Of a stretch of 64,000 bases of DNA, positions 1 through 64,000 are shown piece after piece. Position 1 is the stretch's first letter. Each line of letters begins with the position of its first letter. The DNA lies in assembly GCF_001618685.1 (NCBI RefSeq), contig NZ_CP014342.1, positions 1,860,001 to 1,924,000 of the forward strand, read 5' to 3'. Source of the DNA: Geobacillus subterraneus (GTDB taxonomy: Bacteria > Bacillota > Bacilli > Bacillales > Anoxybacillaceae). Made by a program: the position numbers and the translations under genes. Under the pieces are notes generated by a model. The model saw nothing but the letters and a program-made list of their open reading frames with translations, was not told the origin of the DNA and did not search any database.

Positions 1-172
1 TCAGGCGCGGCTGTCCTTCACGATCGGTATGCACAGCGCGGCGGTCGACGTCCGTCAAGCAAAACTCGTAAAACGATGAGAGTTTTTCCTCTGCATATTG
101 GTACAACTCATCATCCAAATACCGTTTCAAATTCCCTAGCAAATTCGGATCGACTTCACAAAGCGGTTTCAT
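1..172 (-). CDS. Acyl-CoA dehydrogenase-like protein, N-terminal part (runs off the window)
   Basis: The frame opens at ATG 172-170 and stays open to base 1, giving the first 57 residues, beginning MKPLCEVDPNLLGNLKRYLD. The acidic, amphipathic start followed by RAVHTDREGQPRL looks like the N-terminus of an acyl-CoA dehydrogenase, a flavoprotein that oxidises acyl-CoA to enoyl-CoA. The FAD and catalytic regions lie outside the window. It follows a CoA-ligase pseudogene by 18 bases and a merR gene, so it probably shares their operon in fatty-acid or branched-chain acyl-CoA breakdown. The family call is tentative because only the N-terminus is visible. Confidence 0.55.
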   Translation of the reverse strand, partial: MKPLCEVDPNLLGNLKRYLDDELYQYAEEKLSSFYEFCLTDVDRRAVHTDREGQPRL

Positions 173-190
173 CGTCCCTCCCCTTTCTTA

Positions 191-756
191 TTATCCCTGT
201 ACTTCCTGCGCCGTCTCGCGCGCCCGCAGCGCTTGTTTCAGCACTTTTCCCGTCGCGTTGCGCGGCAATTCAGCGATTGCCTCATACAAGCGGGGAATTT
301 TATAGTCAGCCAGCTTGTCGGATAGGAAGCGCTTACACTCGTCAGCAAGCGACGCAAGCGGCGCACTCAGCACAATGAACGCTTTCGCTGTTTCGCCCCA
401 CTCCGGATGCGGTACGCCGATCACGGCGACATCGGCGATCGCCGGATGCGTCCGCAGCACATCTTCCACTTCCTTTGGGTAAATGTTGACGCCGCCGGAA
501 AAAGACGGGCGTTGATCGGCACGACAACCGCGCCAAGGCGCAAAACGGCAAAGTACGAAATGGCAAACTCCTTCGTATTCGGCATATACAGCGCGACTTT
601 ATCACCGCGGCCGACGCCAAGTCGAGCCAATGACGAAGCCAAGCGGTTGACCGTTCGGTCGACCTCGGCATACGAAAGCTCCGTTTCCCCATCAATAACG
701 GCCGTTTTTTGAGGAAATTTTCTCGCTTGACGGGCGAGCAACTCCGAAATGTTCAT
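191..756 (-). pseudogene. AMP-forming acyl-CoA synthetase, internal-deletion pseudogene
   Basis: The intact enzyme would activate a fatty or other carboxylic acid to its CoA thioester. The first ~85 residues (MNISELLARQ to VVVPINARL) are a normal N-terminus. Near base 500 they run directly into the C-terminal subdomain in another frame, which reads SGGVNIYPKEVEDVLR and ends RNATGKVLKQALR with the catalytic-lysine motif. About 330 residues, including the P-loop-like YTSGTTG motif and the adenylate pocket, are missing, against a usual ~510-520 residues. The start ATG overlaps the stop of merR (ATGA), so translation was coupled. Deletion plus frameshift means it cannot be functional. Confidence 0.9.
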
Positions 757-1142
757 CCTTCTTCTTCCTCCCATTCTCGCAATCGCTTTTCAAAATCGGA
801 AAGCAGAGATTCCATCTCCGCCTTCAGCTGCAACAAATCGTCAATTCGCTCGCTCACCTCCTTAATTTTTTTGCGCCCGTATTCGACCGTTTTTTCGAGT
901 TGTTTCCTTCCCGTGCGATCCTCATCAAACAGCGCGATCATCTCATGGATTTCGTCAAGCGAGAAGCCGAACCGTTTGCCGCGCAAAATGAGCTTGAGTT
1001 TCGCCCGCTCCTTTTTCGTATACAGCCGTTGCCCGGACTCCGTCCGCATCGGGGTAAGCAGCCCGCGCTCTTCGTAATAGCGGATCGTCCGCGTGCTCAC
1101 ATCAAACTCATGCGCCAAATCGGAAATGGTGAAATAATGCAT
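753..1142 (-). CDS. MerR-family transcriptional regulator of an acyl-CoA catabolic operon
   Basis: This 129-residue protein has an N-terminal winged-helix MerR domain: YFTISDLAHEFDVSTRTIRYYEERGLLTPMRT is the classic recognition helix and RYYEE wing, and GQRLYTKKE completes it. A dimerising antiparallel coiled coil fills roughly residues 75-125. There are no cysteines suggestive of metal sensing. MerR proteins of this compact type (LiuR-like) control leucine or fatty acyl-CoA degradation genes, and here the downstream genes are a CoA ligase and an acyl-CoA dehydrogenase. I prefer ATG 1142 over ATG 1148 because AAAGGG then sits six bases upstream. A palindrome upstream is a likely autoregulatory operator. 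Confidence 0.85.
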   Translation of the reverse strand: MHYFTISDLAHEFDVSTRTIRYYEERGLLTPMRTESGQRLYTKKERAKLKLILRGKRFGFSLDEIHEMIALFDEDRTGRKQLEKTVEYGRKKIKEVSERIDDLLQLKAEMESLLSDFEKRLREWEEEEG

Positions 1143-1178
1143 CGTCATCCCTTTCTTAGATATAATATTCTGAATTTT

Positions 1179-1207
1179 ATTTTATTTTACGTTGACGTAA
1201 AAGTCAA
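1179..1207 (-). promoter_or_regulatory. merR promoter with palindromic operator
   Basis: On the minus strand TTGACT (1207-1202) lies 17 bases from TAAAAT (1184-1179). Bases 1185-1202 form the palindrome TTTTACGTTGACGTAAAA, with perfect 7-base arms and a 4-base centre, filling the spacer between the two hexamers. A MerR dimer site in the spacer is the usual position for this family. That the site is bound by the adjacent MerR protein is inference. Confidence 0.6.
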
Positions 1208-1232
1208 CCAATATCGTGCTTGGGGAACAAAG

Positions 1233-1265
1233 AAAAAAGGATGTCTCAGCAAAAACGAGACACCC
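1233..1265 (-). terminator. Rho-independent terminator of the ABC-2 exporter operon
   Basis: Minus-strand stem formed by 1265-1257 and 1247-1239 (GGGTGTCTC / GAGACATCC, one mismatch), with a 9-base loop and a run of T from 1238 to 1233. It lies 24 bases after the stop of the last gene of the exporter. Confidence 0.75.
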
Positions 1266-1288
1266 TTTGCCTGAAGATGGATGAATCC

Positions 1289-2083
1289 TCACCCGCCCGC
1301 TCCTGTATAAAAGCGCAAGGCAAAGCACCAAAAGCGGCGGGCAATCCATAAAAAGAGGAAGGACACAACCAAAGCGGCAATCGCTGTCCGAGCACTCCAT
1401 TTGCCTAGCAGCGCCAGCGCGGGGGTGTTCGTGATTAATACGGCCGGCAATATGTAGGTGATCACCATCCGAACCACTCCGCGATACATGCTGCCGGGGA
1501 AGCGGGCCGTTTCAAAAAACGAGTCGAAAATAAACGACAAGTCGTCGATGCGCACCACCCAAAACGATGTCGTCATCAGCATCATCCATAGCGAATAAAT
1601 CAACAAAAGCGAAGCAGCCATCACAACAAGAAACATCAATACGTCAGCCGCCGACGGAACGTAGCGCCCGACAGACAAACCGTAGCCGATGACGCCGAAG
1701 CCGAGCACGACATCGATGAGCCGCCAAAAGACAAGATGGCGGAAGCTGACGTAAAACATGCTATCGACCGGCTTTGTCAAAATGTAATCGAGCGTGCCGC
1801 GCCTAACGTGTTCAAGCAGCCGCGGCATGTTCGGACGGAGCGCAAAGTCGATGAACCCGCGCAGCGTATTAAAGACGCCGAGCAAGACAAGCACCTCCGC
1901 GTACGTCCAGCCGCCTAAATCATCCGTCTGATAAAAAAAGATATGAACGGTGAGCAGCGCCATGCCAACGCCAAAAAAACTGGCTGCGAAATTGCCGAAA
2001 AATTCGCTTCGATACTCCATTTCCTCCACGACACAGGCGCGGAAAAATTCGCGGAACACCCGTCCATACCGCCGCATATTCAT
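1289..2083 (-). CDS. ABC-2 family membrane permease (COG3694 type)
   Basis: This 264-residue integral membrane protein has about six hydrophobic segments and the characteristic cytoplasmic stretch RPNMPRLLEHVRRGTLDYILTKPVDSMFY of ABC-2 permeases of the COG3694 group. It is one half of a heterodimeric membrane domain. The other half is the gene upstream, whose stop overlaps this start (ATGA at 2083-2080), so the two are translationally coupled. The ATP-binding subunit is the first gene. Such three-gene exporters are related to daunorubicin-type systems, but the substrate is unknown. A longer frame starts at 2158, but ATG 2083 with GGTAGGTGG in front fits the coupling. Confidence 0.85.
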   Translation of the reverse strand: MNMRRYGRVFREFFRACVVEEMEYRSEFFGNFAASFFGVGMALLTVHIFFYQTDDLGGWTYAEVLVLLGVFNTLRGFIDFALRPNMPRLLEHVRRGTLDYILTKPVDSMFYVSFRHLVFWRLIDVVLGFGVIGYGLSVGRYVPSAADVLMFLVVMAASLLLIYSLWMMLMTTSFWVVRIDDLSFIFDSFFETARFPGSMYRGVVRMVITYILPAVLITNTPALALLGKWSARTAIAALVVSFLFLWIARRFWCFALRFYTGAGG

Positions 2084-2859
2084 CCACCTACCGCCTGATT
2101 TTTTTTCATTCCCGCCTTCCACAGCCATTGCAAAACGGCAGCGAACACAAACAGCCACCCTGCCGCGATGGCAAAGCCGTGCACCAATTCCCCTCGACTT
2201 GCGGCTCCGGTGGCGATTTCAATCGGAAAGCTAATCATATAGCGGAACGGCAGCCACTCGCTCCATTCCCGAAGCTGCGGCGGAAGCAGCTCGAGCGGCG
2301 CGATTCTTCCCGACAAAAACAGCGAAATAACATCGATGACGCCGTACACAGCCGCCACTTTGGTCACCCAAAACGCCAGCAGCCCGCACGAGTAGCTCAA
2401 CAAAAAACGAAGCGCCGCGCCCAATACGACCGCCAGCAAAAACCACCCGATTTGGCTTCCGGTCATATGTGGGCGAAGCGCCGGCCAAAACACCGTCCCC
2501 ACTGCCCAAACCGGCACTAAAATGACGAGAAACAGCCATTTATAGATGATATTTTCCGCAATCGCCCAATGGATCGGATGAAGCGGCCGCAACAACAAGT
2601 TCGAAAACGTCCCTTCGCGGATTTCACGGTCAAGCTCCCATACATCCCACGCACTCGTCATCCGCTCGACAAAAATGACCGCCATAAAATAAAAGACAAA
2701 CGACTCACTCTCTTCCGGATGAATGTTCATCCAAACGAACATCGTAATGAGCGGCTGGGTGATGGCGCCCGTCATCCAGACGAACGTCGCCAAGCGGTAC
2801 GCGATCATTTCAATATACTTCATGCGCAACAGGGCGATATATTTACGCACCATATCCAT
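2080..2859 (-). CDS. ABC-2 family membrane permease (COG4587 type)
   Basis: This 259-residue polytopic membrane protein begins MDMVRKYIALLRMKYIEMIAYR. It contains the loop WDVWELDREIREGTFSNLLLRPLHPIHW, the COG4587 counterpart of the motif seen in the partner permease. About six transmembrane segments are predicted by eye. It overlaps the ATPase gene by 17 bases and the second permease by 4, so all three are expected to form one exporter complex. Substrate is not deducible; lipid, antibiotic or glycan export are known roles in the wider family. Confidence 0.85.
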   Translation of the reverse strand: MDMVRKYIALLRMKYIEMIAYRLATFVWMTGAITQPLITMFVWMNIHPEESESFVFYFMAVIFVERMTSAWDVWELDREIREGTFSNLLLRPLHPIHWAIAENIIYKWLFLVILVPVWAVGTVFWPALRPHMTGSQIGWFLLAVVLGAALRFLLSYSCGLLAFWVTKVAAVYGVIDVISLFLSGRIAPLELLPPQLREWSEWLPFRYMISFPIEIATGAASRGELVHGFAIAAGWLFVFAAVLQWLWKAGMKKNQAVGG

Positions 2860-3829
2860 CCCCCTGAAACGCGCGCGTAATCACTTCCTCAAGCGGCGGA
2901 TCTTCGATATTGATATCACGGACTTCAAACTGCTGAAGCAGCCGCGCCGCCGTCCCCGCTGCCGTCTCGCGCGCCACCCTGAGCACAACCGTTCCCTCTT
3001 CCATTTCCGCCACTTCCCCATACTCGTCCCAGTTGATGTTTGGCAGCTGCGCAAACCGGACTTCCAACCGCTTGTACGGCGCCAGCTTCTCCGTCAGCAC
3101 CGAAAGTTCCCCGTCGTAAAGGAGCCGACCGTAGTTAATGATCATCACCCGGTCACAAAGCGCAGCGACATCGCCCATGTAATGTGACGTCAGCAAAATG
3201 GTCGTCTCGTGCTCTCGATTGTAGTCAACGATAAAACGGCGCACGTTTTCTTGCGTATGAACGTCAAGCCCGATCGTCGGCTCATCTAAAAACAACACGT
3301 GCGGCCGATGCAAAAGCGCCGCCGCCAGCTCGCAGCGCATCCGCTGCCCGAGCGACAAGCTGCGCGTCGGCTTGTCCAACAGCGGCGCCAAATCAAGCAG
3401 CTCGGTGAGCTCCTCAAGCGTCTGGCGGAACGACCGATCATCAATATCATAAATGGCTTTATTGACCAAAAACGTCTCCATCGGCGGAATGTCCCAAATA
3501 AGCTGGCTTTTTTGTCCCATCACTAAGCTCATCATCTTTTTAAACTCCGGCTTTTGTTCAAACGGCACAAAACCGCCGACCGTAATCTCCCCTGATGTCG
3601 GATGCAACAGGCCGGCAAGCATTTTCATCGTCGTCGTTTTCCCCGCCCCGTTCGGGCCTAAAAAGCCGACAATCTCCCCTTTTTCGATCGTGAACGAAAC
3701 GTCTTTGACCGCCTCGATGACCCGGTAGTCGCGGCGCCATAAATGGCGCACCGCCTCAAGCCATCCGGCTTCGCGACGATGAACGCGGAACGATTTATGC
3801 AAATGGCTGACACGGATCACCACATTCAT
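2843..3829 (-). CDS. ABC exporter ATP-binding protein (COG4586 type)
   Basis: The 328-residue ATPase drives the two downstream permeases. Visible motifs: Walker A GPNGAGKTT at about 58-66, Q-loop region MGQKSQ near 104-109, signature LSLGQ at about 158-162, Walker B VLFLDEP at about 178-184, and the switch His in LLTSHYMGD. The C-terminal ~80 residues form the extra regulatory domain typical of COG4586 ATPases. It is the first gene of a three-gene operon. No regulator or immunity gene is adjacent, so the substrate stays open. Confidence 0.9.
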   Translation of the reverse strand: MNVVIRVSHLHKSFRVHRREAGWLEAVRHLWRRDYRVIEAVKDVSFTIEKGEIVGFLGPNGAGKTTTMKMLAGLLHPTSGEITVGGFVPFEQKPEFKKMMSLVMGQKSQLIWDIPPMETFLVNKAIYDIDDRSFRQTLEELTELLDLAPLLDKPTRSLSLGQRMRCELAAALLHRPHVLFLDEPTIGLDVHTQENVRRFIVDYNREHETTILLTSHYMGDVAALCDRVMIINYGRLLYDGELSVLTEKLAPYKRLEVRFAQLPNINWDEYGEVAEMEEGTVVLRVARETAAGTAARLLQQFEVRDINIEDPPLEEVITRAFQGDGYGA

Positions 3830-3984
3830 CCCCCAATATGTGCAATGCTGTTGACATTCTTTTGTTATATCACATTCAGAGGGAGTGCTGCAAAGAAAAA
3901 CATTTCGTCATCTTTTCTCTATCGTTCCCATCTTTCGTCATGTATAATAATAGAAGAGAATCGAACGAGAAAGAGGGGTGTCGA

Positions 3985-4245
3985 ATGGGGGAAATCACCA
4001 ATGAAATGATTTGGCAAGCCATCAAAGAGCTCGCCGATCAGCTTCAGCAAACAAACGGACGAGTCGAGCAGCTCACCAAACAAGTGCAACAGATGAACGA
4101 ACAAGTGCACCGGTTAAGCGAACAAGTGTCCGACATGGATCAGCGGCTCACCGACGTCGCCAACGGCCAAAAAATTTTAGTGGAAGAACTGTTTGAAAAC
4201 AAAAAGGAGATCAAGCGCGTCAAAACGGCGCTCAACCTGTATTAA
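3985..4245 (+). CDS. Small coiled-coil protein of unknown function
   Basis: This 86-residue hydrophilic protein is almost entirely one coiled coil: repeated Q/V/L heptads run from about residue 15 to 80 (LQQTNGRVEQLTKQVQQMNEQVHRLSEQV). There is no signal peptide or membrane segment. ATG 3985 is preceded by AGAGGGG at a normal distance, whereas the frame's upstream extension to 3838 has no such site. TATAAT at 3943-3948 may be its -10 box. It faces away from the exporter operon. Function unknown; similar short coiled-coil proteins are common in Geobacillus. Confidence 0.65.
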   Translation: MGEITNEMIWQAIKELADQLQQTNGRVEQLTKQVQQMNEQVHRLSEQVSDMDQRLTDVANGQKILVEELFENKKEIKRVKTALNLY

Positions 4246-4738
4246 GGCTCATCCTTTCACCCAGTTTATGATTTCGCTGCTTTCCTCTCGATTTGTTTCT
4301 CATCTTTGCTGCACTCATCGGAAAAAACGGGGCATTTCCGTCACCGCTGTCCACAACCACTGGTTATTTGAGTAACCGCGGGCCATGTATATGCACTTTC
4401 AGTCGATCGAGCCCCCGCTTGAGTTTGCCCGTAACGTGCGAGAGGCATTTCGGGTGTTAAAAGACTAGCGGATAAGAGTGGATTGGCCCTTTTGCTGCCT
4501 CGACAGGCCGCCTCATCGACCGAGCGTCACCAAACGGTTCTAGCAGTTCCTGCTCGGAAAAAGGTTTGCCGCGAAAACTTTCTTTCTCTCCTGTTTAGGA
4601 GTCCTTCGCCCATTTTCAGAGATAGCAGAGCACCATCCGAGCCCCATCGGCTAGACGATTGGAAACAGCCGAGACTGAGGCGAAGGGCTTTCAACATCAC
4701 TTGCATCCTATTCTAAAATCCTTCTTTTTTGAAACCAT
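4246..4738. other. Gene-poor stretch with possible decayed coding remnants
   Basis: About 490 bases without a convincing gene. A 27-codon frame at 4385-4468 (+) beginning MYMHFQSIEPPLEFARNV, and the last part of a frame ending at 4716 (+) with DDWKQPRLRRRAFNITCILF, both read like the C-termini of real proteins (possibly a transposase for the second), but neither has a start region or an identifiable family. I treat the stretch as the remains of a lost gene or insertion element. Confidence 0.3.
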
Positions 4739-4770
4739 CCCCCCGACCTATGCCTCGGGGGGACTTTTTT
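4739..4770 (+). terminator. Strong hairpin terminator
   Basis: CCCCCCGA (4739-4746) pairs with TCGGGGGG (4755-4762) around an 8-base loop, followed by ACTTTTTT. The T-run is on the plus strand, so it ends plus-strand transcription from the decayed stretch. The hairpin could also slow minus-strand transcripts leaving livF, but that side has only a weak T-rich tail. Confidence 0.7.
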
Positions 4771-4795
4771 ACCGACCTTCTAGCAGTTCGTAAAA

Positions 4796-5488
4796 CTAAG
4801 AACTCAACAGCAAATACTTGTTTTTGACGTGGATATCCAATTCGTTCGGCGTTCCGCCAAACACAACCGCTCCTTTGTTCAAAATATAGACGAAGTCAGC
4901 CAGTTCCAACGCCATCGCTAAATTTTGCTCGACCAACAAGATCGTCAGCCCTTGTTGTTTCAATTGCCGAATAATTTCCGTCACTTCTTGCACCATCAAC
5001 GGCGACAATCCTTCCGACGGCTCATCAAGAAGCAGCACTTTCGGATTGGTCAACAGCGCTCTCCCGATCGACAGCATTTGCTGCTCCCCCCCGCTTAAAT
5101 CGCCACCCATCGACGACTCCCTTTCCTTTAACCGGGGGAACATGGCGTATATTTGATCCAACGTCCAACCGTTTTCGGCCGGACGATATGTTGTCATTAA
5201 GTTTTCCTTTACGGTCAAATTCGGGAAGATTCGTCTCCCTTGCGGAACAAGCCCAATTCCTAACCGCGATATTTGAAAACTCGTCTTATCTTGAATTTCT
5301 GTCTGTTCCAACACGATCTTCCCTGTTTTAGCCGGAACCATCCCCATAATGGAGTGGATCGTCGTCGTCTTCCCCATTCCGTTCCGACCTAACAAAACGG
5401 TCACTTTTCCTTTTTCCACCGTCAACGAAACGTTGTGAAGGACATGGCTGTCTCCATAAAACGTATTCATGTTATAGACGTTCAGCAC
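4796..5488 (-). CDS. livF: Branched-chain-type ABC importer ATPase LivF
   Basis: This is a 230-residue ATPase of the HAAT (hydrophobic amino acid) importer family. Walker A GRNGMGKT is at about 34-41, LSGGEQQ is the signature and VLLLDEPSEGLSP the Walker B. LLVEQN and the short length are diagnostic of LivF. I choose GTG 5488: AGGGG lies about ten bases upstream, it overlaps the end of livG, and it gives the family's usual length. The ATG at 5560 would add a non-homologous leader. It is the last gene of the five-gene operon and partners livG. Confidence 0.87.
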   Translation of the reverse strand: MLNVYNMNTFYGDSHVLHNVSLTVEKGKVTVLLGRNGMGKTTTIHSIMGMVPAKTGKIVLEQTEIQDKTSFQISRLGIGLVPQGRRIFPNLTVKENLMTTYRPAENGWTLDQIYAMFPRLKERESSMGGDLSGGEQQMLSIGRALLTNPKVLLLDEPSEGLSPLMVQEVTEIIRQLKQQGLTILLVEQNLAMALELADFVYILNKGAVVFGGTPNELDIHVKNKYLLLSS

Positions 5489-6251
5489 CGACCGTTTTCC
5501 CCTTCCCGATATAAATTTCGTTGACCCGTTCGTCACCCCGCACTTCATCAGGGGTTCCATCGATTAAAATATAGCCGTCATACAGTACAATCATGCGCTC
5601 GGCCAATCCAAACACAACATCGAGATCGTGTTCGATCACCATGACGGTAAGATCCTTTGGCAACTGGTGAAGCAACTGGACAATGTAAGTGGTTTCGGCT
5701 TGGGACATGCCCGCCGTCGGTTCATCAAGCAAGAGCACATCAGGCTCCATCGCAATGCCGAGCAAGATCTCGACTTGCCGCTGCTCACCGTACGACAACG
5801 TTTTTACTCGTTCATTGGCAATCTCCTTGAGCCCCCACGTCTCAAGCAAATGTTCCGCTTCCGCAAACAGCGCCGGCGCCCGGCGGGCATTTCTCGGTTT
5901 GAACCATACATTCGCCATTCCGCGCTTCCGCTGCAATACTAATAACAAGTTGTCGAGCACTGTCAATTCATTAAGCAGATTATTTTTCTGAAACGTGCGC
6001 ACAATCCCTTCTTGCGCTCTTTTAAAATTCGGCATGTTTGTCATTTCTCTTCCTTTGTAATAGATCTTGCCTCCGGTAGGAAGGAGATCGCCCGCTAACA
6101 AGTGAAAAAACGTCGTTTTTCCCGCCCCATTCGGGCCGATCATTCCGATTCGCTCGCCTTTTCTCACGCTGAGGGATACGTCCTTAATAATTTGCAAGCC
6201 GCCGAAATGCTTGCTGATTCTCTCAACATGCAATATGACATCCTTTTCCAT
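5472..6251 (-). CDS. livG: Branched-chain-type ABC importer ATPase LivG
   Basis: The 259-residue ATPase has Walker A GPNGAGKTT near residues 35-43, signature LSYGEQRQ and Walker B VLLLDEPTAGMSQ followed by VIEHDLDVVF. The LSYGEQR signature and the IVRTFQ Q-loop are typical of LivG. It works with LivF on the cytoplasmic face of the LivH/LivM membrane pair to import branched-chain amino acids or related small acids. The gene overlaps livF by 17 bases and follows livM by 11 bases. Confidence 0.9.
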   Translation of the reverse strand: MEKDVILHVERISKHFGGLQIIKDVSLSVRKGERIGMIGPNGAGKTTFFHLLAGDLLPTGGKIYYKGREMTNMPNFKRAQEGIVRTFQKNNLLNELTVLDNLLLVLQRKRGMANVWFKPRNARRAPALFAEAEHLLETWGLKEIANERVKTLSYGEQRQVEILLGIAMEPDVLLLDEPTAGMSQAETTYIVQLLHQLPKDLTVMVIEHDLDVVFGLAERMIVLYDGYILIDGTPDEVRGDERVNEIYIGKGKTVGAERL

Positions 6252-6262
6252 TTTCCTCCCCC

Positions 6263-7252
6263 TTATTGATTGGCCTCATTATTCACCAATGGTTTCGTGC
6301 CTTTTTGTGAAATCGGCAGCCTATGGGCGGCTAGTTTTTGAAACAGACGCGCAAAACCGACAAGCCCTCGCGGCATAAAAACAACGAAAAGAATGAAAAT
6401 GATCCCGATAATCATCGTCCACACCGTTGTATAAGAACTGACGATCGTCTCCAATATAACGATAAACGCCGCTCCCAACACAGGGCCGATCATCGTTCCG
6501 GCTCCACCAATCAACACCATAATGAGCACCGATCCCGACATCGTCCAGTACACATCGTTCGGCGAAACAAAACCGTTCAAGTTCGAATATAAGGCGCCTG
6601 AAATCCCGCCGATGGCTCCTGCTATGATAAAAGCAATGTATTTATACAGGGCGGTGTTATACCCCATCGCTTTCATCCGCATTTCATTTTCGCGAATTCC
6701 GATTAACACATGACCAAATGGAGATTTAACAATCAATCCTAAGACGATGTAAACAACGACAAACACGAGCACAATTGAATAATAAAGGAACACAGGATTG
6801 GAAAGATCTATCGTCCCTAACATCGGGCTCGGCAACCCGGACAGCCCGTTCGATCCGCCCGTTATTGTGGTCGATTGATGGACAAACGAGTAAATCATTT
6901 GCGAAAAGGCTAGCGTCAACATAAGAAAATAAAACCCGTTCACTTTCACGCAAAAAAGACCGATGACGGCCGACGCCGCCGCAGCAATTAGAACCGAAGC
7001 CAAAAGGATCAACAGAAACTGCGGTGACCACTCTTTCGCCAGAAGGGCCGACGCGTACGCGCCAATCCCGAAAAAGGCGGCATGCCCTAATGAAACGAGT
7101 CCCGTATAGCCGACAAGCACGTTCAAGCTGAGGGCGAAAATCGCTAAAACCAAAATTTCAGCAAGCAAATTGAGATAAAACAAGGAAAAGAAAAAAGGGA
7201 CGGCAATAAGCAAGATGACAGCGACGATGCCAATGAAAACTTGTCTATTCAA
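6263..7252 (-). CDS. livM: Branched-chain-type ABC importer permease LivM
   Basis: This 329-residue membrane protein has about nine to ten hydrophobic segments. The diagnostic LivM stretch LSLNVLVGYTGLVSLGHAAFFGIGAYASALL lies at residues ~42-72, and the cytoplasmic EAA-like loop is IRENEMRMKAMGYN. It forms the transmembrane channel with LivH. Its start overlaps the livH stop by 4 bases. The C-terminus carries a short basic tail past the last membrane segment. Confidence 0.9.
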   Translation of the reverse strand: MNRQVFIGIVAVILLIAVPFFFSLFYLNLLAEILVLAIFALSLNVLVGYTGLVSLGHAAFFGIGAYASALLAKEWSPQFLLILLASVLIAAAASAVIGLFCVKVNGFYFLMLTLAFSQMIYSFVHQSTTITGGSNGLSGLPSPMLGTIDLSNPVFLYYSIVLVFVVVYIVLGLIVKSPFGHVLIGIRENEMRMKAMGYNTALYKYIAFIIAGAIGGISGALYSNLNGFVSPNDVYWTMSGSVLIMVLIGGAGTMIGPVLGAAFIVILETIVSSYTTVWTMIIGIIFILFVVFMPRGLVGFARLFQKLAAHRLPISQKGTKPLVNNEANQ

Positions 7253-8121
7253 TGCTTGATCACCTGCTTTCCAAGTAATCCATTCGGTTTGCTAATTAAA
7301 ATGACGGCCATAAGCGCAAATACAAGAAATAAACTGAGTTCCGGTACAAGAAAACGACCAAACGTTTCGACAATCCCGACAACTAAACTGGCGACAAACG
7401 TCCCGGCAATCGAACCGAGACCGCCGACAACGAGAACGACTAAAGCTAAAATTAACGTTTGAAACTCCATGCTTGGGTATAAGCCAAGAATCGGTGAAGC
7501 AATCACCCCGCCTATCCCTGCCAAATACCCGCCGACAAGAAAAACGACGGTAAAGACGAGCTTAATATTGACTCCTAATGCGCTAATCATTTCTTTGTCA
7601 CTCAACCCAGCGCGGATCATAGCCCCCCAACGCGTTTTTTCTTGGACAAACCATAAACAAGACGCCAACACGACTCCAGCAACAATAACAAACAATCGGT
7701 ATGCTGGAAATTCTTGATGAAAGAAATGCAGCGTTTCCGATAAAAAAGAAGGGAGGGGAATCGATAAAACATCCGATCCCCATATGATGGACGTCACATC
7801 GTGAATGACATACGCCAATCCGAATGTTAACAACACTTGGGATAAATGCCCTAAATGGTAAGTCGGCCTAAGCAAGATGAGTTCGATGATGAGGGATAAA
7901 ACGGCTACAATGAGTGGTGCGATGAGTAGGGCGAGCCAAAAGTTTTCGAATAGTTGCGTCGTCAATGTATAGGCAACATACGCTCCAATCATATATAACG
8001 AACCGTGGGCCAAGTTCAATACCCCTAATATTCCAAATACTAATGATAAGCCGCAAGTAATCACAAACAACAACATGCCATATGACACGCCGTTGACGAG
8101 TTGAGCGGCAATGATGTCCAT
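7249..8121 (-). CDS. livH: Branched-chain-type ABC importer permease LivH
   Basis: The 290-residue permease has about eight hydrophobic segments. Family landmarks are LVNGVSYGMLLFVITCGLSLVFGILGVLNLAHGSLYMIGAYVAY at the N-terminus and IRAGLSDKEMISALGVN in the coupling loop. It pairs with LivM. It lies 18 bases after the gene for the binding protein and overlaps livM, so one transcript is expected to cover all five genes. Confidence 0.9.
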   Translation of the reverse strand: MDIIAAQLVNGVSYGMLLFVITCGLSLVFGILGVLNLAHGSLYMIGAYVAYTLTTQLFENFWLALLIAPLIVAVLSLIIELILLRPTYHLGHLSQVLLTFGLAYVIHDVTSIIWGSDVLSIPLPSFLSETLHFFHQEFPAYRLFVIVAGVVLASCLWFVQEKTRWGAMIRAGLSDKEMISALGVNIKLVFTVVFLVGGYLAGIGGVIASPILGLYPSMEFQTLILALVVLVVGGLGSIAGTFVASLVVGIVETFGRFLVPELSLFLVFALMAVILISKPNGLLGKQVIKH

Positions 8122-8139
8122 CTTTTTTCTCCCTCCGTT

Positions 8140-9348
8140 CTATTGTCCAGGATCTTTCACTTTCTCGATCACTTCAATCACTTTGTTTTCAGCTTGACCG
8201 TTCACTAGGTTCGTTTCGATGATATACATATTTTGAATAATATGATGGGTTTCCTTATCAAACTGAATCGGTCCGCGCGGACTCACAAACTGCACGTTGG
8301 AAATCGCCTCGACCACTTTGTCAGGATCAGAAGCATCACCGCCGACCGTCTCTAATGCCTCCGCAATAATTTTTGCGGCATCGTAACCTTCCAACGCTTC
8401 AATCGTTGGGCGTGCATTGTACTTTTTCTCAAACGCGGCGATAAACGCTTTATTTTCCTTTGTATCTAAATGATAGTCCCAGAAAATGGACGCGATCGTC
8501 CCAACTCCTGCATTTCCTTGCTGTTTCCGGACATCTTCCGACACAAGCCAGCCGGATCCAATTAATTTTTTCTCCTTTTTCAACCCAAACTGTTCGTATT
8601 GCTGAACGAATTTCACTGCGTCACTTCCCGCAAAGAAGGCGTAAACAGCATCTGCATTGGCGTTTTTGATTGTCGTTAAATACGAGGAGTAATCGTTGTT
8701 TCCTAAAGGCGGATACACTTCACCGACTACTTTTCCGCCCGCCGCTGTATACGCTTCTTTAAATGCGGCGGCAACTTCGCGGCCGAAGGCGTAATCGGCT
8801 GCAGCGATATACACTGTCTTTCCGATATGGTCGTATGCCCATTGACCAAGCGAATAGCCGATCTGCCATGAAGAGAAAGACGATCGCCAAATGTAATCGC
8901 TCCGTTTGCTTCTTGTCAAATCATTTCCTCCGGCATGGGAGACAAGAAACGGCATCTTTTTCTTATCCACCTCATCCCGAATCGCGTAGGCAACGGCCGT
9001 GCTCACTGTTCCTGTCAATAAATCCACTTGGTCTTGATCGATCAACTTTCTTGCCTTCCTAAGCCCTACTTGCGGGTCGGCTTCCGTATCTTCCACAATG
9101 AGCTCAATGTCCTTTCCAGCGACTTTCCAACCAATGCTTTCAAAATAGAGCTTCATCCCCATCTCCAAGTTTTTTCCTAAAGACGCGTACACTCCTGATT
9201 TTGGCAAAAGAGCGCCAATTTTGATCGTTCCATCATTCTTGGCCGTTCCCCCTTCGTTCTTCGTTGTCGACTGGATTGCGCTGTTGCCGCAGGCAGATAA
9301 AATCGTTAACAAAACAGCCAACACGATGACATAAACCTTTCTTTTCAT
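8140..9348 (-). CDS. Substrate-binding lipoprotein of the liv importer (LivJ/LivK type)
   Basis: This 402-residue lipoprotein has a signal peptide ending in the lipobox LSAC (about residues 17-20), then a Ser/Thr/Asn linker and a type I periplasmic-binding fold: IKIGALLPKSGVYASLGKNLEMGMKLYFE starts the domain and DLLTGTVSTAVAYAIRDEV lies in the ligand pocket region. On a Gram-positive cell it would be anchored outside the membrane and deliver ligand to LivHM. The family binds branched-chain amino acids but also aromatic acids, amides and urea. Since a gentisate operon follows, an aromatic ligand is possible, though this is inference. AAGGGGGAT precedes the ATG. Confidence 0.87.
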   Translation of the reverse strand: MKRKVYVIVLAVLLTILSACGNSAIQSTTKNEGGTAKNDGTIKIGALLPKSGVYASLGKNLEMGMKLYFESIGWKVAGKDIELIVEDTEADPQVGLRKARKLIDQDQVDLLTGTVSTAVAYAIRDEVDKKKMPFLVSHAGGNDLTRSKRSDYIWRSSFSSWQIGYSLGQWAYDHIGKTVYIAAADYAFGREVAAAFKEAYTAAGGKVVGEVYPPLGNNDYSSYLTTIKNANADAVYAFFAGSDAVKFVQQYEQFGLKKEKKLIGSGWLVSEDVRKQQGNAGVGTIASIFWDYHLDTKENKAFIAAFEKKYNARPTIEALEGYDAAKIIAEALETVGGDASDPDKVVEAISNVQFVSPRGPIQFDKETHHIIQNMYIIETNLVNGQAENKVIEVIEKVKDPGQ

Positions 9349-9380
9349 TGAAAATCCCCCTTTATCATGTTCTTGACTTT

Positions 9381-9394
9381 CTAAAGCGCTTTCA
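9381..9394 (-). promoter_or_regulatory. Possible CcpA catabolite-responsive element
   Basis: Minus-strand TGAAAGCGCTTTAG matches the cre consensus TGWNANCGNTNWCA except at its last two bases. It lies 33-46 bases before the start of the binding-protein gene, so CcpA bound there could block the liv operon when sugars are plentiful. The match is imperfect and no clear promoter was located nearby. Confidence 0.35.
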
Positions 9395-9399
9395 TTTTT

Positions 9400-9795
9400 T
9401 TAAATTAAATTCATCTTTCTGTCCTTCACCTCCTATTTTCACTATTTTAAATATCCTAACTTTTATAATATATAATAACTTTAGAAAATTAAATATATTA
9501 TTTCTGCTTTAGTTAAAAAAACATATAGGCAAAATCACCTAAATAATGCTGATTTATATGTAAGAATGCGTATTTTCCCGAAAATACACATTTTGTTTTT
9601 TATCACTTCGTATTCTTTTCGTAATACTTATATTTTCTATATCGTTCAATTAATAAGGAGTAAGGTGGCAGGAGAAAGCTTCGCATGGCCAACATCGCCA
9701 GCAGCCATCGCTCCATTGGTGGACAACCGGTCACTATAGAGCTCTCGAACGTCCGTCCATGCCCATACCGCCGGGATCTCTCGCGGCCATAAAAG
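9400..9795. other. AT-rich spacer and possible decayed sequence between liv and gentisate operons
   Basis: Bases 9400-9650 are AT-rich and carry several TATA-like hexamers, but no pair of boxes I can defend. On the minus strand AGGAGGTGA at about 9440 is followed by a four-codon frame (MNLI), and a second four-codon frame (MKAL) overlaps the cre-like site. Bases 9650-9790 are GC-rich again and look like leftover coding sequence, but the overlapping frames there show no family resemblance. No gene is called. Confidence 0.3.
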
Positions 9796-9836
9796 AAGCC
9801 CAAGAGAGTTTCCGTAACGGATCTCTTGGGCTTTTC
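9796..9836 (-). terminator. Terminator at the end of the gentisate operon
   Basis: AAGCCCAAGAGA (9796-9807) and TCTCTTGGGCTT (9822-9833) are perfect 12-base complements with a 14-base loop. Read on the minus strand it is followed by CTTTTAT, directly behind the stop of the operon's last gene. The other strand also ends in TTTTCC, so it may work both ways. Confidence 0.8.
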
Positions 9837-9843
9837 CTATCAT

Positions 9844-10434
9844 CTAAATAACAACAAACTGGCCGTTAACAACCCCTAACGGCCAATGGCCGCGTTCTAG
9901 CACAGCAATGAGAAAGTAAAACGGATTGGTCTCCCATCCTTCAAGATCGGACAACAGTTCCCAAGCACAAGCCATTCCACCGATGTACATCATATAGCCG
10001 ACCGCGGTAGTCACAACGTTGTCCCCATATGGACGTAACACCGCAAATAACTGGTCAAAACTGTGTTGAAAAATCACAGGCGGCACCTCATCGGCCAGTG
10101 CCAAAAGCGCTTCCAATCTTCCTGCCCGTTCAGCCTGGTGCTTGAATTGATCAGGAACATGCCGCAGCGCCTGCCAAATGCCATCCTCTTCGAGACGAAT
10201 CGCCTCGATTGCTGATCGCAATTCTTGTTCAGCCAGCCACTTCACCTCGACGTGACGGACGCCGAAAAAATCGGCAAATTGGCGGAGCGGATGTTCAACC
10301 TGTTCATTTCCCTGCCGGCCAAGCGAAGAAAGCCAATCGATATTTACGAAGCGGTCGAACAGACGACGGACTGCCGCGTTTTCCGTCCCCGCCGCCCCTG
10401 TATGGTTGATTCCCTTTTCAGAAACTGTGCTCAT
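9844..10434 (-). CDS. Conserved-looking protein of unknown function, last gene of the gentisate operon
   Basis: I do not recognise this 196-residue soluble protein. It is largely helical by composition, has no signal peptide and no metal or nucleotide motif. The C-terminal third (VVTTAVGYMMYIGGMACAWELLSDLEGWETNPFYFL) is fairly hydrophobic but broken by charged residues. It starts at ATG 10434 behind a strong AAGGAGG, 55 bases after the gentisate dioxygenase stop, and precedes the operon terminator, so it is very probably co-expressed with the ring-cleavage genes. A role in the pathway or in sensing its intermediates is possible but not shown. Confidence 0.7.
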   Translation of the reverse strand: MSTVSEKGINHTGAAGTENAAVRRLFDRFVNIDWLSSLGRQGNEQVEHPLRQFADFFGVRHVEVKWLAEQELRSAIEAIRLEEDGIWQALRHVPDQFKHQAERAGRLEALLALADEVPPVIFQHSFDQLFAVLRPYGDNVVTTAVGYMMYIGGMACAWELLSDLEGWETNPFYFLIAVLERGHWPLGVVNGQFVVI

Positions 10435-10489
10435 CGTCTCCCTCCTTATTTATAATCCCCTGCAGCTGCCGATCACAGGGGAACGGCTT

Positions 10490-11614
10490 TTAACTGCTTA
10501 CCGCCTCGGCCTCAAACTCCCCGACGATCGATTGATATCCGTTGTTATTCGGGTACGCTTCTTCACGCTGCAATCCGAGCTTTTCCATAATCGGCAAATC
10601 GTTGGCGCAGAAGAGAAGCGCATCCTCATTGGACGTGTTCACATGTTCGTGCCACGCCCAGTTCGGAATGACGAAATAATCGCCTTTTGTCCAGTTGAAC
10701 CGAACACCGTTAATGACTGTATATCCTTCTCCTTTGAACACGTGATAAATCGCTGAATACGTGTGGCGGTGCGCTTTTGAGTGATAGCCAACCGGCAATT
10801 TTTGCATCCAAGCGGCGATGTTCGGGTTGGCCGTATGGCCGTTCGATGGATTAATGTACTCGACCGCAATGCCATCATACGGATCCGGTTCCAAATCGCT
10901 TAACCCTGTCAACGCCGCTTCGGTCTGTTTCCACTTGTACAACCCAAGCGGTGCGACTTGCGGCTTCCGGTCACCGATCGGCCGAACCATGCCGCCGCGA
11001 TACTTGCGCGCCGAGTAATCATCCGGAAGCGACGGCGGCTCAATGCCATCCGGGTACGGTTCAAAGAACGTGCCGCCTGTCGAATAAATAAACGGGATAT
11101 CTAAACAATCCATCCAGAACATCGGCTCTTCTCCCGGATGGCTATGGCCATGCCATAATCCGCCTGGGGTGATGAGAAAATCACCTTCTTCCATAAACAG
11201 CCGTTCGCCCTGGACGATCGAATACGCCCCTTTTCCGTCTGTGATAAACCGCATGGCGCTTTGTGTATGGCGGTGCGATGGCGCCGTTTCCCCAGGCAAA
11301 ATGAGCTGAACAGCCGCATATAGCGTGTTGGTCGTCGACGCCCATCCCCATGGCTGCCGCTGTTTGAGCCCGGGATTTTGCAAGTAAATGGCCCGCCGCT
11401 CGCCGCCGCGCTCCGGTGTGAAAATTTGCGTCGCCTCTAAAAGAAGCTTGCGGAGCGTTTCCCCTTTCCATAAGTACGGCACCGCTTCCGGCTTCGGCTC
11501 TTTATGCATTAAATCTGGAATCGCTTCCCATAGCGGCCCTAAATGGTACTGTTCAATTTTTTTCGTAAACTCTTTTACTTCTTTGCTTTGGAAAAACGGA
11601 TTGGCTTCTGCCAT
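10490..11614 (-). CDS. Gentisate 1,2-dioxygenase
   Basis: This 374-residue bicupin enzyme uses Fe(II) and O2 to open 2,5-dihydroxybenzoate between C1 and C2, giving maleylpyruvate. The N-terminal cupin has SHRHTQSAMRFI, with His114 and His116, and LWHGHSH with His155: the expected iron ligands. The second cupin (about 275-325, HSKAHRHTYSAIYHVFKGEGYT and WHEH) keeps similar His residues. Length matches the gentisate dioxygenase family, and 1-hydroxy-2-naphthoate dioxygenase is the main alternative. It follows a DinB-fold gene by 13 bases, with GGGGGGAG before the ATG. Confidence 0.92.
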   Translation of the reverse strand: MAEANPFFQSKEVKEFTKKIEQYHLGPLWEAIPDLMHKEPKPEAVPYLWKGETLRKLLLEATQIFTPERGGERRAIYLQNPGLKQRQPWGWASTTNTLYAAVQLILPGETAPSHRHTQSAMRFITDGKGAYSIVQGERLFMEEGDFLITPGGLWHGHSHPGEEPMFWMDCLDIPFIYSTGGTFFEPYPDGIEPPSLPDDYSARKYRGGMVRPIGDRKPQVAPLGLYKWKQTEAALTGLSDLEPDPYDGIAVEYINPSNGHTANPNIAAWMQKLPVGYHSKAHRHTYSAIYHVFKGEGYTVINGVRFNWTKGDYFVIPNWAWHEHVNTSNEDALLFCANDLPIMEKLGLQREEAYPNNNGYQSIVGEFEAEAVSS

Positions 11615-11627
11615 GGTTTCTCCCCCC

Positions 11628-12116
11628 TTAGGCAGTCTCGTATTTTTTCATGTTCCGTTCGATTTGCTTTAAGTGGCCGGCCAAATGATCGGTAAGAAAA
11701 TGTTCAATTAAAAACGTCATCGGCTTCACGCCAAATTTCGGATTGCGGTGTGGCGCTTCCAACGCCAACTGTTCGTCATTTAGCGCCGCCAGTTGTTGAT
11801 CGGCTGATTCCGCCGCCTCTTGAATCCCGTGAATCACCTCATCGACATGGCGGGCGTCCGCTTGGCGAACCGCCGCCAGCCTCGCTTCATCATTGAGCCC
11901 CCGCCCCCATTCGCCGCCACCGGCTTGAATGACACGAACAAGTTCCCTTGTCCAGTAGCCGATCACTTCTTCAATGTGACAAAGAATTTCCATGATCGAC
12001 CATTCGTCGGCAGACGGTTTCCAGCGGATCTCTTCTTCTGTCAACGTGCTAACTTTTTGGATAATCTTCTCTACCGACTCTTTGATTTCTTGGCGGTATT
12101 GCTCGATCAACGGCAT
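11628..12116 (-). CDS. DinB-fold thiol transferase, candidate maleylpyruvate isomerase
   Basis: The 162-residue protein is a four-helix DinB/YfiT-type protein. The three metal-binding histidines of the fold are present: one in helix 2 (IMEILCHIEEVIGYW, ~46) and two in the last helix (LTDHLAGHLKQIERN, ~146 and ~150). In actinobacteria a DinB-fold enzyme isomerises maleylpyruvate to fumarylpyruvate with mycothiol. Bacilli make bacillithiol instead, and DinB-fold proteins act as their thiol-S-transferases. Sitting between gentisate dioxygenase and the FAH-family hydrolase, it is the obvious candidate for the missing isomerase. It overlaps the hydrolase gene by 10 bases. The exact cofactor is inference. 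Confidence 0.75.
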   Translation of the reverse strand: MPLIEQYRQEIKESVEKIIQKVSTLTEEEIRWKPSADEWSIMEILCHIEEVIGYWTRELVRVIQAGGGEWGRGLNDEARLAAVRQADARHVDEVIHGIQEAAESADQQLAALNDEQLALEAPHRNPKFGVKPMTFLIEHFLTDHLAGHLKQIERNMKKYETA

Positions 12117-13057
12117 GACGGTTCCACCTCCACCGGACTCGGTACAGCGGCGACCCGGTTCTCGAGTGCGCCAATGTTCTCCACTTCAATGCGTACGATA
12201 TCCCCGTGCTGCAAAAAGACTTGCGGATTGCGGGCAACGCCGACACCGCCCGGCGTTCCAGTGCAAATGACATCGCCCGGTTCAAGCGTCATAATATGAG
12301 ACAAAAATTCTACAAGATAATGAACATTAAACACCAAGTTTTTCGTATTCGACCGTTGGCGCTCTTCCCCATTAACGGTCAATGAAATCTCCAAGGAATG
12401 CGGATTGGGAATTTCGTCTTTTGTCACAAGCCACGGTCCCATCGGCGCGCTCCCATCAAGCGTTTTTCCTTGCAGCCATTGGATCGTCCGCCGTTGCAAG
12501 TCCCGTGCTGTCACATCATTGACAATCGTATACCCAGCCACATACTTGAGCGCATCCGCCTGCTTTACATTCCGCGCCCGTTTGCCGATGACGAACGCAA
12601 ATTCCGCTTCGTAATCGAGCTGACTCGTGATCGGCGGCAACGGGATGTCATCTTCCGGACCGATGATCGTATTGCTAAACTTGGCAAAAATGACAGGGTA
12701 TTCAGGCAGTTCTCGTTTCATTTCGAGAATATGCTCACGGTAATTATGGCCGACGCAAATGATTTTGTTTGGCTTTAACACCGGTGCTTCCATTTTGACA
12801 TGGGCGCGGTCGATCGTAAGCCCATGTGCCAAGGCGAATTCAACCGCTTTTTGCGCCTCTTCCAAACTTTTCTCTCCGCCTTCAAGCAGCCCGATGGTAT
12901 CGGCTGGAACAAGCGCGGCGGCAAGCTGCTCGGCGCGCGGATGCCCGTTGGCTTTTAGCCGGGCCACATACGCTTGATGGAGATCGATGACTTTGTCTTC
13001 AACGATACACCCAGCGCGCACCGCATCACCCAATCGGTAGTTGATGATTTTCATCAT
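12107..13057 (-). CDS. Fumarylacetoacetate hydrolase-family protein, probable fumarylpyruvate hydrolase
   Basis: This 316-residue FAH-fold hydrolase has ICVGHNYREHILEM, the metal-binding stretch LDYEAEFAFVIGKRARN with paired acidic residues, TIVNDVTARDLQRR, and GDVICTGTPGGVGVARNP. In a gentisate pathway it would cleave fumarylpyruvate to fumarate and pyruvate, or maleylpyruvate directly to maleate and pyruvate. The start overlaps the thioesterase stop by four bases with GAGGAGGG just upstream. FAH proteins also act in homogentisate and homoprotocatechuate routes; the adjacent dioxygenase decides for gentisate. Confidence 0.87.
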   Translation of the reverse strand: MMKIINYRLGDAVRAGCIVEDKVIDLHQAYVARLKANGHPRAEQLAAALVPADTIGLLEGGEKSLEEAQKAVEFALAHGLTIDRAHVKMEAPVLKPNKIICVGHNYREHILEMKRELPEYPVIFAKFSNTIIGPEDDIPLPPITSQLDYEAEFAFVIGKRARNVKQADALKYVAGYTIVNDVTARDLQRRTIQWLQGKTLDGSAPMGPWLVTKDEIPNPHSLEISLTVNGEERQRSNTKNLVFNVHYLVEFLSHIMTLEPGDVICTGTPGGVGVARNPQVFLQHGDIVRIEVENIGALENRVAAVPSPVEVEPSCR

Positions 13058-13482
13058 TGTCCCTCCTCACGTGTGGTCATGGCCGCTGTCTGCCTCATAT
13101 TCTCACGAAGCTCCGCCGGGATGGGAGCGGCTTTCGGCCTGTCGCCAGCGAATGTCGTCCACACCCGCACCTCATACCCGTCAGCCACGAGCTGGTCCCC
13201 GCGGAAAAACTGATGCTGGATGCGGAACGATTTTTCTCGCAGGTCATCAATAGACGACTTCACACAAACGTGATCTTCAAAAAAGAGCGGGGCATGAAAC
13301 TGGCATTTCGCTTCCACAATTGGCATGCCGATTCGCTCTTCTTGAAACCATTTCCATGTCGAATGCCCAAGGCTGGCAAAAAAGTGGTGGGACGCTTCAT
13401 CCATCCACTTATAAAAATTCGGGTAAAAGACGATGCCTGCCGCGTCAGTATCCCCCCATCGCACTTGAAAAGCGTACTCCAT
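13054..13482 (-). CDS. 4-hydroxybenzoyl-CoA thioesterase-family enzyme
   Basis: The 142-residue hotdog-fold protein carries WGDTDAAGIVFYPNFYKWMDEA, whose second Asp (Asp13) matches the catalytic Asp17 of Pseudomonas 4-hydroxybenzoyl-CoA thioesterase. A thioesterase inside a gentisate operon points to ring hydroxylation at the CoA-thioester stage, with this enzyme releasing gentisate from gentisyl-CoA. That reading agrees with the CoA-ligase remnant at the head of the operon. YbgC-type housekeeping thioesterase is the alternative. It follows the monooxygenase by 15 bases. Confidence 0.82.
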   Translation of the reverse strand: MEYAFQVRWGDTDAAGIVFYPNFYKWMDEASHHFFASLGHSTWKWFQEERIGMPIVEAKCQFHAPLFFEDHVCVKSSIDDLREKSFRIQHQFFRGDQLVADGYEVRVWTTFAGDRPKAAPIPAELRENMRQTAAMTTREEGQ

Positions 13483-13497
13483 CGCGTTTCCTCCTGA

Positions 13498-14724
13498 TCA
13501 ATATTTCGTTGACAACTGCGGCGGTCCCGATTTCGGTCCATATGGCCCTTCATCAAGCCATTTGCCGAGACGCGGCAAAATCGGAGCAAGCGAAGCTGCT
13601 ACTTCACGCTTCAGATGAATGGCCGGATCGGTGCCTTGAATATGCTCTAAGGCGATGCCTGCGCAATCGCGATTGTATCTTGCCGCGATCAGCCGCTCGT
13701 TGGCAGCTGCCGCAATGGCCGCTTTCGCGTCTTCGCGGTTTTCCGCGTCAAGCGCCGCTCGAATCGCTTTCGCCGCCATGATCGCATCCGGTACGCCGGA
13801 GTTCATGCCGCGCGCGCCAAACGGGGCAAACAAGTGCGCAGCCTCGCCAGCTAACAGCACACGATGATGGCGGTCGGTGAGCGATTTAGCAACCACCTGG
13901 AAAAAGCGGTACGTCGACACCCATGTGATGCGGTCCGCGTATTTGTCCGGCATCACTTTCGGCAGCCATTGTTTCACGCCCTCCACACTGCCGAACTGTT
14001 CCGGATCATCCCCATCCAACAGCTGCAAGTCAATGCGCCATCCGCCGGCAAACGGCACAAAGAGAACGTTGCGCCCATCCACAGCCGGGTGTTGATAATG
14101 AAACACCCGCTCGAGCGGCAGCGGATCCGCTTCATCTTCTTTCACATCGACGACAACAAAATAGTCTTTCGTCCGCGGCCCTTCCATTTCAATGCTGACC
14201 GATTGGCGGACAGTCGAGCGTGCCCCGTCAGCAGCAATGAGATAATCGCACGACCACCGTTCGCCCGATGCGGTGATGACAGTGACCCCTTCCTCATCGG
14301 TCTGGACATCGAGAACCGGCGTCTCCCAGACGAATTCGACCCCTGCCTCAAGGCAGGCGTTATACAAAAATTTTTCCGCTTCCACCTGCGGCAAACTCGT
14401 AAACGGCGGAAGCGCGTTCGGATCAGGAGACGGATACCGCTTTACATACACTTCCTTGCCGCGGAATAATGTGCGCTTGATCGGCCACACGACGCCATGT
14501 TCGGCAAATGTTTTTCCTAACCCTGTATAAATATCCTCTAAATGCTGGAGCGTCGCCTTATGGAAATAAATCGCCCGGCTTCCTGGCCGGAGACGGTCTT
14601 TTGGTTCTGCCTCGATCACCGTCGCTGGCAGTCCGAAATGACGCAATGCCAAGGCCGCAGTTAATCCGATGGGTCCTGCCCCGACGACGAGAACAGGGCG
14701 CTGTTGAACGTTAGCTTGACTCAT
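13498..14724 (-). CDS. FAD-dependent aromatic monooxygenase
   Basis: This is a 408-residue class A flavoprotein monooxygenase. VLVVGAGPIGLTAALALR (GAGPIG at 15-20) binds the ADP of FAD, DYLIAADGARSTVR is the DG motif, and RVLLAGEAAHLFAPFGARGMNSG is the second FAD motif (here GEAAH rather than the common GDAAH). It would hydroxylate an aromatic acid or its CoA ester to the gentisate level using NAD(P)H and O2; salicylyl-CoA 5-hydroxylase and 4-hydroxybenzoyl-CoA 1-hydroxylase are precedents, and 3-hydroxybenzoate 6-hydroxylase is a free-acid alternative. ATG 14724 is preceded by GGGAG at 9 bases, unlike ATG 14748. Confidence 0.87.
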   Translation of the reverse strand: MSQANVQQRPVLVVGAGPIGLTAALALRHFGLPATVIEAEPKDRLRPGSRAIYFHKATLQHLEDIYTGLGKTFAEHGVVWPIKRTLFRGKEVYVKRYPSPDPNALPPFTSLPQVEAEKFLYNACLEAGVEFVWETPVLDVQTDEEGVTVITASGERWSCDYLIAADGARSTVRQSVSIEMEGPRTKDYFVVVDVKEDEADPLPLERVFHYQHPAVDGRNVLFVPFAGGWRIDLQLLDGDDPEQFGSVEGVKQWLPKVMPDKYADRITWVSTYRFFQVVAKSLTDRHHRVLLAGEAAHLFAPFGARGMNSGVPDAIMAAKAIRAALDAENREDAKAAIAAAANERLIAARYNRDCAGIALEHIQGTDPAIHLKREVAASLAPILPRLGKWLDEGPYGPKSGPPQLSTKY

Positions 14725-14768
14725 CGTCTCTTCTCCCTTCTTTTCCATGACTTTTGTTTCTCTATTGA

Positions 14769-15057
14769 TTAACCCACTTGTTGTCGATGATTGCGCTCGT
14801 CGATAACCCGCTTTGCCTTCATCGAAAAACGGGGTAATGATCCCGGCGCAACCCGTTCGACATCGATGCGGATGCCGATCCGTTCTCTGAGACGGTCGGC
14901 TAAACGCCGTTCGACATCCGCTTCCGACTCGATTTGCACTTTTACTTGATTCATTTCCTGCTCTGTGTAATAGACAATGCGAAACTCTTTAATTTCTATA
15001 AATTCTCTGACAATCGTTTCAATCGATGATGGGAAAATATTTAGACGATAAACAAGG
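14769..15057 (-). pseudogene. PaaK-type aryl-CoA ligase, C-terminal remnant
   Basis: The frame reads (from ~15057) NIFPSSIETIVREFIEIKEF, then VKVQIESEADVERRLADRLRERIGIRIDVERVAPGSLPRFSMKAKRVIDERN and stop. This is the C-terminal AMP-binding subdomain of phenylacetate-CoA ligase-family enzymes: the GVNIFPSSIE entry and the PGSLPRFEMKAKRVID end are characteristic. About 95 residues of ~430 remain. The N-terminal adenylation core is gone, and the break sits at a small inverted repeat 3' of the disrupted MFS gene. It lies 44 bases before the monooxygenase gene, so it was the operon's substrate-activating ligase. Confidence 0.82.
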
Positions 15058-15058
15058 G

Positions 15059-15098
15059 GAGGCTGCCCCCATTGTGATGAACCTTTTTTGGCAGCCTC
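15059..15098 (-). terminator. Inverted repeat behind the MFS pseudogene (weak terminator or IS end)
   Basis: GAGGCTGCC (15059-15067) pairs with GGCAGCCTC (15090-15098) across a 22-base loop. On the minus strand a short TTGTTTAT tail follows, so it may end the MFS transcript. The GAGGCTGCC-A-rich start also resembles termini of some Bacillus insertion sequences, and it lies exactly where the ligase gene is broken. Confidence 0.45.
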
Positions 15099-15715
15099 GT
15101 ACTATATGATTTTCCGTCTTTCATACTAACTCTGCCTTTACATTAGCATCGACGGTTGGCTGTTTGCTCTTCAAAATGATGGTCGTGCACATCCCTATGG
15201 CGGCTAAAGCGGCCAGTAAAAGCATTCCGCTTTTAATGGTGACGAGCCCGAAAATCATCGGCCCGACAAATCCCCCTAAGGAGGCAAAGGAATTAACGAG
15301 CGCAATTCCAACTGGAGCAGTAGACTCTGTGAAGAAAAAAGTCATATAAGCCATATAGACGCCGGCAAAACCGTATAAACCAATAGCAGCGAACGACAAT
15401 AAAATGATCATTATCACGGAGCTCGTTGCAAAAGCGCTTGCCCCAAATCCAATTAGAGCAATCAGAAAACTAATGACGATATGAATCCGATGGGAATTCG
15501 TTCTGCTCGCGTTCCAGCCCATAAACAATAAGGAAATCATTCCGACTAACGCGGGAATCATGGTGATCCAGCCGATTTGCAAATTGGATGAGACGTTTTC
15601 TGTTAGGGATTTTACAATAGATGGGAGCCAAAACCCTAGTCCATACATGGCGGTGTAGTTGGCGAAGTAGACAAGCGTCAATTGCCAAACTTTAATATCT
15701 TTTAACATCTCTTTC

Positions 15716-15723
15716 TTTGTTGT
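15716..15723. repeat. Target-site duplication, left copy (TTTGTTGT)
   Basis: Eight bases identical to those directly after the right end of the element at 17337-17344. Eight-base duplications are the rule for IS66-family insertion. Confidence 0.9.
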
Positions 15724-15734
15724 GTAACTATTCA
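15724..15734. repeat. IS66 element left terminal inverted repeat
   Basis: GTAACTATTCA, the exact inverse of 17326-17336; homology beyond 11 bases is imperfect. Confidence 0.85.
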
Positions 15735-15796
15735 CCCCAGTGCTAGTGTATAAAAAAGCCCAGCACAAATAGGGCATTTCGGTCATAGAAAATGCC

Positions 15797-17245
15797 CTAG
15801 GTAGCGGAAAGAACTCGATCGATCGTTTCGCCTGCCAACAGAAGACATAACGAATCCCACACGTTTTTTTCGTGTTTCGTCAGTGTGGAAACGATGCTTC
15901 TTGCGATGCAAAACGACTGCGCGAATGTTTCTTCGCGAAACGTACCCGAAATGTTCTCTTTGACTTTGACCATGCGAAGATCGCGTTCGGCTTGGTTGTT
16001 ATCAAAGGGAACATGTACTTCACGTAAGAAACGCAGCGCTTCTTCCTTTCGTTTTTGAAGGCGTCGAACAAAAGCGAGTGCTTTTTTCGGAAGAGGCGTC
16101 ATCGTTTCTAATCGGTGTTGTGCTCTTTCTAGGATGCGATCATACACTCGTTCCCACCGTCTCGCTTCTTCTTCGGAAAGTGCACCGTGATGGGCTTCGA
16201 CGGCTTGCTTGGCGGCTAACAGAAACGTGGTCATGCGCATCGCCCACGTATGCCCTTGTTCGATGAATCCTTTTAACTCACGCAAATGGTGGGCATGACA
16301 AAGGGCATGGGTGGCATGTGTGTATTTCGGATATGTACCGAACGCATCGTGCATCATCGTCCCTTCATATCGGGGAAGAATCCCGATATCATCGGTCGCT
16401 TTTTTTCCACGAGAAGCGTGAGGAGCCAAGTATGTATATCTCGATGTACACGCGACATGCACCCATGCGAGTTTCCCATTGATGCGCAAACTCGTTTCAT
16501 CGACATGCAGGATGTTGGATTCAAGTAAGGCGTCTTCGATGATGTCCATATTTGATTCCAGCGCTTCGCGTCCTCGTTTCACCATATTGGCAAGGGTTCC
16601 CGTACTAATCGAGTGTTGATATAACGCTTCGATTGTATCACTTAAACGCTTGTACGGGATCAATTGGATATGATGTAAATAAACAACGAGCGCCGTGAGC
16701 CGTGGACCGTATTGCACATGATTCGTGACATGGGATGGGAATTCGGCTTGTTGCACGCATCGACAATGTGGACACGATTTCACTTCACGTTCATGTTGTG
16801 TCACCTCGATCGCCACAGGAGGGACATCAAACACTTGACGGATATCGACTTTGAACGGTTTGACTTCACGCAAAGAAGCTCCACATCCTTGACACGTATG
16901 CACACGGTGGACGACACGATGATGTGGATGTTCCACTTGACGGAGCGTCGTTCCTTGATGTCCTTCTTGTCCGCCTGGCTTGTTGCCAGATGGTTGACGA
17001 GAAGAACGTGTGTTGGCAAAACGGTCAGAAGATGGGGGCAAATGGCTATTAGAGCTGTTTTTTTTCGTGCGTGCTTCCAGCTCTTGAACACGGTACTTCA
17101 GTTGTTCATTTTCTTTGCGTAGCTGTTTGTTTTCTTTCAACAGTTGCTCAATGACTTGTTGTTGGTGAGTAATGAGCTGCTTTTGTTGTTGGACTTTGCT
17201 GATTAAGCTTTCAACTGTAAATACAGCTTGTTGTACCGTCAACAT
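15797..17245 (-). CDS. IS66-family transposase, ISBst12 subgroup
   Basis: The 482-residue transposase has an N-terminal leucine-rich coiled coil (about 12-62) and the conserved NSSNSHLPPSSD linker, which marks IS66 TnpC-type proteins. Next comes a zinc finger (HTCQGCGASL ... SCPHCRCVQ), then the DDE domain with LHVDETSLRINGKLAWVHV, MHDAFGTYPKY and FDNNQAERDLRMVKVKENISG near the C-terminus supplying the final Glu. I choose ATG 17245 because AAGGAGGTGA lies six bases before it. The upstream ATG at 17269 lacks this. All visible catalytic motifs are intact. Confidence 0.93.
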   Translation of the reverse strand: MLTVQQAVFTVESLISKVQQQKQLITHQQQVIEQLLKENKQLRKENEQLKYRVQELEARTKKNSSNSHLPPSSDRFANTRSSRQPSGNKPGGQEGHQGTTLRQVEHPHHRVVHRVHTCQGCGASLREVKPFKVDIRQVFDVPPVAIEVTQHEREVKSCPHCRCVQQAEFPSHVTNHVQYGPRLTALVVYLHHIQLIPYKRLSDTIEALYQHSISTGTLANMVKRGREALESNMDIIEDALLESNILHVDETSLRINGKLAWVHVACTSRYTYLAPHASRGKKATDDIGILPRYEGTMMHDAFGTYPKYTHATHALCHAHHLRELKGFIEQGHTWAMRMTTFLLAAKQAVEAHHGALSEEEARRWERVYDRILERAQHRLETMTPLPKKALAFVRRLQKRKEEALRFLREVHVPFDNNQAERDLRMVKVKENISGTFREETFAQSFCIARSIVSTLTKHEKNVWDSLCLLLAGETIDRVLSAT

Positions 17246-17325
17246 GCGATTCACCTCCTTGTCTATCAATATTCACATCATGGACAGGAAAAGCAAAAAA
17301 TATTCAGCTCACTTTATGATGTGGC

Positions 17326-17336
17326 TGAATAGTTAC
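17326..17336. repeat. IS66 element right terminal inverted repeat
   Basis: TGAATAGTTAC, inverse of the left end, immediately followed by the duplicated target. Confidence 0.85.
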
Positions 17337-17344
17337 TTTGTTGT
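17337..17344. repeat. Target-site duplication, right copy (TTTGTTGT)
   Basis: Exact match to 15716-15723. In the MFS reading frame these bases are part of the codons for Lys-Thr-Thr-Lys. Confidence 0.9.
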
Positions 17345-18104
17345 TTTATTAACTCGTTTGCTTTCCACTCTTTCTTTTTCCAATTCCCCTTCGAGCCAGT
17401 CGCTTTCTTCTTTCGTTAACCATTTGGCTTGTTTCGGAGTATTTGTCAAATAAAATAGGACAACAATGCCTAACACCACTGCCGGAATCCCTTCTAATAT
17501 GAACATCCATCGTCAACCGGACAATCCACCCCATTGAACAACATCCATAATCCATGTTGATAATGGAGCGCCGATAATTGATCCAATCGGTAATGCCAGT
17601 ATTAAGACAGAAGTGGCAATCGCCCGTTCCCGTTTTCGGAACCAATAGGTGAAATATAAAAGAATCCCGGGGAAAAATCCTGCTTCTGCGACCCCTAATA
17701 AAAAGCGTAAGACATATAAATGGGCGGCCGATTGTACAAATCCAGTTAATACGACAATAATTCCCCACGTAATCATAATGCGGGCAATCCATACTCTTGC
17801 GCCAACCTTGTGCAAAATCATGTTGCTTGGCACTTCAAACAGAAAATATCCGATAAAAAATATCCCTGATAATAAACCAAACACCTCCGCAGAAAGAGCC
17901 AACTCTGCATTCATGCTCAGTGCTGCGTATCCAATATTAACGCGATCCAAGTGAGCGACAATATATAAGATGAGAATAAAAGGTAAAATTCTTAACATTG
18001 TCTTTCGAATGACTCGTTGTTTTACGACTTCCACATTCATATTTTCCATAAATACCCTCCTTTTGCCACCAAGAGATGAAAATTAAAACGTAAATAGTTG
18101 TAGT

Positions 18105-18120
18105 CCCCCGTAAACGGGGG
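18105..18120 (-). terminator. Short GC hairpin behind the thiolase gene
   Basis: CCCCCG-TAAA-CGGGGG, a six-pair stem with a four-base loop, 62 bases after the thiolase stop. There is no real T-run on the minus strand, so it is at best a weak terminator or an mRNA 3'-end stabiliser. Confidence 0.4.
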
Positions 18121-18181
18121 CACCATTACGGTCGGTCACAAACTTCCCGTGTTCTTTTTCTCTATTCACTAACGTTACGAG

Positions 18182-19363
18182 TTATAGCCTCTCCCAAATC
18201 GCTGCTATGCCTTGGCCGCCGCCGATGCATAGCGAGGAAGCGCCGTATTTCTTTCCTCTTCTTTCGAGCTCATACAGAAGCGTCAATGTAATCCGCGTTC
18301 CTGAAGCGGCCAGGGGATGGCCAAGAGCGACCGCACCACCATTGACATTGCCTTTGTCATCCTCAAAGCCTAACTCCTTCTGGCACGCTAAATATTGGGC
18401 TGAAAACGCTTCGTTAATTTCGATTAAATCGAGATCATCGATCGATAAATTCGCTTTTTCGAGCGCTTGGCGGATCGCTGGCACAGGGCCAATCCCCATA
18501 TACTGCGGCTCGACGCCGACGACTCCCCACGAAACGAGACGGGCAAGCGGTTTCAACCCACGCTTGGCGGCATATTCCGCCGAAGCGACAATGACTGCCG
18601 CCGCCCCGTCGTTCATCCCGCTGGCATTGCCTGGCGTCACGACTCCGTTTTCCAGGAAGCGCGGTTGGAGTGACCGCAACTGTTCCAAACTTGTTCGACG
18701 CGGGTGTTCATCCGTATCAATGACCGTCTCCCCTTTTCTTGCTTGCACGGTGACGGGGGCAATCTCTTGTCGAAAATACCCTTTTTCGATCGCGGCAAGC
18801 GCCCGCTCGTGGCTGCGAAGGGCGTGGCGGTCGACTTCTTCGCGGGTAATGTGATACTTTTTCGCTAAATTCTCCGCTGTTATGGCCATGCTGCAACCGC
18901 CAACCGTGTCATACAACCCGTCCCACAGCCAATCTTCCACCGTCGGGCTGCCTAACGCCGTTCCCCAGCGCATGCCGCGAATGACGTGCGGCACTTGGCT
19001 CATATTTTCCGTGCCTCCCGCCAGCACGACGTTTGCTTCCCCAGTTAAAATGAACCGTGCGGCCATAATGATTGCTTCTAACCCCGTCCCGCATAATCGG
19101 TTAACCGTCACGGCCGGTACATCGATCGGCACCCCAGCCTTTAAGCCGACGTGGCGGGCCAACAAGTGGGCGTCACGGCTCGACTGCTGGACGTTGCCAA
19201 ATACGACATGGTCGATTTCTTCCGGCTCGATGTTCGCCTTTTTCATCGCCTCCCGTGCTGCGATGGCCCCTAGGTCAGTGGCGGAAATATCGCGAAACGA
19301 ACCACAAAATTTGGCAAATGGTGTACGTGCTCCTTCAAGCAATACGATCTCGGTATGCATCAT
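18182..19363 (-). CDS. Acetyl-CoA acetyltransferase / 3-ketoacyl-CoA thiolase
   Basis: This 393-residue thiolase cleaves 3-ketoacyl-CoA with CoA, the last step of beta-oxidation. The nucleophile is Cys91 in VNRLCGTGLEA; GGAVALGHPLAASG supplies the His and SLCIGGGQG the second Cys. All residues are standard for degradative thiolases and the length is normal. It is the last gene of the row running from hydroxyacyl-CoA dehydrogenase to thiolase, 78 bases after the acyl-CoA dehydrogenase gene. Chain-length preference cannot be read from sequence. Confidence 0.93.
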   Translation of the reverse strand: MMHTEIVLLEGARTPFAKFCGSFRDISATDLGAIAAREAMKKANIEPEEIDHVVFGNVQQSSRDAHLLARHVGLKAGVPIDVPAVTVNRLCGTGLEAIIMAARFILTGEANVVLAGGTENMSQVPHVIRGMRWGTALGSPTVEDWLWDGLYDTVGGCSMAITAENLAKKYHITREEVDRHALRSHERALAAIEKGYFRQEIAPVTVQARKGETVIDTDEHPRRTSLEQLRSLQPRFLENGVVTPGNASGMNDGAAAVIVASAEYAAKRGLKPLARLVSWGVVGVEPQYMGIGPVPAIRQALEKANLSIDDLDLIEINEAFSAQYLACQKELGFEDDKGNVNGGAVALGHPLAASGTRITLTLLYELERRGKKYGASSLCIGGGQGIAAIWERL

Positions 19364-19441
19364 CGTTCCCCTCTCCGTCTTTTTTGCTTTTTTCCATAGG
19401 AAATTCCCCAGCCAAAACGATCGGCATTCACTGATCGTTGA

Positions 19442-21154
19442 CTACTTGACATACTTTTCGTGTTGAATCACTTTTTCAGCGATTTGGCGCTTGAGCGTGA
19501 CCGTATCAACCAGCGGCCCTCGCATAAATGTCTCTATACTTTGTGAAACTCTTTTTACTAGTTGTTCATCTTGCAAATAAGGGATAACATTCAGCGAGCA
19601 GCCGAGCAGTTGCTGGATTGTCTCTTGAATATACACTTGCACATAGTTTTTCTTTTGTTCTTCCATGTCGACCGCATTTTGTGCTATAGCTTTTTCTGCC
19701 CTTAACAAAGCGCTTTCCATTGCGTAAATTTGTATGGCCATATCCGCTAAATAGGCTAACAGTTCTTGTTCCGTTCCATTCTCGACATGCCGTTTTTGGA
19801 TCGCACCGGCCATCGCCCAAAACAACGACTTCACATCATAGAGCTGCTTTGTTTCGTTGGCAAACGCGACAGCCTGTCCCTCTTGGCGGGAAATCCCTTT
19901 AGATGGAGATGGACAGTTTCGCAACAAGGTTGACGCGATGATGATTCGATTGATTTCATTCGTTCCTTCAAAAATACGGTAAATTCGTGCATCACGATAA
20001 AGCGTTTCGACCTCATACTCCGCCATATAGCCGTATCCGCCATGAATTTGTACCGCTTCATCAACAACAAAATCGAGCACTTCAGTCGAAAACACTTTAT
20101 TGATCGAACATTCCACAGCGTAATCGGCAATTGTTTGAGCGATATTGCCATTTTCCCCCTTCCATCCTTGTTCGAGAGCACCGGCCGTGCGATAAATCAT
20201 ACTCTCATTCACATATGTCTTGACCGCCATATCGGCGATTTTATGTTGAATTAAACCGAACTCGGATAACGAACGGCCGAACTGCCTTCTTTCTTTAGCA
20301 TATTTCACCGATAATTCGAGTGCCCTCTTCGCCATCCCTAACGCGGTGGCGGCAAGTTTATGGCGGCCGATGTTTAAGATATTAAAAGCAATGATATGCC
20401 CTTTCCCGATTTCACCTAATACATTGGCAACTGGAACTTTTACGTTATCAAGAATCAAAGAACGGGTCGAGGAACCTTTTAATCCCATTTTTTTCTCTTC
20501 GGGTCCAACCGACACTCCCATATAGTCTTTATCGACGATAAACGCCGTAAACCGTTGTCCATCCACTTTGGCGAAAACGATAAAGAAATCCGCAAACGCC
20601 GAGTTCGTAATCCACTGCTTTTCACCGTTCAAGATATAATATCGCCCGCACTCAGATAAGCGCGCCGATGTTTTTGCAGCTAGCGCGTCTGTACCGGAAG
20701 TTGGTTCTGTCAACGCATAAGCGCCGATCTTTTCGCCGGTAACCACATAAGGCAAATAGGCTTTCTTTTGCTCCTCTGTGCCAAAAAAGACAATGGGCAA
20801 CGACCCGATGCCTACCTGTCCGCTGAACGTCACAGCAAACGACCGGCCTAAGGCCACCTTTTCGCTGATGATGCATGAACTGATCTTATCCAAATGAAGC
20901 CCGCCGTATCGCTCAGGAATATCGGCACCCAATAACCCGAGCTCCCCTGCTTTCTTTAATAGACGGACAGTTTCGTCAAACTGTTGAGCCTCAATGTCCC
21001 CTAAGACGGGCAGCACTTCCTTCATGACAAACTTTTCTGCCATATCAGCCAGCATGTGATGTTCGTCGGTAAAGTCCTCTGGAGTAAACACTTCACTGGC
21101 GGAAACATGTTCATGGATGAAACACCCGCCTTTATATTCTTTTATCTTTGCCAC
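19442..21154 (-). CDS. Acyl-CoA dehydrogenase with C-terminal extension (FadE type)
   Basis: The 570-residue flavoprotein oxidises acyl-CoA to trans-2-enoyl-CoA. YALTEPTSGTDALAAKT is the FAD-binding signature, QIHGGYGYMAEYEVE the second, and YRIFEGTNEINR carries the catalytic Glu. After the ~400-residue core a helical extension of ~170 residues follows, as in VLCAD-type enzymes and B. subtilis FadE, suggesting long-chain acyl-CoA. An electron-transfer flavoprotein would be the acceptor, but no etf genes are in the window. It is 36 bases after the CoA ligase gene. Confidence 0.92.
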   Translation of the reverse strand: MAKIKEYKGGCFIHEHVSASEVFTPEDFTDEHHMLADMAEKFVMKEVLPVLGDIEAQQFDETVRLLKKAGELGLLGADIPERYGGLHLDKISSCIISEKVALGRSFAVTFSGQVGIGSLPIVFFGTEEQKKAYLPYVVTGEKIGAYALTEPTSGTDALAAKTSARLSECGRYYILNGEKQWITNSAFADFFIVFAKVDGQRFTAFIVDKDYMGVSVGPEEKKMGLKGSSTRSLILDNVKVPVANVLGEIGKGHIIAFNILNIGRHKLAATALGMAKRALELSVKYAKERRQFGRSLSEFGLIQHKIADMAVKTYVNESMIYRTAGALEQGWKGENGNIAQTIADYAVECSINKVFSTEVLDFVVDEAVQIHGGYGYMAEYEVETLYRDARIYRIFEGTNEINRIIIASTLLRNCPSPSKGISRQEGQAVAFANETKQLYDVKSLFWAMAGAIQKRHVENGTEQELLAYLADMAIQIYAMESALLRAEKAIAQNAVDMEEQKKNYVQVYIQETIQQLLGCSLNVIPYLQDEQLVKRVSQSIETFMRGPLVDTVTLKRQIAEKVIQHEKYVK

Positions 21155-21190
21155 AGCTAGCCATCTCCTTACGTCATCATTTCAGCCATA

Positions 21191-22765
21191 TTAACGAAGG
21201 GTTGATTTTAATTGTTCTTCCATCATTTCCCGAAGGGCTACTTTTTTAATTTTTCCACTCGGTGTGACAGGCAGCTCTTCGACAAACACAATGCGGTCCG
21301 GCACTTTATAGTCGGCTACTTTGCCTTTCAGGTATGCCTTCATCGATTCCTCATCTTCTATGCAGTGAGGCCGCAGTTTTATGACGGCACAAGAGATTTC
21401 TCCTAAAACCGTGTCTGGCAATCCGATGATGGCTACCTCCATGACACTCGGATGTTTGTAGAAAATTTCTTCGATTTCCCGAGGATAAATGTTGTAACCG
21501 CCGCGAATAATCATTTCCTTTTTGCGCCCTACAATCCGCACATACCCGTTTTCATCAATCGTCGCTAAATCCCCGGTATAAAACCATCCTTCCTCATCGA
21601 TCACTTCCCTCGTTTTTTCCGGCATTCCGTAATATCCTTTCATGACGCCAAAGCTTCTGCAAGCCAACTCCCCTACTTCACCAGGTTTCACCTCTTGGCG
21701 GTTGTCATCAACGACTTTCACCGCCGCCCCTGGTACCGCTTTTCCCACCGTCTCTGAACGTACGGAATCGCTGTCATCAAAGCCTGTAATCGTTAAAGTA
21801 GCGGATGTCTCTGTCAGCCCGTACGAAATGACAACATCGCATCCCATTTGCGTGCGAATTTTCCTTACCACTTCCTCAGGACACGGAGCGGCGGCGATAA
21901 TGCCCGTACGCAACGAAGACAATTGATACCGGCTGAAATTCGGATGGTTCAACTCTAAAATAAACATCGTCGGGACGCCGTGGTGGATCGTCACCTTCTC
22001 CTGTTCAATCAACCTCAGTGCTTCTTCCGCCTTATATTGTTCCATAAAGACAAGACGCGCTCCGCATAACACCGCTGATAGTATGGAAGGAACCATGCCA
22101 AACACATGAAAAACAGGAACAGCGACTAAAAACACGTCATCCTCGGTACATTTCATGGCTTCGATCGTAGCGTTGGCCGAGTAGAATACATTTTGGTGCG
22201 TCAACATCGCCCCTTTTGGCTTTCCTGTTGTACCTGATGTATACAAAATCGCGAAGACATCTTCTGCGGCATCGATAGTGATTGAGGGAACAGCGGGAGA
22301 ACGTTTTCCTAATTCGATTAAATCAGCAAACGAATGATATCCTTTCTGTTGGAAGCGTACGGTAAAAATATATTTCAGCGAGCTGCCCGCTGACGGGTGC
22401 GATGTAAATATATCGATATGGCCAAACTCACCCATAAGAAAAGCGGCCGTCGCTTTCGAATTTTCCAGTATATAAACTAACTCTTCTGTGCGGTAGCGCG
22501 GATTGCAAGGAACAAGAATGGCGCCAAGGCGGGCGAGACTAAAGTAAATGACCATAAATTCGTTCCAGTTAGGCAAGCAAACAACCACTCGATCCCCTTT
22601 TTGGATTCCTAACACCGCCAAAGCGGAAGCCATGTATTCGACACTGTCGACTAGTTCTCTATACGTCATGCGTCGGTAGCCGTCATACGCTACCTCTTTC
22701 CCCTCGGAAACCCGTTGAAAGGAACGGTTTAACACTTCATGCACGGTGAAAGATTTTCCTGTCAT
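21191..22765 (-). CDS. AMP-forming long-chain fatty acid/aryl-CoA ligase
   Basis: This 524-residue adenylate-forming enzyme is complete. It has the P-loop-like ILYTSGTTGKPKGAMLTHQN, VISYGLTETSATLT, the GWFYTGDLATIDENGYVRIVGRKKEMIIRGGYNIYPREIEE hinge, and the catalytic lysine in PVTPSGKIKKVALRE. It activates a carboxylic acid to its CoA ester ahead of beta-oxidation. ATG 22765 is favoured over GTG 22777 because GGGTGG lies at a workable distance. Unlike the ligase at 191-756 it is intact. A medium- or long-chain substrate is likely; an aryl acid cannot be excluded. Confidence 0.9.
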   Translation of the reverse strand: MTGKSFTVHEVLNRSFQRVSEGKEVAYDGYRRMTYRELVDSVEYMASALAVLGIQKGDRVVVCLPNWNEFMVIYFSLARLGAILVPCNPRYRTEELVYILENSKATAAFLMGEFGHIDIFTSHPSAGSSLKYIFTVRFQQKGYHSFADLIELGKRSPAVPSITIDAAEDVFAILYTSGTTGKPKGAMLTHQNVFYSANATIEAMKCTEDDVFLVAVPVFHVFGMVPSILSAVLCGARLVFMEQYKAEEALRLIEQEKVTIHHGVPTMFILELNHPNFSRYQLSSLRTGIIAAAPCPEEVVRKIRTQMGCDVVISYGLTETSATLTITGFDDSDSVRSETVGKAVPGAAVKVVDDNRQEVKPGEVGELACRSFGVMKGYYGMPEKTREVIDEEGWFYTGDLATIDENGYVRIVGRKKEMIIRGGYNIYPREIEEIFYKHPSVMEVAIIGLPDTVLGEISCAVIKLRPHCIEDEESMKAYLKGKVADYKVPDRIVFVEELPVTPSGKIKKVALREMMEEQLKSTLR

Positions 22766-22880
22766 CCACAACACCACCCTGTCTTAATTTTTCAATCCCT
22801 TTGATTTGAACACAAGGACGGTTGATGACCGAATTCAGTGTGCAGTTATACCGGTTTTGTTGCTCTCCTTACGGCCGAAA

Positions 22881-23660
22881 TTACTTGCCGACAAACACCG
22901 GCTTTCTCTTTTCGGCAAACGCCCGCATGCCTTCTTTTCGATCTTCGGTCGCAAAGGCGTTTCCAAAGCAGGCAGTTTCCACCATCAACCCTGACTGCAA
23001 GTCAACATTGGCTCCCGTGTTGACCGCTTCTTTGAGCATGCGCATGGCAATGGCCGGTTTTTGCGCCAATTTTCCGGCCCATTCTTTCGCCGTCGGCAAA
23101 AGTTCGTCGGATGGGACGACTTTGTTTACCAAATGAATGGCAAGCGCCCGCTGGGCATCGATCATTTCGCCGAAATAAAGCAATTCTTTCGCCACCCCTT
23201 GACCGACGATGCGCGGCAGCCGCTGCGTCCCGCCGCCGCCCGGAATAATGCCGAGGTTGACCTCTGGGAAGGCAAACTTGGCATTGTCAGAACAAATGCG
23301 TAAATCGCATGCGAGCGCTAGTTCGCAGCCCCCTCCGAGCGCCAGCCCGTTCACCGCCGCGATCACCGGTTGGGATGCGTTTTCAATTTTCGAAAACGCG
23401 CTTCGCGATATTTTGTTCATTTCCATCATGCCGGCCAAATCCAAGTCCATCATTTCATGAATATCGGCACCGGCCACAAACGCTTTTTCTCCCGTTCCGG
23501 TAATGACTATCGCCCCCACTTGTTGGTTGGCTTCGAGCTCATCGATCAAGGCAGATAGCTCTTGAAACACTTTTGTATTCAACGGATTGAGCGGAGGGCG
23601 GTGAATGGATACAACCGCCACTCGGTTTTCGATTTCACATTGCAAAAATTCGTAGTTCAC
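22881..23660 (-). CDS. Enoyl-CoA hydratase
   Basis: The 259-residue crotonase-fold enzyme hydrates trans-2-enoyl-CoA to 3-hydroxyacyl-CoA. Landmarks are KAFVAGADIHEM (first oxyanion strand), GLALGGGCELALACDLRI (second oxyanion glycine and first Glu), and FPEVNLGIIPGGGGTQRLPR (second catalytic Glu). It falls between the dehydrogenase and the ligase genes of the same row, 69 bases after the hydroxyacyl-CoA dehydrogenase gene, with a 115-base gap before the ligase gene that holds no clear terminator. Confidence 0.93.
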   Translation of the reverse strand: MNYEFLQCEIENRVAVVSIHRPPLNPLNTKVFQELSALIDELEANQQVGAIVITGTGEKAFVAGADIHEMMDLDLAGMMEMNKISRSAFSKIENASQPVIAAVNGLALGGGCELALACDLRICSDNAKFAFPEVNLGIIPGGGGTQRLPRIVGQGVAKELLYFGEMIDAQRALAIHLVNKVVPSDELLPTAKEWAGKLAQKPAIAMRMLKEAVNTGANVDLQSGLMVETACFGNAFATEDRKEGMRAFAEKRKPVFVGK

Positions 23661-23729
23661 AACTCATTCCTCCTCCTAGAATGTTTAGCGACGTAGTGGT
23701 GGCGTACAACGAACATCGCCGTTTCACCC

Positions 23730-24590
23730 TTATCGGGCATCATCGTAATCATAAAACCCGGCTCCTGTTTTTCGGCCGAGCCTTCCTGCCCGGACAAGCT
23801 GTCTGAGCAATAAAGGAGCGGCAAACCGATCGTCCTTAAACTCTTCGTAAAAATAGTCCATAACATGAAGGCCGATATCGACTCCGGCGAAATCTTGCAA
23901 CGTAAACGGCCCCATCGGGTAGTTCAAACCGAGCGTCACTGCTTTATCGATGTCTTCCATCGAAGCCACTCCCTCCTCGACGAGGCGAATCGCTTCGATA
24001 AACTGCGGAATCATAATGCGGTTGACGATGAACCCCGGGGAATCTTTTTTCACCTCAACCGGCTCTTTTTTCAGTTTCCGGGCGAGCTCTTTCACCTGCT
24101 CCACTGTTTCATCGCTCGTTTTGTATCCGCGTACTACTTCGACGAGTTTCATCAGCTGCGGGGGATTGAAAAAATGCATGCCAACGACTTGGCTTGGACG
24201 GTTGGTGGCAGAAGCGATTTCTGTGATGGACATCGATGATGTGTTCGTCGCTAGGATGGCGTGTTCTGGTGCAATGTTGTCCAATTGTGAAAAAACTTCT
24301 TTTTTCACCTCCATGTTTTCGATGACCGCCTCAATAATGACATCCGCCTGCTTCATGTCCTGCAAGCTGATCGATCCCTTCACCCGTTCTAGCGCCTCAT
24401 GTTTTTGCTCGGCGGTCAGCTTCCCTTTGGCCACGCTTTTATCCATAAATGCTTCCATTCGCGAGCGCGCTTTTTGCAGCGTATGCTCGTCGATGTCTAC
24501 TAAAATGACATTAAATCCTGACAACGCAGCTAAATTGGCGATGCCGCCTCCCATCGTACCGGCTCCCACGACTCCGATCGTTGCTACCAT
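23730..24590 (-). CDS. 3-hydroxyacyl-CoA (3-hydroxybutyryl-CoA) dehydrogenase
   Basis: This 286-residue NAD-dependent enzyme has the Rossmann motif GVVGAGTMGGGIA (GAGTMGG at 9-15), Asp at the end of the second strand (VDID), and NTSSMSITEIA. The signature GMHFFNPPQLMKLVEVV contains the catalytic His, and PGFIVNRIM begins the C-terminal domain. It oxidises 3-hydroxyacyl-CoA to 3-ketoacyl-CoA. It is the first gene of the beta-oxidation row, with AAAGGAGG before the ATG, and follows the regulator gene with a terminator between. Confidence 0.93.
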   Translation of the reverse strand: MVATIGVVGAGTMGGGIANLAALSGFNVILVDIDEHTLQKARSRMEAFMDKSVAKGKLTAEQKHEALERVKGSISLQDMKQADVIIEAVIENMEVKKEVFSQLDNIAPEHAILATNTSSMSITEIASATNRPSQVVGMHFFNPPQLMKLVEVVRGYKTSDETVEQVKELARKLKKEPVEVKKDSPGFIVNRIMIPQFIEAIRLVEEGVASMEDIDKAVTLGLNYPMGPFTLQDFAGVDIGLHVMDYFYEEFKDDRFAAPLLLRQLVRAGRLGRKTGAGFYDYDDAR

Positions 24591-24641
24591 TCGTCAAATC
24601 CTCCTTTATTTTTTGAATTTTCTATATTATCTTTGCTATTA

Positions 24642-24647
24642 ATTATA
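24642..24647 (-). promoter_or_regulatory. Possible -10 box of the beta-oxidation operon
   Basis: A perfect TATAAT on the minus strand, 52 bases before the hydroxyacyl-CoA dehydrogenase start in an AT-rich gap. No good -35 hexamer is at 17 bases; this fits a promoter that needs an activator, possibly the PucR-type protein encoded just upstream. Confidence 0.4.
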
Positions 24648-24662
24648 AAAAAGGTGAATATA

Positions 24663-24685
24663 AAAAAATACCTGCATGATGCAGG
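24663..24685 (-). terminator. Terminator of the PucR-type regulator gene
   Basis: Minus-strand CCTGCA-TCA-TGCAGG (24685-24671) followed by TATTTTTTT, 10 bases after the regulator stop. Confidence 0.8.
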
Positions 24686-24694
24686 AAAACACGC

Positions 24695-26914
24695 TTATCT
24701 TTTCAGCGATTTGGCGGAGGACAGGCCATATAAATCGTACAACTTTAACGCCATCATCAAGTTGAACCGCTGCTCTGCCCCGCCTAAGGAGAAGCCGAGC
24801 ATTTCTTCAATCTTTTCGAGCCGATATTGAAGGGTGCTGCGGTGAATATACAGCTTTTCGGCGGTTTCGGTCAAATGGCCGTTGCAATCGAGAAAGACAC
24901 GAATCGTTTGCAGCCAATCCACGTTTCGTTCCGCCGAATGCCGGATCAACGGGCCAAGATATTTGTCGACAAACAGTTTCGCCGCCTCCAGCTCTTTTAA
25001 ATGGTGCAATACCGTGTACGCCCCAAGCTCGTCAAAAAATGCCAAGCTTGTCCCTTGAAAACTATGGAGAATGACTTGCAACGCCTGTACCGCCTGCTGA
25101 TAGCAAAAATAATAGTCACGGATCGATGTTGTTCTCCCCCCGATCCCTAAAAGCGCTCGGCAAGACGCCCCCTCCTCCTTCATCCACTCGTTGATCCGAT
25201 GATGCCACTCGTTCCAATATTTCGCGGGCTGCTTCCTCTCCTTGCTTGCCGGAACGATCAAAATATACCGATCGTCGATGGCCCCGTATAAGAGAGCAGG
25301 GTCTTCGATGGCGATCCGCGCTTTTAAGCGGTCCCATAACGCTGTTCTCTCGACATTCCGCTTGAACAAATCCACCTGCTCTTCCGATTCAGAAAACTGC
25401 AAATGCAAGACAGCAATGCGATGCTCATCAAAAATATTCCACTGAAATACATTAGCGTATTGGATAATGCTCTCTTCCTCTTCGATTTCCGCGGTCAACA
25501 GTTTATGCAAAAAGCTATCTTTCAGCTGTTCCCTTGTATCAAAAACAAGCTTCTGTTTCATAAACTGGATGGAAAAAATATTAAGAGCCAGTTCGACGCT
25601 GAGACGGAAAAAATCATCGATTTCTTGCGGATGCACATCAATGGCTAAATAACCGACCACGTCTCCCCCGCTGTTGATCGGCCAAACCGTCAGCGAAACG
25701 TCCGGCCAGCCATCAAGCAGGATATATCCCCCCATTCGGCTTTGCCCAACGGCTTGTCTTAATGCCTCGTTGGCGATGTCTTGCAGCTGCTGCTCGCTTA
25801 GCCGCCCCAATTCATAAGCGATCGGCCGCGTAAAGCGGTCAAAGACAATGACCGCTTTACCAAACATTTGGCTGAATGTTTTCGTAATGCCATGAAAGTT
25901 TTCATACCGGATCGTCTCTTTCATCAATTTTTGTTGATATTGAAGGAGAAGACGGAGGCGATGGGTATGATCCCGTTCCTGCTGATACAGCCGGACATTT
26001 TCTAGCATGACGGCAACGTAATTAGCCAGCATGTCTAAAATTCCTACATCTTCTTTCGTAAATGTTCCTTCGTTTTTTCGTTCGACGTGCAAGACACCGA
26101 TCGTTTTGAAGTTGACAACAAGCGGAACCGTTAACTGATCCCCGCCCGGTTTCTCTAAAAAGGGAAAATAGTCGCTTACCCGGTAGTTATTTTTCATCAT
26201 AATTTGCTGCGGGCCGCTGACTTTGCCATACGCAGGAGGATGAAACACAAAGCTATCGTCTTCTTCCCGGTACAAATACATACAGGCACCGCCCGCGTTC
26301 GTCCCTTTTCCGGCCCGCTCGACGATTTTTTCAACAAACCGCTCAAGCGGCGTATCGAGCGAAAAGTGTTGCGCAAGCCACTCGAGGCCAACCATTTTTC
26401 GCCGCTGACTTTCGTTTTTCTTGGCGACCGTAATGGCTAGGGCGACATCCTCGCCGAAATCGTCAAACAGTTGCCGCGCCTCGGCCAGCAGCGAAACATA
26501 GCGCCGAAAACCGATCATACAAATGCCGTATTCGTTTTCTTCATCTTTAATTGGAACGCTAAACCACGTTTTGATCCCATTTCTTCTCAATAAGTCAATC
26601 AATCGGCATGTGCACGCTTCATCCACCTCTTGAAACGTCGTGCTCCCTTCAAACAGACGCGGCAGGCAGCTGGTAATCGCGATGGGCGGATGAGAAATCC
26701 CACGGCGGAAATCGCCCTGATACAATGTCGGTACGACATCATCCCCTTCCTTTAACACGATGGCGATCAAGTCACATTCCAGCTCCGCCCGAAATGAAGT
26801 CACTAAGTATTGCAGCGCTTCTCCTTCTGTATTAAACTTGACGAGTTTTCGCGCTGTCGTTCGCAAATGGCTTTCAATTTTTTTCATCAGCCTTTGCCGC
26901 TTGCTTTCATCCAT
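24695..26914 (-). CDS. GAF-domain, PucR/CdaR-type transcriptional regulator
   Basis: This 739-residue regulator has two GAF-like sensor regions (about 10-165 and 180-320), a helical linker (EQDHTHRLRLLLQYQQKLM), a GGDEF-like/PucR middle region, and a C-terminal PucR-type helix-turn-helix: TIRVFLDCNGHLTETAEKLYIHRSTLQYRLEKIEEMLGF at ~685-725. PucR/CdaR proteins are mostly activators responding to a small effector. Position between acetoacetyl-CoA synthetase and the beta-oxidation row suggests it controls one or both, sensing an acyl-CoA or acid through the GAF domains (inference). AGGGGC precedes ATG 26914. Confidence 0.82.
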   Translation of the reverse strand: MDESKRQRLMKKIESHLRTTARKLVKFNTEGEALQYLVTSFRAELECDLIAIVLKEGDDVVPTLYQGDFRRGISHPPIAITSCLPRLFEGSTTFQEVDEACTCRLIDLLRRNGIKTWFSVPIKDEENEYGICMIGFRRYVSLLAEARQLFDDFGEDVALAITVAKKNESQRRKMVGLEWLAQHFSLDTPLERFVEKIVERAGKGTNAGGACMYLYREEDDSFVFHPPAYGKVSGPQQIMMKNNYRVSDYFPFLEKPGGDQLTVPLVVNFKTIGVLHVERKNEGTFTKEDVGILDMLANYVAVMLENVRLYQQERDHTHRLRLLLQYQQKLMKETIRYENFHGITKTFSQMFGKAVIVFDRFTRPIAYELGRLSEQQLQDIANEALRQAVGQSRMGGYILLDGWPDVSLTVWPINSGGDVVGYLAIDVHPQEIDDFFRLSVELALNIFSIQFMKQKLVFDTREQLKDSFLHKLLTAEIEEEESIIQYANVFQWNIFDEHRIAVLHLQFSESEEQVDLFKRNVERTALWDRLKARIAIEDPALLYGAIDDRYILIVPASKERKQPAKYWNEWHHRINEWMKEEGASCRALLGIGGRTTSIRDYYFCYQQAVQALQVILHSFQGTSLAFFDELGAYTVLHHLKELEAAKLFVDKYLGPLIRHSAERNVDWLQTIRVFLDCNGHLTETAEKLYIHRSTLQYRLEKIEEMLGFSLGGAEQRFNLMMALKLYDLYGLSSAKSLKR

Positions 26915-26953
26915 AGCCCCTGTCCCCCTTGCTTATGGTCTTTCGACAAACAG

Positions 26954-26993
26954 AAAGGTTGTTATTAAGCCCATCTACTTAATAACAACCTTT
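26954..26993 (-). terminator. Long 16-bp perfect hairpin between aacS and the regulator gene
   Basis: AAAGGTTGTTATTAAG (26954-26969) and CTTAATAACAACCTTT (26978-26993) are exact complements with an 8-base loop. It begins 22 bases after the aacS stop. On the minus strand only CTGTTTG follows, without a T-run, so it could be a leaky terminator, an attenuator before the regulator, or an mRNA-stability element. Confidence 0.6.
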
Positions 26994-27014
26994 CGCTCCG
27001 TTTCGGAAAAGAGT

Positions 27015-29018
27015 TCAGCTCGTTTTTGATTTCGCTGCCAATGTTTTTGCCAGTTCGAGGAAAAAGTCGAGCGCCTCCGGATTGGCCATCGAGCCTGGGT
27101 TGACCGCTTTTTCGAGCGGGAAACCTAAGAGCAGCTTGCGGATCGGAATTTCCATTTTCTTTCCGTTTAACGTTTTCGGGATTTGCTTTACCTCGTAAAT
27201 GTCGTCCGGAATAAAGCGCGGCGAGACATGCTGCCGGATCGACTGGCGGATGCGTTCTTTCAGCTCATCATCGAGCGCCACGCCCGGCTTGAGGACGACA
27301 AACAGCGGCATGAACGATTGCTTGCCCATCATTTCTAAATCGACGACAAGGCTCTCAAGCACCCCGTCGACCGCTTCGACGGCGCGGTAAATTTCACTCG
27401 TGCCCATGCGGACGCCGGCGCGGTTGATCGTTGAGTCGGAGCGGCCGTAAATGACGCAGCCGCCTTGTTCATCAATCTTAATCCAATCGCCGTGCTTCCA
27501 GACGCCCGGATACGTGTCGAAATAGCTGTTCCGGTACCGCTCGCCGTCCGGGTCGTTCCAGAAAAAGAGCGGCATCGATGGCATGGGCTTCGTAATGACG
27601 AGTTCACCGACCTCATTCACAAGCGGCTGGCCGTTTTCATCAAATGCTTGTACATCAGCGCCAAGCGCACGGCACGAGAGGACGCCGGCGCGCACCGGCA
27701 AAATCGGCGAACCGACGACAAACGCGGTACACACATCCGTTCCGCCGCTGCACGATGCCAGGCAAATGTCATCCTTCACATTTTCATACACCCAGGCAAA
27801 CCCTTCAACCGTGAGCGGTGAGCCGGTCGAAAGCACGGCCTCAAGCTTCGATAGGTCATAGTGCTCTTTCGGTTTGAGGCCGAGCTTCATGCAGACGTTA
27901 ATAAACGCCGCGCTCGTGCCAAAATGGGTGATCCCCGCTTTCTCTGCGAGTTCCCATAAGACGTTGCCATCCGGGTACGTCGGGCTGCCGTCATAGAGCA
28001 CCACGGTCGCCCCAGCGAGCAACCCGCCGATCAAAAAGTTCCACATCATCCATCCGGTCGTCGTGAACCAGAAAAATGTGCTCTCTGGCGTCAAGTTATC
28101 GGCAATCGACAGCGCTTTCAAATGTTCGAGCAAAATGCCGCCATGCCCTTGGACGATTGGCTTTGGCAAACCGGTCGTCCCCGAAGAATACAAAACCCAA
28201 AGCGGGTGGTTAAACGGAACGTCTTCATAGACAAGCTTCGCCTTATTGGCGACGACATCGTCCCACAGCACCACCCCGTCACCGGGCGCTTCGAGTTGTT
28301 CGCGCCAATACGGAAGCAGCACCGTCTTTTTCAATGACGGCAGCTTGGCGCGCAACTCCGAAACGACCGGCATTTTGTCAAACTCTTTGCCGTTGTATTG
28401 GCAGCCATCGATGGCAAACAACACGGTCGGCTCGATTTGCACGAACCGGTCGATGACGCTGCCGGCGCCAAAGTCGGGTGAGCAGCTTGACCAAATGGCG
28501 CCAATCGAGGCGCAAGCCAAAAACGCCATCACCGTCTCTGGAATATTCGGCATATAGGCGACAACGCGGTCGCCGCGCTTCACCCCCATTTCCCGCAGCG
28601 CTTGGGCGATCGCCGCTGTCTTTTCGGCCAGCTCCTGCCACGACACTTCCCGATACGGGACGCGCTCAGAGCGGAAAATCAGCGCCGGTCGGTCAGCGCG
28701 CGCATGACGGAATACATGTTTCGCATAGTTGAGCGTCGCCCCGGGAAACCATTCCGCCCCCGGCATCTTCCGCTCCCGCAGCACACATTCGTACGGTGTC
28801 GCTGCCTGCACACCGGCATATTCCCAAACCGTTTCCCAAAACTGTTCAAGCTGTTCGACTGACCATGTCCATAGCTGGCGGTACGAGGCAAACGACAGCC
28901 CTTTATGTTCTTTCAGCCAGTCCATATACCGCTGAATGTTGGACTGTTTGACTTGCTCGTTTGTTGGTTGCCAAAGGATCGTCCCTTCCGTAATCGCTTT
29001 CATTTGATCGTGCGTCAA
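27015..29018 (-). CDS. Acetoacetyl-CoA synthetase
   Basis: The 667-residue enzyme activates acetoacetate with ATP and CoA. The N-terminus (ILWQPTNEQVKQSNIQRYMDWLKEHKGLSFASYRQLWTWSVEQLEQFWETVWEYAGV) is typical of AACS and distinguishes it from acetyl-CoA synthetase. Core motifs are VLYSSGTTGLPKPIVQGHGG, FFWFTTTGWMMWNFLIGGLL, KHGDWIKIDEQGGCVIYGRSDSTINRAGVRMGTSEIY and the C-terminal KTLNGKKMEIPIRKLL. It probably starts at TTG 29018, nine bases behind GGCGGTGA; ATG 29003 is the alternative. It could feed ketone bodies or leucine breakdown products into the thiolase encoded nearby. Confidence 0.9.
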   Translation of the reverse strand: MTHDQMKAITEGTILWQPTNEQVKQSNIQRYMDWLKEHKGLSFASYRQLWTWSVEQLEQFWETVWEYAGVQAATPYECVLRERKMPGAEWFPGATLNYAKHVFRHARADRPALIFRSERVPYREVSWQELAEKTAAIAQALREMGVKRGDRVVAYMPNIPETVMAFLACASIGAIWSSCSPDFGAGSVIDRFVQIEPTVLFAIDGCQYNGKEFDKMPVVSELRAKLPSLKKTVLLPYWREQLEAPGDGVVLWDDVVANKAKLVYEDVPFNHPLWVLYSSGTTGLPKPIVQGHGGILLEHLKALSIADNLTPESTFFWFTTTGWMMWNFLIGGLLAGATVVLYDGSPTYPDGNVLWELAEKAGITHFGTSAAFINVCMKLGLKPKEHYDLSKLEAVLSTGSPLTVEGFAWVYENVKDDICLASCSGGTDVCTAFVVGSPILPVRAGVLSCRALGADVQAFDENGQPLVNEVGELVITKPMPSMPLFFWNDPDGERYRNSYFDTYPGVWKHGDWIKIDEQGGCVIYGRSDSTINRAGVRMGTSEIYRAVEAVDGVLESLVVDLEMMGKQSFMPLFVVLKPGVALDDELKERIRQSIRQHVSPRFIPDDIYEVKQIPKTLNGKKMEIPIRKLLLGFPLEKAVNPGSMANPEALDFFLELAKTLAAKSKTS

Positions 29019-29043
29019 TGGACGCCGTCACCGCCTTTCTGCC

Positions 29044-29100
29044 AATAGTTTGTTCAGACTATTCATATGATAACATGATTTCCTACTGTTTTGAATAGTT
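29044..29100. promoter_or_regulatory. Cluster of inverted AATAGT/ACTATT half-sites before aacS
   Basis: AATAGT (29044-29049), ACTATTCA (29058-29065) and TGAATAGT (29092-29099) form overlapping inverted pairs in the gap between aacS and feoA. They sit where the aacS promoter must be. Binding by the PucR-type regulator is a guess from proximity. Confidence 0.35.
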
Positions 29101-29115
29101 GTCGGTTCGACAACT
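29097..29115. promoter_or_regulatory. 19-bp palindrome upstream of feoA
   Basis: AGTTGTCG-GTT-CGACAACT: perfect 8-base arms with a 3-base centre, 28 bases before the feoA -35 box. It is not a recognisable Fur box. It could be an operator for feoA or for the divergent aacS. Confidence 0.5.
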
Positions 29116-29142
29116 CTGTCAGAAAAAGAAGAAGCAAATGGG

Positions 29143-29172
29143 TTGACAACAGCGAGGCAACTGGAATATGAT
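29143..29172 (+). promoter_or_regulatory. Promoter of the feo operon
   Basis: TTGACA (29143-29148), 18 bases, TATGAT (29167-29172). It is a good SigA-type promoter 69 bases ahead of feoA. No clear Fur box overlaps it, which is unusual for feo genes. Confidence 0.65.
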
Positions 29173-29240
29173 AAATTCAAAAGTTGGTCTAATCCAAAAA
29201 AATGTCCTTAACAAAAAATATTAACCGGAGGGAAACTTTT

Positions 29241-29495
29241 ATGGCAAAAGCAAAACACTGCCGCCTCTCCGATACGAAACCGGGTGATCGCTTTCGCATC
29301 GAAAAGGTTGATGTTCCTGATCCTGTGTTAAAAAGGCGGTTGCTCGATTTGGGATTTGTACCCGGCGGGGAAGTGAAGGTTGGACAAAGAAGCCCGCTTG
29401 GCGACCCGACCGCCTATCGCGTTTGTGGAACGACGATCGCATTAAGGAAAGAAGAAAGCGACTATATTTACGGGGAGAAGATTCACCATGACTGA
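29241..29495 (+). CDS. feoA: Ferrous iron transport protein FeoA
   Basis: This 84-residue SH3-like protein is required for FeoB-mediated Fe(II) uptake. CRLSDTKPGDRFRIEKVDVPDPVLKRRLLDLGFVPGGEVKVGQRSPLGDPTAYRVCGTTIALRKEES is a full FeoA domain, with the usual L-DLG-F-PG core. ATG 29241 is chosen because GGAGGG lies nine bases upstream; the frame opens earlier at 29202 without a site. It overlaps feoB's GTPase gene by 8 bases. Confidence 0.92.
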   Translation: MAKAKHCRLSDTKPGDRFRIEKVDVPDPVLKRRLLDLGFVPGGEVKVGQRSPLGDPTAYRVCGTTIALRKEESDYIYGEKIHHD

Positions 29496-30222
29496 TAGGA
29501 CGTATACAGTTGCCCTAATGGGAAATCCGAACACCGGCAAAAGCACGTTGTTCAATGTCTTAACGGGCCTGCGCCAACATACCGGCAACTGGCCCGGGAA
29601 AACGGTCACTCATGCGGAAGGAGAATGCCGCCACCGCGGCGCATTGTACCGGATCGTCGACTTGCCGGGAACGTATTCGCTCTATTCCAATTCAGCCGAT
29701 GAAGAGGTGGCGCGCGATTTTCTTCTGTTTCAACGTCCTGACGTCACGGTCGTTGTCGTCGATGCGACGGCATTAGAACGCAACTTGAATCTAGCGCTTC
29801 AAGTATTGGAAATGACCGATCGGGCCATTGTCGCCATCAATTTGATGGATGAAGCGAAAAAGAAAGGCTTTCACATCAACACAAAAAAATTGGCTGCCAA
29901 ACTCGGTGTGCCGGTCGTGCCGATTTCGGCCCGCAACCGGGAAGGAATCGATGCACTGCTTGATGCGGTGGATGCCATGGCGCATGGCCGCATTCACACC
30001 ACCCCGCTTTCCATCCGGTACAGTCCGGAAATCGAACGAGGCATTGCCAAGCTCTTGCCCCTTGTCAAGGAACTGATGGGTGACACGCATCCTGCTCGCT
30101 GGATCGCTCTTCGTCTCCTTGACGGTGATGCATCGCTGCTTCAAGCGCTGAAACAACCGCCGCAACGATTGATCAAGGAGGGGAACGCGTATGCCTGCTG
30201 CGGATCTGTCAAATCAGTTTGA
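29488..30222 (+). CDS. feoB: FeoB, GTPase part (split feoB)
   Basis: The 244-residue protein is the cytosolic G domain of FeoB with part of its GDI domain. Motifs: G1 GNPNTGKST at 12-20, switch I HTGNWPGKTV, G3 DLPGTYSL, G4 NLMD, and G5 SARN. It ends at the GDI region (ARWIALRLLDGDASLLQAL) where the usual protein would continue into the membrane domain; instead the frame stops and a new gene overlaps it by 32 bases in another frame. It would have to associate with the downstream membrane protein to gate Fe(II) uptake. Confidence 0.88.
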   Translation: MTDRTYTVALMGNPNTGKSTLFNVLTGLRQHTGNWPGKTVTHAEGECRHRGALYRIVDLPGTYSLYSNSADEEVARDFLLFQRPDVTVVVVDATALERNLNLALQVLEMTDRAIVAINLMDEAKKKGFHINTKKLAAKLGVPVVPISARNREGIDALLDAVDAMAHGRIHTTPLSIRYSPEIERGIAKLLPLVKELMGDTHPARWIALRLLDGDASLLQALKQPPQRLIKEGNAYACCGSVKSV

Positions 30223-31585
30223 CCAGCTCATGAACGAAGCCAAGTCATTAGCACCGGCTGACACGCGTGAACAGATCGTGTCTGCCATTTTCCAAACGTC
30301 CGCTGCGCTTTCTCAAGAATGTGTCACGCATACAGCGGCCGCAAAACGCGATCGAACGGAACAAATTGACCGCATCGTCACGTCGAAGCGGTGGGGATTT
30401 CCGATTATGCTGGCGCTGCTCGCCGCTGTCCTGTACATGACAATCGCCGGCGCCAACGTCTTTTCCGATTCGCTCGCCCGCTTGTTCGGAACGATCGAAA
30501 CGTATCTCACCATGGCGTTTCAAGCGATGCACGCCCCCGACTGGCTGCACGGCCTCCTTGTGCTTGGTCTATACAGAGGCACGGCTTGGGTTGTCAGCGT
30601 GATGCTGCCGCCGATGGCCATTTTCTTTCCCGTATTCGCGTTGCTCGAAAACTACGGCTACTTGCCCCGTGTCGCCTTCAACATGGATCGCTTGTTTCAA
30701 AAAGCGGGAGCGCATGGCAAACAATCGCTGACGATGGCCATGGGCTTCGGCTGCAACGCGGCGGCCATCATGTCGACGCGCATTATCGAATCGCCGCGCG
30801 AGCGGATGCTCGCGATTTTGACGAACAACTTCGTCCCGTGCAACGGACGTTGGCCAACGCTGATTTTGCTTTCTTCCTTATTTATGGCAGCCGGCTATAC
30901 AGGTGGATGGAACACGTTCGTGACAGCAGGTGTGGTCGTCGCCATGGTGTTGTTTGGCATCGTCGTCACGTTGACCGTTTCATGGGTCTTATCCAAGACG
31001 GCCTTGCGCGGCATTCCGACCCATTACACGCTGGAGCTGCCGCCGTACCGACGCCCGAAAATCATGGAGACGATCATCCGGGCCACCCTCGACAAATCAC
31101 TTTATGTGCTGAAACGGGCGGTAACGGTTGCGGCGCCAGCCGGCGTAATCACATGGATTCTCGCCAATCTTCATATCGGCGACACAACCGCGCTGGCCGC
31201 TTTCGCCCACTGGCTTGACCCATTTGCCCAATCATTGGGATTGGATGGCTACATTTTGATGGCGTTCGTTTTAGGCTTGCCAGCCAATGAAATTGTCGTG
31301 CCGATTTTGCTGATGGGCTATTTATCCGCGGGGGCGCTCATCGAAGCCGATGGTCTGCATTCTCTTAAACAACTTTTGCTCGACCACGGCTGGACGTGGC
31401 TCACCGCCCTCAATATGATGCTGTTTTCCTTGCTTCACTACCCATGCGGCACGACGCTCGTCAACATTTACAAAGAAACGAAAAGCGCAAAATGGACGTT
31501 CGTCGCCTTTGCCTTGCCGACAGCGATTGCCATTGCGGTCACCTTTACGACCGCACAGCTGGCGAGATGGCTCGGGCTCGTATAA
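30191..31585 (+). CDS. FeoB, membrane part (split feoB)
   Basis: This 464-residue polytopic protein begins with the rest of the GDI-like region (about 1-70), then the FeoB membrane domain. PPMAIFFPVFALLENYGYLPRVAFNMDRLFQKAGAHGKQSLTMAMGFGCNAAAIMSTRIIESPRERMLAILTNNFVPCNGRWP is the conserved Gate motif, with both Cys residues. AAGGAGGGG lies seven bases before ATG 30191, which argues for a genuine separate start rather than a sequencing frameshift. A programmed or accidental +1 shift cannot be excluded. No feoC follows. Confidence 0.88.
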   Translation: MPAADLSNQFDQLMNEAKSLAPADTREQIVSAIFQTSAALSQECVTHTAAAKRDRTEQIDRIVTSKRWGFPIMLALLAAVLYMTIAGANVFSDSLARLFGTIETYLTMAFQAMHAPDWLHGLLVLGLYRGTAWVVSVMLPPMAIFFPVFALLENYGYLPRVAFNMDRLFQKAGAHGKQSLTMAMGFGCNAAAIMSTRIIESPRERMLAILTNNFVPCNGRWPTLILLSSLFMAAGYTGGWNTFVTAGVVVAMVLFGIVVTLTVSWVLSKTALRGIPTHYTLELPPYRRPKIMETIIRATLDKSLYVLKRAVTVAAPAGVITWILANLHIGDTTALAAFAHWLDPFAQSLGLDGYILMAFVLGLPANEIVVPILLMGYLSAGALIEADGLHSLKQLLLDHGWTWLTALNMMLFSLLHYPCGTTLVNIYKETKSAKWTFVAFALPTAIAIAVTFTTAQLARWLGLV

Positions 31586-31591
31586 ACGGCG

Positions 31592-31632
31592 CAGCCCCGC
31601 TTCCCGATCGAGGAAAACGGGGCTGTTTTTTT
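31592..31632 (+). terminator. Terminator of the feo operon
   Basis: CAGCCCCG (31592-31599) and CGGGGCTG (31618-31625) with seven T residues after, six bases past the feoB stop. Confidence 0.9.
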
Positions 31633-31639
31633 GGACAAC

Positions 31640-31830
31640 TAGACTTGATAAGAAAAAGCAGTTCTTCACCAAACGTTGTACTGGAAGGCGCCCACTCATA
31701 GCTTTCATCCATTTCTTGAATCATGAATGAGGTTGCATGATGGCGCAAGAAACCGATCCGATTGGCCAAGCGCATATTATGGCGATGAACCGAAGAAACA
31801 GCGCCGCCTCCAATTCTCCATCCTTCTTCC
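31640..31830 (-). other. Possible decayed coding fragment
   Basis: Minus-strand translation here gives a protein-like stretch (NMRLANRIGFLRHHATSFMIQEMDESYEW and a following FGEELLFLIKSS) with no start site of its own and no family I can name. It lies between the feo terminator and phoE, facing the same way as phoE. Confidence 0.25.
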
Positions 31831-31834
31831 CTAT

Positions 31835-32461
31835 CTATACTTCCTTGACTTCTTCTAGATGGGAAACATCGCCTTCCACAACCAGGTGAAACACGTCCGC
31901 ATTCACCTCCACAATCGTCACGCTCGTGCCGTACATATACGGCGGCGCCCACAGCTGGTCAAGCGGCGCGCCCTTGAACGCCGCCACAAGCGTTTTCAGC
32001 ACGACGCCGTGGGTGACGATTAACACCGTTTCTCCCTCGTGCCGCTCGATGATGCGCCGCACCGCTTCAAGCGCCCGCTGTTGCACGTCGCAAAACCGCT
32101 CGCCACGCTGTGGAGCGTACAGATGGGGGGCGTTCCAAAAATGGTCGAACGCGATCGGATCCATTTCCCGGATCTCGTCATGCGTCTTGCCTTCCCAATC
32201 GCCAAGACGAATCTCGCGCAGCCGCTCGTCTTGATAGATCGGAATGAGCCGCCCGCCGCGGACGAGCTCGGCCGTTTCCAGCGCCCGGCCGCTTGTGCTT
32301 GTGTAAATCGCGGCCAATTCCACCGCTTCAAGCCGCTTTCCAAGCCGCATGGCGTCTTGCCGCCCTTTTTCCGTGAGCGGCGAGTCTTGCCATCCTTGCA
32401 TCCGCTTTTCGACGTTCCACTTCGTTTCCCCATGTCTGGTCAAATACAAGGTTGTCCCCAT
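31835..32461 (-). CDS. phoE: Broad-specificity histidine phosphatase PhoE
   Basis: The 208-residue protein belongs to the phosphoglycerate mutase-like histidine phosphatases. LTRHGETKWN (RHGE at 9-12) holds the phosphorylated His, TSTSGRALETAELV the second Arg, REIRLGDWEGKTHDEI the proton-donor Glu and LIVTHGVVLKTL the second His. As I recall the B. stearothermophilus PhoE phosphatase sequence, this is nearly identical to it, which is the strongest taxonomic marker in the window. The biological substrate is uncertain. It is monocistronic by context. Confidence 0.92.
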   Translation of the reverse strand: MGTTLYLTRHGETKWNVEKRMQGWQDSPLTEKGRQDAMRLGKRLEAVELAAIYTSTSGRALETAELVRGGRLIPIYQDERLREIRLGDWEGKTHDEIREMDPIAFDHFWNAPHLYAPQRGERFCDVQQRALEAVRRIIERHEGETVLIVTHGVVLKTLVAAFKGAPLDQLWAPPYMYGTSVTIVEVNADVFHLVVEGDVSHLEEVKEV

Positions 32462-32522
32462 GTGTTCCTTTGCTTCTCCTCTCTATTCATCTATCGATCA
32501 TTCAACCGCCCGCTCAGGCAAG

Positions 32523-32690
32523 CTAGCCAAAAAAGCGCTCGCCACATCGTTGCAGAGAAGCGATCGTATCGTGAAGCGGCGGGAGCGCTGTGCTGCTGAT
32601 GAGCTGCGCCTCGATCGCATACGCGCGCCGCTGCAGGCGCAGCACCATAGCGGCCGTTTTCTCATCTGCGATCTGAAGTTCCGCAATCAT
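32523..32690 (-). pseudogene. GNAT acetyltransferase, truncated N-terminal remnant
   Basis: ATG 32690 behind GGGAGAGG opens a 55-codon frame, IAELQIADEKTAAMVLRLQRRAYAIEAQLI then ALPPLHDTIASLQRCGERFFG, stopping at TAG. This matches the first two helices and first strand of GNAT N-acetyltransferases (the QRRAY-EA-LI-PPL-T-L-ER-FYG pattern). The acetyl-CoA-binding half is missing and is not found downstream before phoE. It is either a truncated pseudogene or a very short expressed fragment. Confidence 0.6.
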
Positions 32691-32712
32691 GTTCCTCTCC
32701 CTTTCGATGGCG

Positions 32713-32737
32713 AAAAAGCGGCCGAGCCCGGCCGCTT
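32713..32737 (-). terminator. Hairpin terminator behind the TnpB chimera
   Basis: AAGCGGCC (32716-32723) pairs with GGCCGCTT (32730-32737), and on the minus strand the run of T from 32717 to 32713 follows. It lies just past the transposon right end and before the GNAT remnant. Confidence 0.75.
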
Positions 32738-32741
32738 GTCG

Positions 32742-32876
32742 TTAGTCAACTACCCCCACTTCGCTAACACTTGAAGTGGGGGCTTGCAACTCCCCAGAAG
32801 TACGAGCGGACTTCGTCCTCCTTCCTTGACTTGGGGTTGCATCAGGGGCAGGTTGACAGCTGCCCAACGACGCAGG
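32742..32876 (-). ncRNA. IS200/IS605 right end with probable omega (reRNA) scaffold
   Basis: Directly behind the TnpB stop the minus strand carries stacked hairpins: GGGCAG/CTGCCC (32846-32851 with 32860-32865), long-range TGCAAC-rich pairings, and a final perfect 10-bp stem CCCCCACTTC/GAAGTGGGGG (32753-32762 with 32773-32782). This is the layout of the right end of IS605-type elements, where the guide RNA of TnpB is made. The element boundary is probably near TAGTTGAC (~32744-32751); bases beyond it would be the guide. RNA production is inference. Confidence 0.55.
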
Positions 32877-33272
32877 TCATGCCTGTGTCGTTCCTTCAAC
32901 GATGTACTCTATTCCTTTTCGTTGAAGGTTCATAGCACCAATGCGGTCATCGTTTGAGGTATATCCGCATGTTCGACAACAAAAGGTGTGTGTACGTTTC
33001 TTTCGATTGGCTTTTTCCGTATGACCACACTTTGGACATGTCAAAGAGGTGTAATGCGGAGCAACCACCATCACTTTTGACCCATGCAAACGTGCCGGCA
33101 TGTGAATGGTGATCATCTCGTCGTCTTTGTTGATCGTATAACCGATATAATAGCGATTGCCTTCACCATGCTCTTCAAAAATGCCGACTTGGTCGAGGCC
33201 ATACGCTTCCATCATCGGCTCAAGCGTGTCGATAAACTCGTCGATCACGACGCTTCTTGGCACAAATTCCAT
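32877..33272 (-). CDS. Chimeric protein: DUF5634-like N-terminus fused to a TnpB zinc-ribbon C-terminus
   Basis: Residues 1-59 ([20 protein letters not shown] and on to [10 protein letters not shown]) look like the start of a small Bacillaceae DUF5634-type protein of unknown function. From residue ~60 the frame continues without break into the C-terminus of an IS605 Tnp[21 protein letters not shown], a Cys79-Cys82/Cys99-Cys102 zinc ribbon, and [10 protein letters not shown] with the third RuvC Asp. RuvC I and II, the bridge helix and the N-terminal domain are absent, so no nuclease activity is expected. ATG 33272 has AGAGGAGG upstream. Confidence 0.75.
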
Positions 33273-33349
33273 CTTCTTTTCCTCCTCTTTGCCCATGCTC
33301 AATGTTAGTGTGCGGCAAAACGAGGAAAAGAATGAACGGAAATGATCGG

Positions 33350-35329
33350 CTACGCCGGCGGTTCGCCGCAAGCGTTGCGGTTGTGTTCTTCTAGCCATTG
33401 TTGCAGCTTTTCCGCTTCAAGCGAACGGCTGAAATAAAATCCTTGCGCGTAGTCGCAATCCATTTGCGACAGAAGCGCCACTTGCGACTCCGTCTCGACT
33501 CCCTCCGCCAACACTTCAATATCCAAACTTTTGGCTAAATGAATGATCGTATCGACAATCGTCGCATCTTTCGAATTTTCCGCAATGCCTTGAATAAAAC
33601 TGCGATCAATTTTCAACAGCGACACCGGCAAATTGCGGATATACGCGAGCGAAGAGAAACCGGTGCCAAAGTCATCGATCGCCGCCTGTACACCAAGTCG
33701 CTGCAGTTCGGTTAAAATGTGTCTTCCTGTCTCAATGTTTTCCATCAGCCCGCTTTCTGTCACTTCTAAAATGAGCCGATCAGGCGCTAGCCCCGTCTCG
33801 CGCAAAATGCGCTTCACATGCTCGACAAGTTCGGGGCGGTTGAGCAAAAACGGCGATAAATTGACCGCTAACTTCAGTCCGGGAAATTTTCTTTCCCATT
33901 CTTTCACTTGGCGGCACGCCCGTTCCAACACCCATAGCGTAATTTCAAAAATAAAGCCGCTCTCTTCAGCCAGCGGGATGAAATCAAGCGGCGGAATGTC
34001 GCCAAGCGCCGGGTGGCGCCAGCGCAACAGCGCCTCAACGCCCATTGCCCGGCCTTTGGCAAGCCTCACTTTCGGCTGATAGCATAAATAAAACTGCCCG
34101 CGCATAATAGCAAACGGCAAATCTTGCTCAATCACCGCATGCCGATGTTCCGTCGGCCGATAAAAGGCATAGCCGTTCCGTCCCCGCTCCTTCACCTCAT
34201 ACAGCGCCTGATCGGCGTATTTCATCACTTGCTCGATCCGGTCGCTGTCTTTCGTGAAAAAAGCGATGCCGATCGATAAGGTCGATTGGATGAGCTGTTT
34301 GTCGTAATAAAACGGCTCATGAAACGAGCTGACAAGCCGCTCGGCCAAGGCGGTCATCTCCGTTTTCGTGATGTTTGGCAACAAGAGAACAAACTCATCG
34401 CCGCCGACGCGCGCGAAAAAATCACCATGACGCAGCGCCTGCCTAACGCGTTTCACCGCCTCGCGCAAAAAATAATCGCCGGCTTGATGAGAAAAATGGT
34501 CATTGATCCATTTAAATTTGTCAAAATCTAAATAGCATAGGGCAAACGGCGTACCGCTCGCGATCAACTCATCGATATGCCGCTCGAAATAGCTGCGGTT
34601 GGCGATGCCGGTGAGTGAGTCAAAGTAGGCAAGCTGACGCAGCTTTTCCTCATACTGCTTCCGCTCGCTAATATTTTTTACCGTGACAATGACGCAGTCA
34701 AGCACGCCTGCTTCATCGACGATCGCTTTTCCTTGCGCCTCCATCCAAACCCATTCGCCATGCCCGTCTCGCTTGCGGAACTCTGCCGTTTGCGCCTCGT
34801 ATGTATCATACAGCTCATCCAGTTTTTGGGTTACGACCGGCACGTCATCGGGGTGGACAAACGCCAACACCTCATCGTATGAGACCGGAGGGCGCTTGTT
34901 TGTTTTTCGCTTCCATGACGGCGGGATATACGATAATTCCCGATGGCGGGAAAAAATCAAGACATAGTCGCTCGAATGTTCGACGATCAGCTGCAGGCGC
35001 CGCTCCGCTTCGGCAAGCCGCGCTTGCAACCCATCCACTGAGGCTTGGCGGCGCAGAACGCATAGCATGGCCGCCGGTTGGCTGCGCTCGTCGATGATTG
35101 GCGACATGACGGCGACAAAAGCGCCGCCGGGCAATTCAACCTGAAAAGCGACCTTCTGTTCTTTCATCCGCTCGGCCAACGCTCGTCCCTCAGCGGCGAG
35201 CGCCTTTTTCTCGTCCCGGCTCAGGGCCAGACGGCCAAAGGCTGGATTTTGATAAATGATGACGCCTTGCCAATTCAAGATAACGACTGCTTCTGTGAAG
35301 TGATGGAAAAAGGCCGTATACTTGTCCAT
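33350..35329 (-). CDS. PAS-GGDEF-EAL cyclic-di-GMP protein
   Basis: This 659-residue cytoplasmic signalling protein has an N-terminal PAS-like region (about 5-90), a coiled linker, a second PAS/PAC with a PP-W-D-E-HPDD pattern (~105-230), a GGDEF domain with intact [15 protein letters not shown] (~310), and an EAL domain with [23 protein letters not shown] and [16 protein letters not shown]. Both synthase and phosphodiesterase motifs look complete. No membrane segment is seen. It probably tunes c-di-GMP in response to a signal sensed by PAS. It stands alone between the TnpB chimera and the siderophore locus. Confidence 0.92.
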
Positions 35330-35462
35330 GCGATGGTTACCTCGCCATTAATCGAAATATACCGTGACCCTCACTTCCATTTTTACGAAAACACGAGCAA
35401 AAATCAACAAATTTTGCAAAAGTTTTGCCAAAAACATGAAACTGCCCGCTAGCGGCCGGCAG

Positions 35463-36200
35463 TCACCCCGTTTGCCGCTGGCGGGCTTTGAGCGGACACG
35501 TTTGGCAGCACGTTCCCCCTTTTGTTTGGACGTAAAGGCAGCACGTCGTCCGTTGCATGCCGCTCGCTCCTTTAAAGAAGCGGCGGAGCGGATTGTCCTT
35601 TTGGCCAAACAGGCGGCCATCAGCTTCATGAACGAGAAAGCGGAAATCGTCCCGCAGCCGATCGGCGACCGGGGCAAGCGACTCATCCTCTAACCAACGT
35701 TCATATACCCAATACACATAAATGGCGACATTTTCCCATAAGATGAGGGGCGAGATGCGCGTCAGACGCCGCAACCGGGCGATGAGCGGAGCGAACAAAC
35801 CGGCGAACACGTCGCGAACGGCCTGCTCGCGCCAACCGCTGCGCTCAATGCCGCACATCTCCGCTTCCGGCGGCGCAAGGCGAAAGCGCGGCATCCAGGT
35901 CTCTCCTTCACCGTCCGTATCAAGCCAAATGCGCCCAGGCTCGAGCACAAGCCGCTTGTTCCATGCCGACATGGCGTATAAAGCCATCGGCGCTAAAAAG
36001 CTTAGACGCTTGACAAGCATCGACGCCGCAACGGCGTCATTCGCCGCCCCCATCTCATCACGCACGTGCGCGACATACTTAGCGAGCTGTTCGTCATCAT
36101 GAACCAGCCAGGCAAACAACATCGATGACGAGACATCAGCAGCTTCGCTTGAAAAACGGTACGTTTCCAACGCTTTGACTTCTTCTTCGCTTAACCTCAT
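35463..36200 (-). CDS. FhuF-type ferric siderophore reductase
   Basis: The 245-residue protein ends with MQRTTCCLYVQTKGGTCCQTCPL, the closely spaced Cys cluster that binds the [2Fe-2S] of FhuF/IucA-C-terminal proteins. The N-terminal ~190 residues are helical and typical of the family. It would reduce the imported ferric siderophore in the cytoplasm to release Fe(II). ATG 36200 shares bases with the TGA of the ATPase gene, so it is the last gene of the Fec/Fhu operon; AAGGCG lies eight bases upstream. The longer frame to 36254 lacks this. Confidence 0.87.
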   Translation of the reverse strand: MRLSEEEVKALETYRFSSEAADVSSSMLFAWLVHDDEQLAKYVAHVRDEMGAANDAVAASMLVKRLSFLAPMALYAMSAWNKRLVLEPGRIWLDTDGEGETWMPRFRLAPPEAEMCGIERSGWREQAVRDVFAGLFAPLIARLRRLTRISPLILWENVAIYVYWVYERWLEDESLAPVADRLRDDFRFLVHEADGRLFGQKDNPLRRFFKGASGMQRTTCCLYVQTKGGTCCQTCPLKARQRQTG

Positions 36201-37012
36201 CACGATACGCCTTCTTTCTGTAGGATGCGCCGCCCTTTTCCGTACGGGATGCAAAGCGGGGTGCCAAAGAGCGGATCGTACGTAATTTGGCAGTCCATCT
36301 GAAACACATCTTTTACGAGCTGGCGGGAAATGACGTCTTCCGGTCTCCCTTCGGCGTACACTGCCTTGTCGCGAATGGCGACGAGATGATGCGCATAGCG
36401 GCAGGCCAAGTTTAAGTCGTGGAGCACCATGACGATCGTCCGCCGTTCTTTTTCATTCAGCTCAAACAATAAATCTAAAATGTCAATTTGATGTGCCAAA
36501 TCAAGATACGTCGTCGGCTCGTCAAGCAAGATGATGTCCGTTTCTTGCGCCAGCGTCATGGCGATCCATGCGCGCTGGCGCTGTCCGCCGGAAAGCGAAT
36601 CAACCGGCCGCTCGGCGAGCTCTGTCAGCCCGGTCGCCGCCAAAGCGCGCGCAACGGCACGCTCATCTTCTTCGCTCCATTGCTTAAGCCACGTTTGGTA
36701 TGGGTAACGCCCTTGCTTGACGAGCTGCAGCACGGTCAGCCCTTCCGGAGCGACAGGCGACTGCGGTAAAATGGCCAACCGGCGGGCGATTTCCTTGGTC
36801 GGCTGTTTGGCAATCTCTTTTCCATCAAGCAAGACGGCGCCGCCTGCCGGCTTTAGCAGACGGGCCAAGGCGCGCAGCAACGTCGACTTGCCGCAACCGT
36901 TCGCGCCGATCAACACCGTCACTTTCCCTTTTGGAATCGTTAAATGCAGCCGATCAATAATCAGCGTTCCCCCATATGATAAAGTCAATTCTTTCGTCTG
37001 AAGCGCGTGCAT
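36200..37012 (-). CDS. Iron-siderophore ABC importer ATPase (FecE/FhuC type)
   Basis: This 270-residue ATPase has Walker [10 protein letters not shown] (~33-41), Q-loop LPQSP, signature [13 protein letters not shown], Walker [17 protein letters not shown] and the switch [13 protein letters not shown]. The FecE/FhuC hallmarks are YLDLAHQ and HDLN-A-RY. ATG 37012 is preceded by GGAGGGGGC, better than ATG 37030. It energises the two BtuCD-type permeases encoded upstream. Confidence 0.92.
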
Positions 37013-37030
37013 GCTTGCCCCCTCCTTCAT

Positions 37031-38083
37031 TTATGCCTTCCGGCTTTGATACAATAAATAAATAAAATATGGCGCGCCAAGGGCGGCGGTAAATACGCCC
37101 GCTGGAATTTCTGTCGGCGCTAACAGCATTCGCCCGGCGAGATCCGCTCCCATGACTAACACGCCGCCTAACAGCGCAGCCGTCGGAAGCAGCGCACCAA
37201 ACGCCGAACCAACAAGCCGGCGCGCCATATGCGGCGCCATCAACCCAACAAATCCGATGCCGCCGGCAAAGGCGACCGCTCCCCCAGTGAGCGCTGTGCT
37301 CAGCAGCACAAGCCCTAGCCGTTGCCGTTCGACTGCACTGCCAAGCCCAATCGCCAGCTCGCCTCCTAACTCCTGCACGTTGACGTGTCGGGCTGCGAGC
37401 ATGGCCATAAGGAGCAGCCCGATGATCGATGGCGCCATGAACGAGACGTGTTGCCAAGATGCGCCATATACGCTGCCGGTGATCCAAACGTTCGCCTGGC
37501 TCGCCCGGTAAATCGGCCCGACGATCATCAATAACGTTGTCAACGCCTGCATCAGCGCGGAAATGCCGATGCCGATCAGCACGAGCCGAAGCGGGGCGAG
37601 GCCGTTTTTCCACGCCAGCATATACACGAACCAGGCGGCGGCCGTAGCCCCCAAAAAGGCCGCGAGCGGCAGCCAGTGGATGCTGACGGTGAGGGAGTTG
37701 TTTTCATCACTAAACAGCGCCAAAAAAGCGACGACCGCGGCCGCCGCTCCGCCGGTAATGCCGAGCACATCCGGCGAAGCGAGCGGATTGCGCACCATCC
37801 CTTGCAAAATCGCGCCCGCTGCGGCAAGCGCCATTCCAGCTAGCCAGGCAACCAACACGCGCGGCAGTCGAAACGTCAAAATGACCGTCTGATGAATTTC
37901 CTCTCCATAGCCAAGCAGCGCAGCGGCCGCTTCCAACGGCGAAATGCGCATCTCCCCGCTGCCGATGCTGATAAGAAAAAGCAGAACCGCCGCCGCCCCG
38001 AACGCGGCGATCACGACAGCCGCTTTTTTGTCATAGAAAAACGATACATAGCTTCCCATCCGGACAGTGACGTATTTTTTCAT
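37031..38083 (-). CDS. Iron-siderophore ABC importer permease (FecD/FhuG type)
   Basis: The 350-residue membrane protein has the FecCD signature LTFRLPRVLVAWLAGMALAAAGAILQGMVRNPLASPDVLGITGGAA and GIGFVGLMAPHMARRLVG, with about nine to ten hydrophobic segments. The coupling loop before the ATPase contact is present. It overlaps the first permease gene by four bases and is followed by the ATPase gene after 18 bases. Confidence 0.92.
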   Translation of the reverse strand: MKKYVTVRMGSYVSFFYDKKAAVVIAAFGAAAVLLFLISIGSGEMRISPLEAAAALLGYGEEIHQTVILTFRLPRVLVAWLAGMALAAAGAILQGMVRNPLASPDVLGITGGAAAAVVAFLALFSDENNSLTVSIHWLPLAAFLGATAAAWFVYMLAWKNGLAPLRLVLIGIGISALMQALTTLLMIVGPIYRASQANVWITGSVYGASWQHVSFMAPSIIGLLLMAMLAARHVNVQELGGELAIGLGSAVERQRLGLVLLSTALTGGAVAFAGGIGFVGLMAPHMARRLVGSAFGALLPTAALLGGVLVMGADLAGRMLLAPTEIPAGVFTAALGAPYFIYLLYQSRKA

Positions 38084-39081
38084 TTTGCAGTGATCCCCCT
38101 GCGGGCAATGTAGACGAAAAACGGAACGCCGATCAATGCGGTGACAATGCCGACTGGCACTTCGCGCGGCATGAGCACATAACGCGCCCCAATATCAGCA
38201 GCCAAAAGCAAAATTCCGCCAAGCAAGGCGCAGTACGGAAGCAGCCAGCGGTGGTCTATGCCGGCCAGCGCCCGCGCCATATGCGGCACCATAATGCCGA
38301 TAAAGCCGATCGGACCGGCAACAGCGACCGAGCCGCCGGCGAGCAGCACGACTAACAGGGCGGCGGCGGCCTTGATCACATTCGTCCGCTGCCCAAGTCC
38401 TTTTGCTACATCGTCTCCCATCATCAAAATGTTGACATGGCGCGCCAACAGCATGGCTCCGAGCCAGGCGGCGGCCAAATACGGAAAAACGGCGGCCAAT
38501 AGCTCCAGCTTCCTGCCGGCGACTGACCCGGCCAGCCAAAAGAGCACTTCTTCGAGCGCCTTTTCGTTCATTGCCAACATCCCTTGCGTCAACGAGGCAA
38601 ATAAGGCAGCGACTGCTGTGCCGGCAAGCGTCATCTTCAGCGGTGTCAGCCCGTCTTTCCCTGCGGCGCTGATCACAAACACGATCGCCGCCGCGGCCGC
38701 CGCCCCAATAAACGCGACCCATGACAACATTTGCAATGAAGAGATGGAAAAAAACGTAACCATCACGACAATGAAAAAGCCAGCCCCGGCATTAATACCA
38801 AAAATGCCCGGCGAAGCGAGCGGGTTTCGCGTCAGCGCTTGCATGAGCGCCCCGGCCATCGCTAGGCTCGCGCCGACCGCCGCGGCAATGAGCGCCCGCG
38901 GCAACCGGACCGTCGCCACAACTAAATGGGCGTTCGAACCGTTGTTGTCGATCAAGGCGGCTATCGCCTGCCGCCAGTTCGTATCAGTATACCCGTACAC
39001 AACGCTCATCCACATGGCGGTAAGAAGCAAGATGAACAGCCCAATGAGGCCAAACGCTTTTTGACGGTTCGTTGCTAACAT
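38080..39081 (-). CDS. Iron-siderophore ABC importer permease (FecC/FhuB type)
   Basis: This 333-residue FecCD-family permease carries TVRLPRALIAAAVGASLAMAGALMQALTRNPLASPGIFGINAGAG and GPIGFIGIMVPHMARALAG. It heterodimerises with the next permease. It is the first gene of the minus-strand operon, and its start lies 54 bases from the first of three Fur-box-like sites shared with the divergent binding-protein gene. Confidence 0.92.
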   Translation of the reverse strand: MLATNRQKAFGLIGLFILLLTAMWMSVVYGYTDTNWRQAIAALIDNNGSNAHLVVATVRLPRALIAAAVGASLAMAGALMQALTRNPLASPGIFGINAGAGFFIVVMVTFFSISSLQMLSWVAFIGAAAAAAIVFVISAAGKDGLTPLKMTLAGTAVAALFASLTQGMLAMNEKALEEVLFWLAGSVAGRKLELLAAVFPYLAAAWLGAMLLARHVNILMMGDDVAKGLGQRTNVIKAAAALLVVLLAGGSVAVAGPIGFIGIMVPHMARALAGIDHRWLLPYCALLGGILLLAADIGARYVLMPREVPVGIVTALIGVPFFVYIARRGITAK

Positions 39082-39135
39082 TCTCCTGAGATCTCCCTTG
39101 CTTCATTAATTATATATCTACCGTTAAGTCTATTT

Positions 39136-39154
39136 GATAATGACTCTCATCGTC
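39136..39154. promoter_or_regulatory. Fur box 1, permease-proximal
   Basis: GATAATGACTCTCATCGTC, a 19-base inverted-repeat-like match to the Fur consensus GATAATGATAATCATTATC. Placed to repress the minus-strand permease operon. Confidence 0.65.
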
Positions 39155-39206
39155 AATATTTTTTACCGTCTTTTTATGATATTCTCATGATTTTTTCATT
39201 TTTTTA

Positions 39207-39236
39207 TTGACAATGATTATCACTGTTATTTATTAT
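39207..39236 (+). promoter_or_regulatory. Promoter of the siderophore-binding protein gene with overlapping Fur box 2
   Basis: TTGACA (39207-39212) and TATTAT (39231-39236) with 18 bases between. TTGACAATGATTATCACTG at 39207-39225 is a Fur-box match lying over the -35 box and spacer, a classic repression position. Confidence 0.75.
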
Positions 39237-39245
39237 ATTAGCGTA

Positions 39246-39264
39246 AATGAAACTCATTATCAAC
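39246..39264. promoter_or_regulatory. Fur box 3, downstream of the plus-strand promoter
   Basis: AATGAAACTCATTATCAAC is a third Fur-like match, just after the -10 box and before the ribosome site, so it would act as a second operator for the binding-protein gene. Confidence 0.6.
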
Positions 39265-39283
39265 ACCAAAGGGGGATTTCACT

Positions 39284-40255
39284 GTGAAACGGAAACACCT
39301 CACTCTTCTTTCCGCCTTCATCCTTTCTCTCCTTCTTCTCGCCGGCTGCGGCGGAAAACAGGAAGAAACGGCCAAACCGAAGGAAAGCAATGAACCGAAA
39401 GCGGAAGAAAGCTACACGGTCGAACACGCCATGGGCACGACAGAAATCAAAGGGACGCCAAAACGAGTCGTCATTTTAACGAACGAAGGAACGGAAGCGC
39501 TGCTTGCGCTAGGCGTGAAACCGGTCGGCGCCGTCAAATCGTGGACCGGTGATCCGTGGTATGACCACATTAAAGACAAAATGGATGGCGTCAAAGAGCT
39601 TGGTTTGGAATCGGAGCCGAACGTTGAAGCGATCGCTGCTTTAAAACCAGACTTAATCATCGGCAACAAAATGCGTCATGAAAAAATTTATGAACAGTTG
39701 AAACAAATCGCTCCAACCGTGTTCGCTGAAACGCTGCGCGGCAACTGGAAAGACAACTTTATGCTCTATGCGAAAGCGGTGAACCAAGAAGAGAAAGGGA
39801 AACAGGTCATTGCTGAATACGACAAGCGCATTGAGGACTTAAAAGCGAAACTCGGCGACAAGCTGAAGATGAAAGTGTCGGTCGTCCGCTTTATGGCTGG
39901 TGACGTCCGCATCTACCATAAAGACTCGTTCTCCGGCGTCATTTTGGACCAACTCGGCTTCGCCCGCCCGGAATCGCAAAACGTGAACGACTTCGCGGAA
40001 ACCGGCGTGACGAAAGAACGCATCCCGGCCATGGACGGCGACATCCTGTTCTATTTTACATATGAAACAGGTGACGGCAAAGCAAGCGAAATCGAAAAAG
40101 AATGGATTAACGATCCGCTCTTTCAAAACTTAAACGTCGCGAAACAAGGCAAGGTGTACAAAGTGAGCGACACGATTTGGAACACGGCTGGCGGTGTGCT
40201 CGCTGCCCATCTGATGCTGGACGATATTGAGAAATATTTCTTGCAGGAACAATAA
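39284..40255 (+). CDS. Iron-siderophore-binding lipoprotein (FecB/YfmC type)
   Basis: The 323-residue lipoprotein starts at GTG behind AAGGGGG. Signal peptide with lipobox LLAGC (~residues 19-23), a Lys/Glu-rich linker, then the class III binding fold: KRVVILTNEGTEALLALGVKPVGAV, NVEAIAALKPDLIIG and the C-terminal NTAGGVLAAHLMLDDIEKYF. It would hand a ferric siderophore or ferric citrate to the divergently encoded FecCD-type permeases. Exact siderophore not determinable. Confidence 0.92.
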   Translation: MKRKHLTLLSAFILSLLLLAGCGGKQEETAKPKESNEPKAEESYTVEHAMGTTEIKGTPKRVVILTNEGTEALLALGVKPVGAVKSWTGDPWYDHIKDKMDGVKELGLESEPNVEAIAALKPDLIIGNKMRHEKIYEQLKQIAPTVFAETLRGNWKDNFMLYAKAVNQEEKGKQVIAEYDKRIEDLKAKLGDKLKMKVSVVRFMAGDVRIYHKDSFSGVILDQLGFARPESQNVNDFAETGVTKERIPAMDGDILFYFTYETGDGKASEIEKEWINDPLFQNLNVAKQGKVYKVSDTIWNTAGGVLAAHLMLDDIEKYFLQEQ

Positions 40256-40264
40256 TCTTACGTA

Positions 40265-40316
40265 AAGGCTGTGCGAAAGATTGCATACCGAATCTTCTGC
40301 ACAGCCTTCCTCTTTG
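40265..40316 (+). terminator. Terminator of the binding-protein gene
   Basis: AAGGCTGTGC (40265-40274) and GCACAGCCTT (40299-40308), with further AAGATT/AATCTT pairing inside, then CCTCTTTG. It follows the stop by 9 bases; the T-tail is modest. Confidence 0.65.
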
Positions 40317-40489
40317 TTCCCTACTCCCGTATTCCCACAAAGCACCCGGGCACAAAACCGATGATCTGGATGAATTGCTTGGACATTCCTATGCCAGGCA
40401 AGAGCGCGCCTGACAGCAAGTCCGTTGCCGCCTGGCGCAAAGTGTGATACATTCAAACTATGAAATAAGGAAAGAAAGGGAGAAGAAGA

Positions 40490-40978
40490 TTGAAACGTCC
40501 GACACAGATTGCAGCATGCCTGTTGTCGCTTAGCGTTCTATTGTCAGGCTGTGCTGATGACAGCAGCCACGAACAAAGCCATTCGCATATGACGAAAACC
40601 GCTGCTGGCGATATTCGTGAGACAACGAAATCGGTTGAGCATTTGCCAAGCTTTTTAGGCGCGTTCGAGGAAGAAATGGCCGTGTTGTACCAACAAGCCG
40701 CCGAGCACCGCGAACTGCTCGAGAACATCCCGTGCTATTGCGGCTGCGGCGAATCAGCCGGGCATCAAAACAATTACGACTGTTTCGTCCATGAAAATAA
40801 ACAAGACGGAGCAGTCGTTTGGGATGACCACGCGACAAAATGCGGCGTCTGCCTAGAGATCGCCGCTGAGTCGATCGCCGCTTATGACCAAGGGAAATCG
40901 ATCAAAGACATCCGGCATATGATCGACGAAAAATATAAAGAAGGCTACGCCGAACCGACACCGACGAAACCGCTCTAA
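40490..40978 (+). CDS. PCYCGC-motif lipoprotein of unknown function
   Basis: This 162-residue lipoprotein probably starts at TTG 40490, nine bases behind GGGAG. Signal peptide with lipobox LLSGC (~17-21), a His/Ser-rich linker, then the family motif IPCYCGCGESAGHQNNYDCFVHE followed by TKCGVCLEIAAESIAAYDQGKSIKDIRHMIDEKY. The Cys/His-rich motif suggests metal binding outside the membrane. The family is widespread in Bacillus but has no established role. It stands alone; next to an iron locus, a metal-related job is plausible but unproven. Confidence 0.85.
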   Translation: MKRPTQIAACLLSLSVLLSGCADDSSHEQSHSHMTKTAAGDIRETTKSVEHLPSFLGAFEEEMAVLYQQAAEHRELLENIPCYCGCGESAGHQNNYDCFVHENKQDGAVVWDDHATKCGVCLEIAAESIAAYDQGKSIKDIRHMIDEKYKEGYAEPTPTKPL

Positions 40979-40990
40979 TATCGACAAAAA

Positions 40991-41012
40991 AGCGCCGATT
41001 CCGGCGCTTTTT
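40991..41012 (+). terminator. Bidirectional terminator between the lipoprotein and exonuclease genes
   Basis: AGCGCCG-ATTC-CGGCGCT (40991-41008), flanked by A-run and T-run on both sides, so it serves both converging genes. Confidence 0.85.
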
Positions 41013-41060
41013 CTATTCAGATCGTCCGTTTCCCGCTCAGAAACCTCTCCGCTCGGAAGC

Positions 41061-41789
41061 TCAATGACGGCTGAGCGCGGCATACAAGTCATGCAACGTT
41101 TCGATGCCGAGCTCGTGCAGTTCGCCGAGCAAGATCGCCCATAGCTTCACCATCGCTTCTACATCCCCGTCCGCCGTATGGCGGCGCGGGCAGTCAATGC
41201 CATAGCAGGCGAGGGCGTCGTCAAGCGTTGGGCATGGATGATGGACAAGGCCGACTATTGGCTGCATATCGATAAAGCGGCCGCTCCATCTTTGCCGATA
41301 ATGATGCCAAAGCACATGGCGCAAAAACGACACATCATGGCCAATATGGTAACCGACTAAAACGCCTGTGGCGATAAACGGCACAAACGTGCGCAGCGCC
41401 TCGGCAAGCGGCGGAGCGAACATGACGTCTTTCGCCGTAATGCCGGTCAAGTCGGAAATATGCTCAGGAATCGGTTTTTCTGGTTTGACGAGCGTCATAT
41501 ACGTGCCAGTGACGAGGCCATTGACCGTTTTCGCCGCTGCCATGGCTAAAATTTCGTCACCTTGCTGCGGCGAAAAGCCGGTCGTTTCCATATCCATGAT
41601 GACGAACGGAATGTCGGGCAAACGGTCATGCCAATCAATAGAATGGCTGTTTTCCCTTTGCAGCGAGCGAAGCCAGCGTTCCTGCTGCAATGAATGATCG
41701 CTGCCCAATAAAGCGGACGACGCTTCGCGCGGAACGCCGAGCGACAACAAGCGGAGCGCCCGCTGCCAAAAGCGGTGCCGTTCATTCAT
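41061..41789 (-). CDS. DnaQ-like 3'-5' exonuclease (DEDDh family)
   Basis: The 242-residue nuclease has a ~55-residue helical N-terminal extension, then ExoI IMDMETTGFSPQQGDEIL (Asp66, Glu68), ExoII YHIGHDVSFLRHVL, and ExoIII RRHTADGDVEAM with His and Asp. All DEDDh residues are present. It overlaps the nucleotidyltransferase-like gene by 8 bases. DnaQ-type domains are often found next to or fused with DUF294 proteins, so the two probably cooperate, but the substrate is unknown. Confidence 0.87.
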   Translation of the reverse strand: MNERHRFWQRALRLLSLGVPREASSALLGSDHSLQQERWLRSLQRENSHSIDWHDRLPDIPFVIMDMETTGFSPQQGDEILAMAAAKTVNGLVTGTYMTLVKPEKPIPEHISDLTGITAKDVMFAPPLAEALRTFVPFIATGVLVGYHIGHDVSFLRHVLWHHYRQRWSGRFIDMQPIVGLVHHPCPTLDDALACYGIDCPRRHTADGDVEAMVKLWAILLGELHELGIETLHDLYAALSRH

Positions 41790-42840
41790 GCATCCCGACC
41801 ACCCGGCGGGCGACGAGGCGCTGCAACCGCTTCGCGGTGCGCATCGCCTGCTTCAGTTGCTTTTGCTCCGTCCGATTGAGCGTCTGCCATAATACATAGT
41901 CCCGTCCGTCTTCCGCCTCGGTGCTGTACTTGAGGCGAATGGAATAGTAAACCGAAAGCGCCTCTTGAACATCCATAGAGAGAGCGGCTGGCAATATGCC
42001 AGCCTCTTTGAGCGCCCGCTGCCGCTCTAGTGTCGTCACCGCCGGCACGCGCGCCAGACAGGCGAGCCATTTCAAGGCGTTCGTGATTTGCACGTAACCG
42101 CTTTGTTTCATATGAATCGCCCCGCTATGCGGACCCCATCGTACCGCTTGCACATTGCCAAACCAACCGAGCGGAACAGGCGGAAATTGAACCTGTTCTC
42201 CCATGCGCGCCAACAGCGGCGGCCGGTCAGCGACCTCGGCAAACAGCGTCCGCCTCCTTGCCTCGGCCAGTTCGGCGTCTCCATAAAGCGGCCGCATATC
42301 CATCGCGATGTACAAAAAGCGAAGATCGTTTGGCCATCCGCTGCCTAAATAGGAAGAGAGCTGCCGTTCCCAATCGCTCGTCGATTGCGCCCAACGCCTG
42401 TTTGTTGCCATCACATAGCCGGAGCAATACGGATAGCCGACCTCATGCAGCATCTTCGCCCCGATGGCCGCCGCATGGCGAATAAACTCGTAACAGGCCG
42501 GCTCCTCTTCGCGGGCGCAAGTAAACAAAATGCCGTGATCTTGATCCGTCCACACCGTCGGCTCGCGCCGGCCGATGCTCCCCATCACATACCAACACCA
42601 GGCCGGCGGCCGGATGCCGACAGAGCGTTTTACTGTCTCCTGTTCAGCAAGGAAAAACACGCGGCGAAGCACGGCTTCATGCACATCGGCTACCTCTTCC
42701 GCCAGCTGTTCGATGTGCTTAACCGCCAGCCATCGGCGCAACTCGCGCACCAACTCATCGTGGCAGAAACGAAGATCGGTAACCGACTCGGCCGTTTTCA
42801 GCCGATCGGCAATCGCTTCTACCATCGTTTTCGTCTCCAT
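41782..42840 (-). CDS. DUF294-type putative nucleotidyltransferase
   Basis: This 352-residue protein has a helical N-terminus (~1-75), then a nucleotidyltransferase region WYVMGSIGRREPTVWTDQDHGILF, which matches the G-S-x-G-R-E-x-T-x-x-x-D-x-D core of GlnD/DUF294 proteins, with the acidic pair intact. A second helical domain follows. There is no CBS or cNMP-binding domain, unlike larger DUF294 proteins. It starts two bases after the ammonium transporter stop with only a weak ribosome site, implying coupling. GlnD-like activity on a nitrogen regulator is conceivable. Confidence 0.8.
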   Translation of the reverse strand: METKTMVEAIADRLKTAESVTDLRFCHDELVRELRRWLAVKHIEQLAEEVADVHEAVLRRVFFLAEQETVKRSVGIRPPAWCWYVMGSIGRREPTVWTDQDHGILFTCAREEEPACYEFIRHAAAIGAKMLHEVGYPYCSGYVMATNRRWAQSTSDWERQLSSYLGSGWPNDLRFLYIAMDMRPLYGDAELAEARRRTLFAEVADRPPLLARMGEQVQFPPVPLGWFGNVQAVRWGPHSGAIHMKQSGYVQITNALKWLACLARVPAVTTLERQRALKEAGILPAALSMDVQEALSVYYSIRLKYSTEAEDGRDYVLWQTLNRTEQKQLKQAMRTAKRLQRLVARRVVGMHE

Positions 42841-42842
42841 AT

Positions 42843-44150
42843 TTATCGCTGAACGGCCGTTTTCGGCTGATAGGCTGGATCAAGCTGTTCCGGATAGCCG
42901 TAAGCGCCGTGTTCGCTAATATCAAGCCCGGAAATTTCTTGCTCCGCCGTGACGCGCAGCCCGATTGTTTTCTTCATGACAAATAAGATGACAAACGAGA
43001 CGATCGCTACATATATCGCTGCGCCCACCACGCCGACCGTTTGTACAATCAGTTGGTCAAACCCGCCGCCGTACACGAGACCGGCCTTGCCGATTCCGGT
43101 TATTTCCACTAAACGCGGCGAGGCGAAAAATCCGGTTGAAATCGTGCCGATAATGCCGGCAATCCCATGGACGGAAAAGGCGTAAATCGGATCATCAATC
43201 CCTTTGCGCTCGAAGTAGATGGACGTCCAGAACGTGAATGATCCCGCCACTGCCCCGATGATGACCGCCGCCCACGGTTCAACGAACGCGCACGCGGCGG
43301 TAATGGCGACAAGCGCGGCCAGCACGCCGTTGACCATCGCCGGAATGTCCGCTTTGCCGACCAGGATTTTCGCCGTCAAGATCGCGGCAACCGCCCCTGC
43401 CGCGGCAGCCAAATTCGTCGTCAGCGCGACATACCCGAAAAACCCATCGCCAACCGCCATCGTGCTGCCCGCGTTAAATCCGAACCAGCCGATCCATAAA
43501 ATCAAACCGCCAATCACGGTATAAACTTGGTTATGCCCAGGAATGACATTCGGTGTTTTGTCTTTATTAAACTTGCCGATGCGCGGGCCGAGCAAGACCG
43601 TGGCGATGAGCGCCGCAATCGCCCCCTGCAAATGGACGACCGTCGAACCGGCAAAATCTTGCATCCCGAGTTGCCCGAGCCAGCCGCCGCCCCACACCCA
43701 GTGGCCGATGACCGGATAAATGGCAATCGTAAAAATCGTTCCGAAAATGAAATAGACAGACAGCTTCGCCCGTTCCGCAAAGCCGCCCCAGGCGATGGCA
43801 AGCGACACGCCGGCAAAACCGAGTTGAAACAAAAATTTAAGCGCCAGCGGCACGTTCGCCCACGACAGCGAATCAAACGTCCCTTCGTCTTCTTGTAAAA
43901 ACCAGCCTTCCGTGCCGATGAAGCCGTTTCCTGTTCCAAACGTAATGGCAAAGCCGAACGCCCAAAACGCTAAAGACGCGATGGCAAAGCTTAACATTTG
44001 CTTGCCGGCCACATGCCCAGAGTTTTTCATGCGCGTTGACCCCGCCTCGAGCAAGGCAAATCCGGCCTGCATGCCGATGACGAGCACCGCGGAGAGCATC
44101 ACCCAAAGAGCATCAAGCCCAACCATTACTGTTTTCTCATCCATTTGCAT
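42843..44150 (-). CDS. Ammonium transporter, Amt family
   Basis: The 435-residue channel has eleven membrane segments by eye. Amt landmarks: ALWVMLSAVLVIGMQAGFALLEAGSTRMKN, DFAGSTVVHLQGAIAALIATVLLGPR (pore His), LGWFGFNAGS variant ILWIGWFGFNAGS, and DDPIYAFSVHGIAGIIGTISTGFF with the second pore His. It conducts NH3/NH4+ when nitrogen is scarce. No glnK/nrgB follows, which is unusual; a DUF294 gene takes that place. GGGGGAG precedes the start; ATG 44144 is an alternative. Confidence 0.93.
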   Translation of the reverse strand: MQMDEKTVMVGLDALWVMLSAVLVIGMQAGFALLEAGSTRMKNSGHVAGKQMLSFAIASLAFWAFGFAITFGTGNGFIGTEGWFLQEDEGTFDSLSWANVPLALKFLFQLGFAGVSLAIAWGGFAERAKLSVYFIFGTIFTIAIYPVIGHWVWGGGWLGQLGMQDFAGSTVVHLQGAIAALIATVLLGPRIGKFNKDKTPNVIPGHNQVYTVIGGLILWIGWFGFNAGSTMAVGDGFFGYVALTTNLAAAAGAVAAILTAKILVGKADIPAMVNGVLAALVAITAACAFVEPWAAVIIGAVAGSFTFWTSIYFERKGIDDPIYAFSVHGIAGIIGTISTGFFASPRLVEITGIGKAGLVYGGGFDQLIVQTVGVVGAAIYVAIVSFVILFVMKKTIGLRVTAEQEISGLDISEHGAYGYPEQLDPAYQPKTAVQR

Positions 44151-44184
44151 CTCCCCCTATTTGTCATTTGTTATACCTCTTATA

Positions 44185-44201
44185 TGTCATAATATATAAC
44201 A
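44185..44201. promoter_or_regulatory. GlnR/TnrA box upstream of amt
   Basis: TGTCATAATATATAACA (minus strand TGTTATATATTATGACA) fits the GlnR/TnrA consensus TGTNANAWWWTNTNACA at every defined position. It lies 35-51 bases before the amt start, so nitrogen control of the operon is likely. Confidence 0.8.
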
Positions 44202-44278
44202 TATATAAACCGAAAGCAACGGGTATTTTTCGTTGAAACCGATTTCAACCACAAAAATTTTGTTATATTTCCTGACAA

Positions 44279-44314
44279 CAAAAAGGAATGCCCCTCATCA
44301 TGAAGGGCATTCCT
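44279..44314 (-). terminator. Terminator of the VWA-like gene
   Basis: AGGAATGCCC (44284-44293) pairs with GGGCATTCCT (44305-44314), and TTTTTGTTG follows on the minus strand, 6 bases after the stop. Confidence 0.85.
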
Positions 44315-44320
44315 ATATTG

Positions 44321-44737
44321 TTACGCAACGCGAATCGGCTTGCCAAACGGAACGCGCGGCATGTAATCGTCCGGAACAAGCCAAAACACTTCATAATCGA
44401 CTTCGAGTTCTTCATAAAAATATCCGGTCACATCCGTGATATAAAACAACGTATCGATTTTTTGCGCAGCGGCCCATTCGAGCACTTCGGTGTACGACGA
44501 TTTCCCATGCTTGAAATATTTAATCGTGGCCACGCCAACCGGAGATACATCGCGAATTTTGAAATCCGCTTGAACGAGCAGCGTGTCCGGGCGCAATTTC
44601 TCAAACAGCTTGATGATGTTTTGAATGAGCACCGGACGGGACGGCCGGTTCGACGTATCGATCGCCAATGCGATCGAGTGGTCTTTCCGTTCTTTGAGCA
44701 ACGCCAACAAAGCCCGCTGCCATCTCACGATGATCAT
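44321..44737 (-). CDS. Short VWA-like domain protein (DUF2201/COG3864-like)
   Basis: The 138-residue protein begins with a short helix, then HSIALAIDTSNRPSRPVLIQNIIKLFEKLRPDTLLVQADFKIRDV and ends VFWLVPDDYMPRVPFGKPIRVA. The LAIDTS start and the PPFG-type end resemble the C-terminal VWA-like half of COG3864 metallopeptidase-like proteins, which are ~400 residues. The metal site DxSxS appears altered (DTSNR). It stands alone with its own terminator, so it is either a stand-alone derivative or a remnant that kept its frame. Family call is moderate. Confidence 0.5.
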   Translation of the reverse strand: MIIVRWQRALLALLKERKDHSIALAIDTSNRPSRPVLIQNIIKLFEKLRPDTLLVQADFKIRDVSPVGVATIKYFKHGKSSYTEVLEWAAAQKIDTLFYITDVTGYFYEELEVDYEVFWLVPDDYMPRVPFGKPIRVA

Positions 44738-44866
44738 CCCCCTTGTATTGGTGAGTCGCCGTGCGCACTACTAGTATAGACGGCAACGGCGGAAAGTACG
44801 AACTGTTTTTCTTTCCTTTTTCCCCTCCCTTTTCTCAAACGAGCCGAGGGCTTTGCGTCAGCACAA

Positions 44867-44896
44867 AACGCCAAGGACGCATTCCTTGGCGTTTTT
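44867..44896 (-). terminator. Bidirectional terminator behind the YozQ-like gene
   Basis: AACGCCAAGGA (44867-44877) and TCCTTGGCGTT (44883-44893) form an 11-bp stem with a 5-base loop; T-runs flank it in both directions. Confidence 0.85.
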
Positions 44897-44912
44897 CCCG
44901 CCGCTTGGCGCT

Positions 44913-45107
44913 TTACTCGGGTTGGGAGAGAGGAATGTCCGGCCCGTTTTCCCGGTCAACTGCCGCCTCAACCGTCCCTTCCATGTAGGCATCACTTACT
45001 TGTTCATGCGTTTCAGCCAACGCCGCGCCAAGAAACGAGGCCGATCCATAATCGGACGGGTCATACTGGCGTCCGGCGATCTCGAGCGATTGTTTGTTTT
45101 CCGTCAT
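44913..45107 (-). CDS. YozQ-like DUF4025 small protein
   Basis: The 64-residue acidic protein contains AGRQYDPSDYGSASFLGAALAETHEQVSDAYMEGTVEAAVDRENGPDIPL. The LAxTHEQVSDxYxEGT core is that of the DUF4025/YozQ family of Bacillus. Function unknown. ATG 45107 is preceded by AAGGAGGAAT; the frame's earlier start at 45137 is not. Monocistronic, with its own terminator. Confidence 0.75.
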   Translation of the reverse strand: MTENKQSLEIAGRQYDPSDYGSASFLGAALAETHEQVSDAYMEGTVEAAVDRENGPDIPLSQPE

Positions 45108-45256
45108 CGTTATTCCTCCTTCATTCATGCCGTTCATTATATTAATGTGAAACAGGTGCGGAAAATAAAAAGAGGAAGTTTATGGGTTGTGCGTGCATAC
45201 ATTGCATCCAATGCGGCAAACTAACGATAAACGACGGAAAGAGAGGATGATGGCCA

Positions 45257-45385
45257 ATGAGACAGCCAAAACCAAACGACAGCCTTGAACAACAACGGAA
45301 AAAACAACAGCCGGAAAAAGAGATGGAAAAGCAGCCGGGATACGGGGATAAAAAACTAGAGGGCCCGAACTACCCGGCGGAATAA
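45257..45385 (+). CDS. Very small hydrophilic protein (42 aa)
   Basis: MRQPKPNDSLEQQRKKQQPE begins a 42-residue protein rich in Lys, Gln, Glu and Pro that ends GPNYPAE. It is translated from ATG 45257 behind GAGAGGA and precedes the DUF2512 gene by 15 bases in the same direction, so the two are probably co-transcribed. Composition recalls small spore-associated or stress proteins of Bacillus, but I cannot name a family. Confidence 0.6.
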   Translation: MRQPKPNDSLEQQRKKQQPEKEMEKQPGYGDKKLEGPNYPAE

Positions 45386-45400
45386 AGGCGGCAGGGCAAG

Positions 45401-45913
45401 ATGAGACATTTGCTTGCGTTGGCGCTCAAATATTTGCTTACGGCGACCGTCATGTTCGCCATTTTGCCGCTGTTTTTGCGCATTTCGTCGGCGGAACTGC
45501 TATGGTTCAGCCTTTGGCTGACGCTTGTCGCCTATGCGCTCGGCGACTTGTACGTTTTGCCGCGCCTCGGCAACGTTTCGGCGACGATCGCCGATTTTGG
45601 CCTCGTATTTGTCGCCACATGGATTGGCATCGGCGCGTTTTATGACATCGCCGGCGGCGCCATTTTAAGCGCAGCGTTTTTCTCCGCCTTGCTCGCTGCG
45701 TTCGGGGAGTTGCTGTTTCACGCTTACGTGCTGCGCTTTGTCATCGGCCAACACGGAGAGGAAGACGTGCCACTTGTCGGCCGCCAATGGCAAACGGAGG
45801 CGGCGGAAGAGTTTGACGTCCGTGCCGCCGACCCTGACGATCGGGAAGGCGAACAGGTGAAACAAGAAGGCGACCGACGGGAACAAGAACCGCCCCATCC
45901 CCCTATTTTGTAA
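45401..45913 (+). CDS. DUF2512 (YndM-like) membrane protein
   Basis: This 170-residue protein has four hydrophobic segments in the first ~115 residues (LLALALKYLLTATVMFAIL, LLWFSLWLTLVAYALGDLYVLPR, ADFGLVFVATWIGIGAFY, ILSAAFFSALLAAFGELLFHAYV), then an acidic, polar C-terminal tail. The ALGDLYVLPRLGN turn is typical of DUF2512/YndM. Function unknown. It follows the 42-residue protein gene. Confidence 0.82.
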   Translation: MRHLLALALKYLLTATVMFAILPLFLRISSAELLWFSLWLTLVAYALGDLYVLPRLGNVSATIADFGLVFVATWIGIGAFYDIAGGAILSAAFFSALLAAFGELLFHAYVLRFVIGQHGEEDVPLVGRQWQTEAAEEFDVRAADPDDREGEQVKQEGDRREQEPPHPPIL

Positions 45914-46010
45914 GCAGCGAACAGACGCCAAATAACCAACGCTCATCAGCGATGGCCGAACGCCGGCCGGTCTGTTCGCTTCTCCGCCAATCGGAACGTT
46001 ATAACAGCAA

Positions 46011-46050
46011 AAAACGGGTGTCTTCTCGCCTGCGAGACACCCGTTTTATT
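46011..46050. terminator. Bidirectional terminator between the DUF2512 and telA genes
   Basis: AAAACGGGTGTCT (46011-46023) pairs with AGACACCCGTTTT (46035-46047), a 13-bp stem; T-rich flanks on both strands. The rest of the 225-base gap shows nothing further. Confidence 0.85.
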
Positions 46051-46139
46051 ATGGTGATATTCACCCTAATCGCTTGTTTCCGCACTCAACGGGCCGCCCT
46101 CTGCCCGTTCGGCCAATGGCAAAAACCATAGCGTCTTTT

Positions 46140-47336
46140 TTATTGTTCCGGCTGCTTCAGCGAGAGCAGCGTCTGCTTTAGTTCCGCCTCCATCGCCGCC
46201 AGCTCGCGTTCGGCCTGTTGCCGTTTCAAGCGGCCCTCGGCTTGAATTTTTAACGTTTCTTCGAGCGTAGCGATCAAGTTTTCTTGCGTCCGCTTCAGCG
46301 TCTCCATGTCGATGAGGCCGCGCTCATTTTCCTTCGCAATTTCAATACTGTTCGTTTTTAACATTTCCGAGTTGCGCAGCAACAGTTCGTTTGTCGTTTC
46401 GGCAACCCGCTTTTGCGCCTCAGCCGCCTTTTGCTGGCGGAAGAGCGTCAAGGCGATCACGACTTGATTTTTCCAAAGCGGAATCGCATTTAAAATCGAT
46501 GACTGGATGCGCTCAATAAGCGTTTCGTTCATATGCTGGATCATGCGGATTTGCGGCGCTGTTTGGATCGTCACTTGCCGGCTGAGCTTTAAATCGTGCA
46601 CCCGCTTCTCAAGCCGGTCAGCGAACTGCCGCAAGTCCTGAACGTCCTGCCATGCCATTTGGTCACCGGAGCGCTCAGCGGCCGCCTGCTTTTCGGGGAT
46701 CGTTTTCGTCCGCAGTTCCTCAAGCTTATATTCGGCCGCCGCAATATAAATATTGAGCGCCTCAAAATAGTCTTTATTTTTCTCATAAAGCGTCTCGAGC
46801 ATCATCACATCGCGAAGCAGTCCATGCCGATGTTTCTCAAGCTGGTCGGCGATTTTGTCAATTTCGACGCCGATTTTTTGGTATTTGGCGACGATCCCTT
46901 GCAACGGTTTGGCCACCGTGCCAAACAGGCGGGACAGCCATCCTTTTTTTGCCGGCATGAGGTCATCCGGGTTGACTTCTTTAATTTTCGCCATCAGCTC
47001 GCTGATCACTTCACCGACCGGGCCGGCATCTTTCGTTTGTACATGATGCAAAATCGTATGGGAAAACTTCGACAGTTCCGCTTGTGCCGCCACACCGTAT
47101 TGTAAAATGGCCTGCTGGTTGGCCGGATCGATTTGTTTGGCAAGCGCTAAGGCTTTTTCCCGGTGTTCCGGCTTTAACGTCTCAAGCACGCTGGCCGGCT
47201 GAGCCGCCGCTTCGGTCCGCGGCGCAGCCGGTGCGGAAAACGGCTGGGCCAACAGCTCATCAAGCGTGCTTGTCCGTTTCTGTTCGCGAAACCAATCGGC
47301 TCGTTCCATCTCACGATTCCGTTCGTCCATGGTCAT
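46140..47336 (-). CDS. Toxic anion resistance protein, TelA/YceH family
   Basis: The 398-residue cytoplasmic, strongly helical protein has the TelA features SVLETLKPEHREKALALAKQID near the start, WLSRLFGTV, KYQKIGVEIDKIADQLEKHRHGLLRDVMMLETLYEKNKDYFEALNIYIAAAEYK, IQTAPQIRMIQHMNETLIERIQSSILNAIPLWKNQVVIAL and a coiled-coil C-terminus. TelA family members are linked to tellurite and antimicrobial stress resistance. It overlaps xpaC by four bases, the common xpaC-yceH pairing in Bacillus. Confidence 0.88.
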   Translation of the reverse strand: MTMDERNREMERADWFREQKRTSTLDELLAQPFSAPAAPRTEAAAQPASVLETLKPEHREKALALAKQIDPANQQAILQYGVAAQAELSKFSHTILHHVQTKDAGPVGEVISELMAKIKEVNPDDLMPAKKGWLSRLFGTVAKPLQGIVAKYQKIGVEIDKIADQLEKHRHGLLRDVMMLETLYEKNKDYFEALNIYIAAAEYKLEELRTKTIPEKQAAAERSGDQMAWQDVQDLRQFADRLEKRVHDLKLSRQVTIQTAPQIRMIQHMNETLIERIQSSILNAIPLWKNQVVIALTLFRQQKAAEAQKRVAETTNELLLRNSEMLKTNSIEIAKENERGLIDMETLKRTQENLIATLEETLKIQAEGRLKRQQAERELAAMEAELKQTLLSLKQPEQ

Positions 47337-47977
47337 TCCCCTTTCTTTGCCGACAGCAAATGAAGACGATCCGGCTGTTGGAGCGATTGCTCAAGCACTT
47401 TCGCTTCCGTCTGAAGCGACCAAACGTCACTGGATAACACTTCGAGCAGCTGCCGCTCCGCCGTTTCGGTCAGCTCGCCGAGCAGCCGTTCCGTCTTCCG
47501 CAGCGCCTCGGCCATGTCGGCGCTTTGCACCGGCTGTTGCGACAAGTATACATATTTTTCAACCATCTCCACTGCCGTCGGCCACTCGTTTAAGAAAAAC
47601 GGCTGGGCGAGGCGGAGCTGATGCGGCTTTTGCTCAACCGCACGAATGATCCGGTCGACGACCGCACTCAACCGGGAAACGGTTTGCCACATGGCCACCG
47701 AACGAAGCCGGTAGCGGGCGCGGCGCAGCCGTTTCCATAACGCGCGTGCCTCGCAAAGCTGGCTGCGGACGTATGCCTGCTCCTCGGCCGGCACGTCAGC
47801 TGCCAAGCGGCGATGCCGCCTTTTCATCACAGCGGACACTCCCCACATCGCTCCCATTCCTGATAAGAGCGAGGGCAAAACGCGAAAATCGGCGGCAATA
47901 AATACCGTAACTGCAACGATGATCCCAGCGTTCCATGAAACAAACCAGCGCCATATCGTGCGAAGCAGTTGCTTCAT
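47333..47977 (-). CDS. XpaC-family protein
   Basis: This 214-residue protein starts with two hydrophobic segments (IWRWFVSWNAGIIVAVTVFIAADFRVLPSLLSGMGAMWGVSAVM), followed by a basic helical cytoplasmic domain ending in LLHSSD-type helices (ERQLLEVLSSDVWSLQTEAKVLEQSL). XpaC was first described as a hydrolase of an indolyl phosphate dye, but its cellular role is unclear. The constant neighbour is TelA/YceH, as here. It heads the two-gene operon. Confidence 0.82.
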   Translation of the reverse strand: MKQLLRTIWRWFVSWNAGIIVAVTVFIAADFRVLPSLLSGMGAMWGVSAVMKRRHRRLAADVPAEEQAYVRSQLCEARALWKRLRRARYRLRSVAMWQTVSRLSAVVDRIIRAVEQKPHQLRLAQPFFLNEWPTAVEMVEKYVYLSQQPVQSADMAEALRKTERLLGELTETAERQLLEVLSSDVWSLQTEAKVLEQSLQQPDRLHLLSAKKGE

Positions 47978-48104
47978 TGTCCATCCCTTTCTTCATCTTT
48001 TCTTCCATTATAACACGTCCATTCCATGATACGTACAAGCTCCTTGGGAAGTTTCATTGCCGCCCGGATCCGCACGTATAGGACAATAGCTGTTTCGAAT
48101 AGGC

Positions 48105-48110
48105 TATACT
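48105..48110 (+). promoter_or_regulatory. -10 box of the 42-residue protein gene
   Basis: TATACT, 28 bases before the ATG. The best -35 candidate is AGGACA at 48080-48085 (spacing 19), which is weak. Confidence 0.35.
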
Positions 48111-48138
48111 AAACGCGGCAAACAAAAGGAGGAGGACT

Positions 48139-48267
48139 ATGAAGGGGATCGATTGGCAGCTTTTGTCGTTTGTCACCGTCTCATTGTTAAAAGAATACTG
48201 GTGCTATATCGGCCTGCCACGCGTCTATTACTGGCGGGCAGCCGATGACGATCAAAAAGCCGCCTAG
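48139..48267 (+). CDS. Small protein of unknown function (42 aa)
   Basis: ATG 48139 lies behind AAGGAGGAGG, one of the best ribosome sites in the window. The 42-residue product starts MKGIDWQLLSFVTVSLLKEY and is moderately hydrophobic in the first half, aromatic in the middle (YYW) and acidic at the end. It may be a peripheral membrane peptide. No family recognised. It stands alone between the xpaC and TcaA-like operons. Confidence 0.6.
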   Translation: MKGIDWQLLSFVTVSLLKEYWCYIGLPRVYYWRAADDDQKAA

Positions 48268-48476
48268 CGGCCAAATGCAAAAGAAAAAGCGCTGGCCATC
48301 GCCCGCGCTCTTAGCTTGCCGCTTCACGACATACCGGTTAGGCTGAAGGAACGGACAACAAGCCCGCCGGCGCCATACGGGCCGGCCGTTCTTGGCGCTT
48401 CCTCATCAGCGCCGCCTTGGGCAGACGCACGTTGTCGTCATTACCGCTACCGTCGAAGCGGTATTTGCCTATTCAC
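48268..48476. other. GC-rich spacer, no feature seen
   Basis: About 210 bases between the small gene and the converging TcaA-like gene. A few short GC-rich inverted stretches occur, but no terminator with a T-run and no coding frame with a start site was found. Confidence 0.4.
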
Positions 48477-49211
48477 TCATTTCGTGATATCAATTTCACG
48501 AACGCGGGCGCCGCCGAACAACTCGACGCGGACCGTCTTCTTTTTGCCCTGCGGATCAACAGCGGTCACTGTGTACACACCGGGCAAATACGGGCCGATT
48601 TTTTTGATGAATGGATCTTTTGTCGCCCCTCCCTTCACTTCCCTTCCATTGACGACAAGCGTTGCCTCGGGATCGTCAAGGCGGACGTGGACGAAATATA
48701 GAGCCGGCTCAAACACATATCGGTTTTCAAACACATGAATGGTGAACACCGGCGGATGGGACGTCAAGCCTTTAATATACACATGCCCGCCCTCGCGCTG
48801 GCGGGCGAACTCCTTATCAAGCGTTTCATACGCCTCCGGATGCTGGTCGAAATAGGCAAACAAAGGCGTCAGCGTTTGGCCATTGATCGGCGCCGTTTCA
48901 TCCGCCACCCGCAGCAACGCCTGCAAAGCGGCGGCATCGCGATCTTCGATGGCCTCTTTTAACCGCATAATGGCGATCTCACGGCCCGCCGTCGTTTTTA
49001 ACGCCCCGTATCCGCTCCAAATCAGCGCACCTGCTCCCCAGAAGACAGCGATAGCGAAAAGCAGCCAGCCGATGAAGCGGTATTGTTTTTTTCTCTTTTC
49101 CCGGGACAAAACGCGTGCTTGCTGGCGCCTGCCGTAGCGCGCCAACACCGCAGCGCCGTCTTGTCCGCCACCCCCCTCGATCGCATCCCGTTCAGGCGTG
49201 TGTGGTTTCAT
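48477..49211 (-). CDS. TcaA-like membrane-anchored protein
   Basis: The 244-residue protein has a ~45-residue basic cytoplasmic N-terminus, one membrane segment (IGWLLFAIAVFWGAGALIWSGYG, ~47-69), and an extracellular part. The part at ~75-135 (AIMRLKEAIEDRDAAALQALLRVADETAPINGQTLTPLFAYFDQHPEAYETLDKEF) resembles the second domain of TcaA/YvbJ proteins. The last ~90 residues form a beta-rich domain with LVVNGREVKGG and GPYLPGVYTVTA. TcaA proteins influence glycopeptide susceptibility in staphylococci. Role here unknown. Confidence 0.65.
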   Translation of the reverse strand: MKPHTPERDAIEGGGGQDGAAVLARYGRRQQARVLSREKRKKQYRFIGWLLFAIAVFWGAGALIWSGYGALKTTAGREIAIMRLKEAIEDRDAAALQALLRVADETAPINGQTLTPLFAYFDQHPEAYETLDKEFARQREGGHVYIKGLTSHPPVFTIHVFENRYVFEPALYFVHVRLDDPEATLVVNGREVKGGATKDPFIKKIGPYLPGVYTVTAVDPQGKKKTVRVELFGGARVREIDITK

Positions 49212-49348
49212 GATCGCTTCCCCTCTCCTTCTCTCTATCTAGTTCCACTTTATGTCAGAGACAGGGAATATATGTTACACGAACAACGACGCGCTTTCTA
49301 TTATAATAATAAACAAAAAAAAACGGGTAGCGGTTTGCACCGCCCCCG

Positions 49349-50614
49349 TCACCTAGAAAGGGAAACATCCGATCGCTGCGCCCGCTGCCCGGCTTGCCGG
49401 AACATCCACGCATACAGCCCCGCGCTGGCCAATGCGAGCATGCTGAGAGCCACAAATGTCCATGTATAGCCGATCCAAGTCACCGCCGCAAGCGACAACG
49501 GCGCCAGCATCCGGCCGATCGTAAAGCGAAGGCTCGCCGCGGCAAAATATTGGCCGCGCATGTCCTCAGGCGCCAGCTTCGACACAAACGACTGCTGCAA
49601 GCCGGCCGTCATCAGCTCGGCCAACGTAAACAGCGCCATCACCGCCATCAGCTCGACAATCGATGTTGCATGGCTAAACAGCCACATCGTGACGCCGTAT
49701 AACATCGACGAACCGATAAACGCCCACCGCTCATCGTAGCGCGCCATATAGCGCGCCACCATCACCGTGCCGAGTACGACAAGCAGCCCGTTTTCCGCAA
49801 TGAGCAAACCAAACGCATTAGCCCCGTCAACTGTAAAGCCGCCCCATAATGTTTCCTCTTCGATCGTTTCTTTTGTATACACAGGAATTAACAAATCAAG
49901 CTGCATGAACGTTTGTGCCACCAACACCCCGGCAGCGATAAACAAGAAAAAGGTGCGATCGCGCACAATGACAGTGTATTGCCTTAGTTGTTCGCGCCAA
50001 AACTGCGGCCATGACTCCACTTTCTGTTCGCCCGCCGCCAATGGGGCCGTTTCACGCAGCTGCCTCGCCAACAGTGTCGCCATCGCGAAACATGAGCAGG
50101 CCGCGGCAAAAAGCAACGCAAACTGGTGATCCGCATAAAATACCCCGCCGATCGTCGGACCGATGACAACGGAGACGTTGACAGATGTGTAAAATACGGC
50201 AAACACATGACTCCGGTCTTTTTCCGGCACGACATCCGCCACCATCGCCTGGCTTGCCGGCCAGTAAAACGCCCCGCAAATGCCGGCAAACGTAAAACAA
50301 AGAAAGCCGACAAACGGTGACTGCCACCATGGGGAGCTGGCCAAAGCAAAAATGAAAAACGCCATCCCCTGTCCATAGGCGGACAGCACCATCATCCGCT
50401 TGCGCCCGAACAGATCGGCACAATAACCGCCTAGCAAATTAGCAACGACAGAAAATACTTGTGAAACGATCAATAACATGCTTGCATTTTCTTTGCCAAA
50501 CGAGTCGGCAAAATAAATGGCCATAAACGGAAAAAACATCCAAAAGGTAGTATTCATCAGCGCTTCGCCAAACAAGCGCACTTTCAAATTGCGGTCCCAG
50601 TCACGTATTCGCAT
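49349..50614 (-). CDS. MFS transporter, probable drug/efflux type
   Basis: This 421-residue carrier has twelve hydrophobic segments. The loop between TM2 and TM3 has GGYCADLFGRKRMMVLSAYGQG, the MFS motif A, and TM5 has SVNVSVVIGPTIGGVFY, the motif C-like stretch of exporters. ATG 50614 with GGAGG about ten bases before it is preferred to the upstream ATG 50644. Substrate unknown. It is monocistronic. Confidence 0.85.
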   Translation of the reverse strand: MRIRDWDRNLKVRLFGEALMNTTFWMFFPFMAIYFADSFGKENASMLLIVSQVFSVVANLLGGYCADLFGRKRMMVLSAYGQGMAFFIFALASSPWWQSPFVGFLCFTFAGICGAFYWPASQAMVADVVPEKDRSHVFAVFYTSVNVSVVIGPTIGGVFYADHQFALLFAAACSCFAMATLLARQLRETAPLAAGEQKVESWPQFWREQLRQYTVIVRDRTFFLFIAAGVLVAQTFMQLDLLIPVYTKETIEEETLWGGFTVDGANAFGLLIAENGLLVVLGTVMVARYMARYDERWAFIGSSMLYGVTMWLFSHATSIVELMAVMALFTLAELMTAGLQQSFVSKLAPEDMRGQYFAAASLRFTIGRMLAPLSLAAVTWIGYTWTFVALSMLALASAGLYAWMFRQAGQRAQRSDVSLSR

Positions 50615-50699
50615 CCGCGCATCCTCCATAGTCGACAGACTCATTTCAGCCTGCTGAACATTATAGCATAGTTTTCTATTTTTTGTTAGAGAACTATTT

Positions 50700-50739
50700 C
50701 AGCAAAAAAAATCCTGTCCATCAGACCGGTGGACAGGAT
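50700..50739 (-). terminator. Terminator of the CAP-protein gene
   Basis: ATCCTGTCCA (50711-50720) and TGGACAGGAT (50730-50739) form a 10-bp stem; on the minus strand eight T residues follow. Confidence 0.9.
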
Positions 50740-50755
50740 GGGGAGGACGCCGCTC

Positions 50756-51496
50756 TTACTTGCGGATAAATTGTTGCGTCCAAATATAGCCGTTTTCTTC
50801 AAAACCAACGCCGATATGCGTAAAGTTTTTGTTCAAAATGTTCGCCCGGTGGCCTTCACTGTTCATCCACGCATTGACGACTTCTTGCGGGGTGCGTTGG
50901 CCTTTGGCGATGTTTTCCCCGGCGGCTGTGTACGAAATGCCGAATTTTTTCATCATCTCAAACGGGGAGCCGTACGTCGGGCTGTTGTGCGAGAAGTAGT
51001 TGTGGACCGCCATATCGCGTGATTTTTCGCGGGCGACTTTGCTGAGGGCTAAGTCGACTTGAAGCGGCGGCAAACCGTATTTTGCCCGCTCTTTGTTCGT
51101 CAGCTCAACGACTTGCTGCTCATAGGCGTTTAAGCCGGTTGTTTTTTGTGTTGCAGCCTTTGGCGCCGTTGCTGGCGTTTTTGCCGGCGCTTGCGTATTA
51201 GCTTGCGGTTTTGCCGCCGGCTGTTTGACCGTTGCCGGCGCCTGCGGTTTCGCCGTTGCCGGCTGCTTTACAGCCGGTTGCTGTGCTGCCGGTTTAGCCG
51301 GTTGGAACGACACAAACGGGAAGTATTGTTTCAACCATTTCTCTAAATCTTGAACGTTTGTGCTTGCATATTTTACTTGATACACGTTCGCCGTCGGGCA
51401 TGTCGTCCCTGCCGCTTCCGTTTTTGTTGTTGCCGCAAACGAAGCGCCGATGAGCGCAACCGAAGCGGCGATCGTCGCTACCATTTTTTTCTTCAT
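50756..51496 (-). CDS. Secreted CAP/SCP-domain protein (YkwD type)
   Basis: The 246-residue secreted protein has a Sec signal peptide ending TKTEAAG (~28), a short N-terminal module (TCPTANVYQVKYASTNVQDLEKWLKQYFPF), and a ~65-residue linker of Ala/Pro/Gln/Lys repeats (~57-118). A C-terminal CAP domain follows: YEQQVVELTNKERAKYGLPPLQVDLALSKVAREKSRDMAVHNYFSHNSPTYGSPFEMMKKFG, GENIAKGQRTPQEVVNAWMNSEGHRANILN. Metal-binding His residues are present. ATG 51496 lies behind CAAGGAGG. Similar proteins are made during sporulation or stationary phase. Confidence 0.88.
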   Translation of the reverse strand: MKKKMVATIAASVALIGASFAATTKTEAAGTTCPTANVYQVKYASTNVQDLEKWLKQYFPFVSFQPAKPAAQQPAVKQPATAKPQAPATVKQPAAKPQANTQAPAKTPATAPKAATQKTTGLNAYEQQVVELTNKERAKYGLPPLQVDLALSKVAREKSRDMAVHNYFSHNSPTYGSPFEMMKKFGISYTAAGENIAKGQRTPQEVVNAWMNSEGHRANILNKNFTHIGVGFEENGYIWTQQFIRK

Positions 51497-51512
51497 CGGA
51501 ATTCCTCCTTGT

Positions 51513-51545
51513 TTTCTATTTTCAAAATTAGTTTCTATTTTCAAA
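51513..51545 (-). repeat. Tandem near-repeat TTTCTATTTTCAAA in the CAP-gene leader
   Basis: TTTCTATTTTCAAA occurs at 51513-51526 and again at 51532-51545, 19 bases apart, and a truncated AGTTTCAAA follows. It lies just upstream of the ribosome site of the CAP-protein gene. Confidence 0.5.
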
Positions 51546-51559
51546 GTTTCAAAGGCCGT

Positions 51560-51955
51560 TGCGTCCGTCAGTGATGCCTGCATTGTTCGGCGAGGACCGT
51601 TTGGACGTCCTCTCGCCTGCATCCCCATTATAACATGGGGTTTTTGTAATATTTTTGGTCCAAAATGGAAAATGGGGTGTATTGGCAGCCCCGGTAAAAA
51701 AGACGCTTGTTTTCATTGCCAAATCAACACCGATTATTGACGGCTGCAATGATTGGAAGACGCATCCTTTCACTAACGATGATTCCTTTTTTTCCTCTAC
51801 TCCTCTAACCATCTATATTTTTCTTGCAAAAAGGGAGTTGACAGCCTCCGATTTCGGCCATTTCGTTTAACAATTGTTACAGCTGTGTTACAAAACAGAG
51901 AGAAACTCAACGTTTTGTTATAAAAAAAGAAGCTGCGGCATTTAGCCCCAGCTTT
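51560..51955. other. Spacer before mngB, no gene called
   Basis: About 400 bases. Open frames occur on both strands at 51549-51870 but have no ribosome sites or family resemblance. The part near 51875-51925 is AT-rich with TTGTTA-rich direct repeats. It may hold the CAP-gene promoter, but no pair of boxes is convincing. Confidence 0.35.
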
Positions 51956-51960
51956 TACGT

Positions 51961-54609
51961 CTATTCGTCCTTTTGCTCTTGATCGACAACAAGTACCGTT
52001 TTCACTTCGTTCGGCTTCACTTGTACAGTAAATTGCTGCTTTGCATCCATCACTAGCGGCGCAAGTGGGGTTTCGTTTAAGTTTGTGCGCCATATCGCCG
52101 ATAACGGCCCGTGCCATTGGAATGACGCCTCCGTCTTCTGCGGCGTCGGGTTAAAGAAGCGGACAATGACGCCGCGGTGGTCTTCGCTCCGCTTCACCGC
52201 GCTTAGCACGACCTCGCCTTCCTGTTGGGAAAACAGGCTATATTCATACGGCACCGAGAACGCCACCGGATTCATCTTCATGGCATCGTACGGCAGTTTG
52301 TTGTACGTATACAGCGGCGTTAAAAACTGTTTCGCCCGCTTGGCGACATTTGCTTCTTCCGTCGTTCCGCGATGCGTCGTCAACGCGAAGTGCAGCTCGC
52401 TCACACCGAGCATTTGCGAGTCCGGCGTTGCCATTTTAATGCCGGACGGACGGCCCGGGCGACGCACGAGCTCCTCTTTGCCCAGATAGCCGACGCTGCG
52501 TAAAAGCGTCACCGCGATCGTATCGCGCTGTTCCCCGACAATCTCGTACTCTCTCGTGCTGTTCGTCAGCACGGCGATGCCGCCCGTTTCATCCGACAGT
52601 CCGACATACGTGAGCATCGGGTAGATCGCATCCGGACGTTCATCCCATCCTTCTTGTTCCCACACGTCGATCGCCGGGTCGACGACCGGCCGCCGAATGA
52701 CACCGAACTGGTTGTCAGCGACCGAATGGGTAGAGGTGATGCCGGTTGGTACGTATAGGCGGACGCGGTGGTCTTTCGCTTCGTTATTGATGCGCACCCG
52801 GACATCGATGAGCGGTTGGTCCATCGGAACGGTCAACCGAATGGCGACATCAAGAAAACGATCATTCCGTTTCGCTTTCCGGCTGTCAAGATCGGCCGGC
52901 ACCGGCAGCCGGTAAGTGATATCGGCATAAGCGAAATAGCTGTTTTGCCGGAGCGAATACGTCGCCTTCACGCCCTTATTATCAATCGGCTCATCGCCCG
53001 GCAGCGGGGAAAAGTCATATTCGTCTCCATCATCACCGACATCTTCAAGCAAGAGCACATCGCGGAACGTTCGCTGCAGCTGTTTGTCATATATGTTAAT
53101 TGTCCCATTCTCATTGACGGTGATCGTATAAAACGGCGTATCCACTTGCTCAACAGCCGTTGGCGCTTGTTTGTTCATCTGTTCCGCCTCTTGCACTAAA
53201 TACGCTTTATACCCCATCGCCGGAATGCGGTCGCGGAAATGGATCGTATAGCGGACGAACGGATCGTAGTTGCCGTAATGGACGATTTGCCGGTCAATCA
53301 GGCCCGGGTCGACGATCGTTTCATCCACCACTTCAAACTCCACCGGTTCCCCGCGTTCATCGACGAGACGGAATGCTTTCCACTTCGTCGTAATTTCCGC
53401 TTCGATCGGCTCGTTCCGTTCGTACGGAAGCGTATTGTACACAACCAGCTTGTCGACCGACCGATCCGACGGCATCGCATCGGCCATTTTGCGCATATAA
53501 AATGTGATGAGCCGGTCGGCCCGCTCTTCCGCTAGCGCAAAGCGCCCCAAAATGTCGCGGTGAACAAGATCTGAACAGCAGCAGCCGATGCTGTCGTGCG
53601 CATGGTTTTTCATCATCTCTTTCCAAATGAGCTCCATCAGCCGGTGCTCATACGGAAACCCAAGCGTCGAGGCGATGGCGGCCAGCGGCTCAAGCACGTT
53701 CGTCACTTTGTTTTCGATGCGGGCGTTCGCCGCTTTAATGTCCATGCGCGTCGAGTAAATGCTGCGGTGAACGCGCATATATTTGCCGTCCAAAAACTCG
53801 CCGCGGATGACCGGAAGCTGTTCCTCTTTTTCCAGCTGTTCAAACACATGTTCATAGCGGCTTAAGAAAAAGGTCCGTTCCGGATAGAGCGTTTGCAGCT
53901 TGTCGATCACCTCAAAAATATTTTTTTGAATCGGCATTTGGTCATGACCGTTCGGAATGAGAATGTGATCGGTCGTCGCCCCGCGGTCCAAAACAGCAAA
54001 GTATTTGTCCATCCGCTCTTTCAGCTTTGCTTCATCAGTCGGAAGATATTTGCCGATCGCATAGCCGAGCGGGAACAGCTGCACAAGCACTTTCGAGCCG
54101 TCATCGCTCACCCAGTAAAACTCGGTTTTGTCTGTGCCATGCCGTTCCGACACGCCGCGCCAAAAAATGGCCCGCTTGATGCCAAAGCCGTTTAAAATTT
54201 GCGGCATCTGCGCCGATTGCCCGAACGAGTCAGGGAGATAGCCGATTTGCATCGGCTCCCCGAACTCTTGGCAATCTTTCAGCCCATAGAGCAAGTTGCG
54301 GACAATCGACTCCCCGCCGACGACCATTTCGTCCGTTTGCGTATACCACGGGCCGATGATCAGCTTTCCTTCTTGGACAAGGCGGCGGATGCGCTCTTTT
54401 TGCTCCGGCTTGACGGCCAAATAATCTTCCAACACGACCGTCTGCCCGTCAAGAACAAAGTATGGGTAATCACGATTCGTTTCCAACATCTCCAATATTT
54501 CTTCCATATCGTTCACTAACAAAATGCGCGATTCTTCCGCGGAAAAATACCATTCGCGGTCCCAATGCACATGAGGAACGATGTGAACGTATCGCTTCAA
54601 TATTTTCAC
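51961..54609 (-). CDS. mngB: Mannosylglycerate hydrolase, GH38
   Basis: The 882-residue enzyme cleaves (phospho)mannosylglycerate to mannose(-6-P) and glycerate. It follows E. coli MngB closely over its whole length as I recall that sequence: IVPHVHWDREWYFSAEESRILLVNDMEEIL, KLIIGPWYTQTD, IGYLPDSFGQSAQMPQILNGFGI (nucleophile Asp), FWRGVSERHGTDKTEF, ILIPNGHDQMP, DGKYMRVHRSIYSTRMDIK and ILKNHAHDSIGCCCSD-type KNHAHDSIGCCCSDLVHR. It lies 10 bases after the PTS gene. General alpha-mannosidase is the alternative, less likely given the neighbour. Confidence 0.9.
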   Translation of the reverse strand: MKILKRYVHIVPHVHWDREWYFSAEESRILLVNDMEEILEMLETNRDYPYFVLDGQTVVLEDYLAVKPEQKERIRRLVQEGKLIIGPWYTQTDEMVVGGESIVRNLLYGLKDCQEFGEPMQIGYLPDSFGQSAQMPQILNGFGIKRAIFWRGVSERHGTDKTEFYWVSDDGSKVLVQLFPLGYAIGKYLPTDEAKLKERMDKYFAVLDRGATTDHILIPNGHDQMPIQKNIFEVIDKLQTLYPERTFFLSRYEHVFEQLEKEEQLPVIRGEFLDGKYMRVHRSIYSTRMDIKAANARIENKVTNVLEPLAAIASTLGFPYEHRLMELIWKEMMKNHAHDSIGCCCSDLVHRDILGRFALAEERADRLITFYMRKMADAMPSDRSVDKLVVYNTLPYERNEPIEAEITTKWKAFRLVDERGEPVEFEVVDETIVDPGLIDRQIVHYGNYDPFVRYTIHFRDRIPAMGYKAYLVQEAEQMNKQAPTAVEQVDTPFYTITVNENGTINIYDKQLQRTFRDVLLLEDVGDDGDEYDFSPLPGDEPIDNKGVKATYSLRQNSYFAYADITYRLPVPADLDSRKAKRNDRFLDVAIRLTVPMDQPLIDVRVRINNEAKDHRVRLYVPTGITSTHSVADNQFGVIRRPVVDPAIDVWEQEGWDERPDAIYPMLTYVGLSDETGGIAVLTNSTREYEIVGEQRDTIAVTLLRSVGYLGKEELVRRPGRPSGIKMATPDSQMLGVSELHFALTTHRGTTEEANVAKRAKQFLTPLYTYNKLPYDAMKMNPVAFSVPYEYSLFSQQEGEVVLSAVKRSEDHRGVIVRFFNPTPQKTEASFQWHGPLSAIWRTNLNETPLAPLVMDAKQQFTVQVKPNEVKTVLVVDQEQKDE

Positions 54610-54619
54610 CTCATTTGTC

Positions 54620-56515
54620 TTATCGTTGTTGCGCCTTTAGCTTTTGCACGCGTGTAGCGACTAACAGCACCGTCGAAATCAACGCCCCGATCAGCGCGGC
54701 GCCAAGCCAGATGACTCCCGCTTTCCATAACGGTGCGCCTTGCAGGACAAACAGCGAGAAAATGCCGGCTCCCGGAACGTTCAGCCCGATTTGCGACGCT
54801 GTGACGATCGCCCCGGTGACCGCCGACCCGATGCAAAGCGACGGAATGACGCGCAGCGGGTCGTTAATCATAAACGGAATCGCTCCCTCGGTAATGCCGG
54901 CTAAGCCAAGAATCCATGTCGACTTGCCGACTTCGCGCTCGTATTCTTCAAAATACCGTTTGAACAACAGCGTCGCGGCGGTGACGGAAAACGCCGACAC
55001 CATTTTCACCGAGGCGAATGCCGCATACGGAATGAAGTTGCCGCTTGCCATCGCCCCAATGCAGAACGTATATGCCGCTTTATTGACCGGCCCTCCTAAA
55101 TCAAACGACACCATGACGCCTAAAATCGCACCGAGCACAATGGCGTTGCGGCCCGACAAGTTGTTCAGCCACTCAAGCAGCGCATTGTTCAGCCCGGCGA
55201 CCGGCTTGCCGAACACAAACAGCATCAGCGCTCCGACGACGAGCGAACCGATGACCGGGTACAGCCAAAAGCTGATAAATCCGGAGAACGCGCCTTTTGG
55301 CGGAAGCTGCTTTTTCAACCACTTCATAAAGTAGCCGGCCAAAAAGCCGCCGAGCATGCCGCCTAAAAAGCCGCCGTTGATCATCGTCGCGGCAATCCCC
55401 GCGGCAAACCCCGGACCGAGCGCTGGCTTGTCGGCGATCGCATACGCCATGTACGCCGACAGCACCGGAATCATGAGCGTGCCAAGCATATTGCCGCCCA
55501 GTTTGCGCAGCATCCAAAGCCACGAGTTTTCCGTATCGTATACTTGTTGAAGCCCAAACGCCTGGGCGATAAGCACCGCACACGCCAAAATCATCCCGCC
55601 GGCGACGATAATCGGAATAATATGAGAAATGCCGGTCAAAATGGCGTTTTTCACTTCCGTTTGCCATGAAACGCGCTCAGGCATTGTCTCCTTTGTCGGC
55701 TCATATTCCCGCTTTCCTTCCTTTTCGGCCTTCTCAAGCGCTTTCAAAAGAACGCCTTTCGCATCTTTCAGCGGCGCCGCAACTGTCGTTCGGTACACCG
55801 GCAAATGGGCAAACCGTTCTTCGTTTTTCACCGCCACGTCTGCAGCAAAAATCGCCGCTTCCGCTTTTCGCAGCCGCTCCTCGGTATGGCGGTCTTCGAT
55901 GCCGTTTGCCCCTTGCTTTTCGACGAATACGGCAACCCCGATCTCCCGTCCGGCTTGCTCTAACGCTTCAGCCGCCATATACGTATGGGCGATGCCAGCC
56001 GGGCAGGCCGTGACGGCGACAATCGTTTTTCCTGCTGGCGCTGCAACGGCCTCCGCCTTTTCCCCGTCAAGGGCGCGATACAGCTCTTCCGCCGTGCGGC
56101 ATTGCTGCAACCGCTTACGATAGTCAGCGCGCGCCAGCCGTTTAGCAAGTTCGGCAAGCAAATCCAAGTGCGTCGATCCGGCTTCCTGTTCCGGAATCGC
56201 TAATAAAAAAACAAGCTCCACTTCATTGGACGGATCGATGCTCTCCCAATCGCGAATCGGCCGAGCCAGCTTCGCCACCGCAAAGGCCGCCGATTTTACC
56301 GCTTTCGACTTCCCGTGCGGAATGGCTAGCCCCGCTTCAAGCCCCGTCGGAGAGAGCGCTTCCCGCTCCATCACCGCTTGATAAAACGATTCAGCCGAAT
56401 ACAAATTCCCCTCCTCGTCCAACTTGCGGACAAGATGGCGGATAACTTCCTCTTTCGTGGACAACGACAATCCTACATCGATCAGCCGAACGTTCGTCAG
56501 CTGTTTCAGCTCCAT
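54620..56515 (-). CDS. mngA: Mannosylglycerate-specific PTS transporter EIIABC
   Basis: This 631-residue fructose-family PTS protein is ordered A-B-C. EIIA (about 1-145) has LAIPHGKS with phospho-His67; EIIB (~160-260) has VTACPAGIAHTYMAAE with Cys171; EIIC (~285-625) has ENSWLWMLRKLGGNMLGTLMIPVLSAYMAYAIADKPALGPGFAAG and GITEGAIPFMINDPLRVIPS. Order and motifs match E. coli MngA. It imports and phosphorylates 2-O-alpha-mannosylglycerate for the hydrolase downstream. ATG 56515 places GAGAGG nine bases upstream; ATG 56524 does not. Confidence 0.88.
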   Translation of the reverse strand: MELKQLTNVRLIDVGLSLSTKEEVIRHLVRKLDEEGNLYSAESFYQAVMEREALSPTGLEAGLAIPHGKSKAVKSAAFAVAKLARPIRDWESIDPSNEVELVFLLAIPEQEAGSTHLDLLAELAKRLARADYRKRLQQCRTAEELYRALDGEKAEAVAAPAGKTIVAVTACPAGIAHTYMAAEALEQAGREIGVAVFVEKQGANGIEDRHTEERLRKAEAAIFAADVAVKNEERFAHLPVYRTTVAAPLKDAKGVLLKALEKAEKEGKREYEPTKETMPERVSWQTEVKNAILTGISHIIPIIVAGGMILACAVLIAQAFGLQQVYDTENSWLWMLRKLGGNMLGTLMIPVLSAYMAYAIADKPALGPGFAAGIAATMINGGFLGGMLGGFLAGYFMKWLKKQLPPKGAFSGFISFWLYPVIGSLVVGALMLFVFGKPVAGLNNALLEWLNNLSGRNAIVLGAILGVMVSFDLGGPVNKAAYTFCIGAMASGNFIPYAAFASVKMVSAFSVTAATLLFKRYFEEYEREVGKSTWILGLAGITEGAIPFMINDPLRVIPSLCIGSAVTGAIVTASQIGLNVPGAGIFSLFVLQGAPLWKAGVIWLGAALIGALISTVLLVATRVQKLKAQQR

Positions 56516-56553
56516 TTCTCCCATCCTCTCTTTCCATGCCGTTTGTCGACTTC

Positions 56554-56559
56554 ATTATA
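56554..56559 (-). promoter_or_regulatory. Possible mngA -10 box
   Basis: TATAAT on the minus strand, 38 bases before the mngA start, immediately downstream of the hairpin that ends the regulator gene. No good -35 box; it may need activation, or the operon may be read through from the regulator gene. Confidence 0.4.
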
Positions 56560-56563
56560 AAAG

Positions 56564-56600
56564 AAAAAAAGCAAGAAGACCGAAATCTTCTTACTTTTTC
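56564..56600 (-). terminator. Terminator between the RpiR regulator and mngA
   Basis: AAGAAGA (56573-56579) and TCTTCTT (56586-56592) form a stem with a 6-base loop, followed on the minus strand by GCTTTTTTTCTTTT. Confidence 0.75.
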
Positions 56601-56636
56601 ACCATCCTCGCGCCATGATTCGTTTCGTGTGTGTAT

Positions 56637-57374
56637 TTATACACATCCGCCGTACTTTTGCCAATACCGTTCACTCAACGCCCGCAGCACGAGATAAAGG
56701 GATGTGCGGTCGGTGACATCATACTTGTTTAAAAACTGCTTGGGCGCCCAGCAATACAAGCGGAAATCGGCAAGATCGGCGAGCGAATTGGGAGAAAAAT
56801 GCGTCAAGCTGATGACAAACGCCCCGTTTTGCTTCGCGGCCGCAACCGCCTCAAGCACTTGCTTCGTTTCCCCAGATACGCTAATGACAAAGACGACATC
56901 CTTTTCCCCGCAGCGGTCCGCATTATACAACATATCGTGGCGCTGGACAAAAAAGTCGGCCGGCTTGCCGACGCAACGCAAATGTTTCGCCATCATCTCG
57001 CAAAAATAGGCGGAATCGCCGATGCCGTAAAAAAAGACGTGTTTCGCCTCATGCAGCTTGCGAACAGCATCTTCGATGAGCTGCTCGTCGATCAGCTCTT
57101 TCGTTTTTTCGATGGCCGTTTTTCCGTCCGCCTTTATCGCCGCCTCGGCCCGCCGCTCGAGCGCCAACGCCGCCTTCAGTTCCGCAAACCCCTTATACCC
57201 TAATTTTTTGGCGAACCGGACGATCGTGTTCGGCACTGTATAAAGCGCTTCCGCCATTTTTTGAATCGGAATGTCGGCGATCTCGTCGCGGTGTTCCATA
57301 ATGTAATCGACAATTTGGTCATCTGTATCGTTCAGCTTATCGGCATACAGCCTCACCCGTTCATCAAAACGCAT
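56637..57374 (-). CDS. RpiR-family transcriptional regulator of the mng locus
   Basis: The 245-residue regulator has an N-terminal HTH_6 domain (DTDDQIVDYIMEHRDEIADIPIQKMAEALYTVPNTIVRFAKKLGYKGFAELKAAL) and a C-terminal SIS sugar-phosphate-binding domain (HVFFYGIGDSAYFCEMMAKHLR ... VFVISVSGETKQVLEAVAAAK). The ligand is likely a sugar phosphate from the pathway, such as mannose-6-phosphate or phosphorylated mannosylglycerate (inference). E. coli uses a GntR-type MngR here, so this is a different regulator for the same enzymes. Confidence 0.85.
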   Translation of the reverse strand: MRFDERVRLYADKLNDTDDQIVDYIMEHRDEIADIPIQKMAEALYTVPNTIVRFAKKLGYKGFAELKAALALERRAEAAIKADGKTAIEKTKELIDEQLIEDAVRKLHEAKHVFFYGIGDSAYFCEMMAKHLRCVGKPADFFVQRHDMLYNADRCGEKDVVFVISVSGETKQVLEAVAAAKQNGAFVISLTHFSPNSLADLADFRLYCWAPKQFLNKYDVTDRTSLYLVLRALSERYWQKYGGCV

Positions 57375-57457
57375 CGGTCTCCATCCCCCACCGTCTTCTC
57401 GTTTGCTACTATTTTAGCAAGAACCGATGGCGGTTGGCTACAGCGCCTGTTTCCGAT

Positions 57458-58207
57458 CTATGGCTGATGCCCCTCGACCAACAACGGAATGCGTGCTTTA
57501 TATTTCTCAATCCATCGGCGGTTATGTTCGTCCGCCCCCTCGATGTTGCCGCTTAAAAAGACTGGCGGTTCTACTCCATTTTCTGCCACAAGAGCAATCG
57601 CCTCGGCGAAAACGGCGTTTAAAATCGCGCTGCCGATCACTGTGGAAGTAGGCGCAAATGGAACAGAAACGTTTGGGTGGGCTAAAATCGCATCACCTTT
57701 CACAGAGTGGTTGTCAATCACAAGATCGACGACCTCATACAGCAACCGGCCGCTCTTATGCCGCGAGGGCTGGCTTTTGGAATATTCCAAGGACGTTACC
57801 GCAATGATATAAGCGCCTTTCGCTTTCGCCGCCAGCGCCACATCAATCGGGACCGGATTGCGCCCTGATGTGGACAAAACGAAAAACACATCTTCAGGAC
57901 GGATATCCTCATGATCTATAAAATTTTTTGCGAAATCATTCATTCTCTCCAACATGGACGAACGGACCGCCCCCTCATGAAGCATAAGGGGCTCAAAAAA
58001 TATTGGTTTAATTGGCACAAGCCCTCCAGCACGGTAGAACACTTCTTCCGTTAAAATGTGGGAGTGGCCACATCCGAACAGTTGAATAATTCCACCTTTT
58101 TGAATGGCTTCACTTACTACATAAGCGGCTTTTTTTAGATTGCCCTTTTCATGTTTTAAAACGAGTTCTAAACGTTCGTTCACTTTTTGGAAATATTGAT
58201 CGAGCAC
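57458..58207 (-). CDS. SIS-domain protein (UPF0309/COG4821 type)
   Basis: The 249-residue protein has a single SIS domain, GIIQLFGCGHSHILTEEVFYRAGGLVPIKPIFFEPLMLHEGAVRSSMLERMNDFAK and FVLSTSGRNPVPIDVALAAKAKGAYIIAVTS. Its nearest named family is COG4821, phosphosugar-binding proteins without a proven reaction. It is 83 bases upstream of the regulator in the same direction and probably heads the mng locus. An isomerase or sugar-phosphate handling step is likely. The phosphoheptose isomerase label often given to such proteins is not supported. Confidence 0.8.
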   Translation of the reverse strand: MLDQYFQKVNERLELVLKHEKGNLKKAAYVVSEAIQKGGIIQLFGCGHSHILTEEVFYRAGGLVPIKPIFFEPLMLHEGAVRSSMLERMNDFAKNFIDHEDIRPEDVFFVLSTSGRNPVPIDVALAAKAKGAYIIAVTSLEYSKSQPSRHKSGRLLYEVVDLVIDNHSVKGDAILAHPNVSVPFAPTSTVIGSAILNAVFAEAIALVAENGVEPPVFLSGNIEGADEHNRRWIEKYKARIPLLVEGHQP

Positions 58208-58265
58208 CGGCCGCCCCCCTTAAGCACTCGGCTTCTTATTTCTCGCAACAGATGCTCCTGCAGCC

Positions 58266-58293
58266 AAAAAAGGCTTCCCCTGCAAAGGAAGCC
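58266..58293 (-). terminator. Terminator of the malic enzyme gene
   Basis: GGCTTCC (58272-58278) and GGAAGCC (58287-58293) with an 8-base loop; on the minus strand TTTTTTGG follows. Confidence 0.85.
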
Positions 58294-58322
58294 GTCCATT
58301 CGTTCGTGGTATTTTGGTTCTT

Positions 58323-59759
58323 TTACTGTCCCGTATACCCGCCAACTGGGATGTTGTCTTTCCGGGCAACGCCGGTGCGGTATGCCGCTTCGACGACCGC
58401 CTGACGGACGCGTTCCACGACTTTGCTGTTGAACACGCTCGGGATGATGTACGATTCGCTTAGCTCGTCTTCGGTGACGACCGAAGCAATCGCTTTAGCA
58501 GCAGCGAGCTTCATTTCCTCGTTAATTTCTCGCGCCCGGCAGTCGAGCGCCCCGCGGAAAATGCCCGGGAAGCAAAGGACGTTGTTGATTTGGTTCGGAT
58601 AGTCGGAACGCCCGGTCGCCATGACGCGCACGTACGGTTCGGCCAGCTCCGGATCAATTTCCGGAATCGGGTTGGCCATCGCAAACACGATCGGATCGCG
58701 CGCCATTTTTTTCACATCTTCCACTTTTAAAATGCCCGGGGCAGACACCCCGATAAACACGTCGGCGCCGGCGATGACATCCGACAAGCTTCCTTTGAGA
58801 TTATCGGGATTGGTGATTTGTGCATATTCTTGCCAATACGGATTTTCGTACGTTTCATCGCGATGGATGGCGCCAAGGCGGTCGACCCCGATAATGTTGC
58901 GCACGCCGGCGGCAAGCAAAATTTTCGTGCAGGCGATGCCGGCCGCGCCGATGCCGGTTAAGACAACCTTGATGTCCTCGAGCTTTTTGTCGACAATTTT
59001 CAACGCATTGAGCAGCCCGGCAAGCAAGACGACCGCCGTGCCGTGCTGGTCATCGTGAAACACCGGGATGTCGAGCTCTTCTTTCAGCCGCTGCTCAATT
59101 TCAAAGCAGCGCGGCGCGGAAATGTCTTCGAGGTTAATGCCGCCAAACGCCGGGGCGATCGCTTTCACAATTTGAATGATTTCTTCCGTGTCTTTCGTAT
59201 CCAAACAAATCGGGAACGCGTCCACTCCGGCAAATTCCTTAAACAGCATCGCTTTCCCTTCCATGACCGGCATCGCCGCGTACGGGCCGATGTCGCCCAG
59301 CCCGAGCACGGCCGTGCCGTCCGAGACAACGGCGACCGTATTCCGTTTAATCGTCAGCGAATACGCCTTGCGCGGATCTTCAGCGATGGCCGTGCAAACG
59401 CGCGCTACACCCGGCGTGTATACCCGCGACAAGTCATCGCGCGTTTTCACCGGAATTTTCGAGTTCGTTTCAATTTTTCCCCCGATGTGCATTAAAAACG
59501 TGCGGTCGGAAACGTTCACAATTTTCACGCCGCGAATTTTTTTCAGCGCTTCGATGATCAAGTCACACTGCTTCGTGTCAAGCGCGCTGACGGTAATGTC
59601 GCGCACCGTATGGACTTTGCTTGAGGAAATGACGTCAATCCCGACAATGTCCCCGCCCGCTTTGCCAATGGCTGCGGCGATATCGCTAAATGAGACGATA
59701 TCTTTTTCAAACTGGAGACGAATCGTAATGTTCATCGCTGCCCCGCCTGGTAATGCCAT
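58323..59759 (-). CDS. NAD(P)-dependent malic enzyme with N-terminal ACT domain
   Basis: This 478-residue enzyme converts malate to pyruvate and CO2. An ACT domain fills about residues 10-85 (ITIRLQFEKDIVSFSDIAAAIGKAGGDIVGIDVISS). The malic fold follows with SRVYTPGVARVC, NTVAVVSDGTAVLGLGDIGPYAAMPVMEGKAMLFKEFAG (catalytic Lys), DISAPRCFEIE, FHDDQHGTAVV (metal ligands) and GIGAAGIACTKILLAAG for the dinucleotide. The ACT domain and length match the YtsJ/MaeB-like group in Bacillus. Monocistronic, with AAGGAAGG upstream and a terminator after. Confidence 0.92.
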   Translation of the reverse strand: MALPGGAAMNITIRLQFEKDIVSFSDIAAAIGKAGGDIVGIDVISSSKVHTVRDITVSALDTKQCDLIIEALKKIRGVKIVNVSDRTFLMHIGGKIETNSKIPVKTRDDLSRVYTPGVARVCTAIAEDPRKAYSLTIKRNTVAVVSDGTAVLGLGDIGPYAAMPVMEGKAMLFKEFAGVDAFPICLDTKDTEEIIQIVKAIAPAFGGINLEDISAPRCFEIEQRLKEELDIPVFHDDQHGTAVVLLAGLLNALKIVDKKLEDIKVVLTGIGAAGIACTKILLAAGVRNIIGVDRLGAIHRDETYENPYWQEYAQITNPDNLKGSLSDVIAGADVFIGVSAPGILKVEDVKKMARDPIVFAMANPIPEIDPELAEPYVRVMATGRSDYPNQINNVLCFPGIFRGALDCRAREINEEMKLAAAKAIASVVTEDELSESYIIPSVFNSKVVERVRQAVVEAAYRTGVARKDNIPVGGYTGQ

Positions 59760-59784
59760 AACAATCGTCCTTCCTTTTCTCTAT

Positions 59785-60000
59785 TTTTTATAAACAGTCC
59801 TACGGTACACATGTTATCTTATGAGTAAAAAAAAGACAACCCCATCTTGTTCGGGCAGGCCAAACGAGCGAAGGACGCCGGGAAGCGGCATGTTCCCTTA
59901 AATCACCGGCCCTCTAAGATGATAAAAGGAAAAAGAAAAAAGGAAGAGACGACGGGGAAGGCGAAATAAACGTAAAAGACAGGAAAAAACAAGACAGGAG
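59785..60000. other. Spacer with divergent promoters, no gene
   Basis: A 250-base gap between the malic enzyme gene and the divergent permease gene. A TTTATAAAA stretch near 59786-59795 may be the malic enzyme -10 region. Nothing else is recognisable. Confidence 0.35.
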
Positions 60001-60010
60001 CGAAAAAAAA

Positions 60011-60904
60011 ATGAAAGAAAAACTATTTCTAGTCTTGGCCAACTTGTTTTGGGCAGGTAATTACGTGGTCGGCAAAGTGGTCATCGCGGAAACCGGTCCG
60101 TTTTGGCTGACTTTGATTCGTTGGTGCGCCGCCTTCATCATCCTAGTTCCTGTGTCCTATTGGCTTGAACGGCCGCACTACTGGGATGTTATGAAACAAT
60201 ATTGGCTGCCCCTCGTTGCGTCTGGGGCGCTCGGCATTATCGGCTATAACTTGCTTTTGTACGGCGCGCTTGTCTATACGTCATCGATGAACGCAGCGAT
60301 CGTCAACTCCCTCAATCCGGCCATCATCGTCGTGTTGTCGTATATGTTGCTGCGGGAGCGGCTGTCAACCGTGAATATCATCGGGTTTCTATTGTCGCTC
60401 ATTGGCGTGCTGTTTATTTTGACGGACGGGCATATAACACATATTTTCCAAACAACCTACAATCGCGGGGATTTGATGATGCTCGCAGCCGGCGTCGTCT
60501 GGGCGCTTTATTCGATTATCGGCAAAAAGCTCCCGGTTCCGCCGATCACGGCGACGGCATGTTCTGTCTTTTTCAGCTTGTTCATGCTATGGCCGTTCGC
60601 GATATTGTATCCATTTCCTGCTGATCAGTTGAGCGCCATCGGGTTCGCTGGGATTACCTATATTTGCTTGTTTCCGTCCGTTCTTTCCTTTTTGTTTTGG
60701 AACATCTCGGTGCAAAAAGTCGGCCCGAGCCATGCCGGTGTATATTTAAACTTGATTGCCGTATTTACCGCTGCGATCACGTTTTTGCTTGGCGGCACGC
60801 TGTCAGTGCCACAGCTTGCGGGCGGCGCTGTCGTCTTGCTCGGCGTCTATTTGGCGACGAAAGCGCCAAAAGCGAGACCGGAACAAGTGGACATCGCCGG
60901 GTGA
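60011..60904 (+). CDS. EamA-family (DMT) permease
   Basis: The 297-residue protein has ten membrane segments in two EamA repeats: LANLFWAGNYVVGKVVIAETGPFWLTLIRW starts the first and LMMLAAGVVWALYSIIGKKL starts the second. SLNPAIIVVLSYMLLRERLSTVNIIGFLLSLIGVLFI is the usual repeat end. DMT carriers of this type export amino acids, nucleotides or metabolites; substrate unknown. ATG 60011 follows GACAGGAGCG. It is followed by a hairpin with a T-run. Confidence 0.88.
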   Translation: MKEKLFLVLANLFWAGNYVVGKVVIAETGPFWLTLIRWCAAFIILVPVSYWLERPHYWDVMKQYWLPLVASGALGIIGYNLLLYGALVYTSSMNAAIVNSLNPAIIVVLSYMLLRERLSTVNIIGFLLSLIGVLFILTDGHITHIFQTTYNRGDLMMLAAGVVWALYSIIGKKLPVPPITATACSVFFSLFMLWPFAILYPFPADQLSAIGFAGITYICLFPSVLSFLFWNISVQKVGPSHAGVYLNLIAVFTAAITFLLGGTLSVPQLAGGAVVLLGVYLATKAPKARPEQVDIAG

Positions 60905-60998
60905 CGATCCGTTTGCTGCTTCCCTGCAGGCCGCCCGCCCGGCTTCTTTCTGCCGCATCGGCCGGCACCATTCTTCACCGTCAAAACAACTAGTGTCA

Positions 60999-61029
60999 GC
61001 CGCAAACGGTGCGGCAGCCGCTTTTTTTT
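60999..61029 (+). terminator. Terminator of the EamA gene
   Basis: GCCGCA (60999-61004) pairs with TGCGGC (61010-61015), followed by AGCCGC and eight T residues. Confidence 0.6.
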
Positions 61030-61079
61030 GCATAAGGAAAAGCGGCCTTCCCGTTTGTCAGAAGACCGCTGCCTTTCCG

Positions 61080-61631
61080 CTATTGAAGCAGGCGGAGAAA
61101 CTCGCGCATAAACGCCGGCAAATCCGGCCACGCATGGGCGGAGACGAGGTTGCCGTCAACGTGGACTGTATGGTCAGACACATACGTCGCTCCTAGCGCC
61201 TCAACCCCCGGCTTGCAGGCAATATACGCTGTCAAACTCCGTCCTTTCAGCAAATCCGGCATTGTTTCAAAAATGAGCGAGGCGTGGCAAATGGCGGCAA
61301 TCGGTTTGTTCGCCTCAAAGAAATGGCGAACGATGCGCTGCACGTTCTCATCAAGGCGAATGTACTCCGGAGCGCGCCCGCCCGGAATGACTAACGCATC
61401 GTATTGCGTCGGGTCGATCTCGGCGAACGATGCATGGGCATCGATCAAATAGCCTTGTTTTTCCACATACGTATCCCAGTCGGCAAAATCATGGACAACG
61501 GTATGCAGTTTCTTTTTCTTCGGCGCGGCAATCGTTACGTCATGTCCTTCCTCCAACAAACGATAGTACGGATAATACACTTCAAGCGCCTCAACAGCGT
61601 CGCCGGTGATGATCAACACTTTTTTGCCCAC
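61080..61631 (-). CDS. DJ-1/PfpI-family protein
   Basis: This 183-residue single-domain protein has the nucleophile elbow AAICHAS with Cys115-His116 and a conserved acidic residue in GDAVEALEVYYPYY (Glu14 or Glu17). VIPGGRAPEYIRLD follows the second strand. The family includes intracellular peptidase PfpI and the disputed glyoxal deglycases/glyoxalases. It is divergent from a sirtuin-fructosamine kinase operon, and deglycation or aldehyde detoxification would fit that context (inference). Confidence 0.85.
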   Translation of the reverse strand: MGKKVLIITGDAVEALEVYYPYYRLLEEGHDVTIAAPKKKKLHTVVHDFADWDTYVEKQGYLIDAHASFAEIDPTQYDALVIPGGRAPEYIRLDENVQRIVRHFFEANKPIAAICHASLIFETMPDLLKGRSLTAYIACKPGVEALGATYVSDHTVHVDGNLVSAHAWPDLPAFMREFLRLLQ

Positions 61632-61777
61632 GGTTCTAACCTCCTTGTCCGTTTTTTTCCTTCTCTTTTATCATAATGGAAATAGACGGAAAGGAAAAGC
61701 AAAATGATTGTCGAACATATATGAATGACCCATTGAACTGTGAAATGGGGAGAGAAAAAGGGAAAGGAGGAAAAACA

Positions 61778-62506
61778 GTGACCATTGCCTCCTGGCTCGC
61801 CCACTCGCGCCGGACGGTGGTGCTCACTGGCGCCGGCATGTCGACCGAAAGCGGACTGCCGGATTTCCGCTCGCCGCGCACCGGGCTGTGGGCGCGCTTC
61901 AATCCGAGCGAACTGGCCACCGTAGAGGCTTTATACCACCGCCGCGAGTCGTTTGTGGAGTTTTACCAATATCGCATCCGCACCTTGCAACAATGCCAGC
62001 TGCATGATGGACATCGCCTGCTGGCTGACTGGGAGCGGCGTGGAATGGTGCAGACAATGATAACCCAAAACGTCGATGGTTTTCACCAACAAGCCGGCAG
62101 CCGACGCGTCATCGAACTGCATGGCTCACTGCGCACCGTCCATTGCCAACAGTGCGGGCAGAAACAGCCGAGCCGCGTCTATTTGCGCGGTGTATTGGCG
62201 TGTGAATGCGGTGGTGTTTTACGCCCATCGGTCGTGCTGTTTGGCGAACCGCTGCCTGAAAGAGCCATCACCCAAGCATGGGAGGCGGCCCGCCAGGCGG
62301 ACTTGTTCCTTGTGCTCGGCTCATCCTTGCAAGTATCGCCGGCGAATCAGCTGCCGCTTGTCGCCAAGCGAAATGGCGCCAAATTCGTCATCATTAATTG
62401 GGAGCCGACGGAACTCGATGATCTTGCTGATGCCGTCATCCATCAACGAAAAATTGGCGAAGTGCTGAAAGAACTTGATGAACAGCTGACGGGGGGAGCA
62501 CAATGA
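61778..62506 (+). CDS. Sir2-family NAD-dependent protein deacylase
   Basis: The 242-residue sirtuin has VLTGAGMSTESGLPDFRSPRTGLW (NAD site), MITQNVDGFHQQAGS, IELHGS with the catalytic His, and a four-Cys zinc module (HCQQCGQ ... LACECGG). FLVLGSSLQVSPANQLP closes the NAD site. I choose GTG 61778 with AAAGGAGG upstream; the frame opens earlier at 61676 without a site. It would remove acyl groups from lysines. It overlaps the next gene by four bases (ATGA), indicating coupled translation. Confidence 0.9.
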   Translation: MTIASWLAHSRRTVVLTGAGMSTESGLPDFRSPRTGLWARFNPSELATVEALYHRRESFVEFYQYRIRTLQQCQLHDGHRLLADWERRGMVQTMITQNVDGFHQQAGSRRVIELHGSLRTVHCQQCGQKQPSRVYLRGVLACECGGVLRPSVVLFGEPLPERAITQAWEAARQADLFLVLGSSLQVSPANQLPLVAKRNGAKFVIINWEPTELDDLADAVIHQRKIGEVLKELDEQLTGGAQ

Positions 62507-63375
62507 ACCGGGAAGCGATGCTGCAAGAGGCGCTTCGCTCGATCGGCGATGATTCACGAATCCGCCATTGGCGCCGAGTATCAGGCGGCGACATCAATGA
62601 CGCCTACCGCGTCCAAAGCGGCAAGCAAACGTATTTCATCAAAATGCAACCCTTCCCACCAGCCGGCTTTTTCACCGCCGAACAGGCAGGATTGAACTTG
62701 ATCAAGCAGGCGAAGGCGATCCGTGTTCCAAACGTCTTCGGCACGGGAGAGGCGGACGGATGCGGTTGGCTTGTCCTCGAGTGGATCGAAGGAACGGAAA
62801 CGGCGCAGACGGCTGAACAGCTCGGGCACGATCTCGCCCGCCTCCATCAATGCCGCGGCCCGGCATTTGGACTCGATCGAGATACATATATTGGGACGCT
62901 GCCGCAGCGAAACGGCTGGTACGGCCGCTGGCTCGACTATTACCGCGATGCCCGCCTTGTGCCGCAAATGAGACGGGCAGTGGCAAACGGCCTCCTGCCC
63001 GCCGAGCGGCAACGGCGGCTTGAGCGGCTGCTCGAGCGGCTTGACCGCTGGATTCCAAACGATTGTTTTCCGTCGCTGTTGCACGGCGACTTATGGAGCG
63101 GCAACTGGCTCCCTGGCCCCGACGGCGTCCCGTATGTGATCGACCCGTCCGTTGTTTATGGCCATTACGAATTTGAAATCGCGTTTACCGAACTGTTTGG
63201 CAGTTTTCCGGCCCGATTTTATGCGAGCTATCAAGAGCTGATGCCGCTCTCAGCTGATTATCATGACCGAAAGCCGATTTACCAGCTGTTTTATTTACTT
63301 GTACACTTGAACCTGTTTGGCGAAGTGTATGGCGGCTCGGTCGACCGTGTGCTCGAGCGTTACGCGTGGGAGTAA
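62503..63375 (+). CDS. Fructosamine kinase-family protein
   Basis: The 290-residue kinase-fold protein (fructosamine/ketosamine-3-kinase family) has RRVSGGDINDAYRVQSGKQTYFIKMQPF at the start, VLEWIEG, LARLHQ, LLHGDLWSGNWLPGPDGVPYVIDPSVVYGHYEFEIAFTELFGSF, with the catalytic Asp and metal Asp. These enzymes phosphorylate ketosamines on glycated proteins so that the adduct falls off. It is coupled to a sirtuin gene, so both remove lysine adducts. Length is normal. Confidence 0.88.
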   Translation: MNREAMLQEALRSIGDDSRIRHWRRVSGGDINDAYRVQSGKQTYFIKMQPFPPAGFFTAEQAGLNLIKQAKAIRVPNVFGTGEADGCGWLVLEWIEGTETAQTAEQLGHDLARLHQCRGPAFGLDRDTYIGTLPQRNGWYGRWLDYYRDARLVPQMRRAVANGLLPAERQRRLERLLERLDRWIPNDCFPSLLHGDLWSGNWLPGPDGVPYVIDPSVVYGHYEFEIAFTELFGSFPARFYASYQELMPLSADYHDRKPIYQLFYLLVHLNLFGEVYGGSVDRVLERYAWE

Positions 63376-63400
63376 CCTCCCCCCGGCTCCTCGATCTTGA

Positions 63401-63736
63401 CATCCGACGCACAGTTCTGTCGATTATTGGGTCGACGATCCGACATCCAAAGACTACAACCGCTGGATCTATTACCGCGGCAACCCGCATCGGCGCTGGA
63501 AATCGTTTGAACGCCTCACCCACCCGCTTTATAAATATGCCGTTGTCGTCCGCTACAACGACAACCCGATCGTGAAAGGGAAAGGAAGCGCCATCTTTCT
63601 GCACATCTGGCCGCGCCCTTCCGGTTATACGCTCGGCTGCATCGCGATGGCCGAAAAAGATCTCTTACTCGTCATCAAACGGCTTGACGCCAAAAAGAAG
63701 CCCGTCATTCTCATCAGCGAACAACGAAAACTATGA
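63401..63736 (+). pseudogene. L,D-transpeptidase (COG3786, YkuD-like) C-terminal remnant
   Basis: From 63401 to the TGA at 63736 the frame reads, from VDYWVDDPTSKDYNRW, the C-terminal ~105 residues of an L,D-transpeptidase-type catalytic domain. GKGSAIFLHIWPRPSGYTLGCIAMAEKDLLLVIKRLD has the His and the catalytic Cys. The N-terminal half (about 130 residues) and any signal peptide are missing; an in-frame TGA precedes it and no ribosome site exists. It starts 25 bases after the kinase gene, so a deletion likely joined them. Confidence 0.8.
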
Positions 63737-63755
63737 ATCAGATGCAAAAAAACAA

Positions 63756-63781
63756 GCCCGCTGCCTCCTGCGGGCCTATTT
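63756..63781. terminator. Terminator between the transpeptidase remnant and the last gene
   Basis: GCCCGC (63756-63761) pairs with GCGGGC (63770-63775), followed by CTATTTTG on the plus strand; an A-rich run before it gives a T-run on the other strand. Confidence 0.7.
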
Positions 63782-64000
63782 TGTGCTAATCGCCTCAAGC
63801 AGCGCATCGCCATGTTGACTGACGCGCACATAAGCGAAACGGGCGTCTTCCTGCCGCTTTATTCCCGTTTTTTCCGGCACGAAATACGACTCAATCCCGT
63901 ATACGACTTGCGTACCATAAAAAGTGCCGTTAATCAAAATATCCCCTTGTTGCCGCGTAAATCCGGGCCATTTTTCTCCATTCACGGCGTACACCCCAGC
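63776..64000 (-). CDS. GDYXXLXY-like protein, C-terminal part (runs off the window)
   Basis: The last 74 residues are visible: GFTRQQGDILINGTFYG, then GIESYFVPEKTGIKRQED and ARFAYVRVSQHGDALLEAI. The GD-hydrophobic and YGIE-YFVPEGxG pattern matches the end of GDYXXLXY-motif proteins, usually encoded beside DUF4401/DUF2157 membrane proteins. The start lies outside. No family role is established. Confidence 0.6.
   Translation of the reverse strand, partial: AGVYAVNGEKWPGFTRQQGDILINGTFYGTQVVYGIESYFVPEKTGIKRQEDARFAYVRVSQHGDALLEAISTK

Follow-up and report, generated by a model that had tools for sequence, protein, structure and literature searches.

A DUF5634-TnpB chimera in Geobacillus subterraneus, very probably a recent relic of a transposon insertion followed by one deletion

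A reading frame on the minus strand of the window (the whole stretch of 64,000 nucleotides of Geobacillus subterraneus DNA that was analysed) passes without interruption from the first part of a DUF5634 gene into the last part of a tnpB gene, and is followed by the complete structured right end of the transposon. We consider the locus to be, very probably, a recent transposon relic that arose by an insertion and then one deletion: a single deletion suffices for the arrangement, and in relatives the gene and the element are found intact, together with the TTCAT insertion motif. The genome that carries the chimera is a single contig of 3.47 Mb with 32 matches to the TNB domain.

Composition of the chimeric frame

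The chimeric frame (32877..33272, minus strand) encodes 131 amino acids followed by a stop. It opens with ATGGAATTTGTG, located 3' of the ribosome-binding-like sequence AGAGGAGGAAAAG, and with this open frame, start codon and upstream sequence a chimeric protein could be made. Two domain matches, both exceeding the Pfam cut-offs, divide it: residues 3-60 correspond to PF18681 DUF5634 (profile 1-58 of 98, E 4.1e-17) and residues 60-116 to PF07282 TNB (profile 12-60 of 60, E 1.2e-14). The protein is thus composed of residues 1-59 of the 99 of DUF5634 and of the final 72 of the 372 residues of TnpB. On the DNA, profile match and alignment assign 33096..33272 (minus strand) to the first 59 codons of a gene that has 99 codons in G. 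thermocatenulatus, and 32877..33095 (minus strand) to the final 72 codons of tnpB and its stop. All four cysteines of the Cys4 ribbon are present (aa 79, 82, 99 and 102), and the last RuvC Asp is placed at aa 109 by offset mapping. The preliminary description had announced an in-frame fusion of a DUF5634-like N-terminus to the last ~70 residues of a TnpB, up to its natural stop, and both points are confirmed.

The host half is far from a complete DUF5634 protein: compared to PF18681 proteins it has the first 58 of 98 profile positions, the C-terminal 40 residues being replaced, and of the 45 columns that are invariant in an alignment of 11 sequences, 17 fall in the part removed. No paper was found under the name DUF5634 in the open-licence literature. 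The gene seems dispensable in the genus, since that of genome G010 (C13 near 32463, L025) is broken by a 17-bp deletion and genome G006 gives no match.

Parent element, insertion site and joint

The transposon part is a 351-bp remnant (32745..33095, minus strand) which, by alignment to copies, covers about positions 1051-1402 of a tnpB-only element of 1402 bp. It is 96-99% identical to copies in G. zalihae, G. thermocatenulatus, A. voinovskiensis and its own genome, and its 72 C-terminal TnpB residues recur, identical or nearly identical, in 13 other rows, which represent 12 distinct places. These 351 bp make up the likeness of the locus to the tnpB-only IS200/IS605-type elements of Geobacillus and Anoxybacillus (about 1.4 kb, TTCAT), a family which we take to be IS1341-like; compared to the full elements, the relic lacks the left end, the target motif and 300 of the 372 TnpB codons. 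Two full-length copies were measured, of 1360 and 1402 bp. The longer one (L048) encodes a TnpB of 372 amino acids preceded by 150 bp and followed by 136 bp, stop codon included, so that tnpA has no room in the element. Where the preliminary description speaks of IS605 elements, the correction applies that the full-length element consists of tnpB only.

In the relic genome one stop-free 372-aa TnpB frame of the same family remains, at 1122207; its element retains positions 117-1402, without the left end, and has a right end 95% similar to that of the relic. One other TnpB type accounts for 22 TNB matches of the genome, all scoring nearly alike, and 16 of these have frames of 420 aa. The Y1 transposase (PF01797) was not found in it. 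Over the genus, a Y1 match is absent from 3 of 14 genomes, and exactly one in-frame TGA occurs in 11 of the 41 Y1 transposase matches listed.

Short elements with a left and a right end but no tnpB, which we take to be PATE-like, are present in the same genomes. Their right end is 92-95% identical to that of the relic in six copies of the relic genome (L129-L134, at 36169, 3416834, 3453702, 2196783, 1125476 and 1102944 of G000), whose interiors are conserved and unlike tnpB; the three that were compared with Rfam gave no match. These short elements have retained their left end and differ in the interior, whereas the relic locus has no left end and does not belong with them. Among the copies of the TnpB group, shortened frames (<300 aa) are found at 12 of 85 distinct places, relic included, with 3 more clipped by the locus edge; this share is not a census, because the loci were fetched by likeness to the relic piece. 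One G. zalihae locus (L053, 2857-3228) holds another 5'-truncated copy, with 454 bp kept, in which an in-frame upstream ATG opens a frame of 124 aa with a short unrelated N-terminus. Two copies of another TnpB type (L003 and L004) are both shortened and start near RYRKTNNIKKLEF, with different residues upstream.

The insertion site can be read from intact relatives. The right end of the element finishes at 32745 (..GTAGTTGAC), adjoining host sequence, which resumes at 32744 with TAACGACAAGCGGCCGGG. In the closest intact allele, that of G. thermocatenulatus (L056), ATGCCG is followed by 120 bp finishing GTGATTCAT and next by TAACGACAAGCGGCCGGG: the intact order is ATGCCG-120 bp-GATTCAT followed by TAACGACAAGCGG, that of the relic genome ATGCCG, element and TAACGACAAGCGG. 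In the intact host site TTCAT thus stands directly 5' of the point where the relic right end now joins the host, which places the insertion between the last sense codon of DUF5634 and its stop. Of the 11 aligned tnpB-bearing copies (two of which share a flank), 8 have TTCAT immediately in front of the left end, and the 3 others have lost this end or carry it in altered form. The motif stands at the same place in 7 of the 8 short two-ended copies inspected. At the relic locus there is neither left end nor TTCAT motif.

The deletion joint lies at 33095..33096 (minus strand), as placed by alignment to the intact gene and to the element, in agreement with the junction near 33095 of the preliminary description. 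Host letters end at ATGCCG and element letters start with GCACGTTTG, with a 1-bp overlap, one G being assignable to either side. Gone at this joint are 120 bp of host DNA (vs G. thermocatenulatus) and ~1.05 kb of the element (vs L048, 1402 bp). The same picture is given by a 901-bp query over the locus: in relatives its flanks (1-305 and 657 on) stand about 120-180 bp apart, and its middle (305-656) matches TnpB elements at other places.

From these intact relatives we propose the following history. An IS200/IS605-type element with tnpB only, about 1.36-1.40 kb long, would have inserted immediately 3' of TTCAT, which forms the final five coding bases of DUF5634 ahead of its stop. One illegitimate deletion with 1-bp overlap would then have brought DUF5634 codon 59 next to tnpB codon 301, taking away the last 40 DUF5634 codons, TTCAT, the left end and the first 300 tnpB codons (~80% of tnpB); for a random joint, the frame would be retained by a one-in-three chance. 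What stands at the locus is a DUF5634 gene that breaks off and continues as a TnpB zinc-ribbon tail, then the right end in full and a host hairpin as is found after DUF5634 in relatives.

A variant of this history, nested within the relic reading and not exclusive of it, attributes the loss to abortive repair: TnpB would cut the empty site after excision, repair would copy the element from the right end only, and the ends would then be joined, yielding a right end, a partial tnpB and a resected left flank. The retained piece is indeed anchored at the right end, the 120 bp of host DNA are missing on the left side alone, and another G. zalihae copy retains positions 948-1402. We nevertheless regard this origin as unlikely: a plain deletion yields the identical product, losses occur on either side among the copies listed (G002 keeps 1-385 and G005 two inner pieces), broken copies among these are too few to show a bias towards keeping the right end over the left, and the Y1 transposase is not detected in the present genome.

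The preliminary description had named a junction unique to one strain, with no transcript, as a refutation. As to uniqueness, the joint is seen in the relic genome only, and neither in the 13 other genus genomes nor in the 80 loci kept from a wider scan. In the genus (one genome per species), a 221-bp query over the joint found no second carrier: in 12 of the 13 genomes the match covers the DUF5634 side and stops at the joint, and G006 shows no match to either side. With the 901-bp query, no joint-crossing alignment was present among the matches listed for 61 genomes (own apart; 33 match somewhere). A contig collection of 84,980 species, from which the relic genome or very near ones may be absent, gave no fusion-like locus among 80 kept of 315 related loci: matches stop at residue 59 or start between residues 39 and 65. 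Those starting at 39-54 extend slightly into the DUF5634 half and are probably TnpB letters aligned by chance, since most sit in frames of at least 300 aa and the shorter ones read as TnpB. Narrow searches of the open-licence literature brought no paper on such host-transposon chimeras to our notice.

A joint seen in one genome only could also come from an assembly that brought two places together. This we hold to be the least likely of all readings: the genome is a single contig, the right-hand boundary is the exact element end at a valid target site, and the only other long own-genome copy among the matches listed differs from the relic at 14 alignment columns. The next best match in this genome, 96% over 353 bp, is too distant to be the source.

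Downstream of the locus, and outside the fusion, a neighbouring gene that is presumably GNAT-like is cut to 55 aa (32523..32690, minus strand) by a separate 403-bp deletion vs G. thermocatenulatus (L056). Over the 12 genus loci compared at this scar, G002 alone aligns straight through; G007 and G012 miss a different stretch and G011 does not align straight through.

The structured right end and the guide position

The right end (32745..32892, minus strand) is omega-RNA-like, with five hairpin helices and a GTCAAC/GTTGAC pseudoknot. It folds at -65.2 kcal/mol, whereas shuffles average -49.6 kcal/mol (z -3.4) and only 1 in 200 does as well. Over 19 right ends, 97.7% of the cells of a 45-pair structure including the pseudoknot are paired, a figure that is favoured because the structure was drawn from the relic copy, which forms 45 of 45 pairs by construction. 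Two-sided changes are found at 13 of the 45 pairs, against a shuffle mean of 2.0 (none of 500 as high) and 1-2 in slid versions of the structure. This covariation is mostly located in three of the five helices. The pseudoknot helix never varies and is therefore neither supported nor contradicted, and 13 of 18 sequences do not form the innermost pair of the final hairpin. At the relic locus no known RNA family scored above its curated threshold (two weak matches, E 0.16 and 0.36), nor did any at four loci with full or short elements. The intact right end of the preliminary description is confirmed: it is complete to 32745, and its fold and its covariation beat those of shuffled sequences.

The host sequence that follows in the would-be guide position (32725..32744, minus strand; TAACGACAAGCGGCCGGGCT), beginning TAACGACAAGCGGCC..., has the very letters that adjoin TTCAT in the intact site of G. 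thermocatenulatus. It runs into a host hairpin (32716..32737, minus strand), AAGCGGCCG GGCT CGGCCGCTT then TTT, which is terminator-like by eye. The 65-nt stretch with this hairpin is hardly more stable than expected by chance, 24 of 200 shuffles folding as well, and a consensus scan does not list it as a terminator. We read it, with this reserve, as what may be the old DUF5634 terminator, because relatives have a like hairpin after the stop codon.

Since the scaffold is intact and one intact same-family TnpB remains in the genome, use of the RNA in trans is conceivable. Transcripts of the broken gene would carry the scaffold with the host guide TAACGACAAGCGGCCGG, and the remaining TnpB would load this RNA; we give this a very low probability. 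A slightly lower probability goes to a further proposal, that the enzyme would then cut intact alleles arriving from relatives and so lock the loss in, the relic allele being immune because TTCAT is lost. Besides the complete scaffold, the intact 372-aa TnpB frame at 1122207 with its 95% similar right end speaks for such a guide, and so does the distribution of the exact motif-plus-guide site TTCATTAACGACAAG, which does not occur in the relic genome and has a single occurrence in G001 and another in G013, each in the intact allele. TnpB of other IS200/IS605 elements is described as cutting the empty site (PMC8612924; PMC11870625). Against it, from its 8th base on the guide sits within the 9-bp arm of the GC-rich host hairpin, no sigma-70-like promoter was found in 32480-33700 (1.2 expected by chance), and 11 of the 13 other genus genomes are without the exact site, leaving it in 2 of 14 overall. 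Most likely, this right end is an RNA scaffold left behind by the element.

Age and fate of the chimera

The relic piece is separated by 4 differences from its nearest copy (L049, G. zalihae). A comparison with 13 rows from 12 distinct places (L047 and L173 being the same one, and L051 and L052 having a flank in common) leaves 1 private substitution in 351 bp; it lies at 32769, in the last hairpin's loop, and the coding part has 0. With a single private substitution over this length the fusion event, as dated from the sequence, is recent and without measurable selection. The lack of decay cannot tell a neutral from a selected locus, because recency alone accounts for it.

What the TnpB tail could still do was judged from ISDra2 TnpB, by placing query 175-362 on chain 186-373 of 8bf8 with a gapless offset assumed. 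On this mapping the first retained TnpB residue is ~312 in ISDra2 numbering and Asp109 of the chimera corresponds to D361. The catalytic residues of ISDra2 TnpB are named as D191, E278 and D361 (PMC10097598); by the same offset D191 and E278 are lost, and of the three acidic residues of an active nuclease D361 alone is kept. The Cys4 ribbon and final RuvC Asp reported at first are thus both present, with the refinement that the piece holds one of three catalytic RuvC residues. The WED and RuvC domains of ISDra2 TnpB are reported to bind the RNA scaffold, and the contact residues taken from that source all precede 312 (PMC10097598). On this mapping an RNA-binding or decoy role of the chimera is unlikely, as these contacts lie in the lost part.

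Relic or early domestication were the two outcomes envisaged in the preliminary description. The first is favoured by the intact gene, the intact element and TTCAT in relatives; the second is not upheld. It would have the DUF5634-zinc-ribbon protein bind omega-RNA or DNA and dampen TnpB, and the open in-frame ORF with its four ribbon cysteines agrees with it. We think it only slightly more credible than an assembly error: the joint is seen in a single genome with no other carrier, the DUF5634 half is without 40 of its 99 residues, the omega-RNA contact surfaces named for ISDra2 TnpB are all gone, and there are no private coding substitutions.

The locus resembles TldRs in combining TnpB-derived coding sequence and incomplete nuclease residues with a neighbouring guide-RNA-like scaffold. 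TldRs are near full-length, keep the RNA-binding domains and are conserved in place across genomes, whereas the relic is a 72-residue tail in one genome, with 300 of the 372 codons missing and 0 of the 13 other genus genomes sharing it. TldRs are described as TnpB-derived RNA-guided transcription factors (PMC13418256). Judging from the parts that are missing, the chimeric protein most likely does nothing specific, and would be misfolded or degraded.

The locus offers a clean case in which one deletion at an IS insertion has fused host and transposon in frame, and in which the insertion site, the target motif and the ends of the deletion can all be read to the base. If the guide in trans, improbable as we hold it, were true, it would mean that the right end of a dead element can still guard its locus by means of a TnpB from elsewhere.
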